From Bacteroidota bacterium (GTDB taxonomy: Bacteria > Bacteroidota > Bacteroidia > B-17B0 > Aurantibacillaceae): a stretch of DNA of 58,284 nt. The notes below the pieces were generated by a model that saw only the letters and a program-made list of their open reading frames with translations, was not told the origin of the DNA and ran no database searches. The stretch lies in NCBI GenBank assembly GCA_013816615.1, contig JACDED010000006.1, positions 9,807 to 68,090 on the forward strand. Reading direction: 5' to 3'. Of the stretch, positions 1 to 58,284 are shown piece after piece. Position numbers and translations under genes: made by a program. Within the stretch, counting starts at the first letter, position 1. Every line of letters starts with the position of its first letter.

Positions 1-1
1 A

Positions 2-2938
2 AAAGAAACAGCGCGTCGTTTTAAAGAGAACGAAAGCATGGAAGTAACTGCAACTGATGTTGACAGAGAGCTTGCAAAAGAGCATGGCAATGTTGTGATA
101 AATGGAGCAAAAGCTTCTTTTAAAAATAAATGGTTAGCTGCAGGTAACGAAATTACCTGGGATATGGTGCATTACAATGTGCAGCTAATTGGTGGTATGG
201 TTTTACACTCCGGTAAAATTTCTGAGATGGCAACCGGTGAGGGTAAAACCTTAGTATCTACTTTACCTGTTTTCTTAAATGCATTATCTGGTCGTGGTGT
301 TCACGTTGTAACCGTAAATAATTATTTGGCTAAACGTGACAGTGAGTGGAATGCGCCATTATTTTATTTTCACGGTTTAACCGTTGATTGTATTGATAAA
401 CACGAACCTAATACAGACGAGCGTCGCAAAGCATATAACTCTGATATTACTTACGGAACAAATAATGAATTTGGTTTTGATTACCTGCGCGATAACATGG
501 CACGTAATGTAGATGAGTTAGTACAACGTAAACATAATTTTGCGATTGTGGATGAGGTCGATTCAGTTTTAATTGATGATGCACGTACGCCATTGATCAT
601 TAGCGGACCCACACCACAAGGCGACAAGCACGAGTTTTTAGATTACAAACCAAGAATTGAAAAACTGGTTAACGTACAAAAACAATATTTAAATACCTGT
701 ATTACTGAAGCAAAAAAATTATTTGCCGAAGGAAAAGAAAAAGAAGCGGGTATTCCTTTATTACGCGCATACCGCGGTTTACCAAAAAATACCGCTTTAA
801 TTAAGTTTTTAAGCGAGAGCGGTGTAAGGGCTTTATTGCAAAAAACCGAAAATCATTATATGCAGGATCAAAATAAGGAAATGCATAAAATTGATGTAGA
901 GCTTTATTTTACAATCGACGAAAAAAACAATCACGTTGAATTAGCGGAAAAAGGAATTGATTTTATTACCGGTAATACCGATGATACTAAATTCTTCGTT
1001 ATTCCAAATGTAGGTGATGAGGTTGCTGATATTGAAAAAACAGTACTTGACCCAAAAGAAAAATTATTGGCTAAAGAAGCTGTAATGCGTGAGTTTAGCA
1101 TTAAGAGCGAGCGTATTCACACGGTTAACCAATTATTAAAAGCGTACACTGTTTTTGAAAAAGATACGGAGTATGTAATTGATAACGGACAGGTAAAAAT
1201 TGTTGATGAGCAAACAGGGCGTATTATGGAAGGCCGTCGTTACAGCGATGGTTTACACCAGGCCATTGAAGCCAAAGAAAATGTAAAGATCGAAGCTGCA
1301 ACCCAAACTTACGCAACTATTACATTACAGAATTATTTCCGTATGTATAATAAGCTGGCTGGTATGACGGGTACTGCAACTACAGAAGCGCAGGAGTTTT
1401 GGAGTATTTATAAATTGGATGTGGTGGAGATTCCAACCAACAGGCCAATGACGCGTAAAGATGAGCAGGATTTTGTTTACAAAACAAAACGTGAGAAATA
1501 CAACGCGGTTATTGAAGAGGTTGTAAAATTAGTTGCTGCCGGAAGACCTGTGCTTATTGGTACAACAACTGTTGAGATCTCTGAATTATTAAGCCGTATG
1601 CTAAAATTACGCGGTATTAAACACAATGTGTTGAACGCGAAATTACACGCAAAAGAAGCGGACATTGTAGCTGAAGCCGGCAAGTCGGGAACCGTTACCA
1701 TTGCTACCAATATGGCTGGTCGTGGTACCGATATTAAATTAGGAGCAGGTGTTAAGGAAGCCGGGGGTTTAGCAATTATTGGTACAGAGCGTCATGAAAG
1801 CCGTCGTGTTGACAGGCAGTTACGTGGCCGTGCCGGTCGTCAGGGTGATCCGGGTTCATCACAATTCTTTGTTTCGTTAGAAGATAATTTAATGCGTTTA
1901 TTCGGTAGCGAGCGTATTGCTTCGTTAATGGATCGTATGGGATTAAAAGAAGGTGAAGTTATTCAGCACAGCATGATCAGTAAAAGTATTGAACGCGCGC
2001 AAAAGAAAGTTGAAGAAAATAACTTTGGTACACGTAAGCGTTTAATTGAATATGATGATGTAATGAACGCGCAACGTGATGTAATTTACAAACGTCGCCG
2101 TAATGCATTATATGGAGATAAATTAAGCATTGACATTGCTAATATGATCTACGAAGTAGCGTCAAGCTTAATTGAAGAGTATCAGCCAAATAAAGATGCA
2201 GAAGGATTTAACTTAGAGTGTATCAAAAATTTCGGAATTGAAAGCCCATTCTCAGAACAGGAATTTAATTCAGGTAAAGAAGACGATCTTTCTAATAAAT
2301 TATTTGATGCGGTTCAAAAATATTACACCCAAAAATCGGCAGTTGTTGCCGAGCAGGCTTTTCCTGTTGTTAAAGATGTGTACACAAATCCAAACAATAC
2401 GTTTGAGAACATTGTTACACCATTTAGCGATGGAATAAGAGGCGTACAGGTAATTGCCAACTTAAAGAAAGCTTACGATACAAAAGGCCGTGAATTAATT
2501 TTAGGTTTTGAAAAGGCAGTTGTTTTAGCAATGATCGACGATTCATGGAAAGAACATTTACGGGAATTGGATGACTTAAAGCAAGCAGTACAAAATGCTT
2601 CGTTAGAACAAAAAGATCCTTTGGTAATTTATAAGCTAGAATCATTTAACTTATTTAAAGACATGATCATTAAGAGCAATAAAGAGGTTATCTCTTTCTT
2701 AATGAAAGGTGGCTTGCCAACTGAAAATAATCAACAACAACGTTTCACACAAGAACAACCAAAACCAAAGAAAGAAAAATTGGTAGAAAGCCGTGATGAA
2801 AATATTGTTGAAGAACAGAACGCACAACAAAAACCAAAAATTCAACCTATTCGCGTAGAACAAAAGATAGGGCGTAATGATCCTTGTCCTTGTGGAAGCG
2901 GTAAAAAATACAAGAGCTGTCACGGACAGGGACTGTAA
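2..2938 (+). CDS. secA: Preprotein translocase subunit SecA, 5' truncated by the contig start
   Basis: The ORF is open upstream of the called ATG at 38 (frame 2 reads [28 protein letters not shown]). Contains [16 protein letters not shown] (Walker A), [40 protein letters not shown] and a C-terminal SEC-C zinc motif [14 protein letters not shown]. Confidence 0.97.
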
Positions 2939-2960
2939 TTACAATATATTTAGTTTTAGA

Positions 2961-2991
2961 AAAAGCATCGGTTCATTCCGGTGCTTTTTTG
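2961..2991 (+). terminator. Rho-independent terminator after secA
   Basis: Hairpin AAAAGCATCGG-TTCATT-CCGGTGCTTTTTT just after the secA stop. Confidence 0.7.
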
Positions 2992-3054
2992 TTTTAAGTC
3001 TACCGGTAAAGTTCAATTAACATTTTTTGGCATGGTTTATGTTAAACATAGATC

Positions 3055-3969
3055 ATGAAAAAATTAATACTCTCTTTTTGCCTGTGCAGTTTTATATCAA
3101 ACGCACAACTTCCAAATTTTAATTTCGAATTTGGTAATTTAACTAACTGGACGTCCAGTCATGCGCAACGGGCATTTTCGAGCTATAGTCTTACAGCAAT
3201 TAATAGTTGTACGGCAGCAGTAACACCAACTTTTGCCTGTGGTAATAGTATTGTTGATTCTGTTAATTATAAATTTTATACGGGTGTTTCAATTATTCCT
3301 CCAAACAATGCAGGCTTATATGTACTGCGGCAAAATTCAGGGCAATCAAATGATTATGCTACAATAGCCGAATATTCATTTGTTGTATCTGCTACTACTA
3401 CGACTCTTGCTGTTCGAAGATTAATTTTTTTGAATGTCACTAATGAGTCAAATGGCAGCGACGCTTATTCTGAAATCAGTATAAAAGATATGTCTGGCAA
3501 TATTATTGCGGGCACACAAGAAATATATTCATACAATACATATAGCGCCAGTGCTTTAACAACAACTCTTTCTAACATAAAGTATTTACCATGGACTTGG
3601 TATAACGCATTCCTTACTCCTTATATGGGTCAAACAGTAACACTACAGTTAATATCCAGTAGTTGTAGCGCTAGCGGACATCAGCAGGTATCTTTTTTTG
3701 ATGGATATTTTGCGGCGGCCGCAACAGGATTAAAATCCATTGAAAAAAATGATCAGTTAACCATCTTTCCAAACCCTGCATCAGAAATCATATCTATAAC
3801 CAATGCTGAAAATAAAAATATGCAGATAAGTATTTACGATCTGCAGGGAAGAGAAGTACTAAAAGAAACAAATAAAAATATTAATATTTCTGCCTTAGAA
3901 AAAGGAATGTATATTATTAAAGCAGTTTCGGAAAGTAAAACCTATTCACAATCTTTTATAAAGGATTAA
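3055..3969 (+). CDS. Secreted protein with T9SS type A C-terminal sorting domain
   Basis: Signal peptide MKKLILSFCLCSFISNAQ; C-terminus IFPNPASEIISITNAENKNMQISIYDLQGREVL...LEKGMYIIKAVSESKTYSQSFIKD is a classic type A CTD. Confidence 0.85.
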   Translation: MKKLILSFCLCSFISNAQLPNFNFEFGNLTNWTSSHAQRAFSSYSLTAINSCTAAVTPTFACGNSIVDSVNYKFYTGVSIIPPNNAGLYVLRQNSGQSNDYATIAEYSFVVSATTTTLAVRRLIFLNVTNESNGSDAYSEISIKDMSGNIIAGTQEIYSYNTYSASALTTTLSNIKYLPWTWYNAFLTPYMGQTVTLQLISSSCSASGHQQVSFFDGYFAAAATGLKSIEKNDQLTIFPNPASEIISITNAENKNMQISIYDLQGREVLKETNKNINISALEKGMYIIKAVSESKTYSQSFIKD

Positions 3970-3990
3970 AATTTAATTTTCTTAAAAACA

Positions 3991-4023
3991 AAAAAAAGCC
4001 ACTTTATTATAAGTGGCTTTTTT
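3991..4023 (+). terminator. Rho-independent terminator
   Basis: AAAAAAAGCCACTT-TATTAT-AAGTGGCTTTTTT perfect stem plus T tract. Confidence 0.8.
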
Positions 4024-4068
4024 GTTTATCTATTTTCTTGTCAGGCGAAGAATTAAAATGTCGAAGTT

Positions 4069-4144
4069 CGTCTTTGCGAGGAGGTAACGACGAAGCAATC
4101 TCAAACCCCTGTGTTAGATTGCTTCACTGCAGTTCGCAATGAAG
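4069..4144. repeat. Palindromic intergenic repeat unit (imperfect inverted repeat)
   Basis: CGTCTTTGCGAGGAGGTAACGACGAAGCAATCT ... AGATTGCTTCACTGCAGTTCGCAATGAAG; arms are imperfect reverse complements around a ~14 nt loop. Confidence 0.75.
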
Positions 4145-4150
4145 GTTTAG

Positions 4151-4181
4151 TGTCATGTCGAGCGGAGTCGAGATATATCTC
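4151..4181. repeat. Short repeat of the TGTCATGTCGAGCGGAGTCGAG type
   Basis: TGTCATGTCGAGCGGAGTCGAGATATATCT; a related motif (TGTCACCCTGGGCGGAGTCGAAGGGGG) occurs at 51319. Confidence 0.6.
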
Positions 4182-4208
4182 CCGTTCAAAGAAATATTTT
4201 AGTTTTCT

Positions 4209-4305
4209 GGGCGTAACCCTTCGGGTCGGGCTGTTACAGGCTCCGCTTTGCTTCGGCTTTTTGCCCTTCGGGACAAAAGAGCTAAACCTTTCACATCCCT
4301 TACGC
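4209..4305. repeat. GGGCGTAACCCTTCGGGTCGGGCT-type intergenic repeat with internal palindromes
   Basis: GGGCGTAACCCTTCGGGTCGGGCT...GCCCTTCGGGACAAAAGAGC...CCCTTACGC; several short dyads, non-coding, GC-rich relative to surroundings. Confidence 0.6.
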
Positions 4306-4314
4306 AAATATGTT

Positions 4315-5859
4315 TTAAAGCGTCTTCAGCAAACTCTGTAAGCTTGTTTTTTCTGTAAGGATGGTATGTAATTTGTCTATTGCTACGCGTTCTTGTTTCA
4401 TGGTATCACGATCACGAATAGTTACGGTTTTATCTTCTAAGCTTTGATGATCTACAGTAATACAAAATGGCGTACCAATGGCATCTTGCCTGCGGTAACG
4501 CTTTCCAACAGTATCTTTTTCATCGTAGGCCATCATAAAATCAAACTTAAGCTCTTTCATAATGCTTTCAGCCAGTTCAGGTAAACCATCTTTTTTAACC
4601 AAAGGAAAAACAGCAGCTTTGTAAGGCGCAAGGGCAGGAGGTAAGCTCAATACAGTTCGTGTATCACCACCTTCTAACGATTCTTCTTTTAAGGCAGAAG
4701 AAAGAATGGATAAAAACAAACGATCTAATCCAACAGATGTTTCAACCACATAAGGCACATAACTTTGATTTAATTCCGGATCAAAATATTGTAATTTTTT
4801 TCCTGAAAATTGTTCGTGTTGTTTCAAATCAAAATCAGTTCTGCTGTGAATACCTTCCAGTTCTTTAAACCCAAAAGGAAATTGATGTTCAATATCTGCG
4901 GCTGCATTTGCATAATGCGCTAATTTTAAATGATCATGAAAACGGTATTTTTCTGCACCCAGGCCTAAAGATAAATGCCAGTTTAAGCGTGTTTTTTTCC
5001 AATACTCATACCATTCCATTTCAGTTCCGGGCTTCACAAAAAACTGCATTTCCATTTGCTCAAATTCACGCATACGGAAAATAAATTGTTTTGCTACAAT
5101 TTCATTTCTAAATGCTTTACCTGTTTGCGCGATCCCGAATGGTAATTTCATACGCCCGGTTTTTTGTACATTTAAATAATTTACAAAAATACCCTGCGCC
5201 GTTTCGGGACGTAAATAAATAATATTCTTTTCGTCAGTAACTGCACCTGTAGAAGTATTGAACATTAAATTGAACTGACGAACATCTGTCCAGTTCTTAG
5301 TGCCACTGATCGGACAAACAATTTCAAGATCAACAATGATTTGTTTTACTTCTTCTAAATTATTTGCATTAAGAGCAGTTTTAAAGCGTTCGTTGATGGC
5401 ATCAATTTTATCCTGGTATTCTTTTACACGGGCATTAGTAGATCTAAACATAACCGCGTCAAAATTCTCAAAACGCTTTGCTGCCTTTTCAACTTCCTTA
5501 TTTATTTTGTCCTCTATTTTCGCAACATGTTCTTCAATTAACACATCAGCCCGGTAACGTTTCTTGCTATCTTTATTATCTATTAAAGGATCGTTAAATG
5601 CATCCACATGTCCGCTGGCTTTCCACGTTGTAGGATGCATAAAAATAGCGGAGTCAATTCCAACAATGTTCTCATTCATTTGCACCATGGCTTTCCACCA
5701 ATAGTCGCGAATATTTTTTTTCAGCTCAGCACCTAATTGTCCGTAATCATAAACAGCACTTAAGCCATCATAAATTTCGCTGCTTTGAAAAATAAATCCA
5801 TACTCTTTACTGTGAGAAATGATATTCTTAAAAAAATCTTCGGGTTTTATATTGCTCAT
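4315..5859 (-). CDS. glyS: Glycine--tRNA ligase (alpha2 / archaeal-eukaryotic type)
   Basis: Class II aaRS motifs: MFNTSTGAVTDEKNIIYLRPETAQGIFVNYLNVQKT, FGIAQTGKAFRNEI, REFEQMEMQFFVKPG. Confidence 0.95.
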   Translation of the reverse strand: MSNIKPEDFFKNIISHSKEYGFIFQSSEIYDGLSAVYDYGQLGAELKKNIRDYWWKAMVQMNENIVGIDSAIFMHPTTWKASGHVDAFNDPLIDNKDSKKRYRADVLIEEHVAKIEDKINKEVEKAAKRFENFDAVMFRSTNARVKEYQDKIDAINERFKTALNANNLEEVKQIIVDLEIVCPISGTKNWTDVRQFNLMFNTSTGAVTDEKNIIYLRPETAQGIFVNYLNVQKTGRMKLPFGIAQTGKAFRNEIVAKQFIFRMREFEQMEMQFFVKPGTEMEWYEYWKKTRLNWHLSLGLGAEKYRFHDHLKLAHYANAAADIEHQFPFGFKELEGIHSRTDFDLKQHEQFSGKKLQYFDPELNQSYVPYVVETSVGLDRLFLSILSSALKEESLEGGDTRTVLSLPPALAPYKAAVFPLVKKDGLPELAESIMKELKFDFMMAYDEKDTVGKRYRRQDAIGTPFCITVDHQSLEDKTVTIRDRDTMKQERVAIDKLHTILTEKTSLQSLLKTL

Positions 5860-5964
5860 GGTACTAAATTAAAGGCTCAAAAATAGTATTTTTTATGGCT
5901 TATTGATGAGTATTCTTATCAAGTTTCTTTAACAAAATAATTTTATCTTAGCCGGGCGATTGTT

Positions 5965-7395
5965 ATGGTATTTAGTAGTATAGTTTTTTTATTATATTTT
6001 TTGCCAATTGTAGTAATAATTTACTATTGTATCCCCCATAAAATAAAAAACCCTTTTTTATTAGTTGCGAGTGCTTTTTTTTATGCATGGGGGGCGCCAA
6101 AATTTATTTTTGTAATCCTTATCACCACTCTCTTCGATTTTTTTATTGTTAAAGCTATTGCAAGTCAAACGAATCATTTTAAGAAAAAACTCTTATTTAT
6201 TTTCTCAATTTCTGTTAATATTGGGCTATTATTTTATTTTAAATATTTAAATTTTTTTATTGATAACATAAATATAATTCTTAGTGCTAATAACCATGAG
6301 CCTATAGCTTTGCTAAACATTATCTTGCCGATCGGTATTTCTTTTTACACATTTGAGAGTTTGACATACGTTGTTGACGTTTATTTTGAAAAACATAAAC
6401 CGTTAAAAAACTTTATGGATTATCAGTTATATATTTTGCTATTTCCGAAACTTATTGCAGGCCCTATAATACGCTATTCCGATATTGCAGATCAAATAAC
6501 AAACCGTTTTAAAAATTACAATGCCGAAAATATTATAAGAGGTTTTAGAAGGTTTGTAATGGGCCTCGCGAAAAAAGTACTCATAGCAAATACAATTGGC
6601 GTAATAGCTGATCAGATCTTTAATTCGCCATTTGACGATCTCAATAATACCGACCTTTGGATAGGTATGTTTGCCTACACATTTCAATTATATTTTGATT
6701 TTTCAGGTTATTCTGATATTGCTTTAGGAGTAGGCATCATGTTAGGTTTTAATTTTCCTGAAAACTTTAATAACCCCTACAACGCTAATAGCGTAACTGA
6801 TTTTTGGCGCCGTTGGCACATTTCATTAGGCGCCTGGATGCGTAATTATTTATACATTCCTTTAGGAGGTAACCAGGCATCCATTATACGTATTTATTTT
6901 AATTTATGGATCGTTTTTTTAATTTCAGGGTTTTGGCACGGCGCAGAATGGACGTTTATCGCCTGGGGTGTTTATCACGGATTTTTTCTTGTATTAGAAC
7001 GTATGGGATTTTTAAAAATATTAAATAAAATTCCAAATATAATAGCAGTGGGTTTAACCTTTTTAGTTGTATCCCTTGGCTGGGTATTGTTCAGAGCAAA
7101 AACTTTTATGATTGCTTTAAACTATATAAGTAATTTATTCAGCTTTAAATTAAATCAAAATTACAGTGTTGTTGAATACTCGAATGAATTCATTGTAACA
7201 TTTTTGATTGCTGTTCTATTTTCCTTCTGTTCACTTATTCCTTATACGAAGCAGCTATATTATTTTTTATTTTTAAAACAATTAAAGGCATTTGCTAACG
7301 TTTCGTTAACTACAGTTGCTTTGATTTTATTTTATATCTGCATAAGTTATATTGCTATTTCAACCTTTAACCCTTTTATTTATTTTAGATTTTAA
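5965..7395 (+). CDS. MBOAT family O-acyltransferase (AlgI-like)
   Basis: Multi-TM; GISFYTFESLTYVVDVY, NSVTDFWRRWHISLGAWMRNYLYIPLGGN and SGFWHGAEWTFIAWG motifs. Confidence 0.92.
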   Translation: MVFSSIVFLLYFLPIVVIIYYCIPHKIKNPFLLVASAFFYAWGAPKFIFVILITTLFDFFIVKAIASQTNHFKKKLLFIFSISVNIGLLFYFKYLNFFIDNINIILSANNHEPIALLNIILPIGISFYTFESLTYVVDVYFEKHKPLKNFMDYQLYILLFPKLIAGPIIRYSDIADQITNRFKNYNAENIIRGFRRFVMGLAKKVLIANTIGVIADQIFNSPFDDLNNTDLWIGMFAYTFQLYFDFSGYSDIALGVGIMLGFNFPENFNNPYNANSVTDFWRRWHISLGAWMRNYLYIPLGGNQASIIRIYFNLWIVFLISGFWHGAEWTFIAWGVYHGFFLVLERMGFLKILNKIPNIIAVGLTFLVVSLGWVLFRAKTFMIALNYISNLFSFKLNQNYSVVEYSNEFIVTFLIAVLFSFCSLIPYTKQLYYFLFLKQLKAFANVSLTTVALILFYICISYIAISTFNPFIYFRF

Positions 7396-8708
7396 TGAAC
7401 AAGAAAATAAATATTAATTTTTTAATTATAGTTGTATTATTTGGCGTATGGCTTTTACCATTAATGCAAAATAAATTTCAATTTGTAACACTTGATAAAT
7501 TAGGTGGCATTTCTGTCGATCAGGAGGATACTGTTTTGACCTTTGATAGTTGGTTTAATGGGCGCTATGCGGAAAAAAAACAAATATTTTTGAATGATAG
7601 TTTTGGTTTTAGGGAAATTGCAATAAGATTTCAGGATCAGATCCAATATAGTTTATACAAAAAAGCAAACGCGCAGGATGTTATTGTTGGGAAAAAAAAT
7701 TATTTGTATGAGCTAAAATATATAAAAGCTTTTTATGGTATTGATTATATAGGTTCAAATAAAATAAATGAAAAAGTAAGGAAGCTGAAATTCATTCAAG
7801 ACACGTTAAAAAAATTAAATAAAACTTTCATTTTTTTAATAGCACCGACTAAAGCTTCTTTTTATCCTGAATATATTCCTGATGGATATAAGGTAGATAG
7901 TTCAAAAAGTAATTATGAAGAATTTAAACCTTTGCTTGTAAAAAATGGAATTAATTATATTGACTACAACCAAATGTTTATTAATCAAAAAAACACCAGC
8001 AAATATCCTTTGTACCCTGTTGCAGGAATTCATTGGACTGAATATGGAACTTACATTGCAATGGATTCATTAACAAAATTCATTGAAGATCACACAGACT
8101 TTATTTTACCGAAGTTGGATTATACGCATAATATTAAGGTAACGGACGCATATATGGGAGCAGATAATGATATGGGACGAGCCTTAAATTTATTGATTGC
8201 ACCTGATTACGGAAAATTGGCGTATCCCGAAGTAAGATACGTAGAGCCAAAGTATATACACAAACCAAAAGTTTTAACGGTAGCAGATAGTTATTGGATG
8301 CGACTTTATTACACACAAATCCCAAGAAATTTATTTGAAAAACATTCGTTTTGGTATTATTACAGCATATCTTATGATTACGATAATGAAACTGAAGGCA
8401 AAACCCCTTCCGATCTTGATTTGAGAAAAGAACTAATGAAACAAGATGTGATTTGTATTATGTCTACAGAAACAAATCTTAAATCAATTGGCTGGCGTTT
8501 TGTGGAAGATTGTTACGAGCTTTTTAAAAATGGAAAATTAGATGAGACCGAAAGAAAGAGGCAGATACGAATAGAAAAATGTAGATTAAACTTATGGGAT
8601 CAGGATGTTTCTTTTAAGGGTATTAAGAAAATAGCAAAAAAGGAAAAAAAATCAATTGATTCTGTTGCCTTAGCAATGGCAACATATTTAGTCGACACTC
8701 AAAAATAA
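7395..8708 (+). CDS. AlgJ/AlgX-like SGNH-hydrolase-fold polysaccharide O-acetylation partner
   Basis: Overlaps the MBOAT gene; N-terminal TM; YPVAGIHWTEYGTYIAMDSL is typical of ALGX/ALGJ SGNH domains. Confidence 0.75.
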   Translation: MNKKININFLIIVVLFGVWLLPLMQNKFQFVTLDKLGGISVDQEDTVLTFDSWFNGRYAEKKQIFLNDSFGFREIAIRFQDQIQYSLYKKANAQDVIVGKKNYLYELKYIKAFYGIDYIGSNKINEKVRKLKFIQDTLKKLNKTFIFLIAPTKASFYPEYIPDGYKVDSSKSNYEEFKPLLVKNGINYIDYNQMFINQKNTSKYPLYPVAGIHWTEYGTYIAMDSLTKFIEDHTDFILPKLDYTHNIKVTDAYMGADNDMGRALNLLIAPDYGKLAYPEVRYVEPKYIHKPKVLTVADSYWMRLYYTQIPRNLFEKHSFWYYYSISYDYDNETEGKTPSDLDLRKELMKQDVICIMSTETNLKSIGWRFVEDCYELFKNGKLDETERKRQIRIEKCRLNLWDQDVSFKGIKKIAKKEKKSIDSVALAMATYLVDTQK

Positions 8709-8709
8709 T

Positions 8710-9555
8710 TTATGGCTTTATTATTAAATTATCTATCAATCTTATTTTACCAACAAACACTGCTATTAATGCCACGGCATTTTTTGTAGTATTAATATCT
8801 GTGAGTTTTTTTAGTTCGCTATCACAAATTTCAAAGTACTCTAATTTCATTAATGCAATTTTTGATACTTCATTCATCACAAATTCTTTAGCAGCGTCAA
8901 TACCCTTGATAAGCGCCAGCTCTTTTGCCTGTAGCATAAATTTTGGTATCAACGCGGCAATATTTCTTTCTTCCTCGTTTAATAAGGCATTACGCGAACT
9001 CATGGCAACACCGTCAGCTTCTCTTAATATAGGACAGTTTACTATTTCTATTGGCGAGTGCATTTGTTTTACAAGTGCTTTAATGATCATTACCTGCTGG
9101 TAATCTTTGCTTCCAAAAAAGGCTTTATCAGGCTCTACGATCTCAAATAAACGTTTTACTACCTGTGCAACCCCATTAAAGTGTCCGGGCCTGTATTCGC
9201 CTTCTAAAACGTTATTTAAATAACCAAAATCATAAATCTCGGTAATAGGTCCGTTAGGATAAACTTCTTCTACCGAAGGAAGAAATAATACATCGCAACC
9301 CGCATTATCTAAAAAAGCTGCGTCTTTTTCGGGCATTCGCGGGTATCTTTTAAGGTCTGCCTTGTCATTAAACTGCGTTGGGTTGACGAAAATGCTGCAA
9401 ACCGTTATATTACATGCTTTTTTAGATATTGAGATAAGTGAGATATGACCATTATGTAGGGCACCCATGGTTGGCACAAAGCCCACAGTATGGCCTGAGC
9501 TTTTTATTTGCTTTAAAAAGCCCTTTAACTCTGCTATTTTGGTGAAAATTAACAT
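8710..9555 (-). CDS. panC: Pantoate--beta-alanine ligase
   Basis: GFVPTMGALHNGHISLI, FVNPTQFNDKADLKRYPR, FFGSKDYQQ. Start moved from the ORF-track TTG (9570) to the ATG at 9555 because a TAnnTTTG-like element overlaps the TTG. Confidence 0.93.
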   Translation of the reverse strand: MLIFTKIAELKGFLKQIKSSGHTVGFVPTMGALHNGHISLISISKKACNITVCSIFVNPTQFNDKADLKRYPRMPEKDAAFLDNAGCDVLFLPSVEEVYPNGPITEIYDFGYLNNVLEGEYRPGHFNGVAQVVKRLFEIVEPDKAFFGSKDYQQVMIIKALVKQMHSPIEIVNCPILREADGVAMSSRNALLNEEERNIAALIPKFMLQAKELALIKGIDAAKEFVMNEVSKIALMKLEYFEICDSELKKLTDINTTKNAVALIAVFVGKIRLIDNLIIKP

Positions 9556-9583
9556 GTTTAAGAAGGGCAAATGTACATTTTAC

Positions 9584-9615
9584 TTTGAAATATGGATTTT
9601 TTTTTATTACTTTTG
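9584..9615 (+). promoter_or_regulatory. Candidate Bacteroidota sigma-A promoter (TTTG-N20-TAnnTTTG)
   Basis: TTTG at 9584-9587, 20 nt gap, TACTTTTG at 9608-9615, 35 nt upstream of the start at 9650. Confidence 0.5.
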
Positions 9616-9649
9616 TATATTAATTTACAGGAGAAACTAAAAATTTAGT

Positions 9650-10480
9650 ATGAAGAAAGCCAAAGTTCTTTTTGTTTCGCAAGACATTACCCCTTATTTA
9701 GACGAAACCTATGTTGGAAAAATTGCCAGAAAGCTACCGCAGGGTATTCAGGAGCGTGGTAAAGAAATTCGTACTTTTATGCCGAAATACGGCTGTATCA
9801 ACGAAAGAAGACATCAGTTACACGAAGTTATTCGCCTTTCAGGGATGAATATGGTGATAAATGATGTTGATCATCCATTGATTATTAAAGTTGCAAGTAT
9901 ACCAAGTGCGCGTATGCAGGTATATTTTATTGATAATGAGGAGTATTTTAGCCGTAAAGCGGTTTTAACCGATAAAACAAGCGGTAAATCTTTTGATGAT
10001 AACGATGAGCGCGCTATGTTTTTTGTACGTGGTGTTGCCGAAACAGTTAAAAAATTAGGCTGGCAGCCGGATATTATTCACTGTCATGGCTGGTTTACTT
10101 CGTTAATGCCATTGTATATCAAAAAATATTATGCTGAGGATCCTTTATTTGCAGACACAAAAGTAGTTGTATCGCTTTATGAAGATGAATATCCGAAAAA
10201 TCTTAATAAAAAATTCATTGATAAGTTAATGTTTGACGGTTTTAATAAAAAAGACCTTAAACATATTGCTGAAGAATCGTCTCACATCAACATGTTGAAG
10301 CAATCTTTAGAATATGCCGATGGTATTATTCAAGGAACTGAGAACTTAAACCCGGAATTAGAGAAATTCATCAAAAAATCAGGAAAACCATTTTTAACTT
10401 ACAAGAACGAGTTAGAATATATGGATTCGTTTAATGAATTTTATGATGTTATGCTTGAAGAAGCTAACGTTTTAAGTTAA
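9650..10480 (+). CDS. Stand-alone GT5-like glycogen/starch synthase N-terminal domain protein
   Basis: AKVLFVSQDITPYLDE, IIHCHGWFTSLMPLYIKKYYAEDP and DGII(Q)GT resemble the GlgA N-terminal domain; only 276 aa, so the C-terminal domain is absent. Confidence 0.75.
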   Translation: MKKAKVLFVSQDITPYLDETYVGKIARKLPQGIQERGKEIRTFMPKYGCINERRHQLHEVIRLSGMNMVINDVDHPLIIKVASIPSARMQVYFIDNEEYFSRKAVLTDKTSGKSFDDNDERAMFFVRGVAETVKKLGWQPDIIHCHGWFTSLMPLYIKKYYAEDPLFADTKVVVSLYEDEYPKNLNKKFIDKLMFDGFNKKDLKHIAEESSHINMLKQSLEYADGIIQGTENLNPELEKFIKKSGKPFLTYKNELEYMDSFNEFYDVMLEEANVLS

Positions 10481-10498
10481 GCATTTCAATATCTTACT

Positions 10499-10530
10499 AA
10501 ATGCCCTGCAATTTGTGGGGCATTTTTTTT
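10499..10530 (+). terminator. Rho-independent terminator
   Basis: AAATGCCCTGCAATTTGTGGGGCATTTTTTTT. Confidence 0.75.
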
Positions 10531-10599
10531 GATTTTTTAGTAAATAATAAAAATGCGGGCTTTAAATAAATCCCTATTTTTAGCGTTTATAACTATAAC

Positions 10600-11988
10600 T
10601 TGAAGATCTTTAAAAATACAACACTCGCACTTTGCTTGTTATTGGCTTTTACTGCCTGTAAAAAAGATAAGAATATTTTAGGTGTTGATGTGCAACCCGA
10701 AAATGATGGCATTAACGCAAGTTTTTGTGATACCGCTATTGTTACCGCTTTTACAGTAAAGAATTATTCAATTGCTTCCTTTAACGATAAACTTAAATTT
10801 TTAGGAAGCAACCAGGATCCAACTTTTGGACGTATGGATGTTGGGTTGTATGTAAATGCAAATATTCCCAATGGCGTAACTTTTGTTTCTTTTGGCGATG
10901 ATGCCAACCTTGTTTCATCAGAAATAATTTTAGCGGTAAACACCATAAATTTTGTTGGCGATCAAAGTACACCTTTAACCTATTCGGTTTTTGCGCTTGA
11001 TTCGGCATTAAATAACGAACGTTTATATTTTACAAACAATGCAAATCTGCATAACAAAAATTCCTTACTTGGTGTTTATACCGGAACGTACAGTGTACTG
11101 GATAGTAAAATGGTATTGCGCATTCCTATTGATAATAATTTTGCCGGTTCAATTTTAAATAACCCGCAATACCTTATTGATAACTCAACATTCTTAAGCA
11201 AATACAAAGGGTTTTATATTACTGCTGCCGGAAGCGCTTTAAATCCGGGCACAACGCCGGGCTCGCAAGGGGTAATCACACATTTTAATTTAGAAGATCC
11301 TTTAAGTGGTTTTTATTTACGTTATCAAAAAGGCACTCCATCTGCAACTAAAGAAGATATTTCATTCAGGTTTCAATTCTCAGGAAGTAATGCGCTTAGA
11401 TTTAATACCGTGAAATTTGATGCGAGTACCGGTAATCCTTTTTTAAACAACCAACTTAATGGAGATTCTACACTTGGTTATTATAACTTATTTTTAAAAG
11501 GACTGGGAGCTACCAAAGTAAAAATAAAAATTCCGTTCCTGGATTATTTAAAAAATTATGCTGACACTGTTCCGATTGCTATTAACCGTGCAGAATTTAT
11601 TTTTAATGTTGATCCTTCTTTTTTAGGAGTGGTTGGCACGGGCGTTTATTTTACCCCTCCAAAACTGGCCCTTCTACCGCTTGATTCTACAGGGAAAGAA
11701 ATTTATGCAATTGACCAGTTAAGTACAGTAGATTTTAATAACAGGTATGGTGGCGAGTTTGATGCAGCCAATAATAGGTATGTATTTAATTTGGCAAGGC
11801 ATGTACAGGCAATAATTAATAAAGAAAAAAAGAATTGGGGTTTTCAATTAGTAGTTGCTGATCCTGAAAGATCAGAAGTTATACGCCGCGATAATATCAG
11901 CGAAAGAGTAGTGTTGGCGGGCAATAACAACCCCACACTTCGCCCAATATTTAAAGTAACTTATATTAAATATAAAAACGAGAAATAA
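10600..11988 (+). CDS. DUF4270 family lipoprotein
   Basis: Lipobox LLLAFTACKKDKN; DUF4270-like start (GVDVQPENDGINASFCDT) and RPIFKVTY C-terminus. TTG start. Confidence 0.8.
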   Translation: MKIFKNTTLALCLLLAFTACKKDKNILGVDVQPENDGINASFCDTAIVTAFTVKNYSIASFNDKLKFLGSNQDPTFGRMDVGLYVNANIPNGVTFVSFGDDANLVSSEIILAVNTINFVGDQSTPLTYSVFALDSALNNERLYFTNNANLHNKNSLLGVYTGTYSVLDSKMVLRIPIDNNFAGSILNNPQYLIDNSTFLSKYKGFYITAAGSALNPGTTPGSQGVITHFNLEDPLSGFYLRYQKGTPSATKEDISFRFQFSGSNALRFNTVKFDASTGNPFLNNQLNGDSTLGYYNLFLKGLGATKVKIKIPFLDYLKNYADTVPIAINRAEFIFNVDPSFLGVVGTGVYFTPPKLALLPLDSTGKEIYAIDQLSTVDFNNRYGGEFDAANNRYVFNLARHVQAIINKEKKNWGFQLVVADPERSEVIRRDNISERVVLAGNNNPTLRPIFKVTYIKYKNEK

Positions 11989-12049
11989 TTTTATCGTTTT
12001 ACTTTTGCGTTTCAAAATACTGTTTTAATTATTAGCTTTATACTGCCAG

Positions 12050-13414
12050 GTGGATAAAAAAAGCTTACATACATTACTCGATCTTGAGATAAATTCTACC
12101 GCACCCTGTTTTATAATTTTTTCAGAAGAAGTTTCATCACGATTAAAGTATGTGTCTGAATTTATTTTTAAGCATGTTTTAAAAGTAAATGTCAACATTA
12201 CTAATTCTGTTTCTGAATTCGAAAATTCTTCGCTTTTTAAGATCAATTATTCACAAAAAACAATTGCAGATTCGTTTCAAATTATACCTTCAACACTTTT
12301 ATCTGAAAAAGGTGTAAGCGAAAATAAACCCGGAGCAATTTGCAAGAACGATCTTATTTATTTTTTTGAGACGAAAGAAAATGCAAACTTCGGTTATGAT
12401 ATTTTCGCCTCTGTATTTTATTTTATTTCAAGATATGAAGAATGGCAAAGCTTTGAAGCTGATGCTCATGGCCGATTTGAAGCAAAGGCAAGTGTTTTAT
12501 TTTCAAATAATTTGCATTTAAAGCCGGTAGTAGATAACTGGATCCTTGAATTAAGAAGTGAATTAGAAAAATTTTACACCACTCTTAATTTTCCTGTAAA
12601 TAAATTTAAAGTAATAAGCACTATTGACGTAGATAATTTATACGCTTATAAAGCAAAAGGTTTTTTAAGAACAACTGGTGCCATTTGTAAAGATATTTTA
12701 AAAGGCGATCTCACCAATTTAAAACGAAGGATGAGTGTTCTTAAAAATAGAGAGAAAGATCCTTTTGATATTTATTCTGAGGTCTCTGAACTTTGCGCCG
12801 CTAAAAATATTCCTCTTTTCTATTTTTTTCTTTTCAGAACGGGCAATAAATATGATAGAACTGTTGATCCACGATCTACCGTTTTTACAGAAGTAACGGA
12901 AAGGGTAAAAAAACGATCGGCCATTATTGGGTTACATCCTTCGTATTATTCATCGCAGGATAAAAACCTTTTGAAGGAAGAGATAGAAACGTTTTCTAAA
13001 AATGCCGGATTATCTGTTAATTTATCGCGCCAGCATTATTTAAGATTTGATATTAAAACCACGCCCGCTTTATTAATTGAGAATGGTATTGTAGCCGATT
13101 TTACAATGGGTTTTGCTTCTAATGTCGGTTTCAGGGCAGGCACTTCTTTCCCTTTTTATTATTATGATCTTAACTGCGAAGAGCAAAAAGATCTTTTAAT
13201 GGTACCATTCTGTGCTATGGATGGATCTTATTTTGTTTATGATAAGATCGATCCCGATAAAATGCTTAAGTCGTTAACAGATCTTGCAAAAGAAGTTAAA
13301 AAAGTGAACGGTTTATTTGTTTCCGTTTTTCACGAACGTACGTTTTCTAACCATTTATACCCCGGTTACGACCGTATCTATAATAATTTTCACCAAAGTA
13401 CAAATGCGCTTTAA
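12050..13414 (+). CDS. Polysaccharide deacetylase-family protein (DUF7033-like N-terminus)
   Basis: STIDVDNLYAYKAKGFLRTTGAICKD, IGLHPSYYSS, FVSVFHERTFSNH. GTG start. Confidence 0.75.
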   Translation: MDKKSLHTLLDLEINSTAPCFIIFSEEVSSRLKYVSEFIFKHVLKVNVNITNSVSEFENSSLFKINYSQKTIADSFQIIPSTLLSEKGVSENKPGAICKNDLIYFFETKENANFGYDIFASVFYFISRYEEWQSFEADAHGRFEAKASVLFSNNLHLKPVVDNWILELRSELEKFYTTLNFPVNKFKVISTIDVDNLYAYKAKGFLRTTGAICKDILKGDLTNLKRRMSVLKNREKDPFDIYSEVSELCAAKNIPLFYFFLFRTGNKYDRTVDPRSTVFTEVTERVKKRSAIIGLHPSYYSSQDKNLLKEEIETFSKNAGLSVNLSRQHYLRFDIKTTPALLIENGIVADFTMGFASNVGFRAGTSFPFYYYDLNCEEQKDLLMVPFCAMDGSYFVYDKIDPDKMLKSLTDLAKEVKKVNGLFVSVFHERTFSNHLYPGYDRIYNNFHQSTNAL

Positions 13415-13444
13415 CCTGCCAAAAAAATATTGTATCTTTAAACC

Positions 13445-14584
13445 ATGAAATTTTTAAAATTCTCATATTTGATCTGCTTAGGCGCTCTTTTTTTATTCTC
13501 ATGTAAAAATGATCTTAATATAAATGCACCTTATAAAGAAATTCCAAGTGTTTATGCGGTTTTAAACCCACAGGATGGTATGCAAATGATAAGGGTTAAT
13601 AAAGTTTTTTTAGGTGAAGGTGATGCAAATCAAATGGCACAGGTTGCCGATTCTATTAATTATCCCGCAGGTGAACTTTCCATTACATTAGAACGTTACG
13701 TAAACGGCGTTCAGGCCTGGGCAACCCCATCAGGCTCAAGTCATACAACAATTACATTTCGTGATTCGGTAATACAGGCAAGTCCGGGCGCATTCAATAC
13801 TACGCAAAGGGTATATGTTACAAACGACAAATTATATACTGCCGGACAATATGCTTTAAAAATTAAAAATATTAAATCGGGTAATGAATTTGTTGCAAAG
13901 GCAAACGCCATTGACAGTATAAAAACCGGCTTTAATGGTTTTGCTCCTTTTTGTGCGCCATATTATCCTGTTACACCGGGATCTGTTTCTCCATTAGATA
14001 TTCCTGCATTTAATGCCGCTTATATTGACTATAGCAATCAAAACGTGCTTTACTCTCCTAAGTTCTTTCCTAACGAAGGTGCTATTTATACTATGTCATT
14101 ACGCTTTTATTTTAACGATTACCCAAGTGGGTTTGGTGTAGATTCTATTTCAAGATATGTTGATTATAATTTTGGAAATCAATACATAAAAGATCTTCGT
14201 ACCATTCAAAATTTTAAAGTATTCGCATTCGATTTCAGAGGGCAGGATCTTTTTAATGCTGTTGGCTTTGGTTTATCTAAAATGAACCTTAACACTACAA
14301 TACAGCGTAAAATGTATAAAATGCAGGCCTTTGCTTATACATCAACTCAGGAATATATTGATTATTTACAGTTTACTTCCCCTTCTTTAAGTATTGCACA
14401 GGACAAGCCAATTTATTCAAATTTTGAGAACAGAACTGCAATGGGCATTTTTACATTCCGAACCCGCCATTCGGTATACAAAGAAATGGCAAGCCCTTTT
14501 GTGTCACAATTCTCGTTTAATCAATTTACCTGTAAGTACAATTTCCTTACGGCTGCTAATTTTCCCCAGGGCTGTCCGCCTTAG
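13445..14584 (+). CDS. DUF4249 family lipoprotein
   Basis: Lipobox LGALFLFSCKND; IPSVYAVLNPQDGMQMIRVNKVFLGE pattern of DUF4249. Confidence 0.75.
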   Translation: MKFLKFSYLICLGALFLFSCKNDLNINAPYKEIPSVYAVLNPQDGMQMIRVNKVFLGEGDANQMAQVADSINYPAGELSITLERYVNGVQAWATPSGSSHTTITFRDSVIQASPGAFNTTQRVYVTNDKLYTAGQYALKIKNIKSGNEFVAKANAIDSIKTGFNGFAPFCAPYYPVTPGSVSPLDIPAFNAAYIDYSNQNVLYSPKFFPNEGAIYTMSLRFYFNDYPSGFGVDSISRYVDYNFGNQYIKDLRTIQNFKVFAFDFRGQDLFNAVGFGLSKMNLNTTIQRKMYKMQAFAYTSTQEYIDYLQFTSPSLSIAQDKPIYSNFENRTAMGIFTFRTRHSVYKEMASPFVSQFSFNQFTCKYNFLTAANFPQGCPP

Positions 14585-14684
14585 TATGACTTTTTTGTAA
14601 AAGTCTCCTTGTTTTCGTGTCATTTTGTAGCCTTTTTTCACTGATTTTGTGACAGGTTGTCGCTTATTTTTAGCCATTCCCATT

Positions 14685-14699
14685 TGGCATATTTATTGA
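14685..14699 (+). promoter_or_regulatory. Weak candidate sigma-54-like promoter upstream of dnaK
   Basis: TGGCAT-ATTTA-TTGA, versus consensus TGGCAC-N5-TTGC; the -12 element has GA instead of GC. Confidence 0.25.
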
Positions 14700-14744
14700 G
14701 ATATTCTTCATAAATAATATACTTAATAATAAAAATAAATAAAA

Positions 14745-16667
14745 ATGGGAAAAATAATAGGAATAGATCTTGGAACAACAAATAGCTGCGTTTCAGTAAT
14801 GGAAGGTAATGAAGCTGTAGTTATACCAAATAATGAAGGTAAGCGTACAACCCCCTCTGTTGTTGCCTTTGTGGAAGGTGGCGAAAGAAAAGTGGGTGAT
14901 CCGGCAAAACGCCAGGCGATTACCAACCCTCGCAAAACCGTATATTCAATTAAACGTTTTATGGGCCATACTTTTGATGAAATAAGTGGTGAAGTAAGTC
15001 GTGTGCCATATAAAGTAGTTAAAGGTGACAATAATACACCGCGAGTAGAGATTGATGACCGCAAATATACTCCACAGGAAATTTCAGCTATCATTTTACA
15101 AAAAATGAAAAAAACCGCTGAAGATTTTTTAGGAACAGAAGTTACCGATGCTGTTATTACAGTACCGGCATATTTTAATGATGCACAACGCCAGGCAACT
15201 AAAGAAGCAGGCGAAATTGCAGGTTTAAAAGTAAAACGTATCATTAACGAGCCTACCGCTGCTGCTTTAGCTTATGGTATGGATAAAAAAGGCAAAGACA
15301 TTAAATTAGTAGTGTTTGACTGTGGTGGTGGTACGCATGACGTTTCTGTATTAGAATTAGGTGATGGTGTGTTTGAAGTAAAATCTACCGATGGAGATAC
15401 ACACTTAGGTGGTGATGACTTTGATCAGGTAATTATTGATTGGTTAGCAGACGAATTTAAAAAAGATGAAGGATTAGACTTACGTCAGGATCCGATGGCT
15501 TTGCAACGTTTAAAAGAAGCTGCAGAAAAAGCAAAGATCGAATTATCAAGTGCAACTTCTACAGAAGTAAACTTACCATACATTATGCCGGTTAATGGTA
15601 TTCCAAAACACTTGGTAAAAAGCTTAACACGTGCAAAATTTGAATCTTTAGCAGATAGTTTAATTCAACGTACTATTGAGCCATGCAGATCAGCATTAAA
15701 AAATGCGGGTTTATCAACTTCAGAAGTAGATGAAATTATTTTAGTAGGTGGTTCAACACGTATACCTGCTGTACAGGCAGCTGTAGAAAAATTCTTCGGT
15801 AAAGCACCAAACAAAGGTGTTAACCCTGATGAGGTGGTTGCTTTAGGTGCAGCTATTCAAGGTGGTGTGTTAACCGGCGAAGTAAAAGATGTATTGTTGT
15901 TAGATGTTACTCCGTTATCATTAGGTATCGAAACAATGGGCGGTGTGTTCACAAAATTAATTGAGTCTAATACAACTATTCCAACAAAAAAATCGCAGGA
16001 GTTTAGTACTGCTGCAGATAACCAACCTTCTGTACAGATCGTTGTTTATCAAGGTGAACGTCCAATGGCGCGCGATAACCGTAAGTTAGGTGAATTTAAC
16101 TTAGATGGTTTACCTCCTGCACAACGTGGCGTACCTAAGATTGAAGTAACTTTTGATATTGATGCCAATGGTATTTTAAACGTAAGTGCAAAAGATAGTG
16201 GCACAGGAAAATCGCACAACATCCGTATCGAAGCTAAGAGTGGTTTAAGCCAGGAAGAGATCGATCGTATGAAACGCGAAGCGGAAGCGAATGCTGATTC
16301 AGATAAAAAAGCGAAAGATGAAGTTGATAAATTGAACGAAGCAGATGCAATGATCTTTCAAACAGAAAAACAATTAAAAGAGTTTGGAGATAAAATTCCT
16401 ACAGATAAAAAAGCGCCAATTGAAACTGCGTTAACAGAATTAAAAGCTGCACACGCTTCTAAAGATATCGAAAAAATAAACACAGCTCTTGCAAGTATTA
16501 ATACCTTATGGAATGCTGCAAGTGAAGATATGTACAAAGCGCAACAAAATACCGGTGCAAATAACGAGCAGCAAAATAACGATCCAAACAATAGCGGTGC
16601 GCAAAACGAGGCCAACAAAAATGGCGGCGAAAATGTAACCGACGTTGATTTTGAAGAAGTAAAATAA
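14745..16667 (+). CDS. dnaK: Molecular chaperone DnaK
   Basis: [67 protein letters not shown]. Confidence 0.98.
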
Positions 16668-16686
16668 TTAATTAAAATTAGAAAAT

Positions 16687-16881
16687 ATGATCGTATCAAT
16701 CGCATTAATATTATTTTGTTCATTGCTTATTGTTGCAGTTTTGATGCAAAACTCAAAAGGCGAATTTCAAAGTAAAACAGCAAAGCAGGTTGTGAGTATT
16801 AAAAAAGCAAATACTTTTATTGAAAAAACAACATGGACCTTAGCTTTACTGGTAATGATATTTGCGATCTTAATTAAATAG
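16687..16881 (+). CDS. secG: Short SecG-like preprotein translocase subunit
   Basis: Two TM segments flanking VLMQNSKGEFQSKTAKQVVSIKKANTFIEKTTWTLA, matching the SecG pattern (LVQ.sKG ... FLEk.Tw.lA). Confidence 0.7.
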   Translation: MIVSIALILFCSLLIVAVLMQNSKGEFQSKTAKQVVSIKKANTFIEKTTWTLALLVMIFAILIK

Positions 16882-16904
16882 TTCTTTATTTTAATATGAA
16901 TAGG

Positions 16905-16936
16905 AATCCCTTCAACTTTAGCTGAAGGGATTTTTT
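16905..16936 (+). terminator. Rho-independent terminator
   Basis: AATCCCTTCA-ACTTTAGC-TGAAGGGATTTTTT. Confidence 0.8.
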
Positions 16937-16983
16937 GTTTATTTTTACTATCAACAAAACTGCTCTAACCTTGTTTTAATCTT

Positions 16984-17862
16984 ATGCGTCACTTAATTAT
17001 GTTTTCAGCAATCCTATCATTCCTTATGTCTTCGTGTACGCGAACGCAAAAAAGTACCGTGTATGAAACAGTATTAAATGATAAAAAATTCAGCATTCAG
17101 CAATGCGTAAGAAAAACTTATGTATCCAACTATTTATATTATAAATTTATTCTTGAGGGAGCTGAGCCTTTAGAGGTTAATTCGCTGGATGATGAGCATG
17201 GCTTACCTTACAGGCCAGATGTTTTTAACGCCTCTTCTGTAAAATATTTTGATACTATAATAAGCTATTGTACAATTGATGATCCCGAAAAATTGTTTGC
17301 AGAAAATTCTGCTTACCTCACTACCGCAAATTATCCCGATAGCGAAAAAGTGAGTATAAAAAAATACATGAAAGAAGAGATCTATAAAAATCTTAAAACA
17401 GAGCGTAAACGTTTCTTATTGTATTTGGATCCAAAAAAATATTCGTTAGAGGAATTTAATGACCTTGGAAATGTTATGACAATTCATATTAAAGAAATAA
17501 ACGAACTGCTCTTTGCCTGCAAGCCATTTAACTCATTTCGTAATGCTTATGATGGATGGCAATTTTGTGGTATTGTTTATGGCAATGAAGATGATTTTTC
17601 AGAAGTATACACAAAAAGCAAGGACGATTTTTTTAAAGTTTTTCCGGATGGAAGAATTGCGCATTATAACGAATTACCAATGCCCGGAAAAAACTGGCTC
17701 TCAAGCCAGGACTTTATTTACACCAAGATCAAAATGCCGGGCAAGATCATTCAGCTTATAAAATATACAAAAAACGATATGGTGCTTTATAAAAACACCA
17801 AAGGGCAAAGTATAACCGAAAATTTTGTAATAGAGCAAGGCTTTGCAGAGGTTAAAAATTGA
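16984..17862 (+). CDS. Hypothetical lipoprotein
   Basis: MRHLIMFSAILSFLMSSCTRTQ lipobox; no family recognised. Confidence 0.6.
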   Translation: MRHLIMFSAILSFLMSSCTRTQKSTVYETVLNDKKFSIQQCVRKTYVSNYLYYKFILEGAEPLEVNSLDDEHGLPYRPDVFNASSVKYFDTIISYCTIDDPEKLFAENSAYLTTANYPDSEKVSIKKYMKEEIYKNLKTERKRFLLYLDPKKYSLEEFNDLGNVMTIHIKEINELLFACKPFNSFRNAYDGWQFCGIVYGNEDDFSEVYTKSKDDFFKVFPDGRIAHYNELPMPGKNWLSSQDFIYTKIKMPGKIIQLIKYTKNDMVLYKNTKGQSITENFVIEQGFAEVKN

Positions 17863-17923
17863 GCATTGAATAATTAATTGCTTGGCGCTTTCCCGATTTA
17901 TTTTCTATATTTGATAGTAATAA

Positions 17924-20245
17924 ATGAAAAACATCCACCAAAGTACCACATTAGCTGTTGTACTTAATATTTGCTCTATTGTTTGCCTTACTTCAGGTTA
18001 TGCTTTGCCGGCTTCCATATTATCGTTAGTAGCCTATTTTGCTTCTATAAAAGAAGTTTCAAAATACACCAGCTGGTACCAGTTTATAACGGTTTTTTGT
18101 TCTGCACTTTTAATTGGTATTTCGCTCGACCTTCCTTTTAATCATTTTCCTTTACTTACCATTTCTTTATTGCTTGCCGGTTTTGGTTCTATATTAAGAA
18201 TTGTATTTTTTACTGTGTTCTCTTATACCGGTTATTCGTGGTTTGAACCACTAATGTTTGTATTGGCTTTTGTATTTTATGTATTGGGTAATTTATTATT
18301 TCCTTACGGTTGGCAGGGTTGGGCATTTCCATCTTTACTAATTTTATTTGCAGGCGTTTTAGGCTGGGGAATTTTAAAAGATAAAAAACAATTAAAGATC
18401 CATTCAGGTGGATACCGTGTACAGATCGGTAAACAAGCAAATGAATTTGAATTGCCCGATCAGGATGGAAACATTGTAAAGCTTTCTGATTTTAAAGATA
18501 AACGTCATTTACTTTTAATTTTTGTGCGTGGCGATTGGTGTCCGGGTTGCCACATGATGTTGCGTACGTATGAAAAGAACAACGATAAATTTCAATCAAA
18601 AGATGTTTTGGTAATGGCTATTGGTCCCGATCCTATTGGTGTTAACCGTGGCATGGTGGAAAAATTGGGATTGGATTTTAAAGTACTGGCAGATCAAGGA
18701 CAACGCACTGCTATGATCTACGGTGTGCAGTTAAAAGAATACGATAATGATTTTGCTGAAAAATATGAAGAAGGTATTCCATTGCCCGCCTCTTTTTTAA
18801 TTGATAAAACGGGTGTGGTACGTTATGTTTCCCGTCCTGATAAAGTAGGGGAGTTTTTAAATCCTTCTTTAATATTTCCTATTATTGATGGCTTGGATGG
18901 GGCGCATAAGCAAGTAAAAGAACAAAAAGAGGAAACAGTTTCTGTAAAGCAAAAAATTGTTTCTAAAGAAAATGCAAAAGACAACGAGAGCTTAATTGCC
19001 TCTTTGCAAAAAGAATTAAGTAATTACGAAAGTATTATCGATCAAGCCAATGATGCGATGGTAGTAATTGATATAGTAGATGGAAAAATTCATCAATGTA
19101 ATCCAAGCGCTGCCAAATTATTAGAGTATTCAAAAGAAGAACTTAAAAAACTATCGTTGTTCGACCTTCATCCAAAAGAGTATTTAGAAAAAAGCTCAAG
19201 TATTGTTGCTGATGTTTGGGAAAAAGGCGGACTCATTTATAAAGACATTCCTTTCATTAGCAAAACAGGAAAATTAATTCCGGTTGAGTGTTCAGCAAAA
19301 GTAGCACCCTTTGATGGAAGGCCGGCCATTGTTATTTATGCGCGCGATATTACCGAGCGTTTACGAATGGAAAAAGAAATTAACGAGCAGCGCGAAATGA
19401 TCGATGAACGAAATAAAGATATTTCGGATAGTATCGAATATTCAAAACGCATTCAGCAATCTATTTTTATTGAGAAAGATAAATTAAAGCAATACGCGCC
19501 GGATTCATTTATCTTTTTTAAACCACGTGATGTTGTGAGTGGAGATTTTTACTGGTTCACCAATTACGATATTAAAGAAGATCTGCATTCAACAGAAGGA
19601 TATCATTATAAAGCAGGAACAAATATTTTAGTGATAGCCGCTGTGGATTGTACCGGGCATGGTGTGCCCGGAGCTTTTATGAGTATTATTGGTAATACCT
19701 TATTAAATCAAACATTAAATAATTTAACTGTAGATTCTGCCGGCCGCGCGTTGGATTATGTAAATTCAGAATTAAAGAAAAGCTTAAATAAAAACAGTAA
19801 CGAAACGCCACTACGTGATGGTATGGATGTGGCCTTATGTTGCATTGATATTAAAAGCATGCGTTTAGAATACGCCGGCGCTAATAATCCTTTATACATT
19901 GTAAGAGGAAATGAATTAATTGAATTTAAAGCCGATAAGCAACCTATTACGGCATCCATGGATTCGGAAGCAAAACCATTTACTAATAAATTATTCGACC
20001 TGCAAAAAGATGATATTATTTATTTATTTACCGATGGTTATGCCGATCAGTTTGGCGGCGAACATATAGAAGGAACAAAAAGTGGCGGTAAAAAATTCTT
20101 ATACAAACGCTTTAAAGAAACTTTGGTAAACATGCATGATCAAAGTATGGAAGAGCAAAAAACAACTTTATATAAAACGTTTGAACATTGGCGCGGTTCC
20201 TTAGCGCAGGTAGATGATGTATTGGTAATTGGCATTAGAGTTTAA
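17924..20245 (+). CDS. Membrane-anchored peroxiredoxin-like / PAS / SpoIIE-type PP2C phosphatase fusion
   Basis: N-terminal multi-TM region; AhpC/TSA-like ANEFELPDQDGNIVKLSDFKDKRHLLLIFVRGDWCPGCHMMLRTYEKN; PAS IDQANDAMVVIDIVDGKIHQCNPSAAKLLEY...YARDITER; SpoIIE RDVVSGDFYW...VDCTGHGVPGAFMS...YLFTDGYADQFGG. Confidence 0.88.
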   Translation: MKNIHQSTTLAVVLNICSIVCLTSGYALPASILSLVAYFASIKEVSKYTSWYQFITVFCSALLIGISLDLPFNHFPLLTISLLLAGFGSILRIVFFTVFSYTGYSWFEPLMFVLAFVFYVLGNLLFPYGWQGWAFPSLLILFAGVLGWGILKDKKQLKIHSGGYRVQIGKQANEFELPDQDGNIVKLSDFKDKRHLLLIFVRGDWCPGCHMMLRTYEKNNDKFQSKDVLVMAIGPDPIGVNRGMVEKLGLDFKVLADQGQRTAMIYGVQLKEYDNDFAEKYEEGIPLPASFLIDKTGVVRYVSRPDKVGEFLNPSLIFPIIDGLDGAHKQVKEQKEETVSVKQKIVSKENAKDNESLIASLQKELSNYESIIDQANDAMVVIDIVDGKIHQCNPSAAKLLEYSKEELKKLSLFDLHPKEYLEKSSSIVADVWEKGGLIYKDIPFISKTGKLIPVECSAKVAPFDGRPAIVIYARDITERLRMEKEINEQREMIDERNKDISDSIEYSKRIQQSIFIEKDKLKQYAPDSFIFFKPRDVVSGDFYWFTNYDIKEDLHSTEGYHYKAGTNILVIAAVDCTGHGVPGAFMSIIGNTLLNQTLNNLTVDSAGRALDYVNSELKKSLNKNSNETPLRDGMDVALCCIDIKSMRLEYAGANNPLYIVRGNELIEFKADKQPITASMDSEAKPFTNKLFDLQKDDIIYLFTDGYADQFGGEHIEGTKSGGKKFLYKRFKETLVNMHDQSMEEQKTTLYKTFEHWRGSLAQVDDVLVIGIRV

Positions 20246-20251
20246 GATCAC

Positions 20252-21595
20252 TTGAAAGAAAAACTCCCTCTCGGTAAACAAATTGCTTATGCTTTTGGCA
20301 TGATGGGTTGGAGTATCATGATCAATTTGATAAGTGTAATTTTAGTTTATTTATACATCCCACCAACAAGCAGCGGTTTACCAAATTTAATTACCCAGGT
20401 AGCAGTATTTGGTATTTTTAATGTTATTGCTATCGTTACAGCAAGCGGAAGATTGATAGATGCAGTATACGATCCCTTCATAGCGCAGTTTAGCGATCAA
20501 AGCAAAAATCCAAAAGGCAGAAGAATTCCTTTAATGAAGCTGGCAATTATTCCCTCACTTATTTTTTGTTGCCTGGTTTTTTATCCTTTACGTGAAGCAG
20601 AATGTACGTTAAATATTGTATGGCTGGTTTTTATGTTAATAGGCTTTTATGTTTCTTCAACCACTTATATCATTCCTTACAATGCTTTATTACCTGAGCT
20701 GGCACCAGGCTCGCAGGATAAAGTGCGTTTGGCCACCTGGCAATCGGTTGGTTATGTATTTGGTATTGGCATCGCATCCAACGCTTTTAATTTAACAGAT
20801 GCGATACAAAACATTTCTCCCGAAACTATTACACGCATCTCTGCTTTGCAAATTACCATCGTCATAATGGCTGCTCTTGGCGCTGTTTGCATGTTGGTAA
20901 CAGTTTTGGCAATTGATGAAAAAAAATATTGTATCAGTCAGCCAAGTGCAATACCAATGAAAAAAGCGTTAAGGCAAACACTAACCAATAAAAATTTTCA
21001 ATTATTTATTGTGGCAGATTTCTCTTATTTTATTGCTGTAACAATTATTACTTCCGGCTTAATGTATTTTGTAACTGTTCTTTTGCAATTACCCGAGACA
21101 ATAGGTAACAAACTCATGATCATGATGGTGCTGGTGTCGTTTATTTTTTATCCCATCATTAATTTTCTTGCAAAAATAATTGGGAAAAAAATAATTGTTA
21201 TTGTTTCGCTTGCTTTACTCTCTATAATTTTTTTAGGAATTTATTTTTTAGGAAAAAGCGATTTTCATCCTTTAGTTCAAATTTATACGTTGATCGCTTT
21301 TGCCGCCATTCCTTTAGCATCTTTAAATATTTTACCCAACGCTATTCTTGCTGAGATTATTGAAAAAGATAGTGAAGAAACAAAAGAAAACAAAGAAGCC
21401 ATTTATTTTGCAGTGCGTTACTTTTTTGTAAAGATCGCCCAAACCTTTGGTATTGCTTTATTCGCCATGTTCTTAATTTACGGTAAAGATGTGGGTAATG
21501 ATTTTGGTATTCGCCTAAATGGAATATTAGGATTTGTATTGTGCTTTTTAGCAGCGTTAATTTTTACAAGGTTTAAGGAAGTAAAGCCTATTTAA
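20252..21595 (+). CDS. MFS transporter, GPH (glycoside-pentoside-hexuronide)/MelB-like family
   Basis: 12-TM pattern with GRLIDAVYDPFIAQFSDQSKNPKGRRIPLM; TTG start 7 nt after the upstream ORF's stop. Confidence 0.82.
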   Translation: MKEKLPLGKQIAYAFGMMGWSIMINLISVILVYLYIPPTSSGLPNLITQVAVFGIFNVIAIVTASGRLIDAVYDPFIAQFSDQSKNPKGRRIPLMKLAIIPSLIFCCLVFYPLREAECTLNIVWLVFMLIGFYVSSTTYIIPYNALLPELAPGSQDKVRLATWQSVGYVFGIGIASNAFNLTDAIQNISPETITRISALQITIVIMAALGAVCMLVTVLAIDEKKYCISQPSAIPMKKALRQTLTNKNFQLFIVADFSYFIAVTIITSGLMYFVTVLLQLPETIGNKLMIMMVLVSFIFYPIINFLAKIIGKKIIVIVSLALLSIIFLGIYFLGKSDFHPLVQIYTLIAFAAIPLASLNILPNAILAEIIEKDSEETKENKEAIYFAVRYFFVKIAQTFGIALFAMFLIYGKDVGNDFGIRLNGILGFVLCFLAALIFTRFKEVKPI

Positions 21596-21605
21596 GGCCT
21601 AAGAT

Positions 21606-21789
21606 TTAATATATCGTCCCTATAGGACTTGATTTTTCTTTCTAATTCTTTCTACAGATATTTGTTCCCTAGCGGGACAATAACTCAAAGTGAAGATTCA
21701 TAAATATCTTTAAGGCTCCGTAGGAGTCAAATATTTGTAGAAAAAAGAAAATAGTTTTTTTTAAGTCCCGAAGGGACGAAATATTTAGG
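21606..21789. repeat. Long imperfect inverted repeat containing four short GTCCC..GGGAC-type dyads
   Basis: Left arm TAATATATCGTCCCTATAGGACTTGATTTTTCTTTCTAATTCTTTCTACAGATATTT pairs with right arm AAATATTTGTAGAAAAAAGAAAATAGTTTTTTTTAAGTCCCGAAGGGACGAAATATTTA; inner dyads GTTCCCTAGCGGGAC and GGCTCCGTAGGAGTC. Confidence 0.85.
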
Positions 21790-21795
21790 ATAAAT

Positions 21796-23034
21796 TTACC
21801 TCCCAACATTATTCGGCCTGGTATACACCAATTGCATAACGTTAATGTTACGCATGGCAAAAGCCGCTTCGCAATAACATAAATAATAATTCCATTTACG
21901 GATAAAGTAATCATCAAAGCCTAAAGCTTTAACTTTATCAAGGTTTTTATTGAATTCCTGGTGCCAGATCTTTAAAGTGTGTGCGTAATCCAAACCAATA
22001 TCTTTAAGATCGACCAAAGTAAGGTCGCAGGTTTCGTTCACTGACTTATTTATAGCCGCAACTGATGGTAATAAAGAGCCAGGAAAAATATGTTTCTGGA
22101 TCCAGTCTACACCGTTCTTTAAACTTTCAAAACGAGAATCAGGACAAGTAATAACCTGTATTGCAAAAATGCCATCCTTCTTTAATAGATCAGAGCATTT
22201 TTTAAAATAAGTATTGTAAAATTCAGCACCAACAGCTTCCAGCATTTCTATAGAAACTATTTTATCAAATTTCCCTTCAAGCAAGCGATAATCTTTTAAT
22301 ACAACATTAATTTTTTCAGAAAGATTTTCTTTTTCTATGCGTTCTTTCGCTAATTTATATTGCTCTTCAGAAATAGTAACCGTAGTAACTTTACAGTTAT
22401 AATTTTTCGCCATGTAAATGGCGTTTCCACCCCAACCGCTACCGATCTCCAATACATGGTCATTCTCTTTTAAATTTAATTGTTTGCACAAACGATCGTA
22501 TTTTGCCAATTGCGCTTCTTTTAAGGTCATTCCCTCTTGCTTAAAGTAAGCAGAAGAGTAGGTCATTGTATCATCTAAAAATAACGCGAAAAATTCGTTA
22601 TTGAGGTCGTAATGCGCCGAGATATTTTTTCTGGAACCATTAATACTGTTAGATCTTTTTAAATGATAGATCTTATTAAAAGTTTTTAAAATGTTTAAAA
22701 TAAAAGATCTTGAATTACTACCTGAAACAGTTGGTGCATTGTCTGCATTTAGCAAAAACCACTTAATTACATCGGTAATATTATTGGTATCCCATTCGCC
22801 ATCGGTGTATGATTCACCAAAGCCAATATCTCCATATAGAACACAACGTTTAAAAAAATTCGGATCTTTTATATCAACGTTAGCCTCAATATTTCCTTCA
22901 CCATTTCCAATTTTAATTAACTGGCCGCTTGGCAAAGTAATATTCAATCTGCCTAATTGCATTTTAGAAAGCAGATCGACGATCACTCTCTCATAAAATC
23001 CTTGTTTAGTTGTTATACTTACAGCAGTTGACAT
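21796..23034 (-). CDS. Cyclopropane-fatty-acyl-phospholipid synthase family SAM methyltransferase (paralogue 1)
   Basis: HYDLNNEFFALFLDDTMTYSSAYF, VLEIGSGWGGNAIYMA, VSIEMLEAVG, QHIFPGSLLPS. Confidence 0.92.
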   Translation of the reverse strand: MSTAVSITTKQGFYERVIVDLLSKMQLGRLNITLPSGQLIKIGNGEGNIEANVDIKDPNFFKRCVLYGDIGFGESYTDGEWDTNNITDVIKWFLLNADNAPTVSGSNSRSFILNILKTFNKIYHLKRSNSINGSRKNISAHYDLNNEFFALFLDDTMTYSSAYFKQEGMTLKEAQLAKYDRLCKQLNLKENDHVLEIGSGWGGNAIYMAKNYNCKVTTVTISEEQYKLAKERIEKENLSEKINVVLKDYRLLEGKFDKIVSIEMLEAVGAEFYNTYFKKCSDLLKKDGIFAIQVITCPDSRFESLKNGVDWIQKHIFPGSLLPSVAAINKSVNETCDLTLVDLKDIGLDYAHTLKIWHQEFNKNLDKVKALGFDDYFIRKWNYYLCYCEAAFAMRNINVMQLVYTRPNNVGR

Positions 23035-23113
23035 TTTTTCGTTTACGAATTTAAGAATATTAAGCTAAAAATAGACGAATTTTGAGGCTTTTCCTTACAT
23101 TTTTTTGTGTTTT

Positions 23114-23911
23114 TTACTCGCTTTTATATCTACGATGCACATCCTTTTGCAGATGTTGATTTTCGCCTTTTTTGTGATATGGGATCTTTTTTCTCCACAA
23201 TAGCAAAGCATTCCAATGAATTAAGGTGATGATCTTTAATGTTATAAATGGAAAACGGATGCTGTACCAAAGCAAATTAAGATTATTTATGGGTTTTTTA
23301 TTGCCCGTTAAAGTACTAATGAAAACCCGCTCCCCATTTTTAATAGTGTCAATACGGTTATTTAATTTTTCACCGGGAATAGCAAGATTAAAATCAAAAT
23401 TCGAATCGTGTTCCATAAACGGCGACACGTAAAAATACTTGGTTGTATTTAAATGAAATGCATTATCCTTCAAATTCTCTTTGGTTAAAAGATACGGTTT
23501 CATCTCTCCAAACGTATTACCAACTTCTGCTATACAACAAATTGCTTCATCCTTTTCATCAAAACAATAATAAAAAGAAACAGGGTTAAAATTGTAACCC
23601 AAAACATTTAAGTTGGTCAGTAACATAATTTTAGTAGGAACAATCTCTGCTCCGTTTTGTTCAAGATAGTTTAAAATATGTTGTTTGGTTGTTTTTGTCT
23701 TATCAGGATTCCCGATCGGTAATTGTAAATGTTCTTTATCTCTGAAACTAAAAAAATTAAATTTATTATGACTGAAAAGTAAAAGTTTCTTCTTTAGAAT
23801 TTCAATTTCATCAAGATCAATATAGAACATAAACACATTATAATGAAACCGGTGCGAAACAGGTTTCATGCGGTTATGCATTACTAAAGATCTATATAAA
23901 CAGCTATTCAT
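23114..23911 (-). CDS. DUF1365 family protein
   Basis: MNSCLYRSLVMHNRMKPVSHRFHYNVFMFYIDLDEI, LGYNFNPVSFYYCFD, NTFGE. ORF track extends to 23998 (TTG), but that extension lies inside the flanking repeat; ATG at 23911 fits the family start. Confidence 0.85.
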   Translation of the reverse strand: MNSCLYRSLVMHNRMKPVSHRFHYNVFMFYIDLDEIEILKKKLLLFSHNKFNFFSFRDKEHLQLPIGNPDKTKTTKQHILNYLEQNGAEIVPTKIMLLTNLNVLGYNFNPVSFYYCFDEKDEAICCIAEVGNTFGEMKPYLLTKENLKDNAFHLNTTKYFYVSPFMEHDSNFDFNLAIPGEKLNNRIDTIKNGERVFISTLTGNKKPINNLNLLWYSIRFPFITLKIITLIHWNALLLWRKKIPYHKKGENQHLQKDVHRRYKSE

Positions 23912-23984
23912 TATACGAATACCAATAGGTACGAATATACGAATCGAACCGCTAAGGCTCTGCGAATATTTAAAAGTTTCAATT

Positions 23985-24386
23985 TCATTTTTGTTCAATA
24001 TTAACGAGTCTTTTGCTGATAATTCCTTTTGCTGAGAAGTTAATAAGCAATGCCAGTTGTAATTTGCTAGACAATAGATATTGATTTACCTGGTCAATAT
24101 TTGATTTTGAGAAATGATCACTCTTTTTTAATTCAATAATTACTTTATCTTCCACTAAAAAGTCGAGATATAATTTCCCAACCAACTCTCCTTGAAACTT
24201 CAAAGGTGCGTAAAACTGTTCTTTAAAATTCAAACCTGCATTTTTGAGAGTTATTGCCATTGCTTTTTGGTAATATTTCTCCGCATGACCAAATCCTAAT
24301 TCATTAAATACTTCAAATGCACAACCTACAATTTTATAGCTTAACTCAGGATAAACGAGATCATCTCTTTTAAGTTTAACTTCCAT
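23985..24386 (-). CDS. GxxExxY protein (PD-(D/E)XK-like nuclease fold)
   Basis: NELGFGHAEKYYQKAM (G-x-x-E-x-x-Y), LDFLVEDKVIIELKK (D...ExK-type), LINFSAKGIISKRLVN. Confidence 0.88.
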   Translation of the reverse strand: MEVKLKRDDLVYPELSYKIVGCAFEVFNELGFGHAEKYYQKAMAITLKNAGLNFKEQFYAPLKFQGELVGKLYLDFLVEDKVIIELKKSDHFSKSNIDQVNQYLLSSKLQLALLINFSAKGIISKRLVNIEQK

Positions 24387-24427
24387 AATACTAAGATAAC
24401 TGTTTAATTATATCTTTTGTTGCTACA

Positions 24428-24539
24428 ATTCGTATTTCGTAACCCAGATTCGTACATTCGTATTTTAATTCGTTATTCGTAGCTATTCGTATTTCGTAAA
24501 TCCAGATTCGTACATTCGTAGTTAATTCGTATTTCGTAG
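24428..24539. repeat. Two tandem ~57-bp units rich in ATTCGTA
   Basis: ATTCGTATTTCGTAACCCAGATTCGTACATTCGTATTTTAATTCGTTATTCGTAGCT followed by ATTCGTATTTCGTAAATCCAGATTCGTACATTCGTAGTTAATTCGTATTTCGTAG. Confidence 0.9.
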
Positions 24540-25784
24540 TATATGCTCACATAATACTACAGAGCTCGCATAAGCATCTTCATGAAAACCATATTTAAAA
24601 TAACTTCCGCAATAATATAAAGGCCCTTTTTCATTTAAAGTTTGTAATTCTTTTTGGGCGTTCATTGCGGCAACATCAAACAAAGGGTGTTCGTACACGA
24701 TCTCTTTTAAGATCTTTTTTTTGTCGATACTTCCGGGAATAGCATCAATAGAAACAAAATAATTTTTCTTTTTTGAAACGGCTTGCAAACTATTCATCCA
24801 GTAAATGGTACTTGGAATTTGTTTGCCACTTCTTTGTTCGATCCTGTAATTCCAACTGCTCCAGGTTCGTTTTGTTTTAGGCATAATAGATTCGTCTGTG
24901 TGAACAGTAGCAGAATTTTCCTGGTATTTAAACGGACTTAATAAACGTTGTTCTTCTGCAGTTGGTTGTGCCAATATTTTTAAAGTTTGATCAGCATGAC
25001 TTGCAAAAATAACTTTGTCGAACTGTTGCGATGAGTCATCGTTTAAATGAACTGTGGCCGTGCCATCATCATTTCTATTTACGTTAGTAACCATTTTATT
25101 AATTTGGATCTTATCTTTAAAAGGTTTTATTAAGATCTCGCGATAAGCCTGGCTGCCATTTTCTAAAGTGTACCATTGGTGTTGTGTATTCAATCCTAAA
25201 AAACCATGGTTCTTAAAAAAACGAATTAGTGCTACAGCAGGAAAGTCTAACATCTTATCCATTGGTGTGCTCCAAACAGCAGAACTCATAGGCACAAGAT
25301 ATTTCCACAACATATCTTCGCTAAAATTAAATTCTTTAATGTATTGCGCTAAAGAATAGTTTTGATATTTTGGATCGTCTAATATTTCAATGCTTATTTT
25401 ATTAAAGCGTGTAATATCCTTTAACATTTTTATATAAGGCCTGTTAAAAATATTTTTTCGTTGAGCAAATAAACCGTTCAAGCCAGAGCCGCAGTACTCA
25501 AGACCTGTTGGTACGTGCTGCACACTAAAAGACATGTCAGTTTTTTTGATCGGCGCTTTTATCTCATCAAATAATTTACAGAGGTTGGGATAAGTTTCAA
25601 AATTAAAGACCATAAAACCGGTATCCATGTAAACTTGCTTGCCGTCTTCATCAGTAGAAAAAGTATTGGTATGACCGCCTATATAATTATTCTGTTCAAA
25701 AAAAGTAAGCTCGTATTTTTTTTGAAGTAAGTGGCCACAACCCATTCCGGCAATACCTGTTCCTATAATAGCTAATGTTTGCAT
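24522..25784 (-). CDS. FAD-dependent oxidoreductase (amine oxidase-like)
   Basis: LAIIGTGIAGMGCGHLLQKKYELTFFEQNNYIGGHTNTF dinucleotide-binding N-terminus; the last residues (ILRNTN-stop) are encoded in the ATTCGTA repeat. Confidence 0.9.
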   Translation of the reverse strand: MQTLAIIGTGIAGMGCGHLLQKKYELTFFEQNNYIGGHTNTFSTDEDGKQVYMDTGFMVFNFETYPNLCKLFDEIKAPIKKTDMSFSVQHVPTGLEYCGSGLNGLFAQRKNIFNRPYIKMLKDITRFNKISIEILDDPKYQNYSLAQYIKEFNFSEDMLWKYLVPMSSAVWSTPMDKMLDFPAVALIRFFKNHGFLGLNTQHQWYTLENGSQAYREILIKPFKDKIQINKMVTNVNRNDDGTATVHLNDDSSQQFDKVIFASHADQTLKILAQPTAEEQRLLSPFKYQENSATVHTDESIMPKTKRTWSSWNYRIEQRSGKQIPSTIYWMNSLQAVSKKKNYFVSIDAIPGSIDKKKILKEIVYEHPLFDVAAMNAQKELQTLNEKGPLYYCGSYFKYGFHEDAYASSVVLCEHILRNTN

Positions 25785-26917
25785 TAATATTTTATAACCG
25801 AATTTAAAAAGCGTTCAATTGCAAAAGTTGTTATCTGCCCGCTTGGTCCGTTAATATTATAATCACAACCGTGCGTGGCCCATGGCAGATCTAAAAAATA
25901 ATGTTGCACTTTATTTTCTTCTAGTTTTTTATTTAAATGTTCACTGTGCTCGTAGGCAACCATAGCATCATGTTCACCGTGAATAATTAACGTTGGAGTA
26001 GAGTTTTTAGTAATATGATCAACAGCACCGGCCTCATGATATTTTTCCGGAACAGCATCTATCAATCCACCTAAATAATCTGAAAAAACCTTATCTGTAT
26101 TTAAAACTAATTTATTTGTTTTGATACGTGCGCCCCAAACCATATCTGCGGGTCCGTAAAACGAAACTACACCCCTTATTTTTGGATCATTAAAAGTATA
26201 AGCGGCACATAAGGCAATTTGTGCACCGGCCGATCGACCTAATAAAACAAAATTAGAAGTATCGATATTTAATTTTTCAGAATTAGCGATTAGATATTTT
26301 AAAGCATCTTTTACATCTTCAACAGGGGCTGGTGATTTATATTTTGGAGCTAGACGGTAATTGATAGCAGCAACATTGTATCCTTTATTTGCCAAATAAC
26401 TGTTTAAGGCCGGTAATTGTTTACTGTCACCTTCGGCCCATGAGCCGCCATGAATGATGATCACAGTTGGTGAAATTAAATTTGTGCTTGAAGGAAAAAA
26501 ATCAATATTTAGATCTTTTTCAGTTAACTTTTTATATGTTAAAGTCTTGGGTGTAACATCTGTAATGCCAATACCACTAAACATTTTTCCGAAAGAGTAG
26601 GGTTCTTGTAATTGCTCTTGTTCGTTCTTAAAAGGAAATGCTTTTAAAAGATCTTCCGTTAAATTTTTACCACGTTGATAAGCCTGGATCATAGGTGAGG
26701 AATACATAACAATTGTTATAGCGCTAATAATTAAAGTAGCCGTTTTATATTTATCTGCTTTATAGGAAATAATATATAAAACAACAGCTGCAGCAATAAA
26801 AATGTAAGGAAACTCTGTAATAGCAACAGATACGCGCCACAAGAAATTTGTGGGTGCTTTAAAAAGTACCATTAAAGAAAGAAGAAAAAGAAAAACAGCA
26901 ATGATCAATCGCCACAT
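25784..26917 (-). CDS. Alpha/beta hydrolase (HSL/esterase-lipase type) with N-terminal TM region
   Basis: VIIHGGSWAEGDSKQ (HGG oxyanion hole), LLGRSAGAQIAL (G-x-S-x-G), C-terminal ATHGCDYN. Confidence 0.88.
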   Translation of the reverse strand: MWRLIIAVFLFLLSLMVLFKAPTNFLWRVSVAITEFPYIFIAAAVVLYIISYKADKYKTATLIISAITIVMYSSPMIQAYQRGKNLTEDLLKAFPFKNEQEQLQEPYSFGKMFSGIGITDVTPKTLTYKKLTEKDLNIDFFPSSTNLISPTVIIIHGGSWAEGDSKQLPALNSYLANKGYNVAAINYRLAPKYKSPAPVEDVKDALKYLIANSEKLNIDTSNFVLLGRSAGAQIALCAAYTFNDPKIRGVVSFYGPADMVWGARIKTNKLVLNTDKVFSDYLGGLIDAVPEKYHEAGAVDHITKNSTPTLIIHGEHDAMVAYEHSEHLNKKLEENKVQHYFLDLPWATHGCDYNINGPSGQITTFAIERFLNSVIKY

Positions 26918-26920
26918 AAT

Positions 26921-27949
26921 TTATTTTTTTGTAAAAAGATAATGACTAACTATCCATTCCTCACCGTTATTATAAGCCCACAATTCAGCACAGGCCATGT
27001 AAAAGATGCGCCAGTAAACCCACCATTTCACAGCATTTTCTTTACCGTAAGTTTGTTCAAATAAAGGCATGATCTTGTTTTTGTGCTTATCCATATTTTG
27101 AAGCCAGGCTTCAGAGGTCTTACTATAATGCATACCGCTTACATGCCAGTGTTTTTGTATAGAAAGATGTTCATTAAAATAAAGCAACAGATCATCGCTC
27201 GGCATAATGCCACCGGTAAAAAAGTATTTGCTCATCCAGTCGCTATCATCAACAACTTCAAATTTATAAGCATATTCTTTATGCGTAAAAATATGTACAA
27301 ATAATTTTCCTTCAGGTTTTAATAGAGTGGAAACCTTATGCATCAACTTCTCATAATTACGCATATGCTCAAACATTTCTACCGAAACAACTCTGTCGAA
27401 TGTTTTATCTAACGTAAAATCATTTATGTTAATGGTAATAACAGTAAGATTATTTATGCCTCTTAATTTAGCCTGCTCATCAATATAAATTTTTTGAGTG
27501 CGCGAGTTTGAAACAACCGTAAAATTACTTTTAGGAAATTTTGCAGACATGAATAAAGATAGAGATCCCCAGCCACAGCCTAGTTCTAAAACATCCTGGC
27601 CATCAATTAATTCAGCTCGCTGGCAGGTGATATCCAACATGTCTTTTTCAGAAATATCAATATCTGTAACTCCTTTATTCCAATAACCGCTGCTGTATTT
27701 TAAATGTTTGCCTAAACAATAGGTGTAAAATTCAGTAGGCACTTCGTAATGTTGTTCGTTTGCTTCCTGTGTGTTAACGGCAATTGGCGATGCTTTTAAT
27801 TCATCTATCAATTGCATTAAATGCGCCTGTTGTGCTTCTGTATTCCCTTTAGCCTCATCCTGTAAACGTTGTTTTAATAAGTTGCGAATGCCAATGCGAA
27901 TAAGAGAATCGGGAACCTTATTTTTTTCTAATAATTTATCGTAAAACAT
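26921..27949 (-). CDS. Cyclopropane-fatty-acyl-phospholipid synthase-like SAM methyltransferase (paralogue 2)
   Basis: NEQHYEVPTEFYTYCLGKHLKYSSGYW, VLELGCGWGSLSLFMS, VSVEMFEHMRNYEKL, YFFTGGIMPSDDLL. Confidence 0.88.
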   Translation of the reverse strand: MFYDKLLEKNKVPDSLIRIGIRNLLKQRLQDEAKGNTEAQQAHLMQLIDELKASPIAVNTQEANEQHYEVPTEFYTYCLGKHLKYSSGYWNKGVTDIDISEKDMLDITCQRAELIDGQDVLELGCGWGSLSLFMSAKFPKSNFTVVSNSRTQKIYIDEQAKLRGINNLTVITININDFTLDKTFDRVVSVEMFEHMRNYEKLMHKVSTLLKPEGKLFVHIFTHKEYAYKFEVVDDSDWMSKYFFTGGIMPSDDLLLYFNEHLSIQKHWHVSGMHYSKTSEAWLQNMDKHKNKIMPLFEQTYGKENAVKWWVYWRIFYMACAELWAYNNGEEWIVSHYLFTKK

Positions 27950-27960
27950 AATCTTTTTTT

Positions 27961-28034
27961 AAATGTAAAAAGGAAGAGGTAAGATGGAAATGGGGATATA
28001 ATTACATCTTCCATTTTCCCTTTTACATTTTCCG
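27961..28034. repeat. Imperfect inverted repeat between two co-directional genes
   Basis: AAATGTAAAAAGGAAGAGGTAAGATGG...ACATCTTCCATTTTCCCTTTTACATTTT; arms are imperfect reverse complements, and the right arm abuts the stop codon at 28035. Confidence 0.75.
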
Positions 28035-28814
28035 TTAATGTTTTTTAAACCACGGCATAAATGCACTGGTTGTTCTTTGGTATTCTTTATAAGCTTCACC
28101 TTTACTTCGAACTGCCTGTTCTTCTGTCATCGGTATACCGGTAACTTTAAAAATTAAATAACCAATTGATAAAGGACAAATGACAGCCAACCAACCATAC
28201 GGACTAGGTAATGCAAATATTAAAACTGAGATCCAGATAGAGAATTGGAAAAAATAATTTGGGTGACGCGAATAATTCCATAAGCCGTATTGGCAAACTT
28301 TGCCTTTATTTTCAGGTTGTTTTTTAAAATACGCTAATTGCCAATCAGAAATACCTTCGCCAATGATGCATATTAACCATAAGCCAGCACCAATATATTC
28401 TATAATAGAAATTTGCGCATCTTTATTTAAAGCGATAATAAAAAACGGAATAGAAAGCATCACATTTGAAAAGGCTTGCATTTGGAAGAAGAAAAAGAAT
28501 TTTGTGTCATTCCATTCTAAACGTAATTGTTTATAGCGGCCTTCTTCTTCCTTTATATGTCCACCAACACGGATCAATAAATAGATTCCTAATCGCAAAC
28601 TCCATAAACCTGCCAGGCCGCAAACTAAATTTACTCTTTCAGGGCTTCCATCTGCTAAATACCAAATGATACCTGCAATAACCGTAAAGTTAAAGGCCCA
28701 AAAAATATCTACAATACCATTGTTTTTTATTTTTAATGCCCATAAAAAAACTATTACCATAATAATAGCTACAGCGGCCCATGAAATAAGAGGAATAGAT
28801 AAATAATTGCTCAT
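28035..28814 (-). CDS. DUF1295 / steroid 5-alpha-reductase-like membrane protein
   Basis: Multi-TM with YGLWNYSRHPNYFFQFSIWI and GIPMTEEQAVRSKGEAYKEYQRTTSAFMPWFKK. Confidence 0.88.
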   Translation of the reverse strand: MSNYLSIPLISWAAVAIIMVIVFLWALKIKNNGIVDIFWAFNFTVIAGIIWYLADGSPERVNLVCGLAGLWSLRLGIYLLIRVGGHIKEEEGRYKQLRLEWNDTKFFFFFQMQAFSNVMLSIPFFIIALNKDAQISIIEYIGAGLWLICIIGEGISDWQLAYFKKQPENKGKVCQYGLWNYSRHPNYFFQFSIWISVLIFALPSPYGWLAVICPLSIGYLIFKVTGIPMTEEQAVRSKGEAYKEYQRTTSAFMPWFKKH

Positions 28815-28891
28815 AATTTTAACTATAAATTAGTATTAAATATACGAGTTATTTGAGATAACAGTTTTTAAAAGCTAAATATTATAAGAGG

Positions 28892-29620
28892 TTATTTCTC
28901 AGCGTAATAGATAGCCGCAGAGCCAATGCCTAAGCCTTTAAAAAAAGTATTCCTGTAATTTAATTTGTTTAAGATAGTCACAAAATTTTCGTTATGAGGA
29001 AATGCTTTTACGCTATTTGTAAGGTAATCGTAAGCTTTTTTATCTTTTGAGAACATTTTCCCGATCAAAGGTGTAAGAATAGAAAAGCCGATATTATAAA
29101 TGCCTTTAAAGAATTTATTTTTCGGAAAAGAGGTTTCAAGGATAACTATTTGTCCGTTTGGTTTTAAAATGCGTTGTAAATTTAAAAGGCCTTTTTCAAG
29201 ATTCTCAAAATTTCTAACGCCAAAGCCTACAACAATTGCATCAAAGGTATCGTCTGGAAAGTCAAGCGTTTCGGCATTGCCGTATTCAAGGGTAATTAAT
29301 TTATCAAGACCAACATTTTTTATTTTCTCTCTACCTAATTCCATCATGCCTTCACTAATATCGATGCCAATTATTTTTGTTGGGTTTAACTCCGCACAGG
29401 CAATTGCAAAATCACCGGTTCCGGTGGCAACATCAAGAATGTTTTTTGGTTGTTTGCTTTTTAAAAGTCTCACGCACTTTTTGCGCCAGCTTTTATGTGT
29501 ACCAAAAGAAAGTATTGTATTTATAAGGTCATAGCGTTTGGCAATATTGTCAAACATTTTTGCAACCTGTTCTTTTTTCGGATCTGCGTTTGTGTACGGA
29601 GTAACTTTATCGTGCTGCAT
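28892..29620 (-). CDS. ubiE: Demethylmenaquinone/ubiquinone C-methyltransferase
   Basis: VAKMFDNIAKRYDLINTILSFGTHKSWRKK, ILDVATGTGDFAIA, VVGFGVRNFENLEKGL. Confidence 0.93.
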   Translation of the reverse strand: MQHDKVTPYTNADPKKEQVAKMFDNIAKRYDLINTILSFGTHKSWRKKCVRLLKSKQPKNILDVATGTGDFAIACAELNPTKIIGIDISEGMMELGREKIKNVGLDKLITLEYGNAETLDFPDDTFDAIVVGFGVRNFENLEKGLLNLQRILKPNGQIVILETSFPKNKFFKGIYNIGFSILTPLIGKMFSKDKKAYDYLTNSVKAFPHNENFVTILNKLNYRNTFFKGLGIGSAAIYYAEK

Positions 29621-30636
29621 TATTTTACGAAGTTCAATTTTAAAGCTTCTTCAAACAATTGAGATTTATCAATTGGTACAACGCCTATTTGTTCGCAAAC
29701 TATACCACCGGATAAGTTAGCTAATGCTGCTGTAAAAATATCATTACAATCTAAAGCACGGCATAAAGAGGCAACGCTAATTACCGTATCACCGGCGCCA
29801 CTTACATCAGCAATACTTCTCACATGTGCGGTAATATGTTCTTTTATTTTGCGTGAATTGGTTATCACGCCTTTTTCTGCAAGTGTTACTAAAACAGTTT
29901 CTGCTTTTTGTTTCACTCTAAAGCTGCTTACCGCACGTTGAAGCTCGTTAATATTATCCCCACTCACATCCATTTTAATACCTTCACGCAACTCTTTTAA
30001 ATTTGGTTTAAATAAACTCACGCCTTTATATGTATTAAAGTTTTTCTTCTTAGGGTCAACACAAGTTGGAATGTTTTTGCTTTTTGCCAGCTCAACTACT
30101 TTGCTTACTAATTTAGAAGTGATCAGGCCTTTATTATAATCTTCAAAAATAATTACATCAATTTTATCATGAGTAATAATATAAGAGATAAGCGTTAATA
30201 ATTGTTGTGTTTCTGAAGGTGCAATTTCATCTTCAACCTCTTCATCCACTCTTAATAATTGTGCATTATTGCCTATTACGCGTGTTTTTACTGTAGTAAC
30301 TCTATCACGTATTTTTAAAATTCCTTTTTGACTAAGCTTTTGAGTTTTTAAAAGATCAAGAAATGCCTGACCTTCATAATCAACGCCAATTACCGAACAC
30401 AATATTGGATTAGCGCCCAATGCCTGAACATTTAAAGCCACATTAGCTGCCCCACCTAATCTTCTTTCTTTTTTTGTAACGGCTACAATGGGTACAGGCG
30501 CTTCCGGCGAAATACGATTTACTTTTCCCCACAAATAACTATCGATCATTACATCGCCGATAATAAGAACGTTTAGGTCGTTAAAGGATTTAAATACTTC
30601 GCGGATATAATCTTTTTTTACAGAAAATTTCTTCAT
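29620..30636 (-). CDS. D-glycero-beta-D-manno-heptose-7-phosphate kinase-like PfkB kinase
   Basis: VLIIGDVMIDSYLWGKVNRISPEAPVPIV, GGAANVALNVQALGA, ADVSGAGDTVISV; no nucleotidyltransferase domain. Confidence 0.85.
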   Translation of the reverse strand: MKKFSVKKDYIREVFKSFNDLNVLIIGDVMIDSYLWGKVNRISPEAPVPIVAVTKKERRLGGAANVALNVQALGANPILCSVIGVDYEGQAFLDLLKTQKLSQKGILKIRDRVTTVKTRVIGNNAQLLRVDEEVEDEIAPSETQQLLTLISYIITHDKIDVIIFEDYNKGLITSKLVSKVVELAKSKNIPTCVDPKKKNFNTYKGVSLFKPNLKELREGIKMDVSGDNINELQRAVSSFRVKQKAETVLVTLAEKGVITNSRKIKEHITAHVRSIADVSGAGDTVISVASLCRALDCNDIFTAALANLSGGIVCEQIGVVPIDKSQLFEEALKLNFVK

Positions 30637-30651
30637 TGTTTGTTATAAAAA

Positions 30652-31848
30652 TTATTGAAGTTTTGCTAAAGCTTCTTTCATTCTTTTTAAAGCTTCTATT
30701 AAATTCTCCTCGCTGGTAGCATAAGAGAAACGAATATAAATATCATCACCAAAGGCTGCGCCTGGCACTAATGCCAAATGACCTTCATCCAATAAAAATA
30801 AAGAAAGATCTGTAGCGTTATTGATGGTATGATCTTTATATTTTTTTCCGAAATAATAAGTTACTTCAGGATAAACATAAAAGGCACCCTGCGGAACGTT
30901 AGTTTTTAAACCCGGAATATCTTTCATTAAATTTAAAACAAGATCTCTGCGTTTTAAAAAGGCATCGCGCATTGGTTTAATGTAAGTTTCATAATCCAAC
31001 TCCATTGCTTTGTGCATTGCTTTTTGAGTAATGCTGCATGTAGCAGATGTAAATTGCCCCTGCATTTTGTCACAAGCCTGCGCTATCCATTTTGGCGCGG
31101 CCATAATACCACCACGCCAGCCGGTCATTGCAAAGCCTTTTGAAACACCGTTAATTGTAATTACTCTATCCTTTATAAAATCAAATTGCGCAAAGCTTTC
31201 ATGGCCGCCAATAAAATTAATATGTTCGTAGATCTCATCACTAATAATATAAAGTTCAGGATATTTTACAATAACATCTGCCAACGCTTTTAATTCTGCT
31301 TTTGTATACACACTGCCCGTTGGATTACAAGGTGTACTGATCATTATTAAACGTGTTTTTGGTGTAATTGCTTTTTCTAATTGAGCAGGTGTGATCTTAA
31401 AATCTGCTTCAATTTTTGTATTAACAATTACAGGAGTTCCTTCTGCTAATTTTAAGATCTCTAAATAACTTACCCAAAATGGTGCAGGTATAATTACTTC
31501 ATCACCCGGATCAACTAAACATAAAACAGCATTAGCAATACTTTGTTTTGCGCCTGTTGAAACTACGATCTCATCATTTGTATAAGTTAACCCGTTATCG
31601 CGTTTAAATTTTTCGCAAATAGCATTTCTTAATTCAACATAACCTGATACGTGTGTGTAGTAACTAAAATTATCATCAATTGCTTTTTTTGCAACATCTT
31701 TTATTACCTGTGGTGTTGAAAAATCCGGTTCGCCAAGACTCAAACTTATGATGTCAATTCCTGCAGCTTTTAATTCACGGCTTTTTCTTGCCATCGCAAT
31801 TGTTTGCGATTCCGATATATTATTTACTCTTTTAGATAAATGTGTCAT
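30652..31848 (-). CDS. Pyridoxal phosphate-dependent aminotransferase (aspartate aminotransferase-like)
   Basis: DIISLSLGEPDFSTP, STPCNPTGSVYTKAEL, ISDEIYEHINF, NGVSKGFAMTGWRGG. Confidence 0.93.
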   Translation of the reverse strand: MTHLSKRVNNISESQTIAMARKSRELKAAGIDIISLSLGEPDFSTPQVIKDVAKKAIDDNFSYYTHVSGYVELRNAICEKFKRDNGLTYTNDEIVVSTGAKQSIANAVLCLVDPGDEVIIPAPFWVSYLEILKLAEGTPVIVNTKIEADFKITPAQLEKAITPKTRLIMISTPCNPTGSVYTKAELKALADVIVKYPELYIISDEIYEHINFIGGHESFAQFDFIKDRVITINGVSKGFAMTGWRGGIMAAPKWIAQACDKMQGQFTSATCSITQKAMHKAMELDYETYIKPMRDAFLKRRDLVLNLMKDIPGLKTNVPQGAFYVYPEVTYYFGKKYKDHTINNATDLSLFLLDEGHLALVPGAAFGDDIYIRFSYATSEENLIEALKRMKEALAKLQ

Positions 31849-32012
31849 AGGTCTGAATAAGCAATAAATTTAACAACAATTTTAATTAGAATGTTCGATT
31901 TTAAAAAATAAAGGTGAGATAATAAAAATGATTTTTATTGTTTTTTTAACGTAATATTATCTGAAAGGATAGAATTTTTGCTATAATACGAGCACTCGTT
32001 GATAATGGGGCT

Positions 32013-32043
32013 AAAAAAGCCATCCGGTAAGGGATGGCTTTTT
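32013..32043 (-). terminator. Rho-independent terminator for the giant adhesin gene
   Basis: AAAAAAGCCATCC-GGTAA-GGGATGGCTTTTT; stem plus A/T tracts just 3' of the stop at 32047. Confidence 0.75.
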
Positions 32044-32046
32044 GGT

Positions 32047-35000
32047 TTATTGTTTTAATAATGTTACGTGACCTACGTATGTTTTCTTATTATTTTCAAA
32101 ATCCATAACTGTGATCTTGTAAATATAAACACCATCCTGTGACACTAAGCTTGAGCCTTTTGCTCTGCCATCCCAACCTTTTTTAAGTTCGTTAGATGTG
32201 AAAATAGATTCTCCCCAACGATCAAAGATCTCCATCTGGTATTTTTCTTCACTTATTCCAATTCCATAAGGCATAAAAACATCATTTCTTCCATTATCAT
32301 CTGGTGTAAATGTGTTAGGAATATAAATTGTCATGACAGGAGTAATGTCTATAAAGTTCTCGGTTGTATCAGAGCAGCCAAAAGAATTGGTTGCAGCAAG
32401 GTATACTTTATAAGTCCCAACAAGGCTATAAGCATGAGAAGGATTTAATGCAGATGATAAATTGTTTGGCGTACCATAATCTCCAAAATCCCACGAATAA
32501 AAGTTAGCACCCATAGATGTATTTGTAAAGCTAATGACCGGACTTAAAAGATCGGCGCTCTGAGGATTTGCAAAGAAGCCTGCAACTGGTACAGGGTAAA
32601 CGGTTATTATTTTATTTGTTATAGAATCTTTTCTACAGCCAAAAGAGTTAGAAACTAATACCTGCATAGTGTATGAACCAGGAGTTAGATAATTGATGCT
32701 CATAGGATTTCCCGGTACAGGGCCACCGCCATTATGATCTCCTCCAAAATTCCAATAAAATATATCAGTTGATGTATCGTAATTAGGGTTTGTAGATGTG
32801 CCTGTAAATGTTACTGCCAGAGGTGCGCAACCTTTAGCGCCTGCCGGCGTGAAACTAAATTGAGGTGAAGGATTAACGTAAATATTAAAAGTAGCATTAG
32901 TTCCAGGAACGGTACAGCCATCATCTATCATCACGTTATACGTATTTGGATTGTTTGCATAATTTGCCGTAACTGTTGTTGTAGCTCCAATACTTGTGTT
33001 CGACCATAAATAAGTGTATGGCCCGCCTTTGCCGGGAGAGGTTATGTTTGGTGTTAAAATTACCTTGTCTTTATCACAAATTGTGTATGATGCACCGCTG
33101 GCTAATAATTGCGGATGGACATTTACCAAAATAGTTTGAGGGCCATTAGCGCAACCATTTGCATCAATTACTGCAACAGTATATTGAGTGGTAGAATTTA
33201 AAATTGGAGTTGCATTTATACCATTAGCTGTTGTTGCATTTGTACTTGCATTAGTTGTGAGGTTAGTAAGCGTGTATGAGTAAGGAACGGTTCCTCCTGA
33301 TGCTTGCCCGTATAACTGTGCTGATGTTCCATAACAAATTATTTGCGGAGGAGAAACATTTAAAGCTAATACCGAAGGTTCTGAAATTACAACAGTAGTA
33401 TATGTTTTACAACCATTGAGATCTGTAATCGTAGCTGAATGTACTGCCGCATTTAAACCATTTACAATTGCAGAAGTAAAACCAGAAGGGCTCCAGTTGT
33501 AAGCGAAACCTCCTACACCGTTAGCTGTTAAAGTTGCGCTTCCGTTAGCTTGCCCAAAACATAATATATTATTTGATAGTGCAGTTACAGAAGGTAATGC
33601 TGCAGCATTGATCGTAACAGTTGCTGTTATAACACAGCCTTTAGCATCTGTTGTGGTTAATACCCAATTACCAGGAGGAAGATTATTTGCAGCGGAAGTT
33701 AATTGTGGTGTTGAGGTATTCCAGTTATAAGAATAATTTGGAGTGCCACCTGTAATATTCACATTTGCTGTGCCGTTAGAATTACCGCAGGTTGCCTGTG
33801 TTGTAGTTGTAGATTGAATTACAAGAGCAGGGGGATCGGTTAAAGTATATACACTGTTGGTTGTACATCCTTTAGTATCAATGATCAATAAACTATAAGT
33901 GCCCGCGGTTAAGTTTGTAATTGATGGATTAGAAGGTTGGGCTGGTGACCATGTTAATGTATATGTTGGTGTTCCGCCTGTAATACTCGTATTAATTTGT
34001 CCTGCAGCAAACGCATTACAATTGTTTGGAATAACTGTATTTGTTGTTATTAATAATGGATTTGGCTGAGAAATATTTACAGTTTTAGAACTTGTACAAC
34101 CATTAGCATCTGTTACAGTGCAACTATAAACACCGGTTCCTACACCAGTGAGAATAGAATTTGTTTGAGCACTTGGTAACCATAAATAAGAATAATTAGG
34201 CGTTCCTCCGTTAGTTAGCATTTGCGCCGCGCCATTAAATTGGCCATTACATGCAACGTTCGTAACAGAACCAATAGCAGTTACTAATTGAGTGGGTTGT
34301 GTAATATTTACAATTGCACCACCAATACAACCTGCAGCATCTGTAACAGTTATACTGTGTAAACCTGAAGGCAGGTTGTTTACATTTTGTGTTGTTTGTG
34401 CAAGATAGCTCCATAAATAAGTGTTACCACCAGCTCCACCGGTGGCAATAATTGTAGCTCCACCATTTGCCATTCCAAAACAAGATACGGCTAAAGTATT
34501 AGTAACCACCACCACCGGTGCTGCAATATTTGGAATTACAGTTGCTGTAGTAGCTGTGCATCCATTAGCATCTGTTATAGTTACAGAATACGCACCCGCT
34601 ACTACGTTTATTATAGAAGGTGAAGTAAAGCTTGGATTAGATGTCCATTGATAAGTATAACCACCGGCCCCTCCGCTGGCTGCAACTGAACTACTTCCAT
34701 TTGATTGGCCACAATTTGTTGGTACAACGGTTGTAATATTTGCTACTAATTGCGAAGGTTGTGTTAACGAGAAAGTGGATTGAACGGTACAACTATTAGC
34801 ATCTGTTAATGTTACAGTATGATTTCCCGGAGCAAGCGTATTAACATATTGCGTATTGGCCAAACTTGGTTGCCATAAAATTGTTGGGATACCTGTACCA
34901 CCTGAATAATTTACATTTCCAATTCCGTTATTTAAACCGAAGCAGGAAATATTTGTATGTGTCACCACTACGCTAAGTCCTGCCGGTTGTGTAACGTTTG

Positions 35001-38000
35001 CCACTACAGTTGCAGTACACGATTTAGAATCTGTTACTGTAATAGTATAATTGCCTGCAATTAAATTAGTAGCTGTGGCACCGTTTTGAGAATTGCTCCA
35101 GTTATAAGTATAGCCCGGAGTTCCTCCATTCGGAGATGCTGTAGCAAATCCATTACTATAACCATTACAGCTTGGTGTGCCAATGGCACTAATACTAACT
35201 GTTAATAGAGTTGGTTGTGTAATATTAAATACAGTTGTTGATGTACACGAATTTTGATCTGTTGCCATCATACTAAATGTTCCGGTACAAAGGTTACTAA
35301 CGTTTTGTGTCGTTAACGGAGATGGCCCACCCGTCCAAAAATAAGATACGGTACCAATTGCATTAGAAACCGAACCTATTGCTAAACCATTGCAAGCGCT
35401 AAAACATGTAACATTTGTAGAACTAACACTCGATAACATTTGTGGTGGATTTGCCAATGAAACAGATCCTTGTATGATACATCCTTTACTATCTGTAACA
35501 GTTACATTATAATTACCAGGACCCATACCACTTGGTGTTGCAGAGTTTCCTCCCGCGCCCGGTGCAGGAAGCCATGCGTAAGTATAACCAGGTGTTCCTC
35601 CTAAAACACCCGCATTAGCAGTTCCGTTTGTTGCATTAAAACATTTAGGATTTGTTCCTGTAACATTTAAGGTTAATGAGCTTGGTTGTGTTATTGTAAC
35701 ACTAGCCGAAGCAATACAACCGGTAGCATCTGTTAATGTAACAGTATAAACTCCGTTCATTAAATTTGTTGCTGTTCCTGTATTTTGACCATTGCTCCAA
35801 CTGTATACCGGAAACCCGGGGCCCGGAGTACCAGGATTAATAGTAGTTGTAGCTATACCGTTATTCCCACCAAAACAATTTGGGTTAGTAAAGCTTGTAA
35901 CACTTATGGCAGGTCCAGAAGCGTTAGGAACTGTAGCTGCTAAGGTGTATAAACAACCATTGGCATCTTTTACCTGCACAGTGTAAGTTCCGGCCGGAAC
36001 ATTTGATAACGTTTGACCAACAAAGTTCGTACTCCATGTATATGTATACGGGCCTGTACCTCCTGTAGCGGTAGCTGAAGCAGCGCCATTTGACTGGTTA
36101 CAGGTTGCGGTTAATGTATTTGTATTTATTGTAACCGAACTGGGTTGTGTAATACTTATGGTACTTGTTTTTATACATCCGTTAGCATCTGTTACCTGGC
36201 AGGTATAGGTTCCTGCAAATAAACCTGAAACCACACTTGTTGTAGAGCCACCCGGAGCCCATAAAAAAGTAAACCCAGGTGTACCACCACTGCTTACAAT
36301 AGTTGTTGCGCTTCCTGTTGCTGAATTAAAGCAGGAAGCATTAGAAGAAGCCGAAGCTAAAATAATATTACCCGGTTGTGTTATTGTTCCAACCGTAGAA
36401 GATTTACAACCGTAAAAATCAGAAACTGTAACAGTATAATTTCCCGGAACCAACCCCGAAGCCGTTTGCAGCGTTGAGCCATTGCTCCATGAGTAGGTTA
36501 AAGGTGCCGTTACATTACCGATCATATTTGCAGTTAAACTTCCATTTGCTGAATTAAAGCAGCTTACATTTGTTGTATTGGTAATTACGGCAGTGCCACC
36601 CGGTGTAGCAGTAACACTTACAATTCCTGTTTGAATACATCCTTTACTATCCTTTACAGTTACAGTATAGCTTCCTGCTATAACACCAATTGTTTGTGGA
36701 TTATTACCGCCAACAGGTAACCACGTATAAGTATAAATAGGTGTTCCTCCACTTGCGGCAACATTGGCCGTGCCATTTGCGCTTGAACAATTTGCCGACA
36801 CACTGCTAAGCGTTAGTGTAATTGGTAAAGGTTGTGTAACCGATACTGTTTGACTTAAGCTACACCCTTTATTATCAATAACGGTGATGTTATAAGCACC
36901 TGCAGAAATGTTTGAAGTGAAAGTATTGCTTGTTTGATTTGGGCCGCCGTTAATATTGTATACATAAGGACTTGTACCTCCAGCACCGGTTGCTGTAATT
37001 GTTCCATTATTTCCTCCGTTACAAGAAGGTGAAAGAGAAGAAACATTTAACGTAAGCGGAGAAGGTTGCCCGATAGATGCTGTAATGGTTGTAACGCAAC
37101 CTAATGCATCCTGAACATTTACCGTATAGTTTTGCGCTGTTAATCCTGTAAAGATTCCAAAGCCGCTTGTAATATTTCCCGGAGCTAACGTATAACTATA
37201 TCCGGGAGTACCACCACTTGTAGAAACACTAAAGCCTCCGTTAGCACCATTAAAACAACTTACATTTGTTAATGTAGCAATCGCAGAACTCGGAGAGCCT
37301 GTATTGCCAATAATAAAATTAACTGTTAGTGTACATGAGTTGGCGTCTTTAATTACAACTGTTTTCGGCCCTGCAAGCATACCACTTTGTATTGCACTTC
37401 CTACAAAAGGCCCACCGTTAAATGAATATTGATAAGCGGGTAAACCACCCGTAACTCCTGTTACAGTGGCGCTGCCATTTGCATTACCACAGGCAGCAGC
37501 AGTTACTGAAATTGTAGCGGCGGTTGGCCCGGCAACTGTTGGAATGTTTGCGGTAATACTATAAGTACATCCATTTATATCTGATACTGTAATTGTTTTT
37601 GGTCCTGCTGAAAGGTTATTTGTAACCGAACCTGTTGCCACACCATTCACGCTAAAGCTATAAGCAGGATTGCCACCCGTTACGCCAGTAATGCCAAGTA
37701 TACCTGTATTACCAACACAAGCTGTTGGAGAAGTAGTAAATGTAATATTTGTTGGTCCTGCAGTATTTGTGAGTGTAACTATTTTAGTAAAAAGACAATT
37801 ATTTACATCCTTAACTGTAATTGTATAAGAGCCGGCCGGTAGATTTGTTAATGGTGGAGTTGCTGTAAATGGTCCGCCATTTATACTAAATTGATAAGGC
37901 GAGCTTCCACCTGTAACAGCACCTAGTGTAATTGATCCGTTCGAATTGCCACAGGTTGGATTGATAAATGTTGTTGCTAAAGCTGTAACTCCTGGAGTAT

Positions 38001-39675
38001 TATTAACGGTTACGGTAATAAATGTTTTACAACCAAAATTATTAGTTACTCCTAACGTATAGGAGCCTGCCGCTAATCCCGTAACTGTTTGTGAAGGAAT
38101 TGCGGTTCCGTTCAAAGAAAAACTAACAACGGTTTGAACCGGAGGAGAAATATTATTAATTACGATGCTTCCATTTGAATTACCGCAATTTGCATCTGTT
38201 ACGTTCGCGGAAATTGCCGGTTGAGGATTAATTACAACCACAGCCGTTGCCGAGCTTGTACAGGTTCCAACAGTCCCAATAATATTATAAGTAGTTGTAA
38301 CAACCGGGCTAGCCACAACATTTGGCCCGGTAGTAGTATTTAAACCTGTTGCGGGGCTCCACACATAGGAATTGGCACCCGAAACACTAATATTAGCAGA
38401 ATTACCTGTACATATTGAAGATGTTGATGGACCAACAACAAGAGTGGGTGGAATTAAGTTTGATGTTACATTTATTGTTGCAGTACCTTTACATCCACTT
38501 GCGGTATTTCCAACGGTAGCAGAATAAACTCCCGGTAAATTTACATTAATGATCTGTGTATTATTTGCACCAACAATTCCCGGACCACTCCATGTGTATG
38601 TATGACCGGCAGGACCAGGATTAGCAGTTAGTTGTATGGTTGAATTTGTACAAGTAATAGTACCCGATGCAGAAATTGTTGCAACAAAAGTAGTTGTACC
38701 AACAACATTTGTAGTTGCAGTAATGGTTTGTGTAGGACACCCCGCCTGAACAACAGTAACTGTGTATACACCCGGGGCATTAACAACTGCTAATGATGAA
38801 GTTCCACCACTTACTATTCCGGGGCCAGCCCAGTTATAAGTTACAGGAGCTGCTGTAGTATTAGCAACAACATTAGCTGTTCCGGAGTTACAGCCTAGCG
38901 GGATGCTTGTGGTTGTGTTAGCTGCAGTTACAGTTAACGGCCCGCATGGTAAAGGGCAATTAGCAAAGTCACCCGCACCGAAACTATTCGTGTTTGTGTT
39001 TGTAAATGAAATGGTTGTACCTGTAATATTGCCTGTATAAATACCACCGGTATTACTTACAACCACCTGTCCGTTTACAATTGCAAATCCACCACCGGCA
39101 GATGTACTGGGCATACCCGTCATGTTATAAGTACATTGCTGTGCGCCATTAGGGCCATACATGGTCATTGATTGTGGTGTAGTTGTGATCAATACATAAA
39201 AATTTCCGCAATTATCTACAACAAGGTCATAAGGCCCACCGCCATTAAAATTGGTTATTGTAGTTAATGGTGTGGCATTCCCCGTACCGTTATATACATA
39301 GATCTGTCCGTTGCTACCATTTAAGCCGTAAATAACACCACCGCCGCCACCAAGGTTTACAAATGGCATAGTATGAGTAGTAGTTACCCATGCAGTTCCA
39401 TTCCACCAGGCCATAAAGCCACCAATGGTCGTATAAAAAGTTGGGCTCGGAAATGCTGCATTTAAATTTGGTCCGTACGATAAACCAGTACCACCAGTTG
39501 GTATAGCAGTATTACTTGGGTTAGTTGCGCTATATGGTAAAGCGGGATTATAAATAGTGATTGGGCTGGTATGCATAAACACCAATCCATTTGGACAAGC
39601 CGGCGTTTGTGGAAAAAAAGTAGAGTAAAAAAATACAAAAATTATAGCGAGGGCATAATGCAGATTTTTTTTCAT
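32047..39675 (-). CDS. Giant T9SS-exported SprB-repeat/PKD surface protein with gliding-motility-associated (type B) C-terminal domain
   Basis: Signal peptide; about 21 C-x-G-x-x-NG / GGTPxYTYxW / GxYTVTVTDxxGC repeat units (my count); two PKD-like domains (FYWNFGGDHNG, FYSWDFGDYGTPN); CTD IYIPNTFTPDDNGRNDVFMPYG...MEIFDRWGESIFTSNELKKGWDGRAKG...DGVYIYKITVMD. Confidence 0.93.
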   Translation of the reverse strand: MKKNLHYALAIIFVFFYSTFFPQTPACPNGLVFMHTSPITIYNPALPYSATNPSNTAIPTGGTGLSYGPNLNAAFPSPTFYTTIGGFMAWWNGTAWVTTTHTMPFVNLGGGGGVIYGLNGSNGQIYVYNGTGNATPLTTITNFNGGGPYDLVVDNCGNFYVLITTTPQSMTMYGPNGAQQCTYNMTGMPSTSAGGGFAIVNGQVVVSNTGGIYTGNITGTTISFTNTNTNSFGAGDFANCPLPCGPLTVTAANTTTSIPLGCNSGTANVVANTTAAPVTYNWAGPGIVSGGTSSLAVVNAPGVYTVTVVQAGCPTQTITATTNVVGTTTFVATISASGTITCTNSTIQLTANPGPAGHTYTWSGPGIVGANNTQIINVNLPGVYSATVGNTASGCKGTATINVTSNLIPPTLVVGPSTSSICTGNSANISVSGANSYVWSPATGLNTTTGPNVVASPVVTTTYNIIGTVGTCTSSATAVVVINPQPAISANVTDANCGNSNGSIVINNISPPVQTVVSFSLNGTAIPSQTVTGLAAGSYTLGVTNNFGCKTFITVTVNNTPGVTALATTFINPTCGNSNGSITLGAVTGGSSPYQFSINGGPFTATPPLTNLPAGSYTITVKDVNNCLFTKIVTLTNTAGPTNITFTTSPTACVGNTGILGITGVTGGNPAYSFSVNGVATGSVTNNLSAGPKTITVSDINGCTYSITANIPTVAGPTAATISVTAAACGNANGSATVTGVTGGLPAYQYSFNGGPFVGSAIQSGMLAGPKTVVIKDANSCTLTVNFIIGNTGSPSSAIATLTNVSCFNGANGGFSVSTSGGTPGYSYTLAPGNITSGFGIFTGLTAQNYTVNVQDALGCVTTITASIGQPSPLTLNVSSLSPSCNGGNNGTITATGAGGTSPYVYNINGGPNQTSNTFTSNISAGAYNITVIDNKGCSLSQTVSVTQPLPITLTLSSVSANCSSANGTANVAASGGTPIYTYTWLPVGGNNPQTIGVIAGSYTVTVKDSKGCIQTGIVSVTATPGGTAVITNTTNVSCFNSANGSLTANMIGNVTAPLTYSWSNGSTLQTASGLVPGNYTVTVSDFYGCKSSTVGTITQPGNIILASASSNASCFNSATGSATTIVSSGGTPGFTFLWAPGGSTTSVVSGLFAGTYTCQVTDANGCIKTSTISITQPSSVTINTNTLTATCNQSNGAASATATGGTGPYTYTWSTNFVGQTLSNVPAGTYTVQVKDANGCLYTLAATVPNASGPAISVTSFTNPNCFGGNNGIATTTINPGTPGPGFPVYSWSNGQNTGTATNLMNGVYTVTLTDATGCIASASVTITQPSSLTLNVTGTNPKCFNATNGTANAGVLGGTPGYTYAWLPAPGAGGNSATPSGMGPGNYNVTVTDSKGCIIQGSVSLANPPQMLSSVSSTNVTCFSACNGLAIGSVSNAIGTVSYFWTGGPSPLTTQNVSNLCTGTFSMMATDQNSCTSTTVFNITQPTLLTVSISAIGTPSCNGYSNGFATASPNGGTPGYTYNWSNSQNGATATNLIAGNYTITVTDSKSCTATVVANVTQPAGLSVVVTHTNISCFGLNNGIGNVNYSGGTGIPTILWQPSLANTQYVNTLAPGNHTVTLTDANSCTVQSTFSLTQPSQLVANITTVVPTNCGQSNGSSSVAASGGAGGYTYQWTSNPSFTSPSIINVVAGAYSVTITDANGCTATTATVIPNIAAPVVVVTNTLAVSCFGMANGGATIIATGGAGGNTYLWSYLAQTTQNVNNLPSGLHSITVTDAAGCIGGAIVNITQPTQLVTAIGSVTNVACNGQFNGAAQMLTNGGTPNYSYLWLPSAQTNSILTGVGTGVYSCTVTDANGCTSSKTVNISQPNPLLITTNTVIPNNCNAFAAGQINTSITGGTPTYTLTWSPAQPSNPSITNLTAGTYSLLIIDTKGCTTNSVYTLTDPPALVIQSTTTTQATCGNSNGTANVNITGGTPNYSYNWNTSTPQLTSAANNLPPGNWVLTTTDAKGCVITATVTINAAALPSVTALSNNILCFGQANGSATLTANGVGGFAYNWSPSGFTSAIVNGLNAAVHSATITDLNGCKTYTTVVISEPSVLALNVSPPQIICYGTSAQLYGQASGGTVPYSYTLTNLTTNASTNATTANGINATPILNSTTQYTVAVIDANGCANGPQTILVNVHPQLLASGASYTICDKDKVILTPNITSPGKGGPYTYLWSNTSIGATTTVTANYANNPNTYNVMIDDGCTVPGTNATFNIYVNPSPQFSFTPAGAKGCAPLAVTFTGTSTNPNYDTSTDIFYWNFGGDHNGGGPVPGNPMSINYLTPGSYTMQVLVSNSFGCRKDSITNKIITVYPVPVAGFFANPQSADLLSPVISFTNTSMGANFYSWDFGDYGTPNNLSSALNPSHAYSLVGTYKVYLAATNSFGCSDTTENFIDITPVMTIYIPNTFTPDDNGRNDVFMPYGIGISEEKYQMEIFDRWGESIFTSNELKKGWDGRAKGSSLVSQDGVYIYKITVMDFENNKKTYVGHVTLLKQ
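33380..38240 (-). repeat. SprB-type protein repeat array (approximate bounds)
   Basis: Periodic units of roughly 70-80 aa with TNxxCFGxxNG ... GGTPxYTYxWs ... LxAGxYTVTVTDxxGC ... ITQP. Confidence 0.8.
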
Positions 39676-39886
39676 GAACGGGAGATTTTATATAAATCTA
39701 ATCTTTAAAATGAATAAACGGAACCGTTTTACTCAGTAAAAGGCTTTATTCACTCATTATATCACATTCTAAACTAAAAATCTAAAACTAAAACTTTTTA
39801 GTATATTTTAATAAATGGAAGAGGCGTGAATTTAAACTAAAAGAAATATGAAGATTCAAATTAAAAAAGCATTGTGTAATTTTAAA

Positions 39887-40783
39887 TTACTTTTTCTTAC
39901 CGCTAAAATTCTTTTTAAAAGGATAAATAAATTGGCCTATAAAAGTTGTTGGCACTTCTTTTCCGCCCACAACGCCTAAAATGGGTTGTTTGTCTTTTGG
40001 CAGATGAAAATGTCCGAACATTAGGTCCCATATGTTTAAAATAGAGGCGTAGTTAACGCCATATTTTCTATCTACATTTTTAGCATGATGCCATGCATGG
40101 CTTTCGGGTGTGTTGATGATATAATTTAACCAACCCCATTTTACTTTTATGTTCATATGCGTAAAAAAACCCCAAACATTTTGAACGGTTATTTGAAACA
40201 GGAAGTAATCCACGGCCGAGTAACCGATCATTGCAAATGGGATAAAAATAAGTGGCTTAAAAACGATCATTTCCACCCAATGAAAGTGGCGGGTAGAGGC
40301 GGCACCCAATTCTTCCTGTGCATGATGGATCTTATGAAACTCCCAGAAAAAATTTGAACGGTGTAAAATAACATGGGCTAACCATTCGCAAAAATCCTGA
40401 AGGATAAACATGATCAATATCTGTAACCACGGATTAAGATGAGTAATATCCATCACTTTAAGACTATGTACATTAAACAGCGCCATGAATTTTAAAAATG
40501 CAAATTCAGTTACTGCGCATAGAGCAAAAAAGCCCAGAACATTTATTAAAATATCATTAAATAAAACATAAAACGTATCCTGCCAAAAGTATTTGCGCAA
40601 CATAACGCCATGTTTACGTTGTTTTGGCAATATAATTTCTAACACAAAGCAAAGCAGGTAAGCTAAAAAAACAGCATAATAAACGTTTTTTAAGGCGGGA
40701 TGCTTTAGACTATCTTTTGTATAATTCCAAAATTGCGATTGCTGTGATGCAAACTCATTAGTTATTTCTGAGAAAAACGACAT
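39887..40783 (-). CDS. Sterol desaturase / fatty acid hydroxylase family protein
   Basis: Histidine clusters: HVILHRSNFFWEFHKIHHAQEE, STRHFHWVEM, HAWHHAKNVD. Confidence 0.9.
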   Translation of the reverse strand: MSFFSEITNEFASQQSQFWNYTKDSLKHPALKNVYYAVFLAYLLCFVLEIILPKQRKHGVMLRKYFWQDTFYVLFNDILINVLGFFALCAVTEFAFLKFMALFNVHSLKVMDITHLNPWLQILIMFILQDFCEWLAHVILHRSNFFWEFHKIHHAQEELGAASTRHFHWVEMIVFKPLIFIPFAMIGYSAVDYFLFQITVQNVWGFFTHMNIKVKWGWLNYIINTPESHAWHHAKNVDRKYGVNYASILNIWDLMFGHFHLPKDKQPILGVVGGKEVPTTFIGQFIYPFKKNFSGKKK

Positions 40784-40830
40784 GATTTATTAGCTGCAAT
40801 TTACTTAATTAACAATAATAAGCCAAAGAT

Positions 40831-41328
40831 TTAGCCAACCTTTTTTCCAAGAATGATAAGGTCTCGCATAATACCATCCATATTTGCAACTTCGGGTAAA
40901 TGCGCCCATTTTTCAAACTCGAATTGATAAAATAATTTAAGGCTTGGTTTATTATGTCCAAAAATAAAACCTAAAAGTGAATGGATGTTTAATGAAGGAG
41001 AAACGGCAATTGCTTTTTGTAAACAGATCTTTCCTAAACCTTTTCCTCTTAAACTTTCTTCTAAATAAATACTTACTTCAACAGTTCCATCATAAGCAGG
41101 GCGACCATAAAAAGAATTAAAGCTCATCCAACCCGCATATTGTCCATCAAGCATTACCAACCATAACGGTCTTTTATCAGAAGAGTGTGCGTTGAACCAT
41201 GCTAATTTACTTTCAACACTTACCGGCTCAAGATCTGCAGTAACAAGGCGAGACATCACGGTTGAATTATAAGTAGCAACGATCTTGGGCAGATCATTAA
41301 CTGAAGCATTTATAAATTCAACATTCAT
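40831..41328 (-). CDS. GNAT family N-acetyltransferase (phosphinothricin acetyltransferase-like)
   Basis: FINASVNDLPKIVATYNSTV; VEVSIYLEESLRGKGLGKICLQKAI (acetyl-CoA binding motif). Confidence 0.85.
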   Translation of the reverse strand: MNVEFINASVNDLPKIVATYNSTVMSRLVTADLEPVSVESKLAWFNAHSSDKRPLWLVMLDGQYAGWMSFNSFYGRPAYDGTVEVSIYLEESLRGKGLGKICLQKAIAVSPSLNIHSLLGFIFGHNKPSLKLFYQFEFEKWAHLPEVANMDGIMRDLIILGKKVG

Positions 41329-42524
41329 TAATACAATAAATTGTGATAAGGATAACGTTTGATATGTAATTCTTTTACGAGCTCGTAAACCGTTTTTTTG
41401 AACTCATCAATATTTTCTTTTTCCTGCGCACTAATAAATAAAACTTTATTGTTAAGGCTTTTCATCCAGGTATTTTTTATATCTTCTAACGATAAATTTT
41501 CACGCGTTGTTGGTGTAAGATCATCATCATCTTTTTTAGTGTAAGTAAACGCATCAATTTTATTGAACACTAAAATAACCGGCTTATCCCCGGCACCAAT
41601 ATCGTGCAAAGTTTGCTTAACGACATTTAAATGTTCCTCAAAATTTTTATGAGAAATATCTACAACATGAATCAATACATCGGCCTCGCGAACCTCGTCA
41701 AGCGTAGATTTGAAACTTTCCACCAATTCGGTTGGCAGCTTTCTTATAAATCCTACCGTATCACTTAAAAGAAAAAATAGATTATCAATAGTTACTTTTC
41801 TTACAGTTGTATCTAAAGTGGCAAATAATTTATTTTCAGCAAAAACACTGCTCTTGCTTAGCATATTCATGATAGTGCTTTTACCAACATTTGTATAACC
41901 AACTAAAGCTACACGAATTAATTCACCACGGTTTTTACGTTGCGTGGCCATTTGTTTATCGATCTCTTTTAATCTTTCTTTTAGTAGCGCAATTTTATCT
42001 CGCACTATTCTTCTATCTGTTTCAATTTCTTTTTCACCGGCACCACCGCGGGTTCCGGTACCACCACGTTGCCTTTCCAGGTGAGTCCACATACCTGTTA
42101 AGCGGGGTAACATGTATTGGTATTGCGCTAACTGAACCTGCGTTTTTGCATGCGCGGTTTGTGCGCGCTGTTCAAATATTTCAAGAATTAAAGTGGTACG
42201 GTCTAATATTTTTTTACCTAATTCTTTTTCAAGATTTCGTTGTTGAGATGGAGAAAGCTCGTCGTCAAAAATCACAACATCAATTTTATTTTCAATAACA
42301 AAATTTTTGATCTCGGCTACTTTTCCTTTTCCAATAAAGGTTGCTTTATCAGGTTTTTCAAGTTTTTGCGTAAATGCTTTTTTTGTTTCAAGACCATAAG
42401 TTTCTGCTAAAAAAGCAAGCTCGTCAAGATATTCTTTGGCGAGGCCATCATCTTGTAATTTATTTATAACACCAATTAAAACGCAGGTATGTGTTGGTAT
42501 TTCGGTAGATACTGTTTCTTTCAT
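41328..42524 (-). CDS. hflX: GTPase HflX
   Basis: VIFDDELSPSQQRNLEKELGKKILDRTTLILEIFEQRAQTAHAKTQVQLAQYQYMLPRL, VALVGYTNVGKSTIMN, SDTVGFIRKLP. Confidence 0.97.
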   Translation of the reverse strand: MKETVSTEIPTHTCVLIGVINKLQDDGLAKEYLDELAFLAETYGLETKKAFTQKLEKPDKATFIGKGKVAEIKNFVIENKIDVVIFDDELSPSQQRNLEKELGKKILDRTTLILEIFEQRAQTAHAKTQVQLAQYQYMLPRLTGMWTHLERQRGGTGTRGGAGEKEIETDRRIVRDKIALLKERLKEIDKQMATQRKNRGELIRVALVGYTNVGKSTIMNMLSKSSVFAENKLFATLDTTVRKVTIDNLFFLLSDTVGFIRKLPTELVESFKSTLDEVREADVLIHVVDISHKNFEEHLNVVKQTLHDIGAGDKPVILVFNKIDAFTYTKKDDDDLTPTTRENLSLEDIKNTWMKSLNNKVLFISAQEKENIDEFKKTVYELVKELHIKRYPYHNLLY

Positions 42525-42529
42525 TGATC

Positions 42530-43168
42530 TTAGTGCCCTTTAATCTGGCTATTCACATATTCTGCAATAGCCATTGCCTGCTCATCATTTACAGGTGCAG
42601 CGGGCATTGCACCTTTTCCATGAACAATTATTTCTTTTATGCCGGCTTGATCTAATAACGTTGTACCAAGATCTTTTGCACCGGCCATCCCTAATTTTCC
42701 ATCTGAACCATGGCATAAAACACAATTGGCTTCGTATAACGATTTTCCATCTGTTGCAGCAACTTCATGTGATTCTGTTTTAGTTTCAGGATCCTTAGCA
42801 ATACCTTTCTTTTTATGATAAATTTCTCCTAGCCCAAAGCTTCCGGTGATCATTAATAAACTTAATGCGGCTAGCATCTTTCTTTGTTTTCTAAAACCAA
42901 TAACGGCAACAGGTATAGAGGAAAATATCATTATTAATTTTATCCATAATAAATAATCATATTTACCACCGTAAGGTATTTGTGTCATCAAATAAATTCC
43001 GGTCAATAAAAAAAGAACACTGATAACAATTTCAAATATTCTTGTCTTTTTTGAAAAGGCAGTTAACAGGTTGTTTTTATTGCTTAACAATAAAACTGTT
43101 TTTATTACATAAAGCAGTAAAAACAAGCATACAACTAAATAATGGGTATGTAAAAAGCCTTTATACAT
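42530..43168 (-). CDS. Membrane protein (SirB-like helices) fused to c-type cytochrome domain
   Basis: N-terminal TM helices, then EANCVLCHGSDGKLGMAGAKDLG (CxxCH) and GAMPAAPVNDEQAMAIAEYVN. Start trimmed from 43408 to MYKGFLHTHYLV (43168), which removes overlap with the divergent gene at 43311. Confidence 0.8.
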   Translation of the reverse strand: MYKGFLHTHYLVVCLFLLLYVIKTVLLLSNKNNLLTAFSKKTRIFEIVISVLFLLTGIYLMTQIPYGGKYDYLLWIKLIMIFSSIPVAVIGFRKQRKMLAALSLLMITGSFGLGEIYHKKKGIAKDPETKTESHEVAATDGKSLYEANCVLCHGSDGKLGMAGAKDLGTTLLDQAGIKEIIVHGKGAMPAAPVNDEQAMAIAEYVNSQIKGH

Positions 43169-43310
43169 ATTTTGATATTTTGTTGTAAAATTAAGGATAA
43201 AGACGGAATAAAAAAGCAAATAAGAGGTAGTAATTTTCGTAAATCTGTTTAAATTTGAGGGTTTGCGAATAAAAGCAGAGTATAAATATTTTATAATAAC
43301 TAATTGATAG

Positions 43311-46300
43311 ATGAAACGAATAAGCTTATTGCTGATAATAGTAATTTTTTTTAGTTTAAAGTATACCGCACAATCTACTTTTCCTACAAATGGCGCGCCT
43401 TTCAACATACATAGTATTTACGCTTTTACAAATGCAACTATTTATGTTGATTTTGAGACCTTAATAAAAAAAGGCACACTTTTAATACAGGATGGAAGGA
43501 TCATTGCTGCGGCAGAGAAAGTAGATCTTCCCAAAAATGCTATTGTTTACGATCTCAATGGAAAATTTATTTATCCCTCTTTTATTGATCTTTATTCTGA
43601 TTACGGTATTACTGATTCAAGGCCGGCAGCAGGGCATAATCACGGTACCCCGCAAATGGAAAGTAATGTTAAAGGTGCCTACGGTTGGAATCAAGCCATC
43701 CGATCAGATTATGAAGCGTATAAAGTTTTTTTAGTGAATAAAGAAAAGGCAGAAGAGTTAAAAAAATCAGGCTTTAGTTCAGTATTATCTTTTCGTAGAG
43801 ATGGCATTGTAAGAGGAAGTGGTGTTTTTGTAAACTTAACAGGTAAGAATGAGAACGAAAATATTATTTTAGATAAAGCGGCCGGATTTTATTCTTTCTC
43901 GAAAGGTTCTTCAACACAGGATTACCCGAGTTCTTTAACCGGAAGTATTGCTCTGTTGCGTCAAACCTATTACGATGCTTTATGGTATGCGCAAAATCAA
44001 AATAAAAACGAATACAATATTTCGTTAGACGCATTAAATAAAATTAAAGACCTGCCAGCGATTTTTGAAGCCAATGATAAATACAACGCATTACGTGCAG
44101 CAAAAGTTGGTAAAGAATTTAATATAAAGTATATTATTAAAGCCGGAGGTAATGAATATCAACGTATGAACGATATTCAAAACACACAATTAAAATATAT
44201 TGTGCCTTTAAATTTTCCTGTTGCTTATGATGTGGAAGATCCTTTTGATGCAGAAGCGGTTTCACTGGCAGAATTAAAACATTGGGAACTGGCACCAACC
44301 AATCCTGCCGAGTTTGAAAAAAACGCGATCACTTTTTGTTTAACAGCCGCTGATCTTAAAGATAGAAGTCAGTTTCTTTCTAACCTCAGGAAAGCTGTAA
44401 AATATGGGCTTTCAGAGAAAATGGCTTTAAAAGCTTTAACCGTAAATCCTGCCACGTTTATTAATGTACAGGATAAAGTCGGAAGCTTGAAAAAAGATCT
44501 TTTTGCAAATTTTTTCATAAGCAATAAATCTATTTTTGAAAATGATGCGGTGATCATGCAAAACTGGTCAGGTGGCGAACCAACTATTTTTTCAGATATA
44601 AACGCCCTGGATATTCGCGGCAATTACGTGTTGAATACACCGGGTAAAAATTATAAAATAAAGATCTCTGGCGATCTGCCAACGCCACAAGCTAAGATCA
44701 CAATTGATACTGCGAAAAAGAACTTAAGTTATCACTTCACAAACAATCAAATTTCTTTTAGTTTTTCTTATGATTCAACAAAAACTATTCGTGCAAATGG
44801 TAATTATGATGCTATTTCAAAGAGCTTTGAAGGAAAAGGCCAGTTGGCAAATGGTGATTGGTTCGATTTTAAAATGACTTACGAATCTGCTGTTGATACA
44901 ACAACAAAACCAAAACCAGGCGATAAAAAAACAGATCTTAATTTAGGAAAGGTTATTTATCCTTTCAATGCTTTTGGTGAGCCTTTGCCGGATGAAAAAG
45001 GAATTTTTAAGGAACAATGGAATAAATTTAAGAACCGTTATTCTGCCATCTTAATTAAAAATGCTACTGTGTGGACAAACAATGATGACAGCATATTGGT
45101 TGATCATGATGTGTACATTGTAGAGGGAAAAATTGTACGCATTGCAAAAAACATTGATACGCCAAAAATGGCTTTCGCTAAAATTATTGATGCACAAGGT
45201 AAACATCTAACACCGGGTATTATTGATGAGCACAGCCATATTGCTTTAACCGCAGGTGTTAATGAAGGTGCTCAATCAAGCAGTGCCGAAGTAAGAATGG
45301 GCGATGTTTTAAATCCTGAAGATATAAATATTTACCGCCAGCTTTCAGGTGGTGTTACCACTGCGCAATTACTACATGGTTCTGCAAATCCAATTGGTGG
45401 TCAAAGTGTATTGATAAAATTACGTTGGGGCCACACTGCCGAAGATCTTAAATATGAAAAAGCAGATCCGTTCATCAAATTTGCGTTGGGCGAAAACGTA
45501 AAACAAAGTAACTGGGGCGATCATAATTCTATTCGTTTCCCGCAATCACGTATGGGTGTTGAACAGGTATATAAAGATTATTTTACACGCGCCAAAGAAT
45601 ATGATCTGCAATGGCAATCGTTTTCAAAATTAACACCAAAAAACATTGAAAAAAATAAAGTTGGTACTCCCCGTAAAGATCTTGAGCTGGAAGCTTTAGC
45701 GGAGATCATAAATAAAAAACGTTTTATTACTTGTCATAGTTATGTGCAAAGCGAAATTAATATGCTAATGCATATAGCAGATAGTTTTGGATTTAAAGTA
45801 AATACGTTTACGCATATTTTAGAAGGTTATAAAGTAGCAGATAAAATGAAATTACACGGAGTAAACGCTTCTACATTTTCAGATTGGTGGGCATATAAGA
45901 ACGAAGTGTTAGAAGCAATTCCTTATAACGCTGCTATCTTAACAAAGGTAGGGGTTAACACTGCTATAAATAGTGATGATGCCGAGATGGCTCGTCGTTT
46001 GAACCAGGAGGCTGCAAAATCAATTAAGTATGGTGGTTTAACTGAAGTGGAAGCGTTGAAATTAGTAACTCTGAACCCTGCAAAAATGTTACATATTGAT
46101 GATAAAGTAGGAAGTATTAAAGCTGGTAAGGTGGCAGATCTAGTTTTGTGGACAGATAATCCAATGAGTGTTTATGCAAAAGCAGATAAAACAATTATTG
46201 ATGGCCAGATCTATTTTGACAGGGATGAAGATGTTAAATTAAAAGAATATGTGAAAACAGAAAGAGCAAGAATAATTGCAAAATTATTATTGGAAAAACA

Positions 46301-46400
46301 AAAAGGTGGTAAGGTTGAAAAACTGAAATTAAAGCATGAACGTTTGTATCATTGCAATACAATTGAAGGCGTGGATGAAGAATTAACAGGACATAGATAA
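43311..46400 (+). CDS. Exported amidohydrolase with two amidohydrolase-like halves
   Basis: Signal peptide; second half has GKHLTPGIIDEHSHIAL (HxH), FITCHSY, FTHILEGYK, TAINSDDAEMARRL; first half retains GKFIYPSFIDLYSDYG without HxH. Confidence 0.85.
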   Translation: MKRISLLLIIVIFFSLKYTAQSTFPTNGAPFNIHSIYAFTNATIYVDFETLIKKGTLLIQDGRIIAAAEKVDLPKNAIVYDLNGKFIYPSFIDLYSDYGITDSRPAAGHNHGTPQMESNVKGAYGWNQAIRSDYEAYKVFLVNKEKAEELKKSGFSSVLSFRRDGIVRGSGVFVNLTGKNENENIILDKAAGFYSFSKGSSTQDYPSSLTGSIALLRQTYYDALWYAQNQNKNEYNISLDALNKIKDLPAIFEANDKYNALRAAKVGKEFNIKYIIKAGGNEYQRMNDIQNTQLKYIVPLNFPVAYDVEDPFDAEAVSLAELKHWELAPTNPAEFEKNAITFCLTAADLKDRSQFLSNLRKAVKYGLSEKMALKALTVNPATFINVQDKVGSLKKDLFANFFISNKSIFENDAVIMQNWSGGEPTIFSDINALDIRGNYVLNTPGKNYKIKISGDLPTPQAKITIDTAKKNLSYHFTNNQISFSFSYDSTKTIRANGNYDAISKSFEGKGQLANGDWFDFKMTYESAVDTTTKPKPGDKKTDLNLGKVIYPFNAFGEPLPDEKGIFKEQWNKFKNRYSAILIKNATVWTNNDDSILVDHDVYIVEGKIVRIAKNIDTPKMAFAKIIDAQGKHLTPGIIDEHSHIALTAGVNEGAQSSSAEVRMGDVLNPEDINIYRQLSGGVTTAQLLHGSANPIGGQSVLIKLRWGHTAEDLKYEKADPFIKFALGENVKQSNWGDHNSIRFPQSRMGVEQVYKDYFTRAKEYDLQWQSFSKLTPKNIEKNKVGTPRKDLELEALAEIINKKRFITCHSYVQSEINMLMHIADSFGFKVNTFTHILEGYKVADKMKLHGVNASTFSDWWAYKNEVLEAIPYNAAILTKVGVNTAINSDDAEMARRLNQEAAKSIKYGGLTEVEALKLVTLNPAKMLHIDDKVGSIKAGKVADLVLWTDNPMSVYAKADKTIIDGQIYFDRDEDVKLKEYVKTERARIIAKLLLEKQKGGKVEKLKLKHERLYHCNTIEGVDEELTGHR

Positions 46401-46411
46401 ATATACAGTCC

Positions 46412-46445
46412 ATTCCCCCTTTGACAAAAGGGGGTTAGGGGGATT
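46412..46445. repeat. Left terminal inverted repeat with nested hairpin CCCCCTTT-GACA-AAAGGGGG
   Basis: Read directly; reverse complement matches 46845-46876 apart from the hairpin-loop region. Confidence 0.92.
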
Positions 46446-46447
46446 AA

Positions 46448-46834
46448 ATGCAAACAAAAAGTAACTATAATAAAAACTTAAAGCAGTTGGCCAGGGAGAA
46501 ACGCAACGATTCAACCTTTGGTGAAGTTTTATTGTGGAAAAACTTGTTAAGTAGATCAAAGTTAGGTTTTCAGTTTAATAGACAGTTTCCGTTCGAAAAT
46601 TATATTGTCGATTTTATTTGTAGAAAATTAAGATTGGTTATAGAAGTGGATGGTTATTCTCATAATTTTAAATATGTGGAAGATACAGCAAGAGATGAGA
46701 TGTTGAATAGTTTTGGTTATGAGGTTGTAAGAGTTTCAGAGCACGATGTAAAATATAATTTTGAAAACGTAACAAGAGTAGTTGTTGCGAAAGTTGACGA
46801 ATTAAAATTAAAATATTCACATGATAAAATTTAA
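46448..46834 (+). CDS. DUF559 domain protein (PD-(D/E)XK-like endonuclease)
   Basis: TFGEVLLWKNLLSRSKLGFQFNRQFPFENYIVDFICRKLRLVIEVDGYSHNF...RDEMLNSFGYEVVRVSEHDV is the full DUF559 signature. Confidence 0.92.
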   Translation: MQTKSNYNKNLKQLAREKRNDSTFGEVLLWKNLLSRSKLGFQFNRQFPFENYIVDFICRKLRLVIEVDGYSHNFKYVEDTARDEMLNSFGYEVVRVSEHDVKYNFENVTRVVVAKVDELKLKYSHDKI

Positions 46835-48170
46835 AGATAGAATCAATCCCCCTAACCCCCTTCTTCAAGGGGGAATCTCAGTATATTTTAAAATAGCGAT
46901 ACTTCTTTCTATTTTAGGATTTGGTAATGCAAATGCCCAAAAAACATACACGCATATTGCTTTAATAAATGCGACTGCACATATAGGTAACGGAAAAATT
47001 ATTGAGAACAGTATTGTTGTGATCAATAAAAATAAATTAGAAATGGTAAACAGCATTACAGGTATTCGCTTAAATCCAAGCGCGTATGACACAGTAATAG
47101 ATCTTTCAGGAAAACATATTTACCCGGGCCTTATCAATACAAATAATATTTTAGGCTTGCACGATGCTGAGGCGGTAAGAGCTACGCGCGATTTTTCGGA
47201 AGTAGGAAATATTAACCCGCATATTAGAACGCTGATAGCTTACAATACAGATAACATTATTACACCAACTGTAAAAACTAACGGTATTTTATATACGCAA
47301 GCCACCCCGCGTGATGGTTTGATCAGTGGTTCATCTTCTATTATGGCGTTGGAAGGTTGGAACTGGGAAGATGCAGTGCTTAAGGCAGACGATGGAATTC
47401 ATCTTAGTTTTCCAAAAGCTATTACCCGCAAATTTACTGAAGAAGAAGGTTTATCGGTCGCATCAAATAAAAATTATAATACAGAGATAAATTATCTGAA
47501 TAAATTTTTTGATGATGCGCAGGCTTATTGTTTAACTACAAATGCTGCCGAGAAAAACATCCGTTTTGAAGCTATGCGTGGTGTTTTTAACGGTACAGCT
47601 AACTTATACCTTCATGCCGAAAAAGCCAAAGACATAATGAGCGTGATCAATTTTGTGAAAAAATATAACATCAAAAAACCTGTAATTGTGGGTGGAAAAG
47701 AGTCTTATAAGATCACTGCTGCATTAAAGAAAAATAATATTCCGGTGATGTTAAATCGTGTAAATGATCTGCCTGATAATGCAGATGATGGGGTTGATAT
47801 GGTTTTTAGTACACCTTCTTTGTTGCAAAAAGACAGTGTTTTATTTTGTTTGCAGTTAGAAGGTGATATGGAAGCTGCTCAAAGCAGAAACCTACCCTTT
47901 AACGCAGGCATGGCTGTTGCTTATGGCTTAACAAAAGAGGAAGCTTTGGCTAGCATTACATCAAATGCTGCAAAAATTTTGGGAGTAGAAAAAGAAATCG
48001 GAACTTTGGAAGAAGGAAAATTAGCTTCATTAGTGGTGAGCGATGGAGATATTTTAGATATGAAAACAAACAACATTATTTTGGCTTACATTGCCGGAAA
48101 AAATATTGGTCTCACAAATAAACAAACAGAATTGTATTTAAAATACAAAACTAAATATGGTATAAAATAA
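46821..48170 (+). CDS. Exported amidohydrolase-like protein, metal-binding motif degenerate
   Basis: Signal-peptide-like FKIAILLSILGFGNANAQ after an element-encoded 21-22 aa N-terminal extension; amidohydrolase-like C-terminus LTKEEALASITSNAAKILGVEKEIGTLEEGKLASLVV; HxH site replaced by GLINTNNILGL. Confidence 0.8.
   Translation: MIKFKDRINPPNPLLQGGISVYFKIAILLSILGFGNANAQKTYTHIALINATAHIGNGKIIENSIVVINKNKLEMVNSITGIRLNPSAYDTVIDLSGKHIYPGLINTNNILGLHDAEAVRATRDFSEVGNINPHIRTLIAYNTDNIITPTVKTNGILYTQATPRDGLISGSSSIMALEGWNWEDAVLKADDGIHLSFPKAITRKFTEEEGLSVASNKNYNTEINYLNKFFDDAQAYCLTTNAAEKNIRFEAMRGVFNGTANLYLHAEKAKDIMSVINFVKKYNIKKPVIVGGKESYKITAALKKNNIPVMLNRVNDLPDNADDGVDMVFSTPSLLQKDSVLFCLQLEGDMEAAQSRNLPFNAGMAVAYGLTKEEALASITSNAAKILGVEKEIGTLEEGKLASLVVSDGDILDMKTNNIILAYIAGKNIGLTNKQTELYLKYKTKYGIK
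46845..46876. repeat. Right terminal inverted repeat with nested hairpin CCCCCTT-CTTC-AAGGGGG
   Basis: Read directly; translated as INPPNPLLQGGI in the N-terminal extension of the downstream ORF. Confidence 0.92.
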
Positions 48171-48175
48171 TTTTT

Positions 48176-49228
48176 ATGATAGATAATAAGGTAATAGTAG
48201 GGATCTCGCAAGGAGATATAAACGGAATTGGTTTAGAAGTAGTTCTTAAAACTTTAATGGAACCGGGTATTGCAGATATTTGCACGCCTGTATTATTCAG
48301 TTCTCAAAAAACGGTTTCTTATTATAGAAAAGTTTTAGGTTTAGAAGAGTTTAGTTTTAATCCAATGCGCGAATTTTCTCAATTGAATTCGAAAAAAGTA
48401 AATGTATTTGTTTGCTATGAAGAAGAAGTAAATATTGAGATGGGAAAGGCCACAGATGTTGGCGGAAAATATGCTTTAATTTCTTTAGAAAAAGCAACCC
48501 AGGCCTTGGTGGATAAGAGTATTGATGCCCTGGTTACTGCGCCTATCAATAAAAGTAACATACAAGGTGATAATTTTAAATTTGTTGGGCACACTGAATA
48601 CCTTGGTTCAAAATTAGGTGGCGATCCGTTAATGTTCATGTGTTCTGATAACGGTTTGCGTATTGCGGTTGTTACAGGTCATGTGCCTTTAAAAGATGTG
48701 GCTTCAAAATTGAGCATTGATGGAATCTCTAATAAGATCGTTCAATTACACGACTCGTTGATAAAAGATTTTGGTATCCGTAAACCAAAGATCGCCGTTT
48801 TAGGTTTAAACCCTCACGCCGGTGACAATGGTGCAATTGGTAACGAGGATAAAGAGATCATTATTCCGGCAATAGAAAAAACAAAATTAAGTGGCCTTGT
48901 TTACGGCCCTTATTCGGCTGATGGCTTTTTTGGAAACGGCACTTATAAACAATTTGATGCGGTTTTAGCAATGTATCACGACCAGGGTTTGATCCCTTTT
49001 AAAACGATTGCTTTTAACGAAGGCGTGAATTTTACAGCAGGTTTAAATGCAGTACGAACCAGCCCTGATCACGGCACTGGCTATGACATTGCGGGTAAAA
49101 ATAAGGCTAACGAACAATCTTTTAAAAAGGCCTTATATGCAGCAATTGACATTTTTAAGAACAGAAAATTGCATGCCGAAATAACTGAAAATCCATTACA
49201 TATTGGTACTATTAAAAAAGAACGCTAG
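48176..49228 (+). CDS. pdxA: 4-hydroxythreonine-4-phosphate dehydrogenase
   Basis: GISQGDINGIGLEVVLKTL, VTAPINKSNIQ, VTGHVPLKDV, GLNPHAGDNGAIGNED, YHDQGLIPFKTIAF, TSPDHGTGYDIAGK. Confidence 0.95.
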   Translation: MIDNKVIVGISQGDINGIGLEVVLKTLMEPGIADICTPVLFSSQKTVSYYRKVLGLEEFSFNPMREFSQLNSKKVNVFVCYEEEVNIEMGKATDVGGKYALISLEKATQALVDKSIDALVTAPINKSNIQGDNFKFVGHTEYLGSKLGGDPLMFMCSDNGLRIAVVTGHVPLKDVASKLSIDGISNKIVQLHDSLIKDFGIRKPKIAVLGLNPHAGDNGAIGNEDKEIIIPAIEKTKLSGLVYGPYSADGFFGNGTYKQFDAVLAMYHDQGLIPFKTIAFNEGVNFTAGLNAVRTSPDHGTGYDIAGKNKANEQSFKKALYAAIDIFKNRKLHAEITENPLHIGTIKKER

Positions 49229-49246
49229 TTTAAAAGCGTTCTTTTT
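49216..49246 (+). terminator. Rho-independent terminator overlapping the pdxA end
   Basis: AAAAGAACGCT-AGTTTAAA-AGCGTTCTTTTT. Confidence 0.75.
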
Positions 49247-49360
49247 CCCCATTTATTTTTTCATTTTTTAAATTTTTAGTTAACATATTTTAACTACCCC
49301 AAAATCTTTGGAAACCCTTACCAATGTTATCTTTACCAGTTATTCTAATAAAATAGATTT

Positions 49361-50350
49361 ATGGTAGATATTAAAGAAATTAACGAACGAATTCAGCAGG
49401 AAAGTGCCTTTGTTGACATGTTAACTGTTGAAATGGATAAAGTTATTATTGGGCAAAAAAGCATGGTAGAACGCCTGCTGATAGGCTTGTTGAGTAATGG
49501 GCACATATTATTGGAAGGTGTACCGGGACTTGCAAAAACCTTAGCCATTAATACATTAGCAACATGCGTTGATGGTCAGTTTAGCCGTATTCAGTTCACC
49601 CCCGATCTTTTACCTGCCGATGTTATCGGTACGCAGATCTATAATCAAAAGCAAGAAGCTTTTTCAATTCGTAAAGGACCAATTTTTGCCAATTTCGTAT
49701 TGGCAGATGAGATCAACCGTGCTCCTGCAAAAGTGCAATCAGCTTTGTTAGAGGCGATGCAGGAAAAGCAGGTAACCATTGGTGATCAAACATTTAAATT
49801 ACCAAACCCGTTTTTAGTTTTAGCAACACAAAACCCTGTTGAGCAGGAGGGAACATACCCATTACCTGAAGCACAAATGGATCGTTTTATGTTGAAAGTA
49901 GTTATTGGTTATCCAACTAAAGAAGACGAACGTAAAATTATTACTTCAAACATTCAGCCGGGTGGTATGCCAAAGGCAAATAAAGTTCTTTCTACAGAGG
50001 CTATTGTTAATGCCCGTGCTGTTGTAAAAGATGTATATATGGATGAGAAGATCGAAAGATATATTGTTGATATAGTGTTCGCTTCCCGTTTTCCTAAAGA
50101 ATATAAATTACAGAAATTTGAAGGCTTAATTTCTTACGGTGGCTCGCCGCGTGCAAGTATTAATTTAGCCCTGGCAGCAAAAGCATACGCTTTTATTAAA
50201 CGCCGTGGTTATGTTATACCTGAAGATGTGCGCGCTATTTGTTTAGATGTGATGCGTCACCGTGTAGGTTTAACTTATGAGGCAGAAGCAGAAAACATCA
50301 CTTCAGAAAATATCATTACTGAAATTTTAAATACAGTTGAAGTACCTTAG
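49361..50350 (+). CDS. MoxR family AAA+ ATPase
   Basis: LLEGVPGLAKTLAINTLA, LLPADVIGTQIYNQ, FVLADEINRAPAKVQSALLEAMQEKQVTIGD; first gene of the bat locus. Confidence 0.95.
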   Translation: MVDIKEINERIQQESAFVDMLTVEMDKVIIGQKSMVERLLIGLLSNGHILLEGVPGLAKTLAINTLATCVDGQFSRIQFTPDLLPADVIGTQIYNQKQEAFSIRKGPIFANFVLADEINRAPAKVQSALLEAMQEKQVTIGDQTFKLPNPFLVLATQNPVEQEGTYPLPEAQMDRFMLKVVIGYPTKEDERKIITSNIQPGGMPKANKVLSTEAIVNARAVVKDVYMDEKIERYIVDIVFASRFPKEYKLQKFEGLISYGGSPRASINLALAAKAYAFIKRRGYVIPEDVRAICLDVMRHRVGLTYEAEAENITSENIITEILNTVEVP

Positions 50351-50352
50351 AA

Positions 50353-50442
50353 AGATTTACGATTTGGAAATTGACAATTGACGATTTTAAAAAGTTGAAA
50401 TAGTCCAAATTGTAAATTGTAAATAAAATAAATTGTAAATCT
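50353..50442. repeat. ~90-bp non-coding island with 13-bp terminal inverted repeats
   Basis: AGATTTACGATTT at 50353-50365 versus AAATTGTAAATCT at 50430-50442 (one mismatch); interior ATTGACAATTGACGATT and AAATTGTAAATTGTAAAT. Confidence 0.7.
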
Positions 50443-50449
50443 AAGTAAA

Positions 50450-51316
50450 GTGGAAACCTCAGAGCTTTTAAAAAAAGTACGCAAGATTGAAATTAAAACC
50501 CGTGGTTTGAGCAATCAGATCTTTTCGGGAGAATATCATAGTGCGTTTAAGGGTCGTGGTATGGCCTTTTCTGAAGTTCGTGAATATACACCTGGCGATG
50601 ATATAAGAACGATCGACTGGAATGTTACCGCAAGATTTAGTACACCATATGTAAAAGTTTTTGAAGAAGAACGTGAGCTAAGCGTTGTATTGGTTGTTGA
50701 TGTTAGCGCCAGTGGTTTATTTGGCACCAACAAACAATACAAACAGGAATTAATTACAGAATTATGTGCTGTAGTTGCATTTTCTGCTTCACAAAATAAT
50801 GATAAAATTGGCGTGATCTTTTTTAGTGATAAGATTGAAAAATTTATTCCGCCAAAAAAAGGTAAATCACATGTACTGCGCATCATTAGAGAGTTATTGG
50901 AGTTTAAGCCAACCGGTTCAAGAACAAATTTAGAGCTGGCATTAAAATATCTCACAAATGTGATCAAGAAAAAAAGTATTGTGTTTTTGATCAGTGATTT
51001 TTATGCTGATTCGGATTATAAAGACGCTTTAAAGATCGCCAACAAAAAGCACGATCTTGTTGCTTTACGTATTGTAGATAAAACCGAAACTGAATTGCCA
51101 AATGTTGGATTGATAAAATTACGCGATAATGAAACCGGTAAGTTGATGTGGGTGGATACAAGCGATAAAACATTCAGAAAACAATTTGCCATTAATTATT
51201 TAAAGTTTGAAGAGGATCTTAAAGACATCTTTAACAGGAGTGGAACTGACGCTACAAAAATCTTTACACACGAAAATTACGTAAAACCATTAATGAACTT
51301 GTTTAAAAACAGATAA
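50450..51316 (+). CDS. DUF58 domain protein
   Basis: GRGMAFSEVREYTPGDDIRTIDWNVTARFSTPYVKVFEEERELSVVLVVDVSASG. GTG start. Confidence 0.93.
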   Translation: METSELLKKVRKIEIKTRGLSNQIFSGEYHSAFKGRGMAFSEVREYTPGDDIRTIDWNVTARFSTPYVKVFEEERELSVVLVVDVSASGLFGTNKQYKQELITELCAVVAFSASQNNDKIGVIFFSDKIEKFIPPKKGKSHVLRIIRELLEFKPTGSRTNLELALKYLTNVIKKKSIVFLISDFYADSDYKDALKIANKKHDLVALRIVDKTETELPNVGLIKLRDNETGKLMWVDTSDKTFRKQFAINYLKFEEDLKDIFNRSGTDATKIFTHENYVKPLMNLFKNR

Positions 51317-51318
51317 TA

Positions 51319-51355
51319 TGTCACCCTGGGCGGAGTCGAAGGGGGCGAAACAAAG
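51319..51355. repeat. TGTCACCCTGGGCGGAGTCGAAGGGGG-type interspersed repeat
   Basis: Read directly; related to the 4151 motif. Confidence 0.6.
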
Positions 51356-51361
51356 TAAAAA

Positions 51362-52351
51362 TTGAGAAAAACAAAAAACATATTCATTGCATTAATTTTC
51401 ATCTTCTGTTCAAAATTATCTTTTGGACAAATTCGTGTAAATGCTGTTTTAGATTCTTCTAAAATTCGTATTGGCGAGCAGGTTAAATTAGATCTGTATG
51501 TAAACTACGATGCCTCGCAGAACGATCTTAAAATTCAGTGGCCAACAATAGGTGATACCATTACAGGTAAAATAGAAGTAATTTCTGTTACGCAAATTGA
51601 TACAACAATTCCCGATAAAAATAATCCAAGCGTTTTTCAACAACATCAACAAATATTAGTCAGTGCTTACGATAGCGGTTATTTTGCAATTCCCGGTTTT
51701 GAATTTATTGTAAATAACGACACGGCCCATCCGTTCATTACACCAACTCTTTTATTGGAAGTACATACTGTGCCAACAGATACCAGTATGACCAAAACAA
51801 AAGATATTAAACCACCGTTTGATGAAAAGTTTAACTGGAAATGGTATTTAAATTATATCTATTGGGGCGCAGGGATAATTCTTTTTGCGCTTGCTATAGT
51901 ATTGATCACATTGTATTTTTCCCGCAAAAAGAAAAATGTTATTGTTGAACCTGAGAAACCAAAGATTCCTGCACATATTACGGCACTTGCTACACTTGAG
52001 AAAATTAAAGCAGAACAGATCTGGAAAGACGGTCAGGTTAAAGAATATTACTCTTCAATTTCTGATGCTGTTCGTTTATACATTGAAGAGCGTTTTAATG
52101 TATTTGCTTTGGAAAGTACGACTGATGAGATCATGAAAGCTTTCCGCACACAAGTGGTTGATAAGACCAGCAAAGAGAAATTAGAACAAACATTAACCTT
52201 AAGTGATCTTGTGAAGTTTGCAAAGATGACCCCTATTGAAGATGAACACAGATTTACTTTAGAAAATGCTTTTGATTTTGTGAACGGAACAAAACGCGAA
52301 GAAGATATAACAATACCCGAACCACAAACGAATAATCAACCAACACAGTGA
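51362..52351 (+). CDS. Bat-operon exported/membrane protein between DUF58 and batA
   Basis: Signal peptide, beta-rich N-terminus, TM (YWGAGIILFALAIVLITLYF), cytoplasmic helical tail with DAVRLYIEERFNVFALESTTDEI. Confidence 0.75.
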   Translation: MRKTKNIFIALIFIFCSKLSFGQIRVNAVLDSSKIRIGEQVKLDLYVNYDASQNDLKIQWPTIGDTITGKIEVISVTQIDTTIPDKNNPSVFQQHQQILVSAYDSGYFAIPGFEFIVNNDTAHPFITPTLLLEVHTVPTDTSMTKTKDIKPPFDEKFNWKWYLNYIYWGAGIILFALAIVLITLYFSRKKKNVIVEPEKPKIPAHITALATLEKIKAEQIWKDGQVKEYYSSISDAVRLYIEERFNVFALESTTDEIMKAFRTQVVDKTSKEKLEQTLTLSDLVKFAKMTPIEDEHRFTLENAFDFVNGTKREEDITIPEPQTNNQPTQ

Positions 52352-53358
52352 TAAGTTATTTTAGCGATATACAGTTTGCTGAAAAGCAATGGTTTTGGTT
52401 AATGTGCGCATTGCCATTAATGATCATTTGGTACATTTGGCGTTTAAAAAAACATGAAGGTGAATTCAATTACTCATCATTTGCACTGTTCCATAAAATA
52501 AGATCTTCAGGTAAAGCAAAATTCAGGCACTCGTTATTTGTTTTACGTTTGTTTGCGTTTGCTTTATTAATTGCAGCCTTGGCAAGACCACAATCGCGCA
52601 GTAGTTGGAAAGATAGTAAAACAGAAGGTATTGACATTGTAATTAGTATGGACGTTTCTCCTTCTATGCTTGCAAAAGATTTTAAACCCAATCGTTTAGA
52701 GGCTGCAAAAGATGTAATGATAGATTTTATTGATGCACGTGTAAATGATAGAATTGGCTTAGTGATATTTGGCGGAGAAGCATTTACACAATGTCCTTTA
52801 ACATCCGACCATAAGGTGCTTAAAAACATGATCCCTGCTATTCGCCCCGGTATGGTAGCAGATGGTACCGCTATTGGTTTAGGGTTGGCAACTGCTGTTG
52901 GTCGTATTAAAGATAGTAAAGCAAAAAGTAAAGTGGTTATTTTAATAAGTGATGGTGTAAGCAATATGGGTGAGATTCCGCCACTTACTGCCGCTGAGCT
53001 AGCTAAAACAATGGAAGCGCGTGTGTATTGCATTGGTGTAGGAACACGTGGTAAAGCTTTAACACCGGTTGCAAGATATACTGAAACGGAATACGAGTAT
53101 GATTATGTGGATGTTGATATAGATGAAAAAACAATGACTGAAATTTCAGATATGACCGGTGGAAAATATTTCAGAGCAACAGATAAAGAAAGCTTAAAAA
53201 ATGTTTATAAGGAAATTGATAAGATGGAGAAAACAATTATCAGTGAAAAGAGTTTTACCAATAAAGCAGAACATTTTTTACCATTGGCTTTAGCGGCTGC
53301 AATTATTTTATTATTAGAATTTTTATTACGTTTTACAATTTTCAGAGCAGTACCATAA
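52348..53358 (+). CDS. batA: BatA, VWA-domain membrane protein
   Basis: DIVISMDVSPSMLAKDFKPNRLEAAK (MIDAS DxSxS), GLVIFGGEAFTQCPLT; N- and C-terminal TMs. GTG start overlapping the upstream stop. Confidence 0.92.
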   Translation: MISYFSDIQFAEKQWFWLMCALPLMIIWYIWRLKKHEGEFNYSSFALFHKIRSSGKAKFRHSLFVLRLFAFALLIAALARPQSRSSWKDSKTEGIDIVISMDVSPSMLAKDFKPNRLEAAKDVMIDFIDARVNDRIGLVIFGGEAFTQCPLTSDHKVLKNMIPAIRPGMVADGTAIGLGLATAVGRIKDSKAKSKVVILISDGVSNMGEIPPLTAAELAKTMEARVYCIGVGTRGKALTPVARYTETEYEYDYVDVDIDEKTMTEISDMTGGKYFRATDKESLKNVYKEIDKMEKTIISEKSFTNKAEHFLPLALAAAIILLLEFLLRFTIFRAVP

Positions 53359-54399
53359 ATGTTTAAGTTTGAACATACTATTTTCTTTTACGCCTTTGCA
53401 GCATTGCCGGTAATGCTGATATTGGTGATGTTGTATTTTGTTTCGCGTAAAAAGAAATTAAAACGTTTAGGGGATGCAAATTTAATAAGTGGTTTAATTC
53501 CTTACTCAAGCAGAAGGAAACGTATTGTTAAAGTTGTTTTATTCTTATCAGGATTTAGTAGTTTGATAATTGCTTTATGTAATCTTCAAACAGGAAGTAA
53601 ATTAACGGAAGTAAAACGTGAAGGTGCTGATCTCATTGTTTGTATTGATGTAAGTAATAGTATGCTGGCGCAGGATCTTAGCCCTAATCGTTTAACACGG
53701 GCAAAATATGCGCTCGAAAAAATGATCGATGGCCTGGAGGGTGATCGTTTGGGATTGGTTGTTTTTGCGGGCGAGGCTTATGTACAGTTACCAATTACAA
53801 CTGATTACAGTGCTGCAAAATTATTTTTAGAATCCATTGGCCCGGGAATTGTTCCGGTTCAAGGTACAAATATTGCAGATGCGATTAAAAAGGCTTCAGA
53901 ATCTTTTAGTACCGATGAAGGAAAGAACCGTGCTATTATTTTGATCACAGATGGTGAAAATCACGATTCAGAAGCAATACAGGCTGCTGAAGAAGCAGGG
54001 AAGAAAGGCATAATGATCAGCACTATTGGTATTGGATCGGCAAATGGTGTTCCCATTCCCATTCTCGAAAATGGTGTGATGAAAGGTTACAGAAAAGATA
54101 AAGAGGGGCAAACCGTTATTACAAAATTAAACTCTAATCTGTTAAAAACAATTGCATCAAAAGGTAATGGTGTGTTTGTACAGGCCAGCCAGGCTGATAT
54201 TGGGCTTGGTGCCGTACTGGATAAAATCAGCGAATTGGATAAAGCACAAATAGAAAATAAGATGTATACGGATTATGAAGATCAGTTTCAATGGTTCTTA
54301 GGTTTGGCATTGATCTTATTTTTTATAGAATTTTTAATTAGTGAAAGAGTTAGTGAGTGGTTTAAAAAAATTAATTTGTACGGTAATGCGGTTAAGTAA
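53359..54399 (+). CDS. batB: BatB, VWA-domain membrane protein
   Basis: LIVCIDVSNSMLAQDLSPNRLTRAK, GLVVFAGEAYVQLPITTDY; follows batA directly. Confidence 0.92.
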   Translation: MFKFEHTIFFYAFAALPVMLILVMLYFVSRKKKLKRLGDANLISGLIPYSSRRKRIVKVVLFLSGFSSLIIALCNLQTGSKLTEVKREGADLIVCIDVSNSMLAQDLSPNRLTRAKYALEKMIDGLEGDRLGLVVFAGEAYVQLPITTDYSAAKLFLESIGPGIVPVQGTNIADAIKKASESFSTDEGKNRAIILITDGENHDSEAIQAAEEAGKKGIMISTIGIGSANGVPIPILENGVMKGYRKDKEGQTVITKLNSNLLKTIASKGNGVFVQASQADIGLGAVLDKISELDKAQIENKMYTDYEDQFQWFLGLALILFFIEFLISERVSEWFKKINLYGNAVK

Positions 54400-55105
54400 A
54401 TTTAAATATCTTTTTGTTTTTGTATTGTTCTTTGCAACAGGTTTTTTGCTGGCACAAAAAGATGCTATGAAAATTTACGATGGTAATAATTTATACTATA
54501 CAGGCAAAACTATTGATGCGACTGATAGATACAGGGAGGCATTAAAAATAAATCCAAATAATCAAAAAGCAAATTTTAATTTAGGAAACTCATTATATAA
54601 AAACGCTTTACAAATAAAAGCAAGTAAAGAAAACTTTGTACAGGGTGGAAAAAAAGTAACACCTGATTCTTTAGCAGGCCTGGTATTTGAAGAAGCTGCT
54701 CAAAGCTTTGCACAGGTTGCAAATTCCATTTCTAATAAAGATACCTTACACCAGGCATGGCATAACATGGGAAATTGTTATCTTCAAAAAAAGGAATATC
54801 AAAACGCGGTTGATGCTTATAAAAAAGCATTAAAGTTTGATCCTAAAGATGAAGAAACACGTTATAACCTTGCTTATGCTTTAAAGAATTTACCAAAAGA
54901 CAAAAAAGGTGGCGGCGGTAGCAGTCCTAAAGAAGAAGATAAAAACGATCCAAAGAAAAATTCTGCTCCGAAACAAAATCAAATGAATAAAGATCAGGCA
55001 GAGCAATTATTAAAAGCTTTAATGAACCAGGAAAAGAAATTACAGGATAAGCGTAAACAAAAACAAGAAGATCCCGGTAAATCATCTGTAGATAAAGATT
55101 GGTAA
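54386..55105 (+). CDS. batC: BatC, TPR protein
   Basis: TPR motifs (ATDRYREALKINPNNQKANFNLGNSLYKNAL; AVDAYKKALKFDPKDEETRYNLAYALKN) and charged tail. Start set at MRLSKFKYLFVFVLF (54386), overlapping batB. Confidence 0.9.
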   Translation: MRLSKFKYLFVFVLFFATGFLLAQKDAMKIYDGNNLYYTGKTIDATDRYREALKINPNNQKANFNLGNSLYKNALQIKASKENFVQGGKKVTPDSLAGLVFEEAAQSFAQVANSISNKDTLHQAWHNMGNCYLQKKEYQNAVDAYKKALKFDPKDEETRYNLAYALKNLPKDKKGGGGSSPKEEDKNDPKKNSAPKQNQMNKDQAEQLLKALMNQEKKLQDKRKQKQEDPGKSSVDKDW

Positions 55106-55124
55106 TTTAATTAATTAAGTAAAA

Positions 55125-56930
55125 ATGGCAATTAACAAAATAAAAACTAAATGGATACTATTTGTATTGGTATCTTGTTTTTTTGCGTTTACAGCAAGAT
55201 CACAAAGTTTTTATGCGCAGGTAAGTTCAAACAAAGCTCAGGTGGGCGTTCCGTTTGAATATGCGCTTGTACTTACCGTTAGCGGATCAAATTTAGTTCA
55301 GCCAACTTTTAAAGATTTTGACATTGTAAGCGGCCCTAATCAAAGTAACAGTGTGCAGTATACGAATGGCGTAATGACTCAGCAAATTGTTATTTCTTAC
55401 GGCCTGGTTGCAAAAAAAGAAGGTAAGTTAACTATTGGCCCGGCAAGCGTTATGGCCGGAGGGCAAAAATTGGAAACCAAACCTATTACCATGGAAGTTG
55501 GTAAAGGTGCCGGCTCAAATCAAATTTCCGGTAATTCAGAAGAAGAACCAAAAATAAATAGTAAGATAAGTGGCGGTGATGTTTTTATTAGAACCGGAGT
55601 AAGCAAAACCAAATGTTATTATGGAGAGCAGATCCTTATTACGCAAAAAGTATATTCACGGTTTTCAATTATTGGATTTAAAAAAATAAATACACCTGCT
55701 TATGATGGTTTTTATGCTCAATCATTAGAGGCTATCAGTAAAGGACAAGTGAGTAATGAGAACGTAGATGGTGTTGTGTATCAAACATACGAGATCTTTA
55801 GAACGCTTGCTACTGCTAATAAATCAGGTAAGATCACTTTAAACCCTATGACTGCGGAAGTGGTTGTAAGAAAACAAACCGCAAACGCGAAACCTAAAAA
55901 TATTTTCGAGCAATTTTTCGGTGCTTCCAATTATGAGGATATTCCTGTAAATGCAAAAAGTAGTGCTTTAACTATTGATGTTGCGCCGATACCTGAAGCC
56001 GGAAAACCTGCCGGATATTATGGAGCTGTTGGTGAATATTCGTACAAAGTAGAGCCATCCCGTAGTGAAGTAAAAGCTAACGACGCCTTCAATTTAAAAT
56101 TAACTATTACAGGTAAAGGAAATATTAAATTGGTAGACGCGCCAAAATTAACTTTGCCGGAAAGCTTTGAGACCTACGATCCTAAAATTACAGAATCGGG
56201 TAATTCAAAAACATTTGATTATTTAATTATACCAAGAAACGAAGGAAATTTTAAATTAGAAAATCTTGATTTCTCATATTTTAGTTTAGATACTAAAAAA
56301 TTCAATACTATTCCCGCACCTGAAATAAGTATTAAAGTACTTCCTGCAGATCCTAACAGTAAAGGCGCGCAAGTGTATGTGCAACAAAGCCAGGTGAAAG
56401 AAACCGAGAATGATATTCGCTACATTAAAAAGGGAGATTTTGTTCTGTTGAAATCAGAAACTGAGTTCTTTAATTCTTCACTTCATATTCTATTGTTGAC
56501 CTTATCAATTCTTGTATTAGGAAGCGGTTTATTCTTAAGAAGAAAGTATATTAAGAATAACAGCAACATGGTTTTAGTTAAAGAGCGTAAGGCCGGAAAA
56601 ATTGCTAAAAAGCAATTAGTGAATGCTGAAAAATTCATGCAACAAAATAAAAAAGATGAATTTTATACTGAAATATTAATGGCATTAAATAGTTATATCA
56701 GTAACAAATTAAATATTCCGATTGCAGACCTTTCACGTGAAAAGATCACGAATGTGCTAACAAAAAAACAAGTTGATCAGCAAAGTATCACCAAACTGGT
56801 TTCAACTTTAGAAACCAGCGAGTACGCAAAATACGCGCCAGGAGCGGTGAGTGGTGATCTGCAACAAGTTTATAAAAATACTGTCGATCTAATAACCGGA
56901 CTTGAAGAACAAATAAATAAAAAAGTATAA
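55125..56930 (+). CDS. batD: BatD, oxygen-tolerance family protein
   Basis: SFYAQVSSNKAQVGVPFEYALVLTVSGSNLVQPTFKDFDIVSGPNQSNSVQYTNG and C-terminal TM. Confidence 0.92.
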   Translation: MAINKIKTKWILFVLVSCFFAFTARSQSFYAQVSSNKAQVGVPFEYALVLTVSGSNLVQPTFKDFDIVSGPNQSNSVQYTNGVMTQQIVISYGLVAKKEGKLTIGPASVMAGGQKLETKPITMEVGKGAGSNQISGNSEEEPKINSKISGGDVFIRTGVSKTKCYYGEQILITQKVYSRFSIIGFKKINTPAYDGFYAQSLEAISKGQVSNENVDGVVYQTYEIFRTLATANKSGKITLNPMTAEVVVRKQTANAKPKNIFEQFFGASNYEDIPVNAKSSALTIDVAPIPEAGKPAGYYGAVGEYSYKVEPSRSEVKANDAFNLKLTITGKGNIKLVDAPKLTLPESFETYDPKITESGNSKTFDYLIIPRNEGNFKLENLDFSYFSLDTKKFNTIPAPEISIKVLPADPNSKGAQVYVQQSQVKETENDIRYIKKGDFVLLKSETEFFNSSLHILLLTLSILVLGSGLFLRRKYIKNNSNMVLVKERKAGKIAKKQLVNAEKFMQQNKKDEFYTEILMALNSYISNKLNIPIADLSREKITNVLTKKQVDQQSITKLVSTLETSEYAKYAPGAVSGDLQQVYKNTVDLITGLEEQINKKV

Positions 56931-56934
56931 GCAA

Positions 56935-57693
56935 ATGAAAAAAAGCAATTACATGTTTATTTTATTGGTTTGTCTTTTATCTTTTTCAATAAAAGGGTTT
57001 AGCAACGATCTGCTTGAAAAAGCTGAAAAAGCTTACGACTCAAAAAAATATAAGGAAGCAATTGCCAATTATGAAAAACTGGTTAACGATGGGTATAAGT
57101 CTTACCAGTTGTATTTTAATTTGGGTAATTCTTATTACAGAAATAATGAATTGGGAAAAGCAATTTATTACTATGAGTTAGCAAGAAAAGTAGAACCAGA
57201 TGATGAAGACGTGAGAATTAATTTAGGTATAGCAGCTGCAAAAACAGTTGATAAAATAGATTCGAAAGAGAATTTTTTTATTACCGCTGTAAAAACAAAC
57301 CTGTTATCATCTTTCACTACTAACGCATGGGCCTGGTTCTCTATAATTGCTTTAGCAGTTGCGTGTATTTTGTTTTTTGTTTTCGTAAACTCATCTGTAT
57401 TCATAATAAAACGAATTTCGTTTTTATTAAGCTGTGTTTTATTCATAGCTTTTCTTGCTACTTATTTTTTAGGTTATTCAGCTTTAAAATCTAAAGTTGA
57501 GAACAAGTTTGCTATCATTACAACCAAAGAAGTGAAGATCATGAATGAGCCAACTGCTAATGCAAATTCTAAATTTACCTTACACGAGGGAACTAAAATT
57601 CGTGTTGTTGAAAATAATGGTAACTGGTTGCTTATTAAATTAGATAATGGTAACGAAGGCTGGTTGAAGATAAGCGACGTAGGAATTATTTAA
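56935..57693 (+). CDS. batE: BatE, TPR protein with C-terminal SH3-like domain
   Basis: TPR AYDSKKYKEAIANYEKLV...LYFNLGNSYYRNNELGKAIYYYELARKVEPDDEDV; C-terminal LHEGTKIRVVENNGNWLLIKLDNGNEGWLKISDVGII. Confidence 0.9.
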   Translation: MKKSNYMFILLVCLLSFSIKGFSNDLLEKAEKAYDSKKYKEAIANYEKLVNDGYKSYQLYFNLGNSYYRNNELGKAIYYYELARKVEPDDEDVRINLGIAAAKTVDKIDSKENFFITAVKTNLLSSFTTNAWAWFSIIALAVACILFFVFVNSSVFIIKRISFLLSCVLFIAFLATYFLGYSALKSKVENKFAIITTKEVKIMNEPTANANSKFTLHEGTKIRVVENNGNWLLIKLDNGNEGWLKISDVGII

Positions 57694-58180
57694 TTTTTTC
57701 TTACAAAATTTCCCAAAACATTTAAATAAGTGGTAAAGCCCATTCTTACTGGGATTTCACTATGATCAGCGCCATCTACCATGTATTTTTCTTTATAAAC
57801 GCCGTTGTAATTATTGTAAACCACTTGCCCGTGAGTTTTATAGTTTAAAAAATTATCATTTAACCCATGTATCCATAAAAATGGCTGATTTACTTTTTTT
57901 ATTTCTTCAGCATTATCAATTTTAAGATCTGTAAAATAATCCGCAGGCATATTTAATTGTGATGCATCTTGTACCATTACAGCCGCACTTCCAAAAGGCG
58001 CTTCTAAAATTAATTTTGAAGGTAACAGTGTTCGCGGATTTGCGCTTAACTCAGTAGCAGAAGCGGATCCTAAGCTAAAACCATAAATAATTAAACGTTC
58101 ATTTGATAAACCTTTGTCCTTTAACCATTTCATGCAAGCGTCTACATCGGCATACATTGGGTCAGCCGTAAAAGTTGGGG
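57690..58180 (-). pseudogene. Alpha/beta hydrolase, 5' end missing (interrupted near 58175-58197)
   Basis: MYADVDACMKWLKDKGLSNERLIIYGFSLGSASATELSA with the catalytic HGLNDNF and GADHSEIP regions, but only 155 aa; the upstream frame reads SPTFTADP and then a stop, where IS-like sequence begins. Confidence 0.65.
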
Positions 58181-58196
58181 AGCAGGGTAAAAATAG

Positions 58197-58284
58197 TTAG
58201 CTTTCGGTTCACTAATCCTTAAAGATATCACACACGATTTTATAGAAAACGTATTTCCTTCGGAGCTGATGGAATACTTTGAGA
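58197..58284 (+). mobile_element. Probable insertion sequence 5' end (ISAon1-type transposase N-terminal region), truncated by the contig end
   Basis: Open frame LAFGSLILKDITHDFIENVFPSELMEYFE resembles the N-terminal FP.EL.EYFE motif of ISAon1-type transposases. Confidence 0.5.

Follow-up and report, generated by a model that had tools for sequence, protein, structure and literature searches.

A compact, probably homing mobile element pairs a DUF559 nuclease gene with inverted triplex-type repeats

A 465-base unit in a Bacteroidota genome, consisting of a DUF559 open reading frame (ORF) between hairpin-tipped inverted repeats of 34 and 32 bp, raises the question of what kind of unit it is, how it is copied and what its ends do. 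The unit lies in a 58,284-bp stretch of DNA, analysed as a whole and here termed the window. We report that it is probably a compact selfish mobile element, in which a DUF559 endonuclease gene is bounded by inverted triplex motifs and copied by homing. A sequence-only reading of the window had described a DUF559 nuclease packaged between hairpin-tipped inverted repeats, and the sequence and coordinates are as it described. The site comprises the following features:

43311..46400, plus strand: upstream amidohydrolase gene, the neighbour that is kept in filled and empty genomes and defines the site
46412..46445, plus strand: left end, a triplex motif made up of S5 (46415-46422, CCCCCTTT), a loop (46423-46426), S3 (46427-46434, AAAGGGGG), X (46435-46437, TTA) and Q (46438-46445, GGGGGATT)
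46448..46834, plus strand: DUF559 nuclease ORF of 128 amino acids, characterized by its Pfam match (1.3e-29), conserved residues, PDB profile hits, an AlphaFold model and dN/dS
46821..48170, plus strand: downstream amidohydrolase gene, whose start codon falls within the element and whose N-terminal extension includes the translated right end
46845..46876, minus strand: right end, an inverted triplex motif made up of S5 (46867-46873), a loop (46863-46866), S3 (46856-46862), X (46853-46855) and Q (46845-46852)
46877..46944, plus strand: right flank, a signal-peptide region that clusters by filled or empty state and not by species, forming a co-conversion-like tract

Both ends follow the layout S5-loop-S3-TTA-Q, in which Q mirrors S3, G being set against G and either A or T against A; the conserved TTAGGGGGATT holds this third strand, mirror-symmetric to the stem. 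At the left end, Q points inward and the hairpin outward. The ends had been called near-perfect inverted copies with nested hairpins, and both descriptions hold: positions 46428-46445 and 46845-46862 form a core of 18 nt of perfect inverted complementarity, and the hairpins CCCCCTTT-GACA-AAAGGGGG (left) and CCCCCTT-CTTC-AAGGGGG (right) fold as DNA at -8.6 and -7.4 kcal/mol, respectively. The full motif, hairpin plus third strand, occurs at exactly two places in the window, which are the two element ends, each fitting the triplex motif with 0 Hoogsteen mismatches; this is far beyond chance, as it was found in none of five shuffles of the window sequence. The nuclease stop codon lies 10 nt ahead of the right repeat, as had been claimed, and the ATG lies 2 nt past the left repeat rather than the 3 nt given earlier. 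Translation also runs through the right repeat: the downstream gene starts at 46821, inside the element, and carries the repeat in its N terminus as NPPNPLLQGGI, and in empty alleles this gene starts at a separate ATG-AAA.

Across 87 genomes of the window's family, the ends that flank DUF559 genes share one architecture in many sequences: a pyrimidine S5, a loop, a purine S3, a short X, which may be TTA, CA or a second mini-hairpin, and Q. Q is no copy of S3 but S3 in reverse order, in which each G is kept and each A is either kept or replaced by T; this is the code of the reverse-Hoogsteen third strand of a purine-motif triplex. At two loci with differing ends, each Q follows its own stem (AAGAGGGG with GGGGTGTT and GGAGGGG with GGGGTGG at L126; AAGGAGG with GGAGGAT and AAGAGGG with GGGAGAT at L127). 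When hairpins near DUF559 genes were taken without requiring the code and Q was read at a fixed offset of 3, Q agreed with the mirror of S3 at 300 positions, against 246 ± 8 for permuted Q (0 of 5000 permutations). A direct-copy reading of Q gave no excess over permutation, and a Watson–Crick reading scored lowest of the models. The selection on end structure that the sequence-only reading had suggested is thereby supported and sharpened, as Q covaries with the stem by the triplex code across loci. In the same clade as the window genome, DUF559 elements at L111 (G033:C44) and L100 (G015:C13) have a second mini-hairpin as X; their third-strand code is the same, and they form an end type of their own.

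By layout and code, the window ends belong to the published class of intrastrand-triplex (PIT/TM) repeats (Hoyne, Viari and Maher 2000; Holder et al. 2015, PMC4666352). The PIT/TM_ECO repeats share the S5-loop-S3-X-Q arrangement and the purine-motif code with the window ends, as well as a TTA second loop, solo and inverted-pair copies, and presence or absence between strains. They are nevertheless a different sequence family within the class: the window ends (CCCCCTTT/AAAGGGGG/GGGGGATT) do not match the TM_ECO consensus CCCTCNCCC...GGGNGAGGG, stem and third strand being CCCCCTTT/GGGGGATT in the window and CCCTCNCCC/GGGNGAGGG in PIT/TM_ECO. TM_ECO was counted at 3610 copies in 262 proteobacterial genomes, with TTA or CCG as the second loop and some copies in inverted pairs; its triplex formed in vitro (CD/NMR) and was not seen by in vivo footprinting (PMC4666352). 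Holder et al. found no mobility activity near TM_ECO motifs (PMC4666352), and PIT/TM_ECO repeats have been described as orphans without a mobility gene nearby, whereas in the window such motifs are the two ends of a nuclease-bearing element.

The pairing of DUF559 with this motif extends across phyla. We sampled 173 DUF559 domains, of which 91 belong to the window's family and 82 came from a scan of GTDB species genomes that comprised 80 loci. A triplex motif was present in at least one flank of 148 of the 173 and in both flanks of 107, compared with 27 of 314 windows 650–900 bp away and 1 of 173 shuffled flanks, statistics that are not fully independent because the sampled sequences are related. 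Counts were 380 motifs in 100 kb of DUF559 flanks versus 1 in 105 kb of control amidohydrolase loci, and an independent inverted-repeat score reached at least 30 at 60% of 92 loci versus 0 of 116 controls and 0 of 276 shuffles. All of the sampled DUF559 domains from outside Bacteroidota were motif-flanked (25 of 25; Cyanobacteria, Chloroflexota, Alpha- and Gammaproteobacteria, Planctomycetota, Patescibacteria and others), and no motif was detectable at 19 of 57 sampled Bacteroidota DUF559 loci outside the window's family. Free-standing and in-frame elements are not alike in how their ends are oriented with respect to the gene. Related nucleases have related motif types only where the pair shares at least 60% identity, and we therefore claim no clade-specific recognition; deep co-evolution of nuclease clade and end type was rejected, with no correlation found (r = 0.036, 212 of 2000 permutations). 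As for vehicles, homologues are encoded in few phage records (3) and scattered plasmid records (31). The openly licensed literature yielded no paper linking DUF559 with triplex repeats or inverted repeats.

Among 71 genomes of the family around G092 (Methylomonas locus L157), TM_ECO-like motifs occurred in 18 of 24 DUF559 carriers versus 16 of 47 others (P = 0.002), a co-occurrence that we regard only as supporting because the element ends themselves contribute and some DUF559-free genomes are motif-rich. In one genome of this family, G109, TM_ECO-like motifs number 64 and are near-identical, and no DUF559 gene was detected; either the driver was lost or another enzyme moves them.

Escherichia coli offers a second view of the same pairing. 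Of the 23 motifs published for E. coli, TM_ECO no. 9 is located between fabI and ycjD, the latter being annotated as a DUF559 gene and the DUF559 gene of E. coli; the chance expectation for this 0.8-kb interval is about 0.004 motifs (23 × 789 / 4.64 Mb). The last codons of ycjD, moreover, run into a degenerate triplex motif. Paired ends without a gene are present or absent between E. coli strains, and in one variant a deletion between two hairpins leaves a single perfect hairpin; no target-site duplication was definable at two E. coli units. TM pairs 12+13 and 1+2 (L217 and L218) share further ends, GTTTTCT on the left and GACYGAYCGAG on the right, and the E. coli unit is therefore longer than the published motif. 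GACCGAG, similar to the right end of the TM pairs, also occurs 3′ of ycjD. Directly 5′ of ycjD, in the sapF–ycjD gap of E. coli MG1655 (L136), is a long perfect inverted repeat, CACCTCATTCTGACAAAAGATTAAATCTTGTCAGAATGAGGTG, which is not a triplex motif and is possibly an operator or attenuator.

The protein encoded between the window ends matches DUF559 (PF04480) at 1.3e-29 and 102.7 bits, against a curated cut-off of 20.6, and its only Pfam matches are DUF559 and MTES_1575. Residues E26, D55, E66, D68, H72 and D79 are invariant in 39 homologues and outline a Vsr/EDxHD-like PD-(D/E)XK core, in which E26, D55, D68, H72 and D79 occur in the same order as E25/D51/H64/H69/D97, the Vsr residues assigned in VsrA (PMC12907096). 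PDB profile matches include the DUF559 structure 3hrl (7.3e-33) and the homing endonuclease I-Bth0305I (3r3p, 7.5e-6); the AlphaFold model has a pLDDT of 88, and dN/dS of 0.10–0.15 among three intact copies indicates purifying selection. By these features it is a homing-endonuclease-like protein of the EDxHD/Vsr type, predicted to cut DNA, and an intein-associated DUF559 gene has already been assigned to EDxHD in one paper (PMC9403480). The element resembles the EDxHD homing endonucleases and free-standing homing endonuclease genes in its homologous nuclease core (7.5e-6 to I-Bth0305I), its cycle of empty, filled and decayed alleles and its co-conversion-like flanks, described below. It differs from them in having no intron or intein, in being a single 128-residue domain without the extended DNA-binding region of I-Bth0305I, and in being bounded by structured inverted repeats and tolerated in proteins without splicing.

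The amidohydrolase genes that neighbour the element are conserved throughout the genus. In a nine-species clade, the site holds an intact element in three species (the window genome G000, G033 and G011) and a decayed or gutted one in two (G028, with stop codons; G025, with both ends kept and the nuclease gone), and is cleanly empty in four; the other junctions read at the site, including those of outgroups, have no repeat. The sequence-only reading had proposed looking for empty sites and target-site duplications: the former exist, and neither a duplication nor an exact insertion point is definable between the diverged alleles at this site. It had also allowed for an ORF that was ancestral here and vertically inherited. 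Synteny speaks otherwise, as the outgroups are empty and the states within the clade are out of step with the species tree, in which G000 groups with G014, G025 with G034, and G033 with G005 and G015, all of these partners being empty.

The sequence to the right of the element behaves in the same manner. Its first 68 nt are similar among intact alleles (0.74 for G033–G011, 0.66 for G000–G033) and alike among empty ones, with G033 and its close relative G005 at only 0.36; beyond about 70 nt from the element, the two genes flanking it in G033 are closest to those of G005 (0.86–0.99). In the G033–G011 comparison, the nuclease shows fewer synonymous differences (0.377) than the host gene (0.596; P = 6e-4), and fourfold sites agree (6 of 24 versus 73 of 137), with the caveat that third-position GC is lower in the two nucleases (0.17–0.18) than in the hosts (0.27–0.31). 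This pattern requires allele exchange over a short tract around the element, either as a gain in G033 or as a loss in G005 and G015. Filled, empty and decayed alleles thus coexist at one site, and the element with about 70 bp of flank sorts by filled or empty state and not by the species tree. Homing with co-conversion would produce this outcome, and co-conversion is a mark of homing (PMC3943268).

Copies of the ends are also found away from the element. The proposed search for them yielded eight in the window genome, of which two are the element and six are solo, and others in eight further congeners, with 0 matches to a reversed control pattern; the repeat pair is therefore not peculiar to this locus. 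One solo copy sits in frame in the linker of a LytTR-type response regulator and is shared or missing among relatives, and no target-site duplication was definable at two solo-repeat sites. Window-type motifs occur in only 9 of 40 genus genomes, namely the element-holding clade and G024, which has its own related nuclease, and 4 of 4 genomes with an intact cognate nuclease have them. Scattered solo copies and site polymorphism together indicate that the element is mobile.

Homing is the best-supported copying route, because the Vsr-like nuclease, dN/dS, the cycle of filled and empty alleles and the co-conversion-like flanks point to it together. Most likely, the target of the nuclease would be the empty allele, or a site similar to the element's own ends, and the host's repair of the double-strand break would then fill the cut with a copy of the element plus a short stretch of flank, as for free-standing homing endonuclease genes. 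The triplex or hairpin ends would be the cis-acting part, single-strand structures that form in replication or repair and are recognised or tolerated as boundaries; their role could be to mark the boundaries, to block the synthesis step of repair or to serve as a recognition site for the nuclease. Ends copied without the gene would yield the solo and paired repeats of host genomes, nonautonomous in the manner of MITEs or REPs.

Transposition like that of REP/RAYT or IS200/IS605, in which the nuclease would recognise folded single-stranded DNA ends, excise or copy the element and paste it elsewhere, is the strongest competing account, and we consider it unlikely. Much of the anatomy accords with it: most copies have structured terminal ends, nonautonomous solo and paired copies exist, end type matches the resident nuclease in close relatives, and the paired E. 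coli motifs are present or absent between strains. REP/BIME repeats with their RAYT (TnpA-REP) are similar to the element in combining short palindromic repeats and an asymmetric tag, with inverted pairs flanking a nuclease gene, and in having nonautonomous copies too. However, the nuclease of the element is of the PD-(D/E)XK Vsr type, in contrast to the HUH enzyme of RAYT, and has no HUH (Y1) or DDE transposase match by Pfam, PDB profile or conserved residues; its tag is a putative triplex third strand in place of the GTAG/CGTC of REP; and the local exchange of alleles, at a site that stays fixed, is more in keeping with homing than with jumping.

In relatives, the nuclease and its ends are also found in frame within leucyl-tRNA synthetase (LeuRS), ahead of the editing domain, and within methionine synthase (MetH) and urocanase, these hosts being recognised by sequence. 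The LeuRS loop measures 27–37 amino acids when empty versus 172–186 when filled, and the ends are translated as linkers such as LIPNPSPKEKG. In other phyla, Pfam places DUF559 within HsdM, HsdR, Eco57I/MmeI methylases and S-adenosylhomocysteine hydrolase (SahH). Pfam found no intein domains in 10 host ORFs, and the in-frame copies contain only the translated ends and DUF559, so that they do not qualify as inteins. Since the ends can be read in frame in many lineages, essential enzymes can accommodate the element as an additional loop domain. Rickettsia palindromic elements (RPEs) are likewise palindromic DNA that is carried in frame in conserved genes and translated; to our knowledge they have no nuclease gene, whereas window-type elements have DUF559 or resemble the ends of DUF559-bearing elements.

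Two LeuRS loci (L293 and L304, in G027 and G021) contain other in-frame palindromes, CCCTCACGCGCGCC-TAC-GGCGCGCGTGAGGG and CACCCTTCGACTCCGCTCAGGGTG; since the loop takes DUF559 elements as well as these, translated palindromic repeats seem to have a hot spot there. In G076:C294 (L016 and L080), a single LeuRS reading frame has two DUF559 elements of different end types. Five Pedobacter loci (L143, L138, L139, L149 and L159) encode ORFs of about 400 amino acids with DUF559 at the N terminus, followed at L143 by a histidine-biosynthesis (His_biosynth) domain; these may be domesticated fusions.

The resemblance of DUF559 to Vsr also admits a resident repair gene, acting in Vsr-like very-short-patch repair near palindromes that are independent of it. 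The Caulobacter DUF559 protein VsrA, a proposed mismatch-repair endonuclease (PMC12907096), shares fold, active-site residues and the DUF559 domain with the window nuclease, and was proposed as a stable repair gene tied to cytosine methylation, with no terminal repeats reported in that work; the apparently fixed Pedobacter histidine-biosynthesis fusion, with several of the loci there lacking motifs, would suit such a gene as well. We nonetheless judge it improbable, as it predicts none of the patchy, decaying, gutted and empty alleles or the in-frame insertions in unrelated enzymes, and the motif association is hundreds-fold over control loci, across phyla. That the ends are only transcription terminators or mRNA-stability hairpins around a small operon gene, as GC-rich hairpins between co-directional genes could suggest, is scarcely credible given the third-strand covariation, the ends inside ORFs, the translation of the right end in the downstream gene and the lack of promoter or terminator activity of the E. 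coli motifs (PMC4666352).

The reading of the window unit as a homing element goes beyond the earlier one in three respects: its ends are of the published triplex-repeat class, in-frame insertion into enzymes is common, and its nuclease is homing-endonuclease-like. A wider proposal, which we offer tentatively, is that bacterial intrastrand-triplex repeats might be the ends and dead remnants of multi-phylum mobile elements, in which DUF559 would read the triplex, or its single-stranded precursor, as a boundary, and which would be built for read-through translation and so live inside essential enzymes.

Triplex-type repeats number in the thousands in bacterial genomes and previously had no known origin, driver or function, and DUF559 proteins, including E. 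coli YcjD, had no clear function. The present findings join these two orphans into one testable system with DUF559 as the candidate driver, a system from which the gene that moves a given repeat can be predicted and in which repeat variation between strains becomes a problem of homing or transposition. They also show how selfish DNA can insert an entire domain into an essential enzyme, leucyl-tRNA synthetase for example, with no need of splicing.
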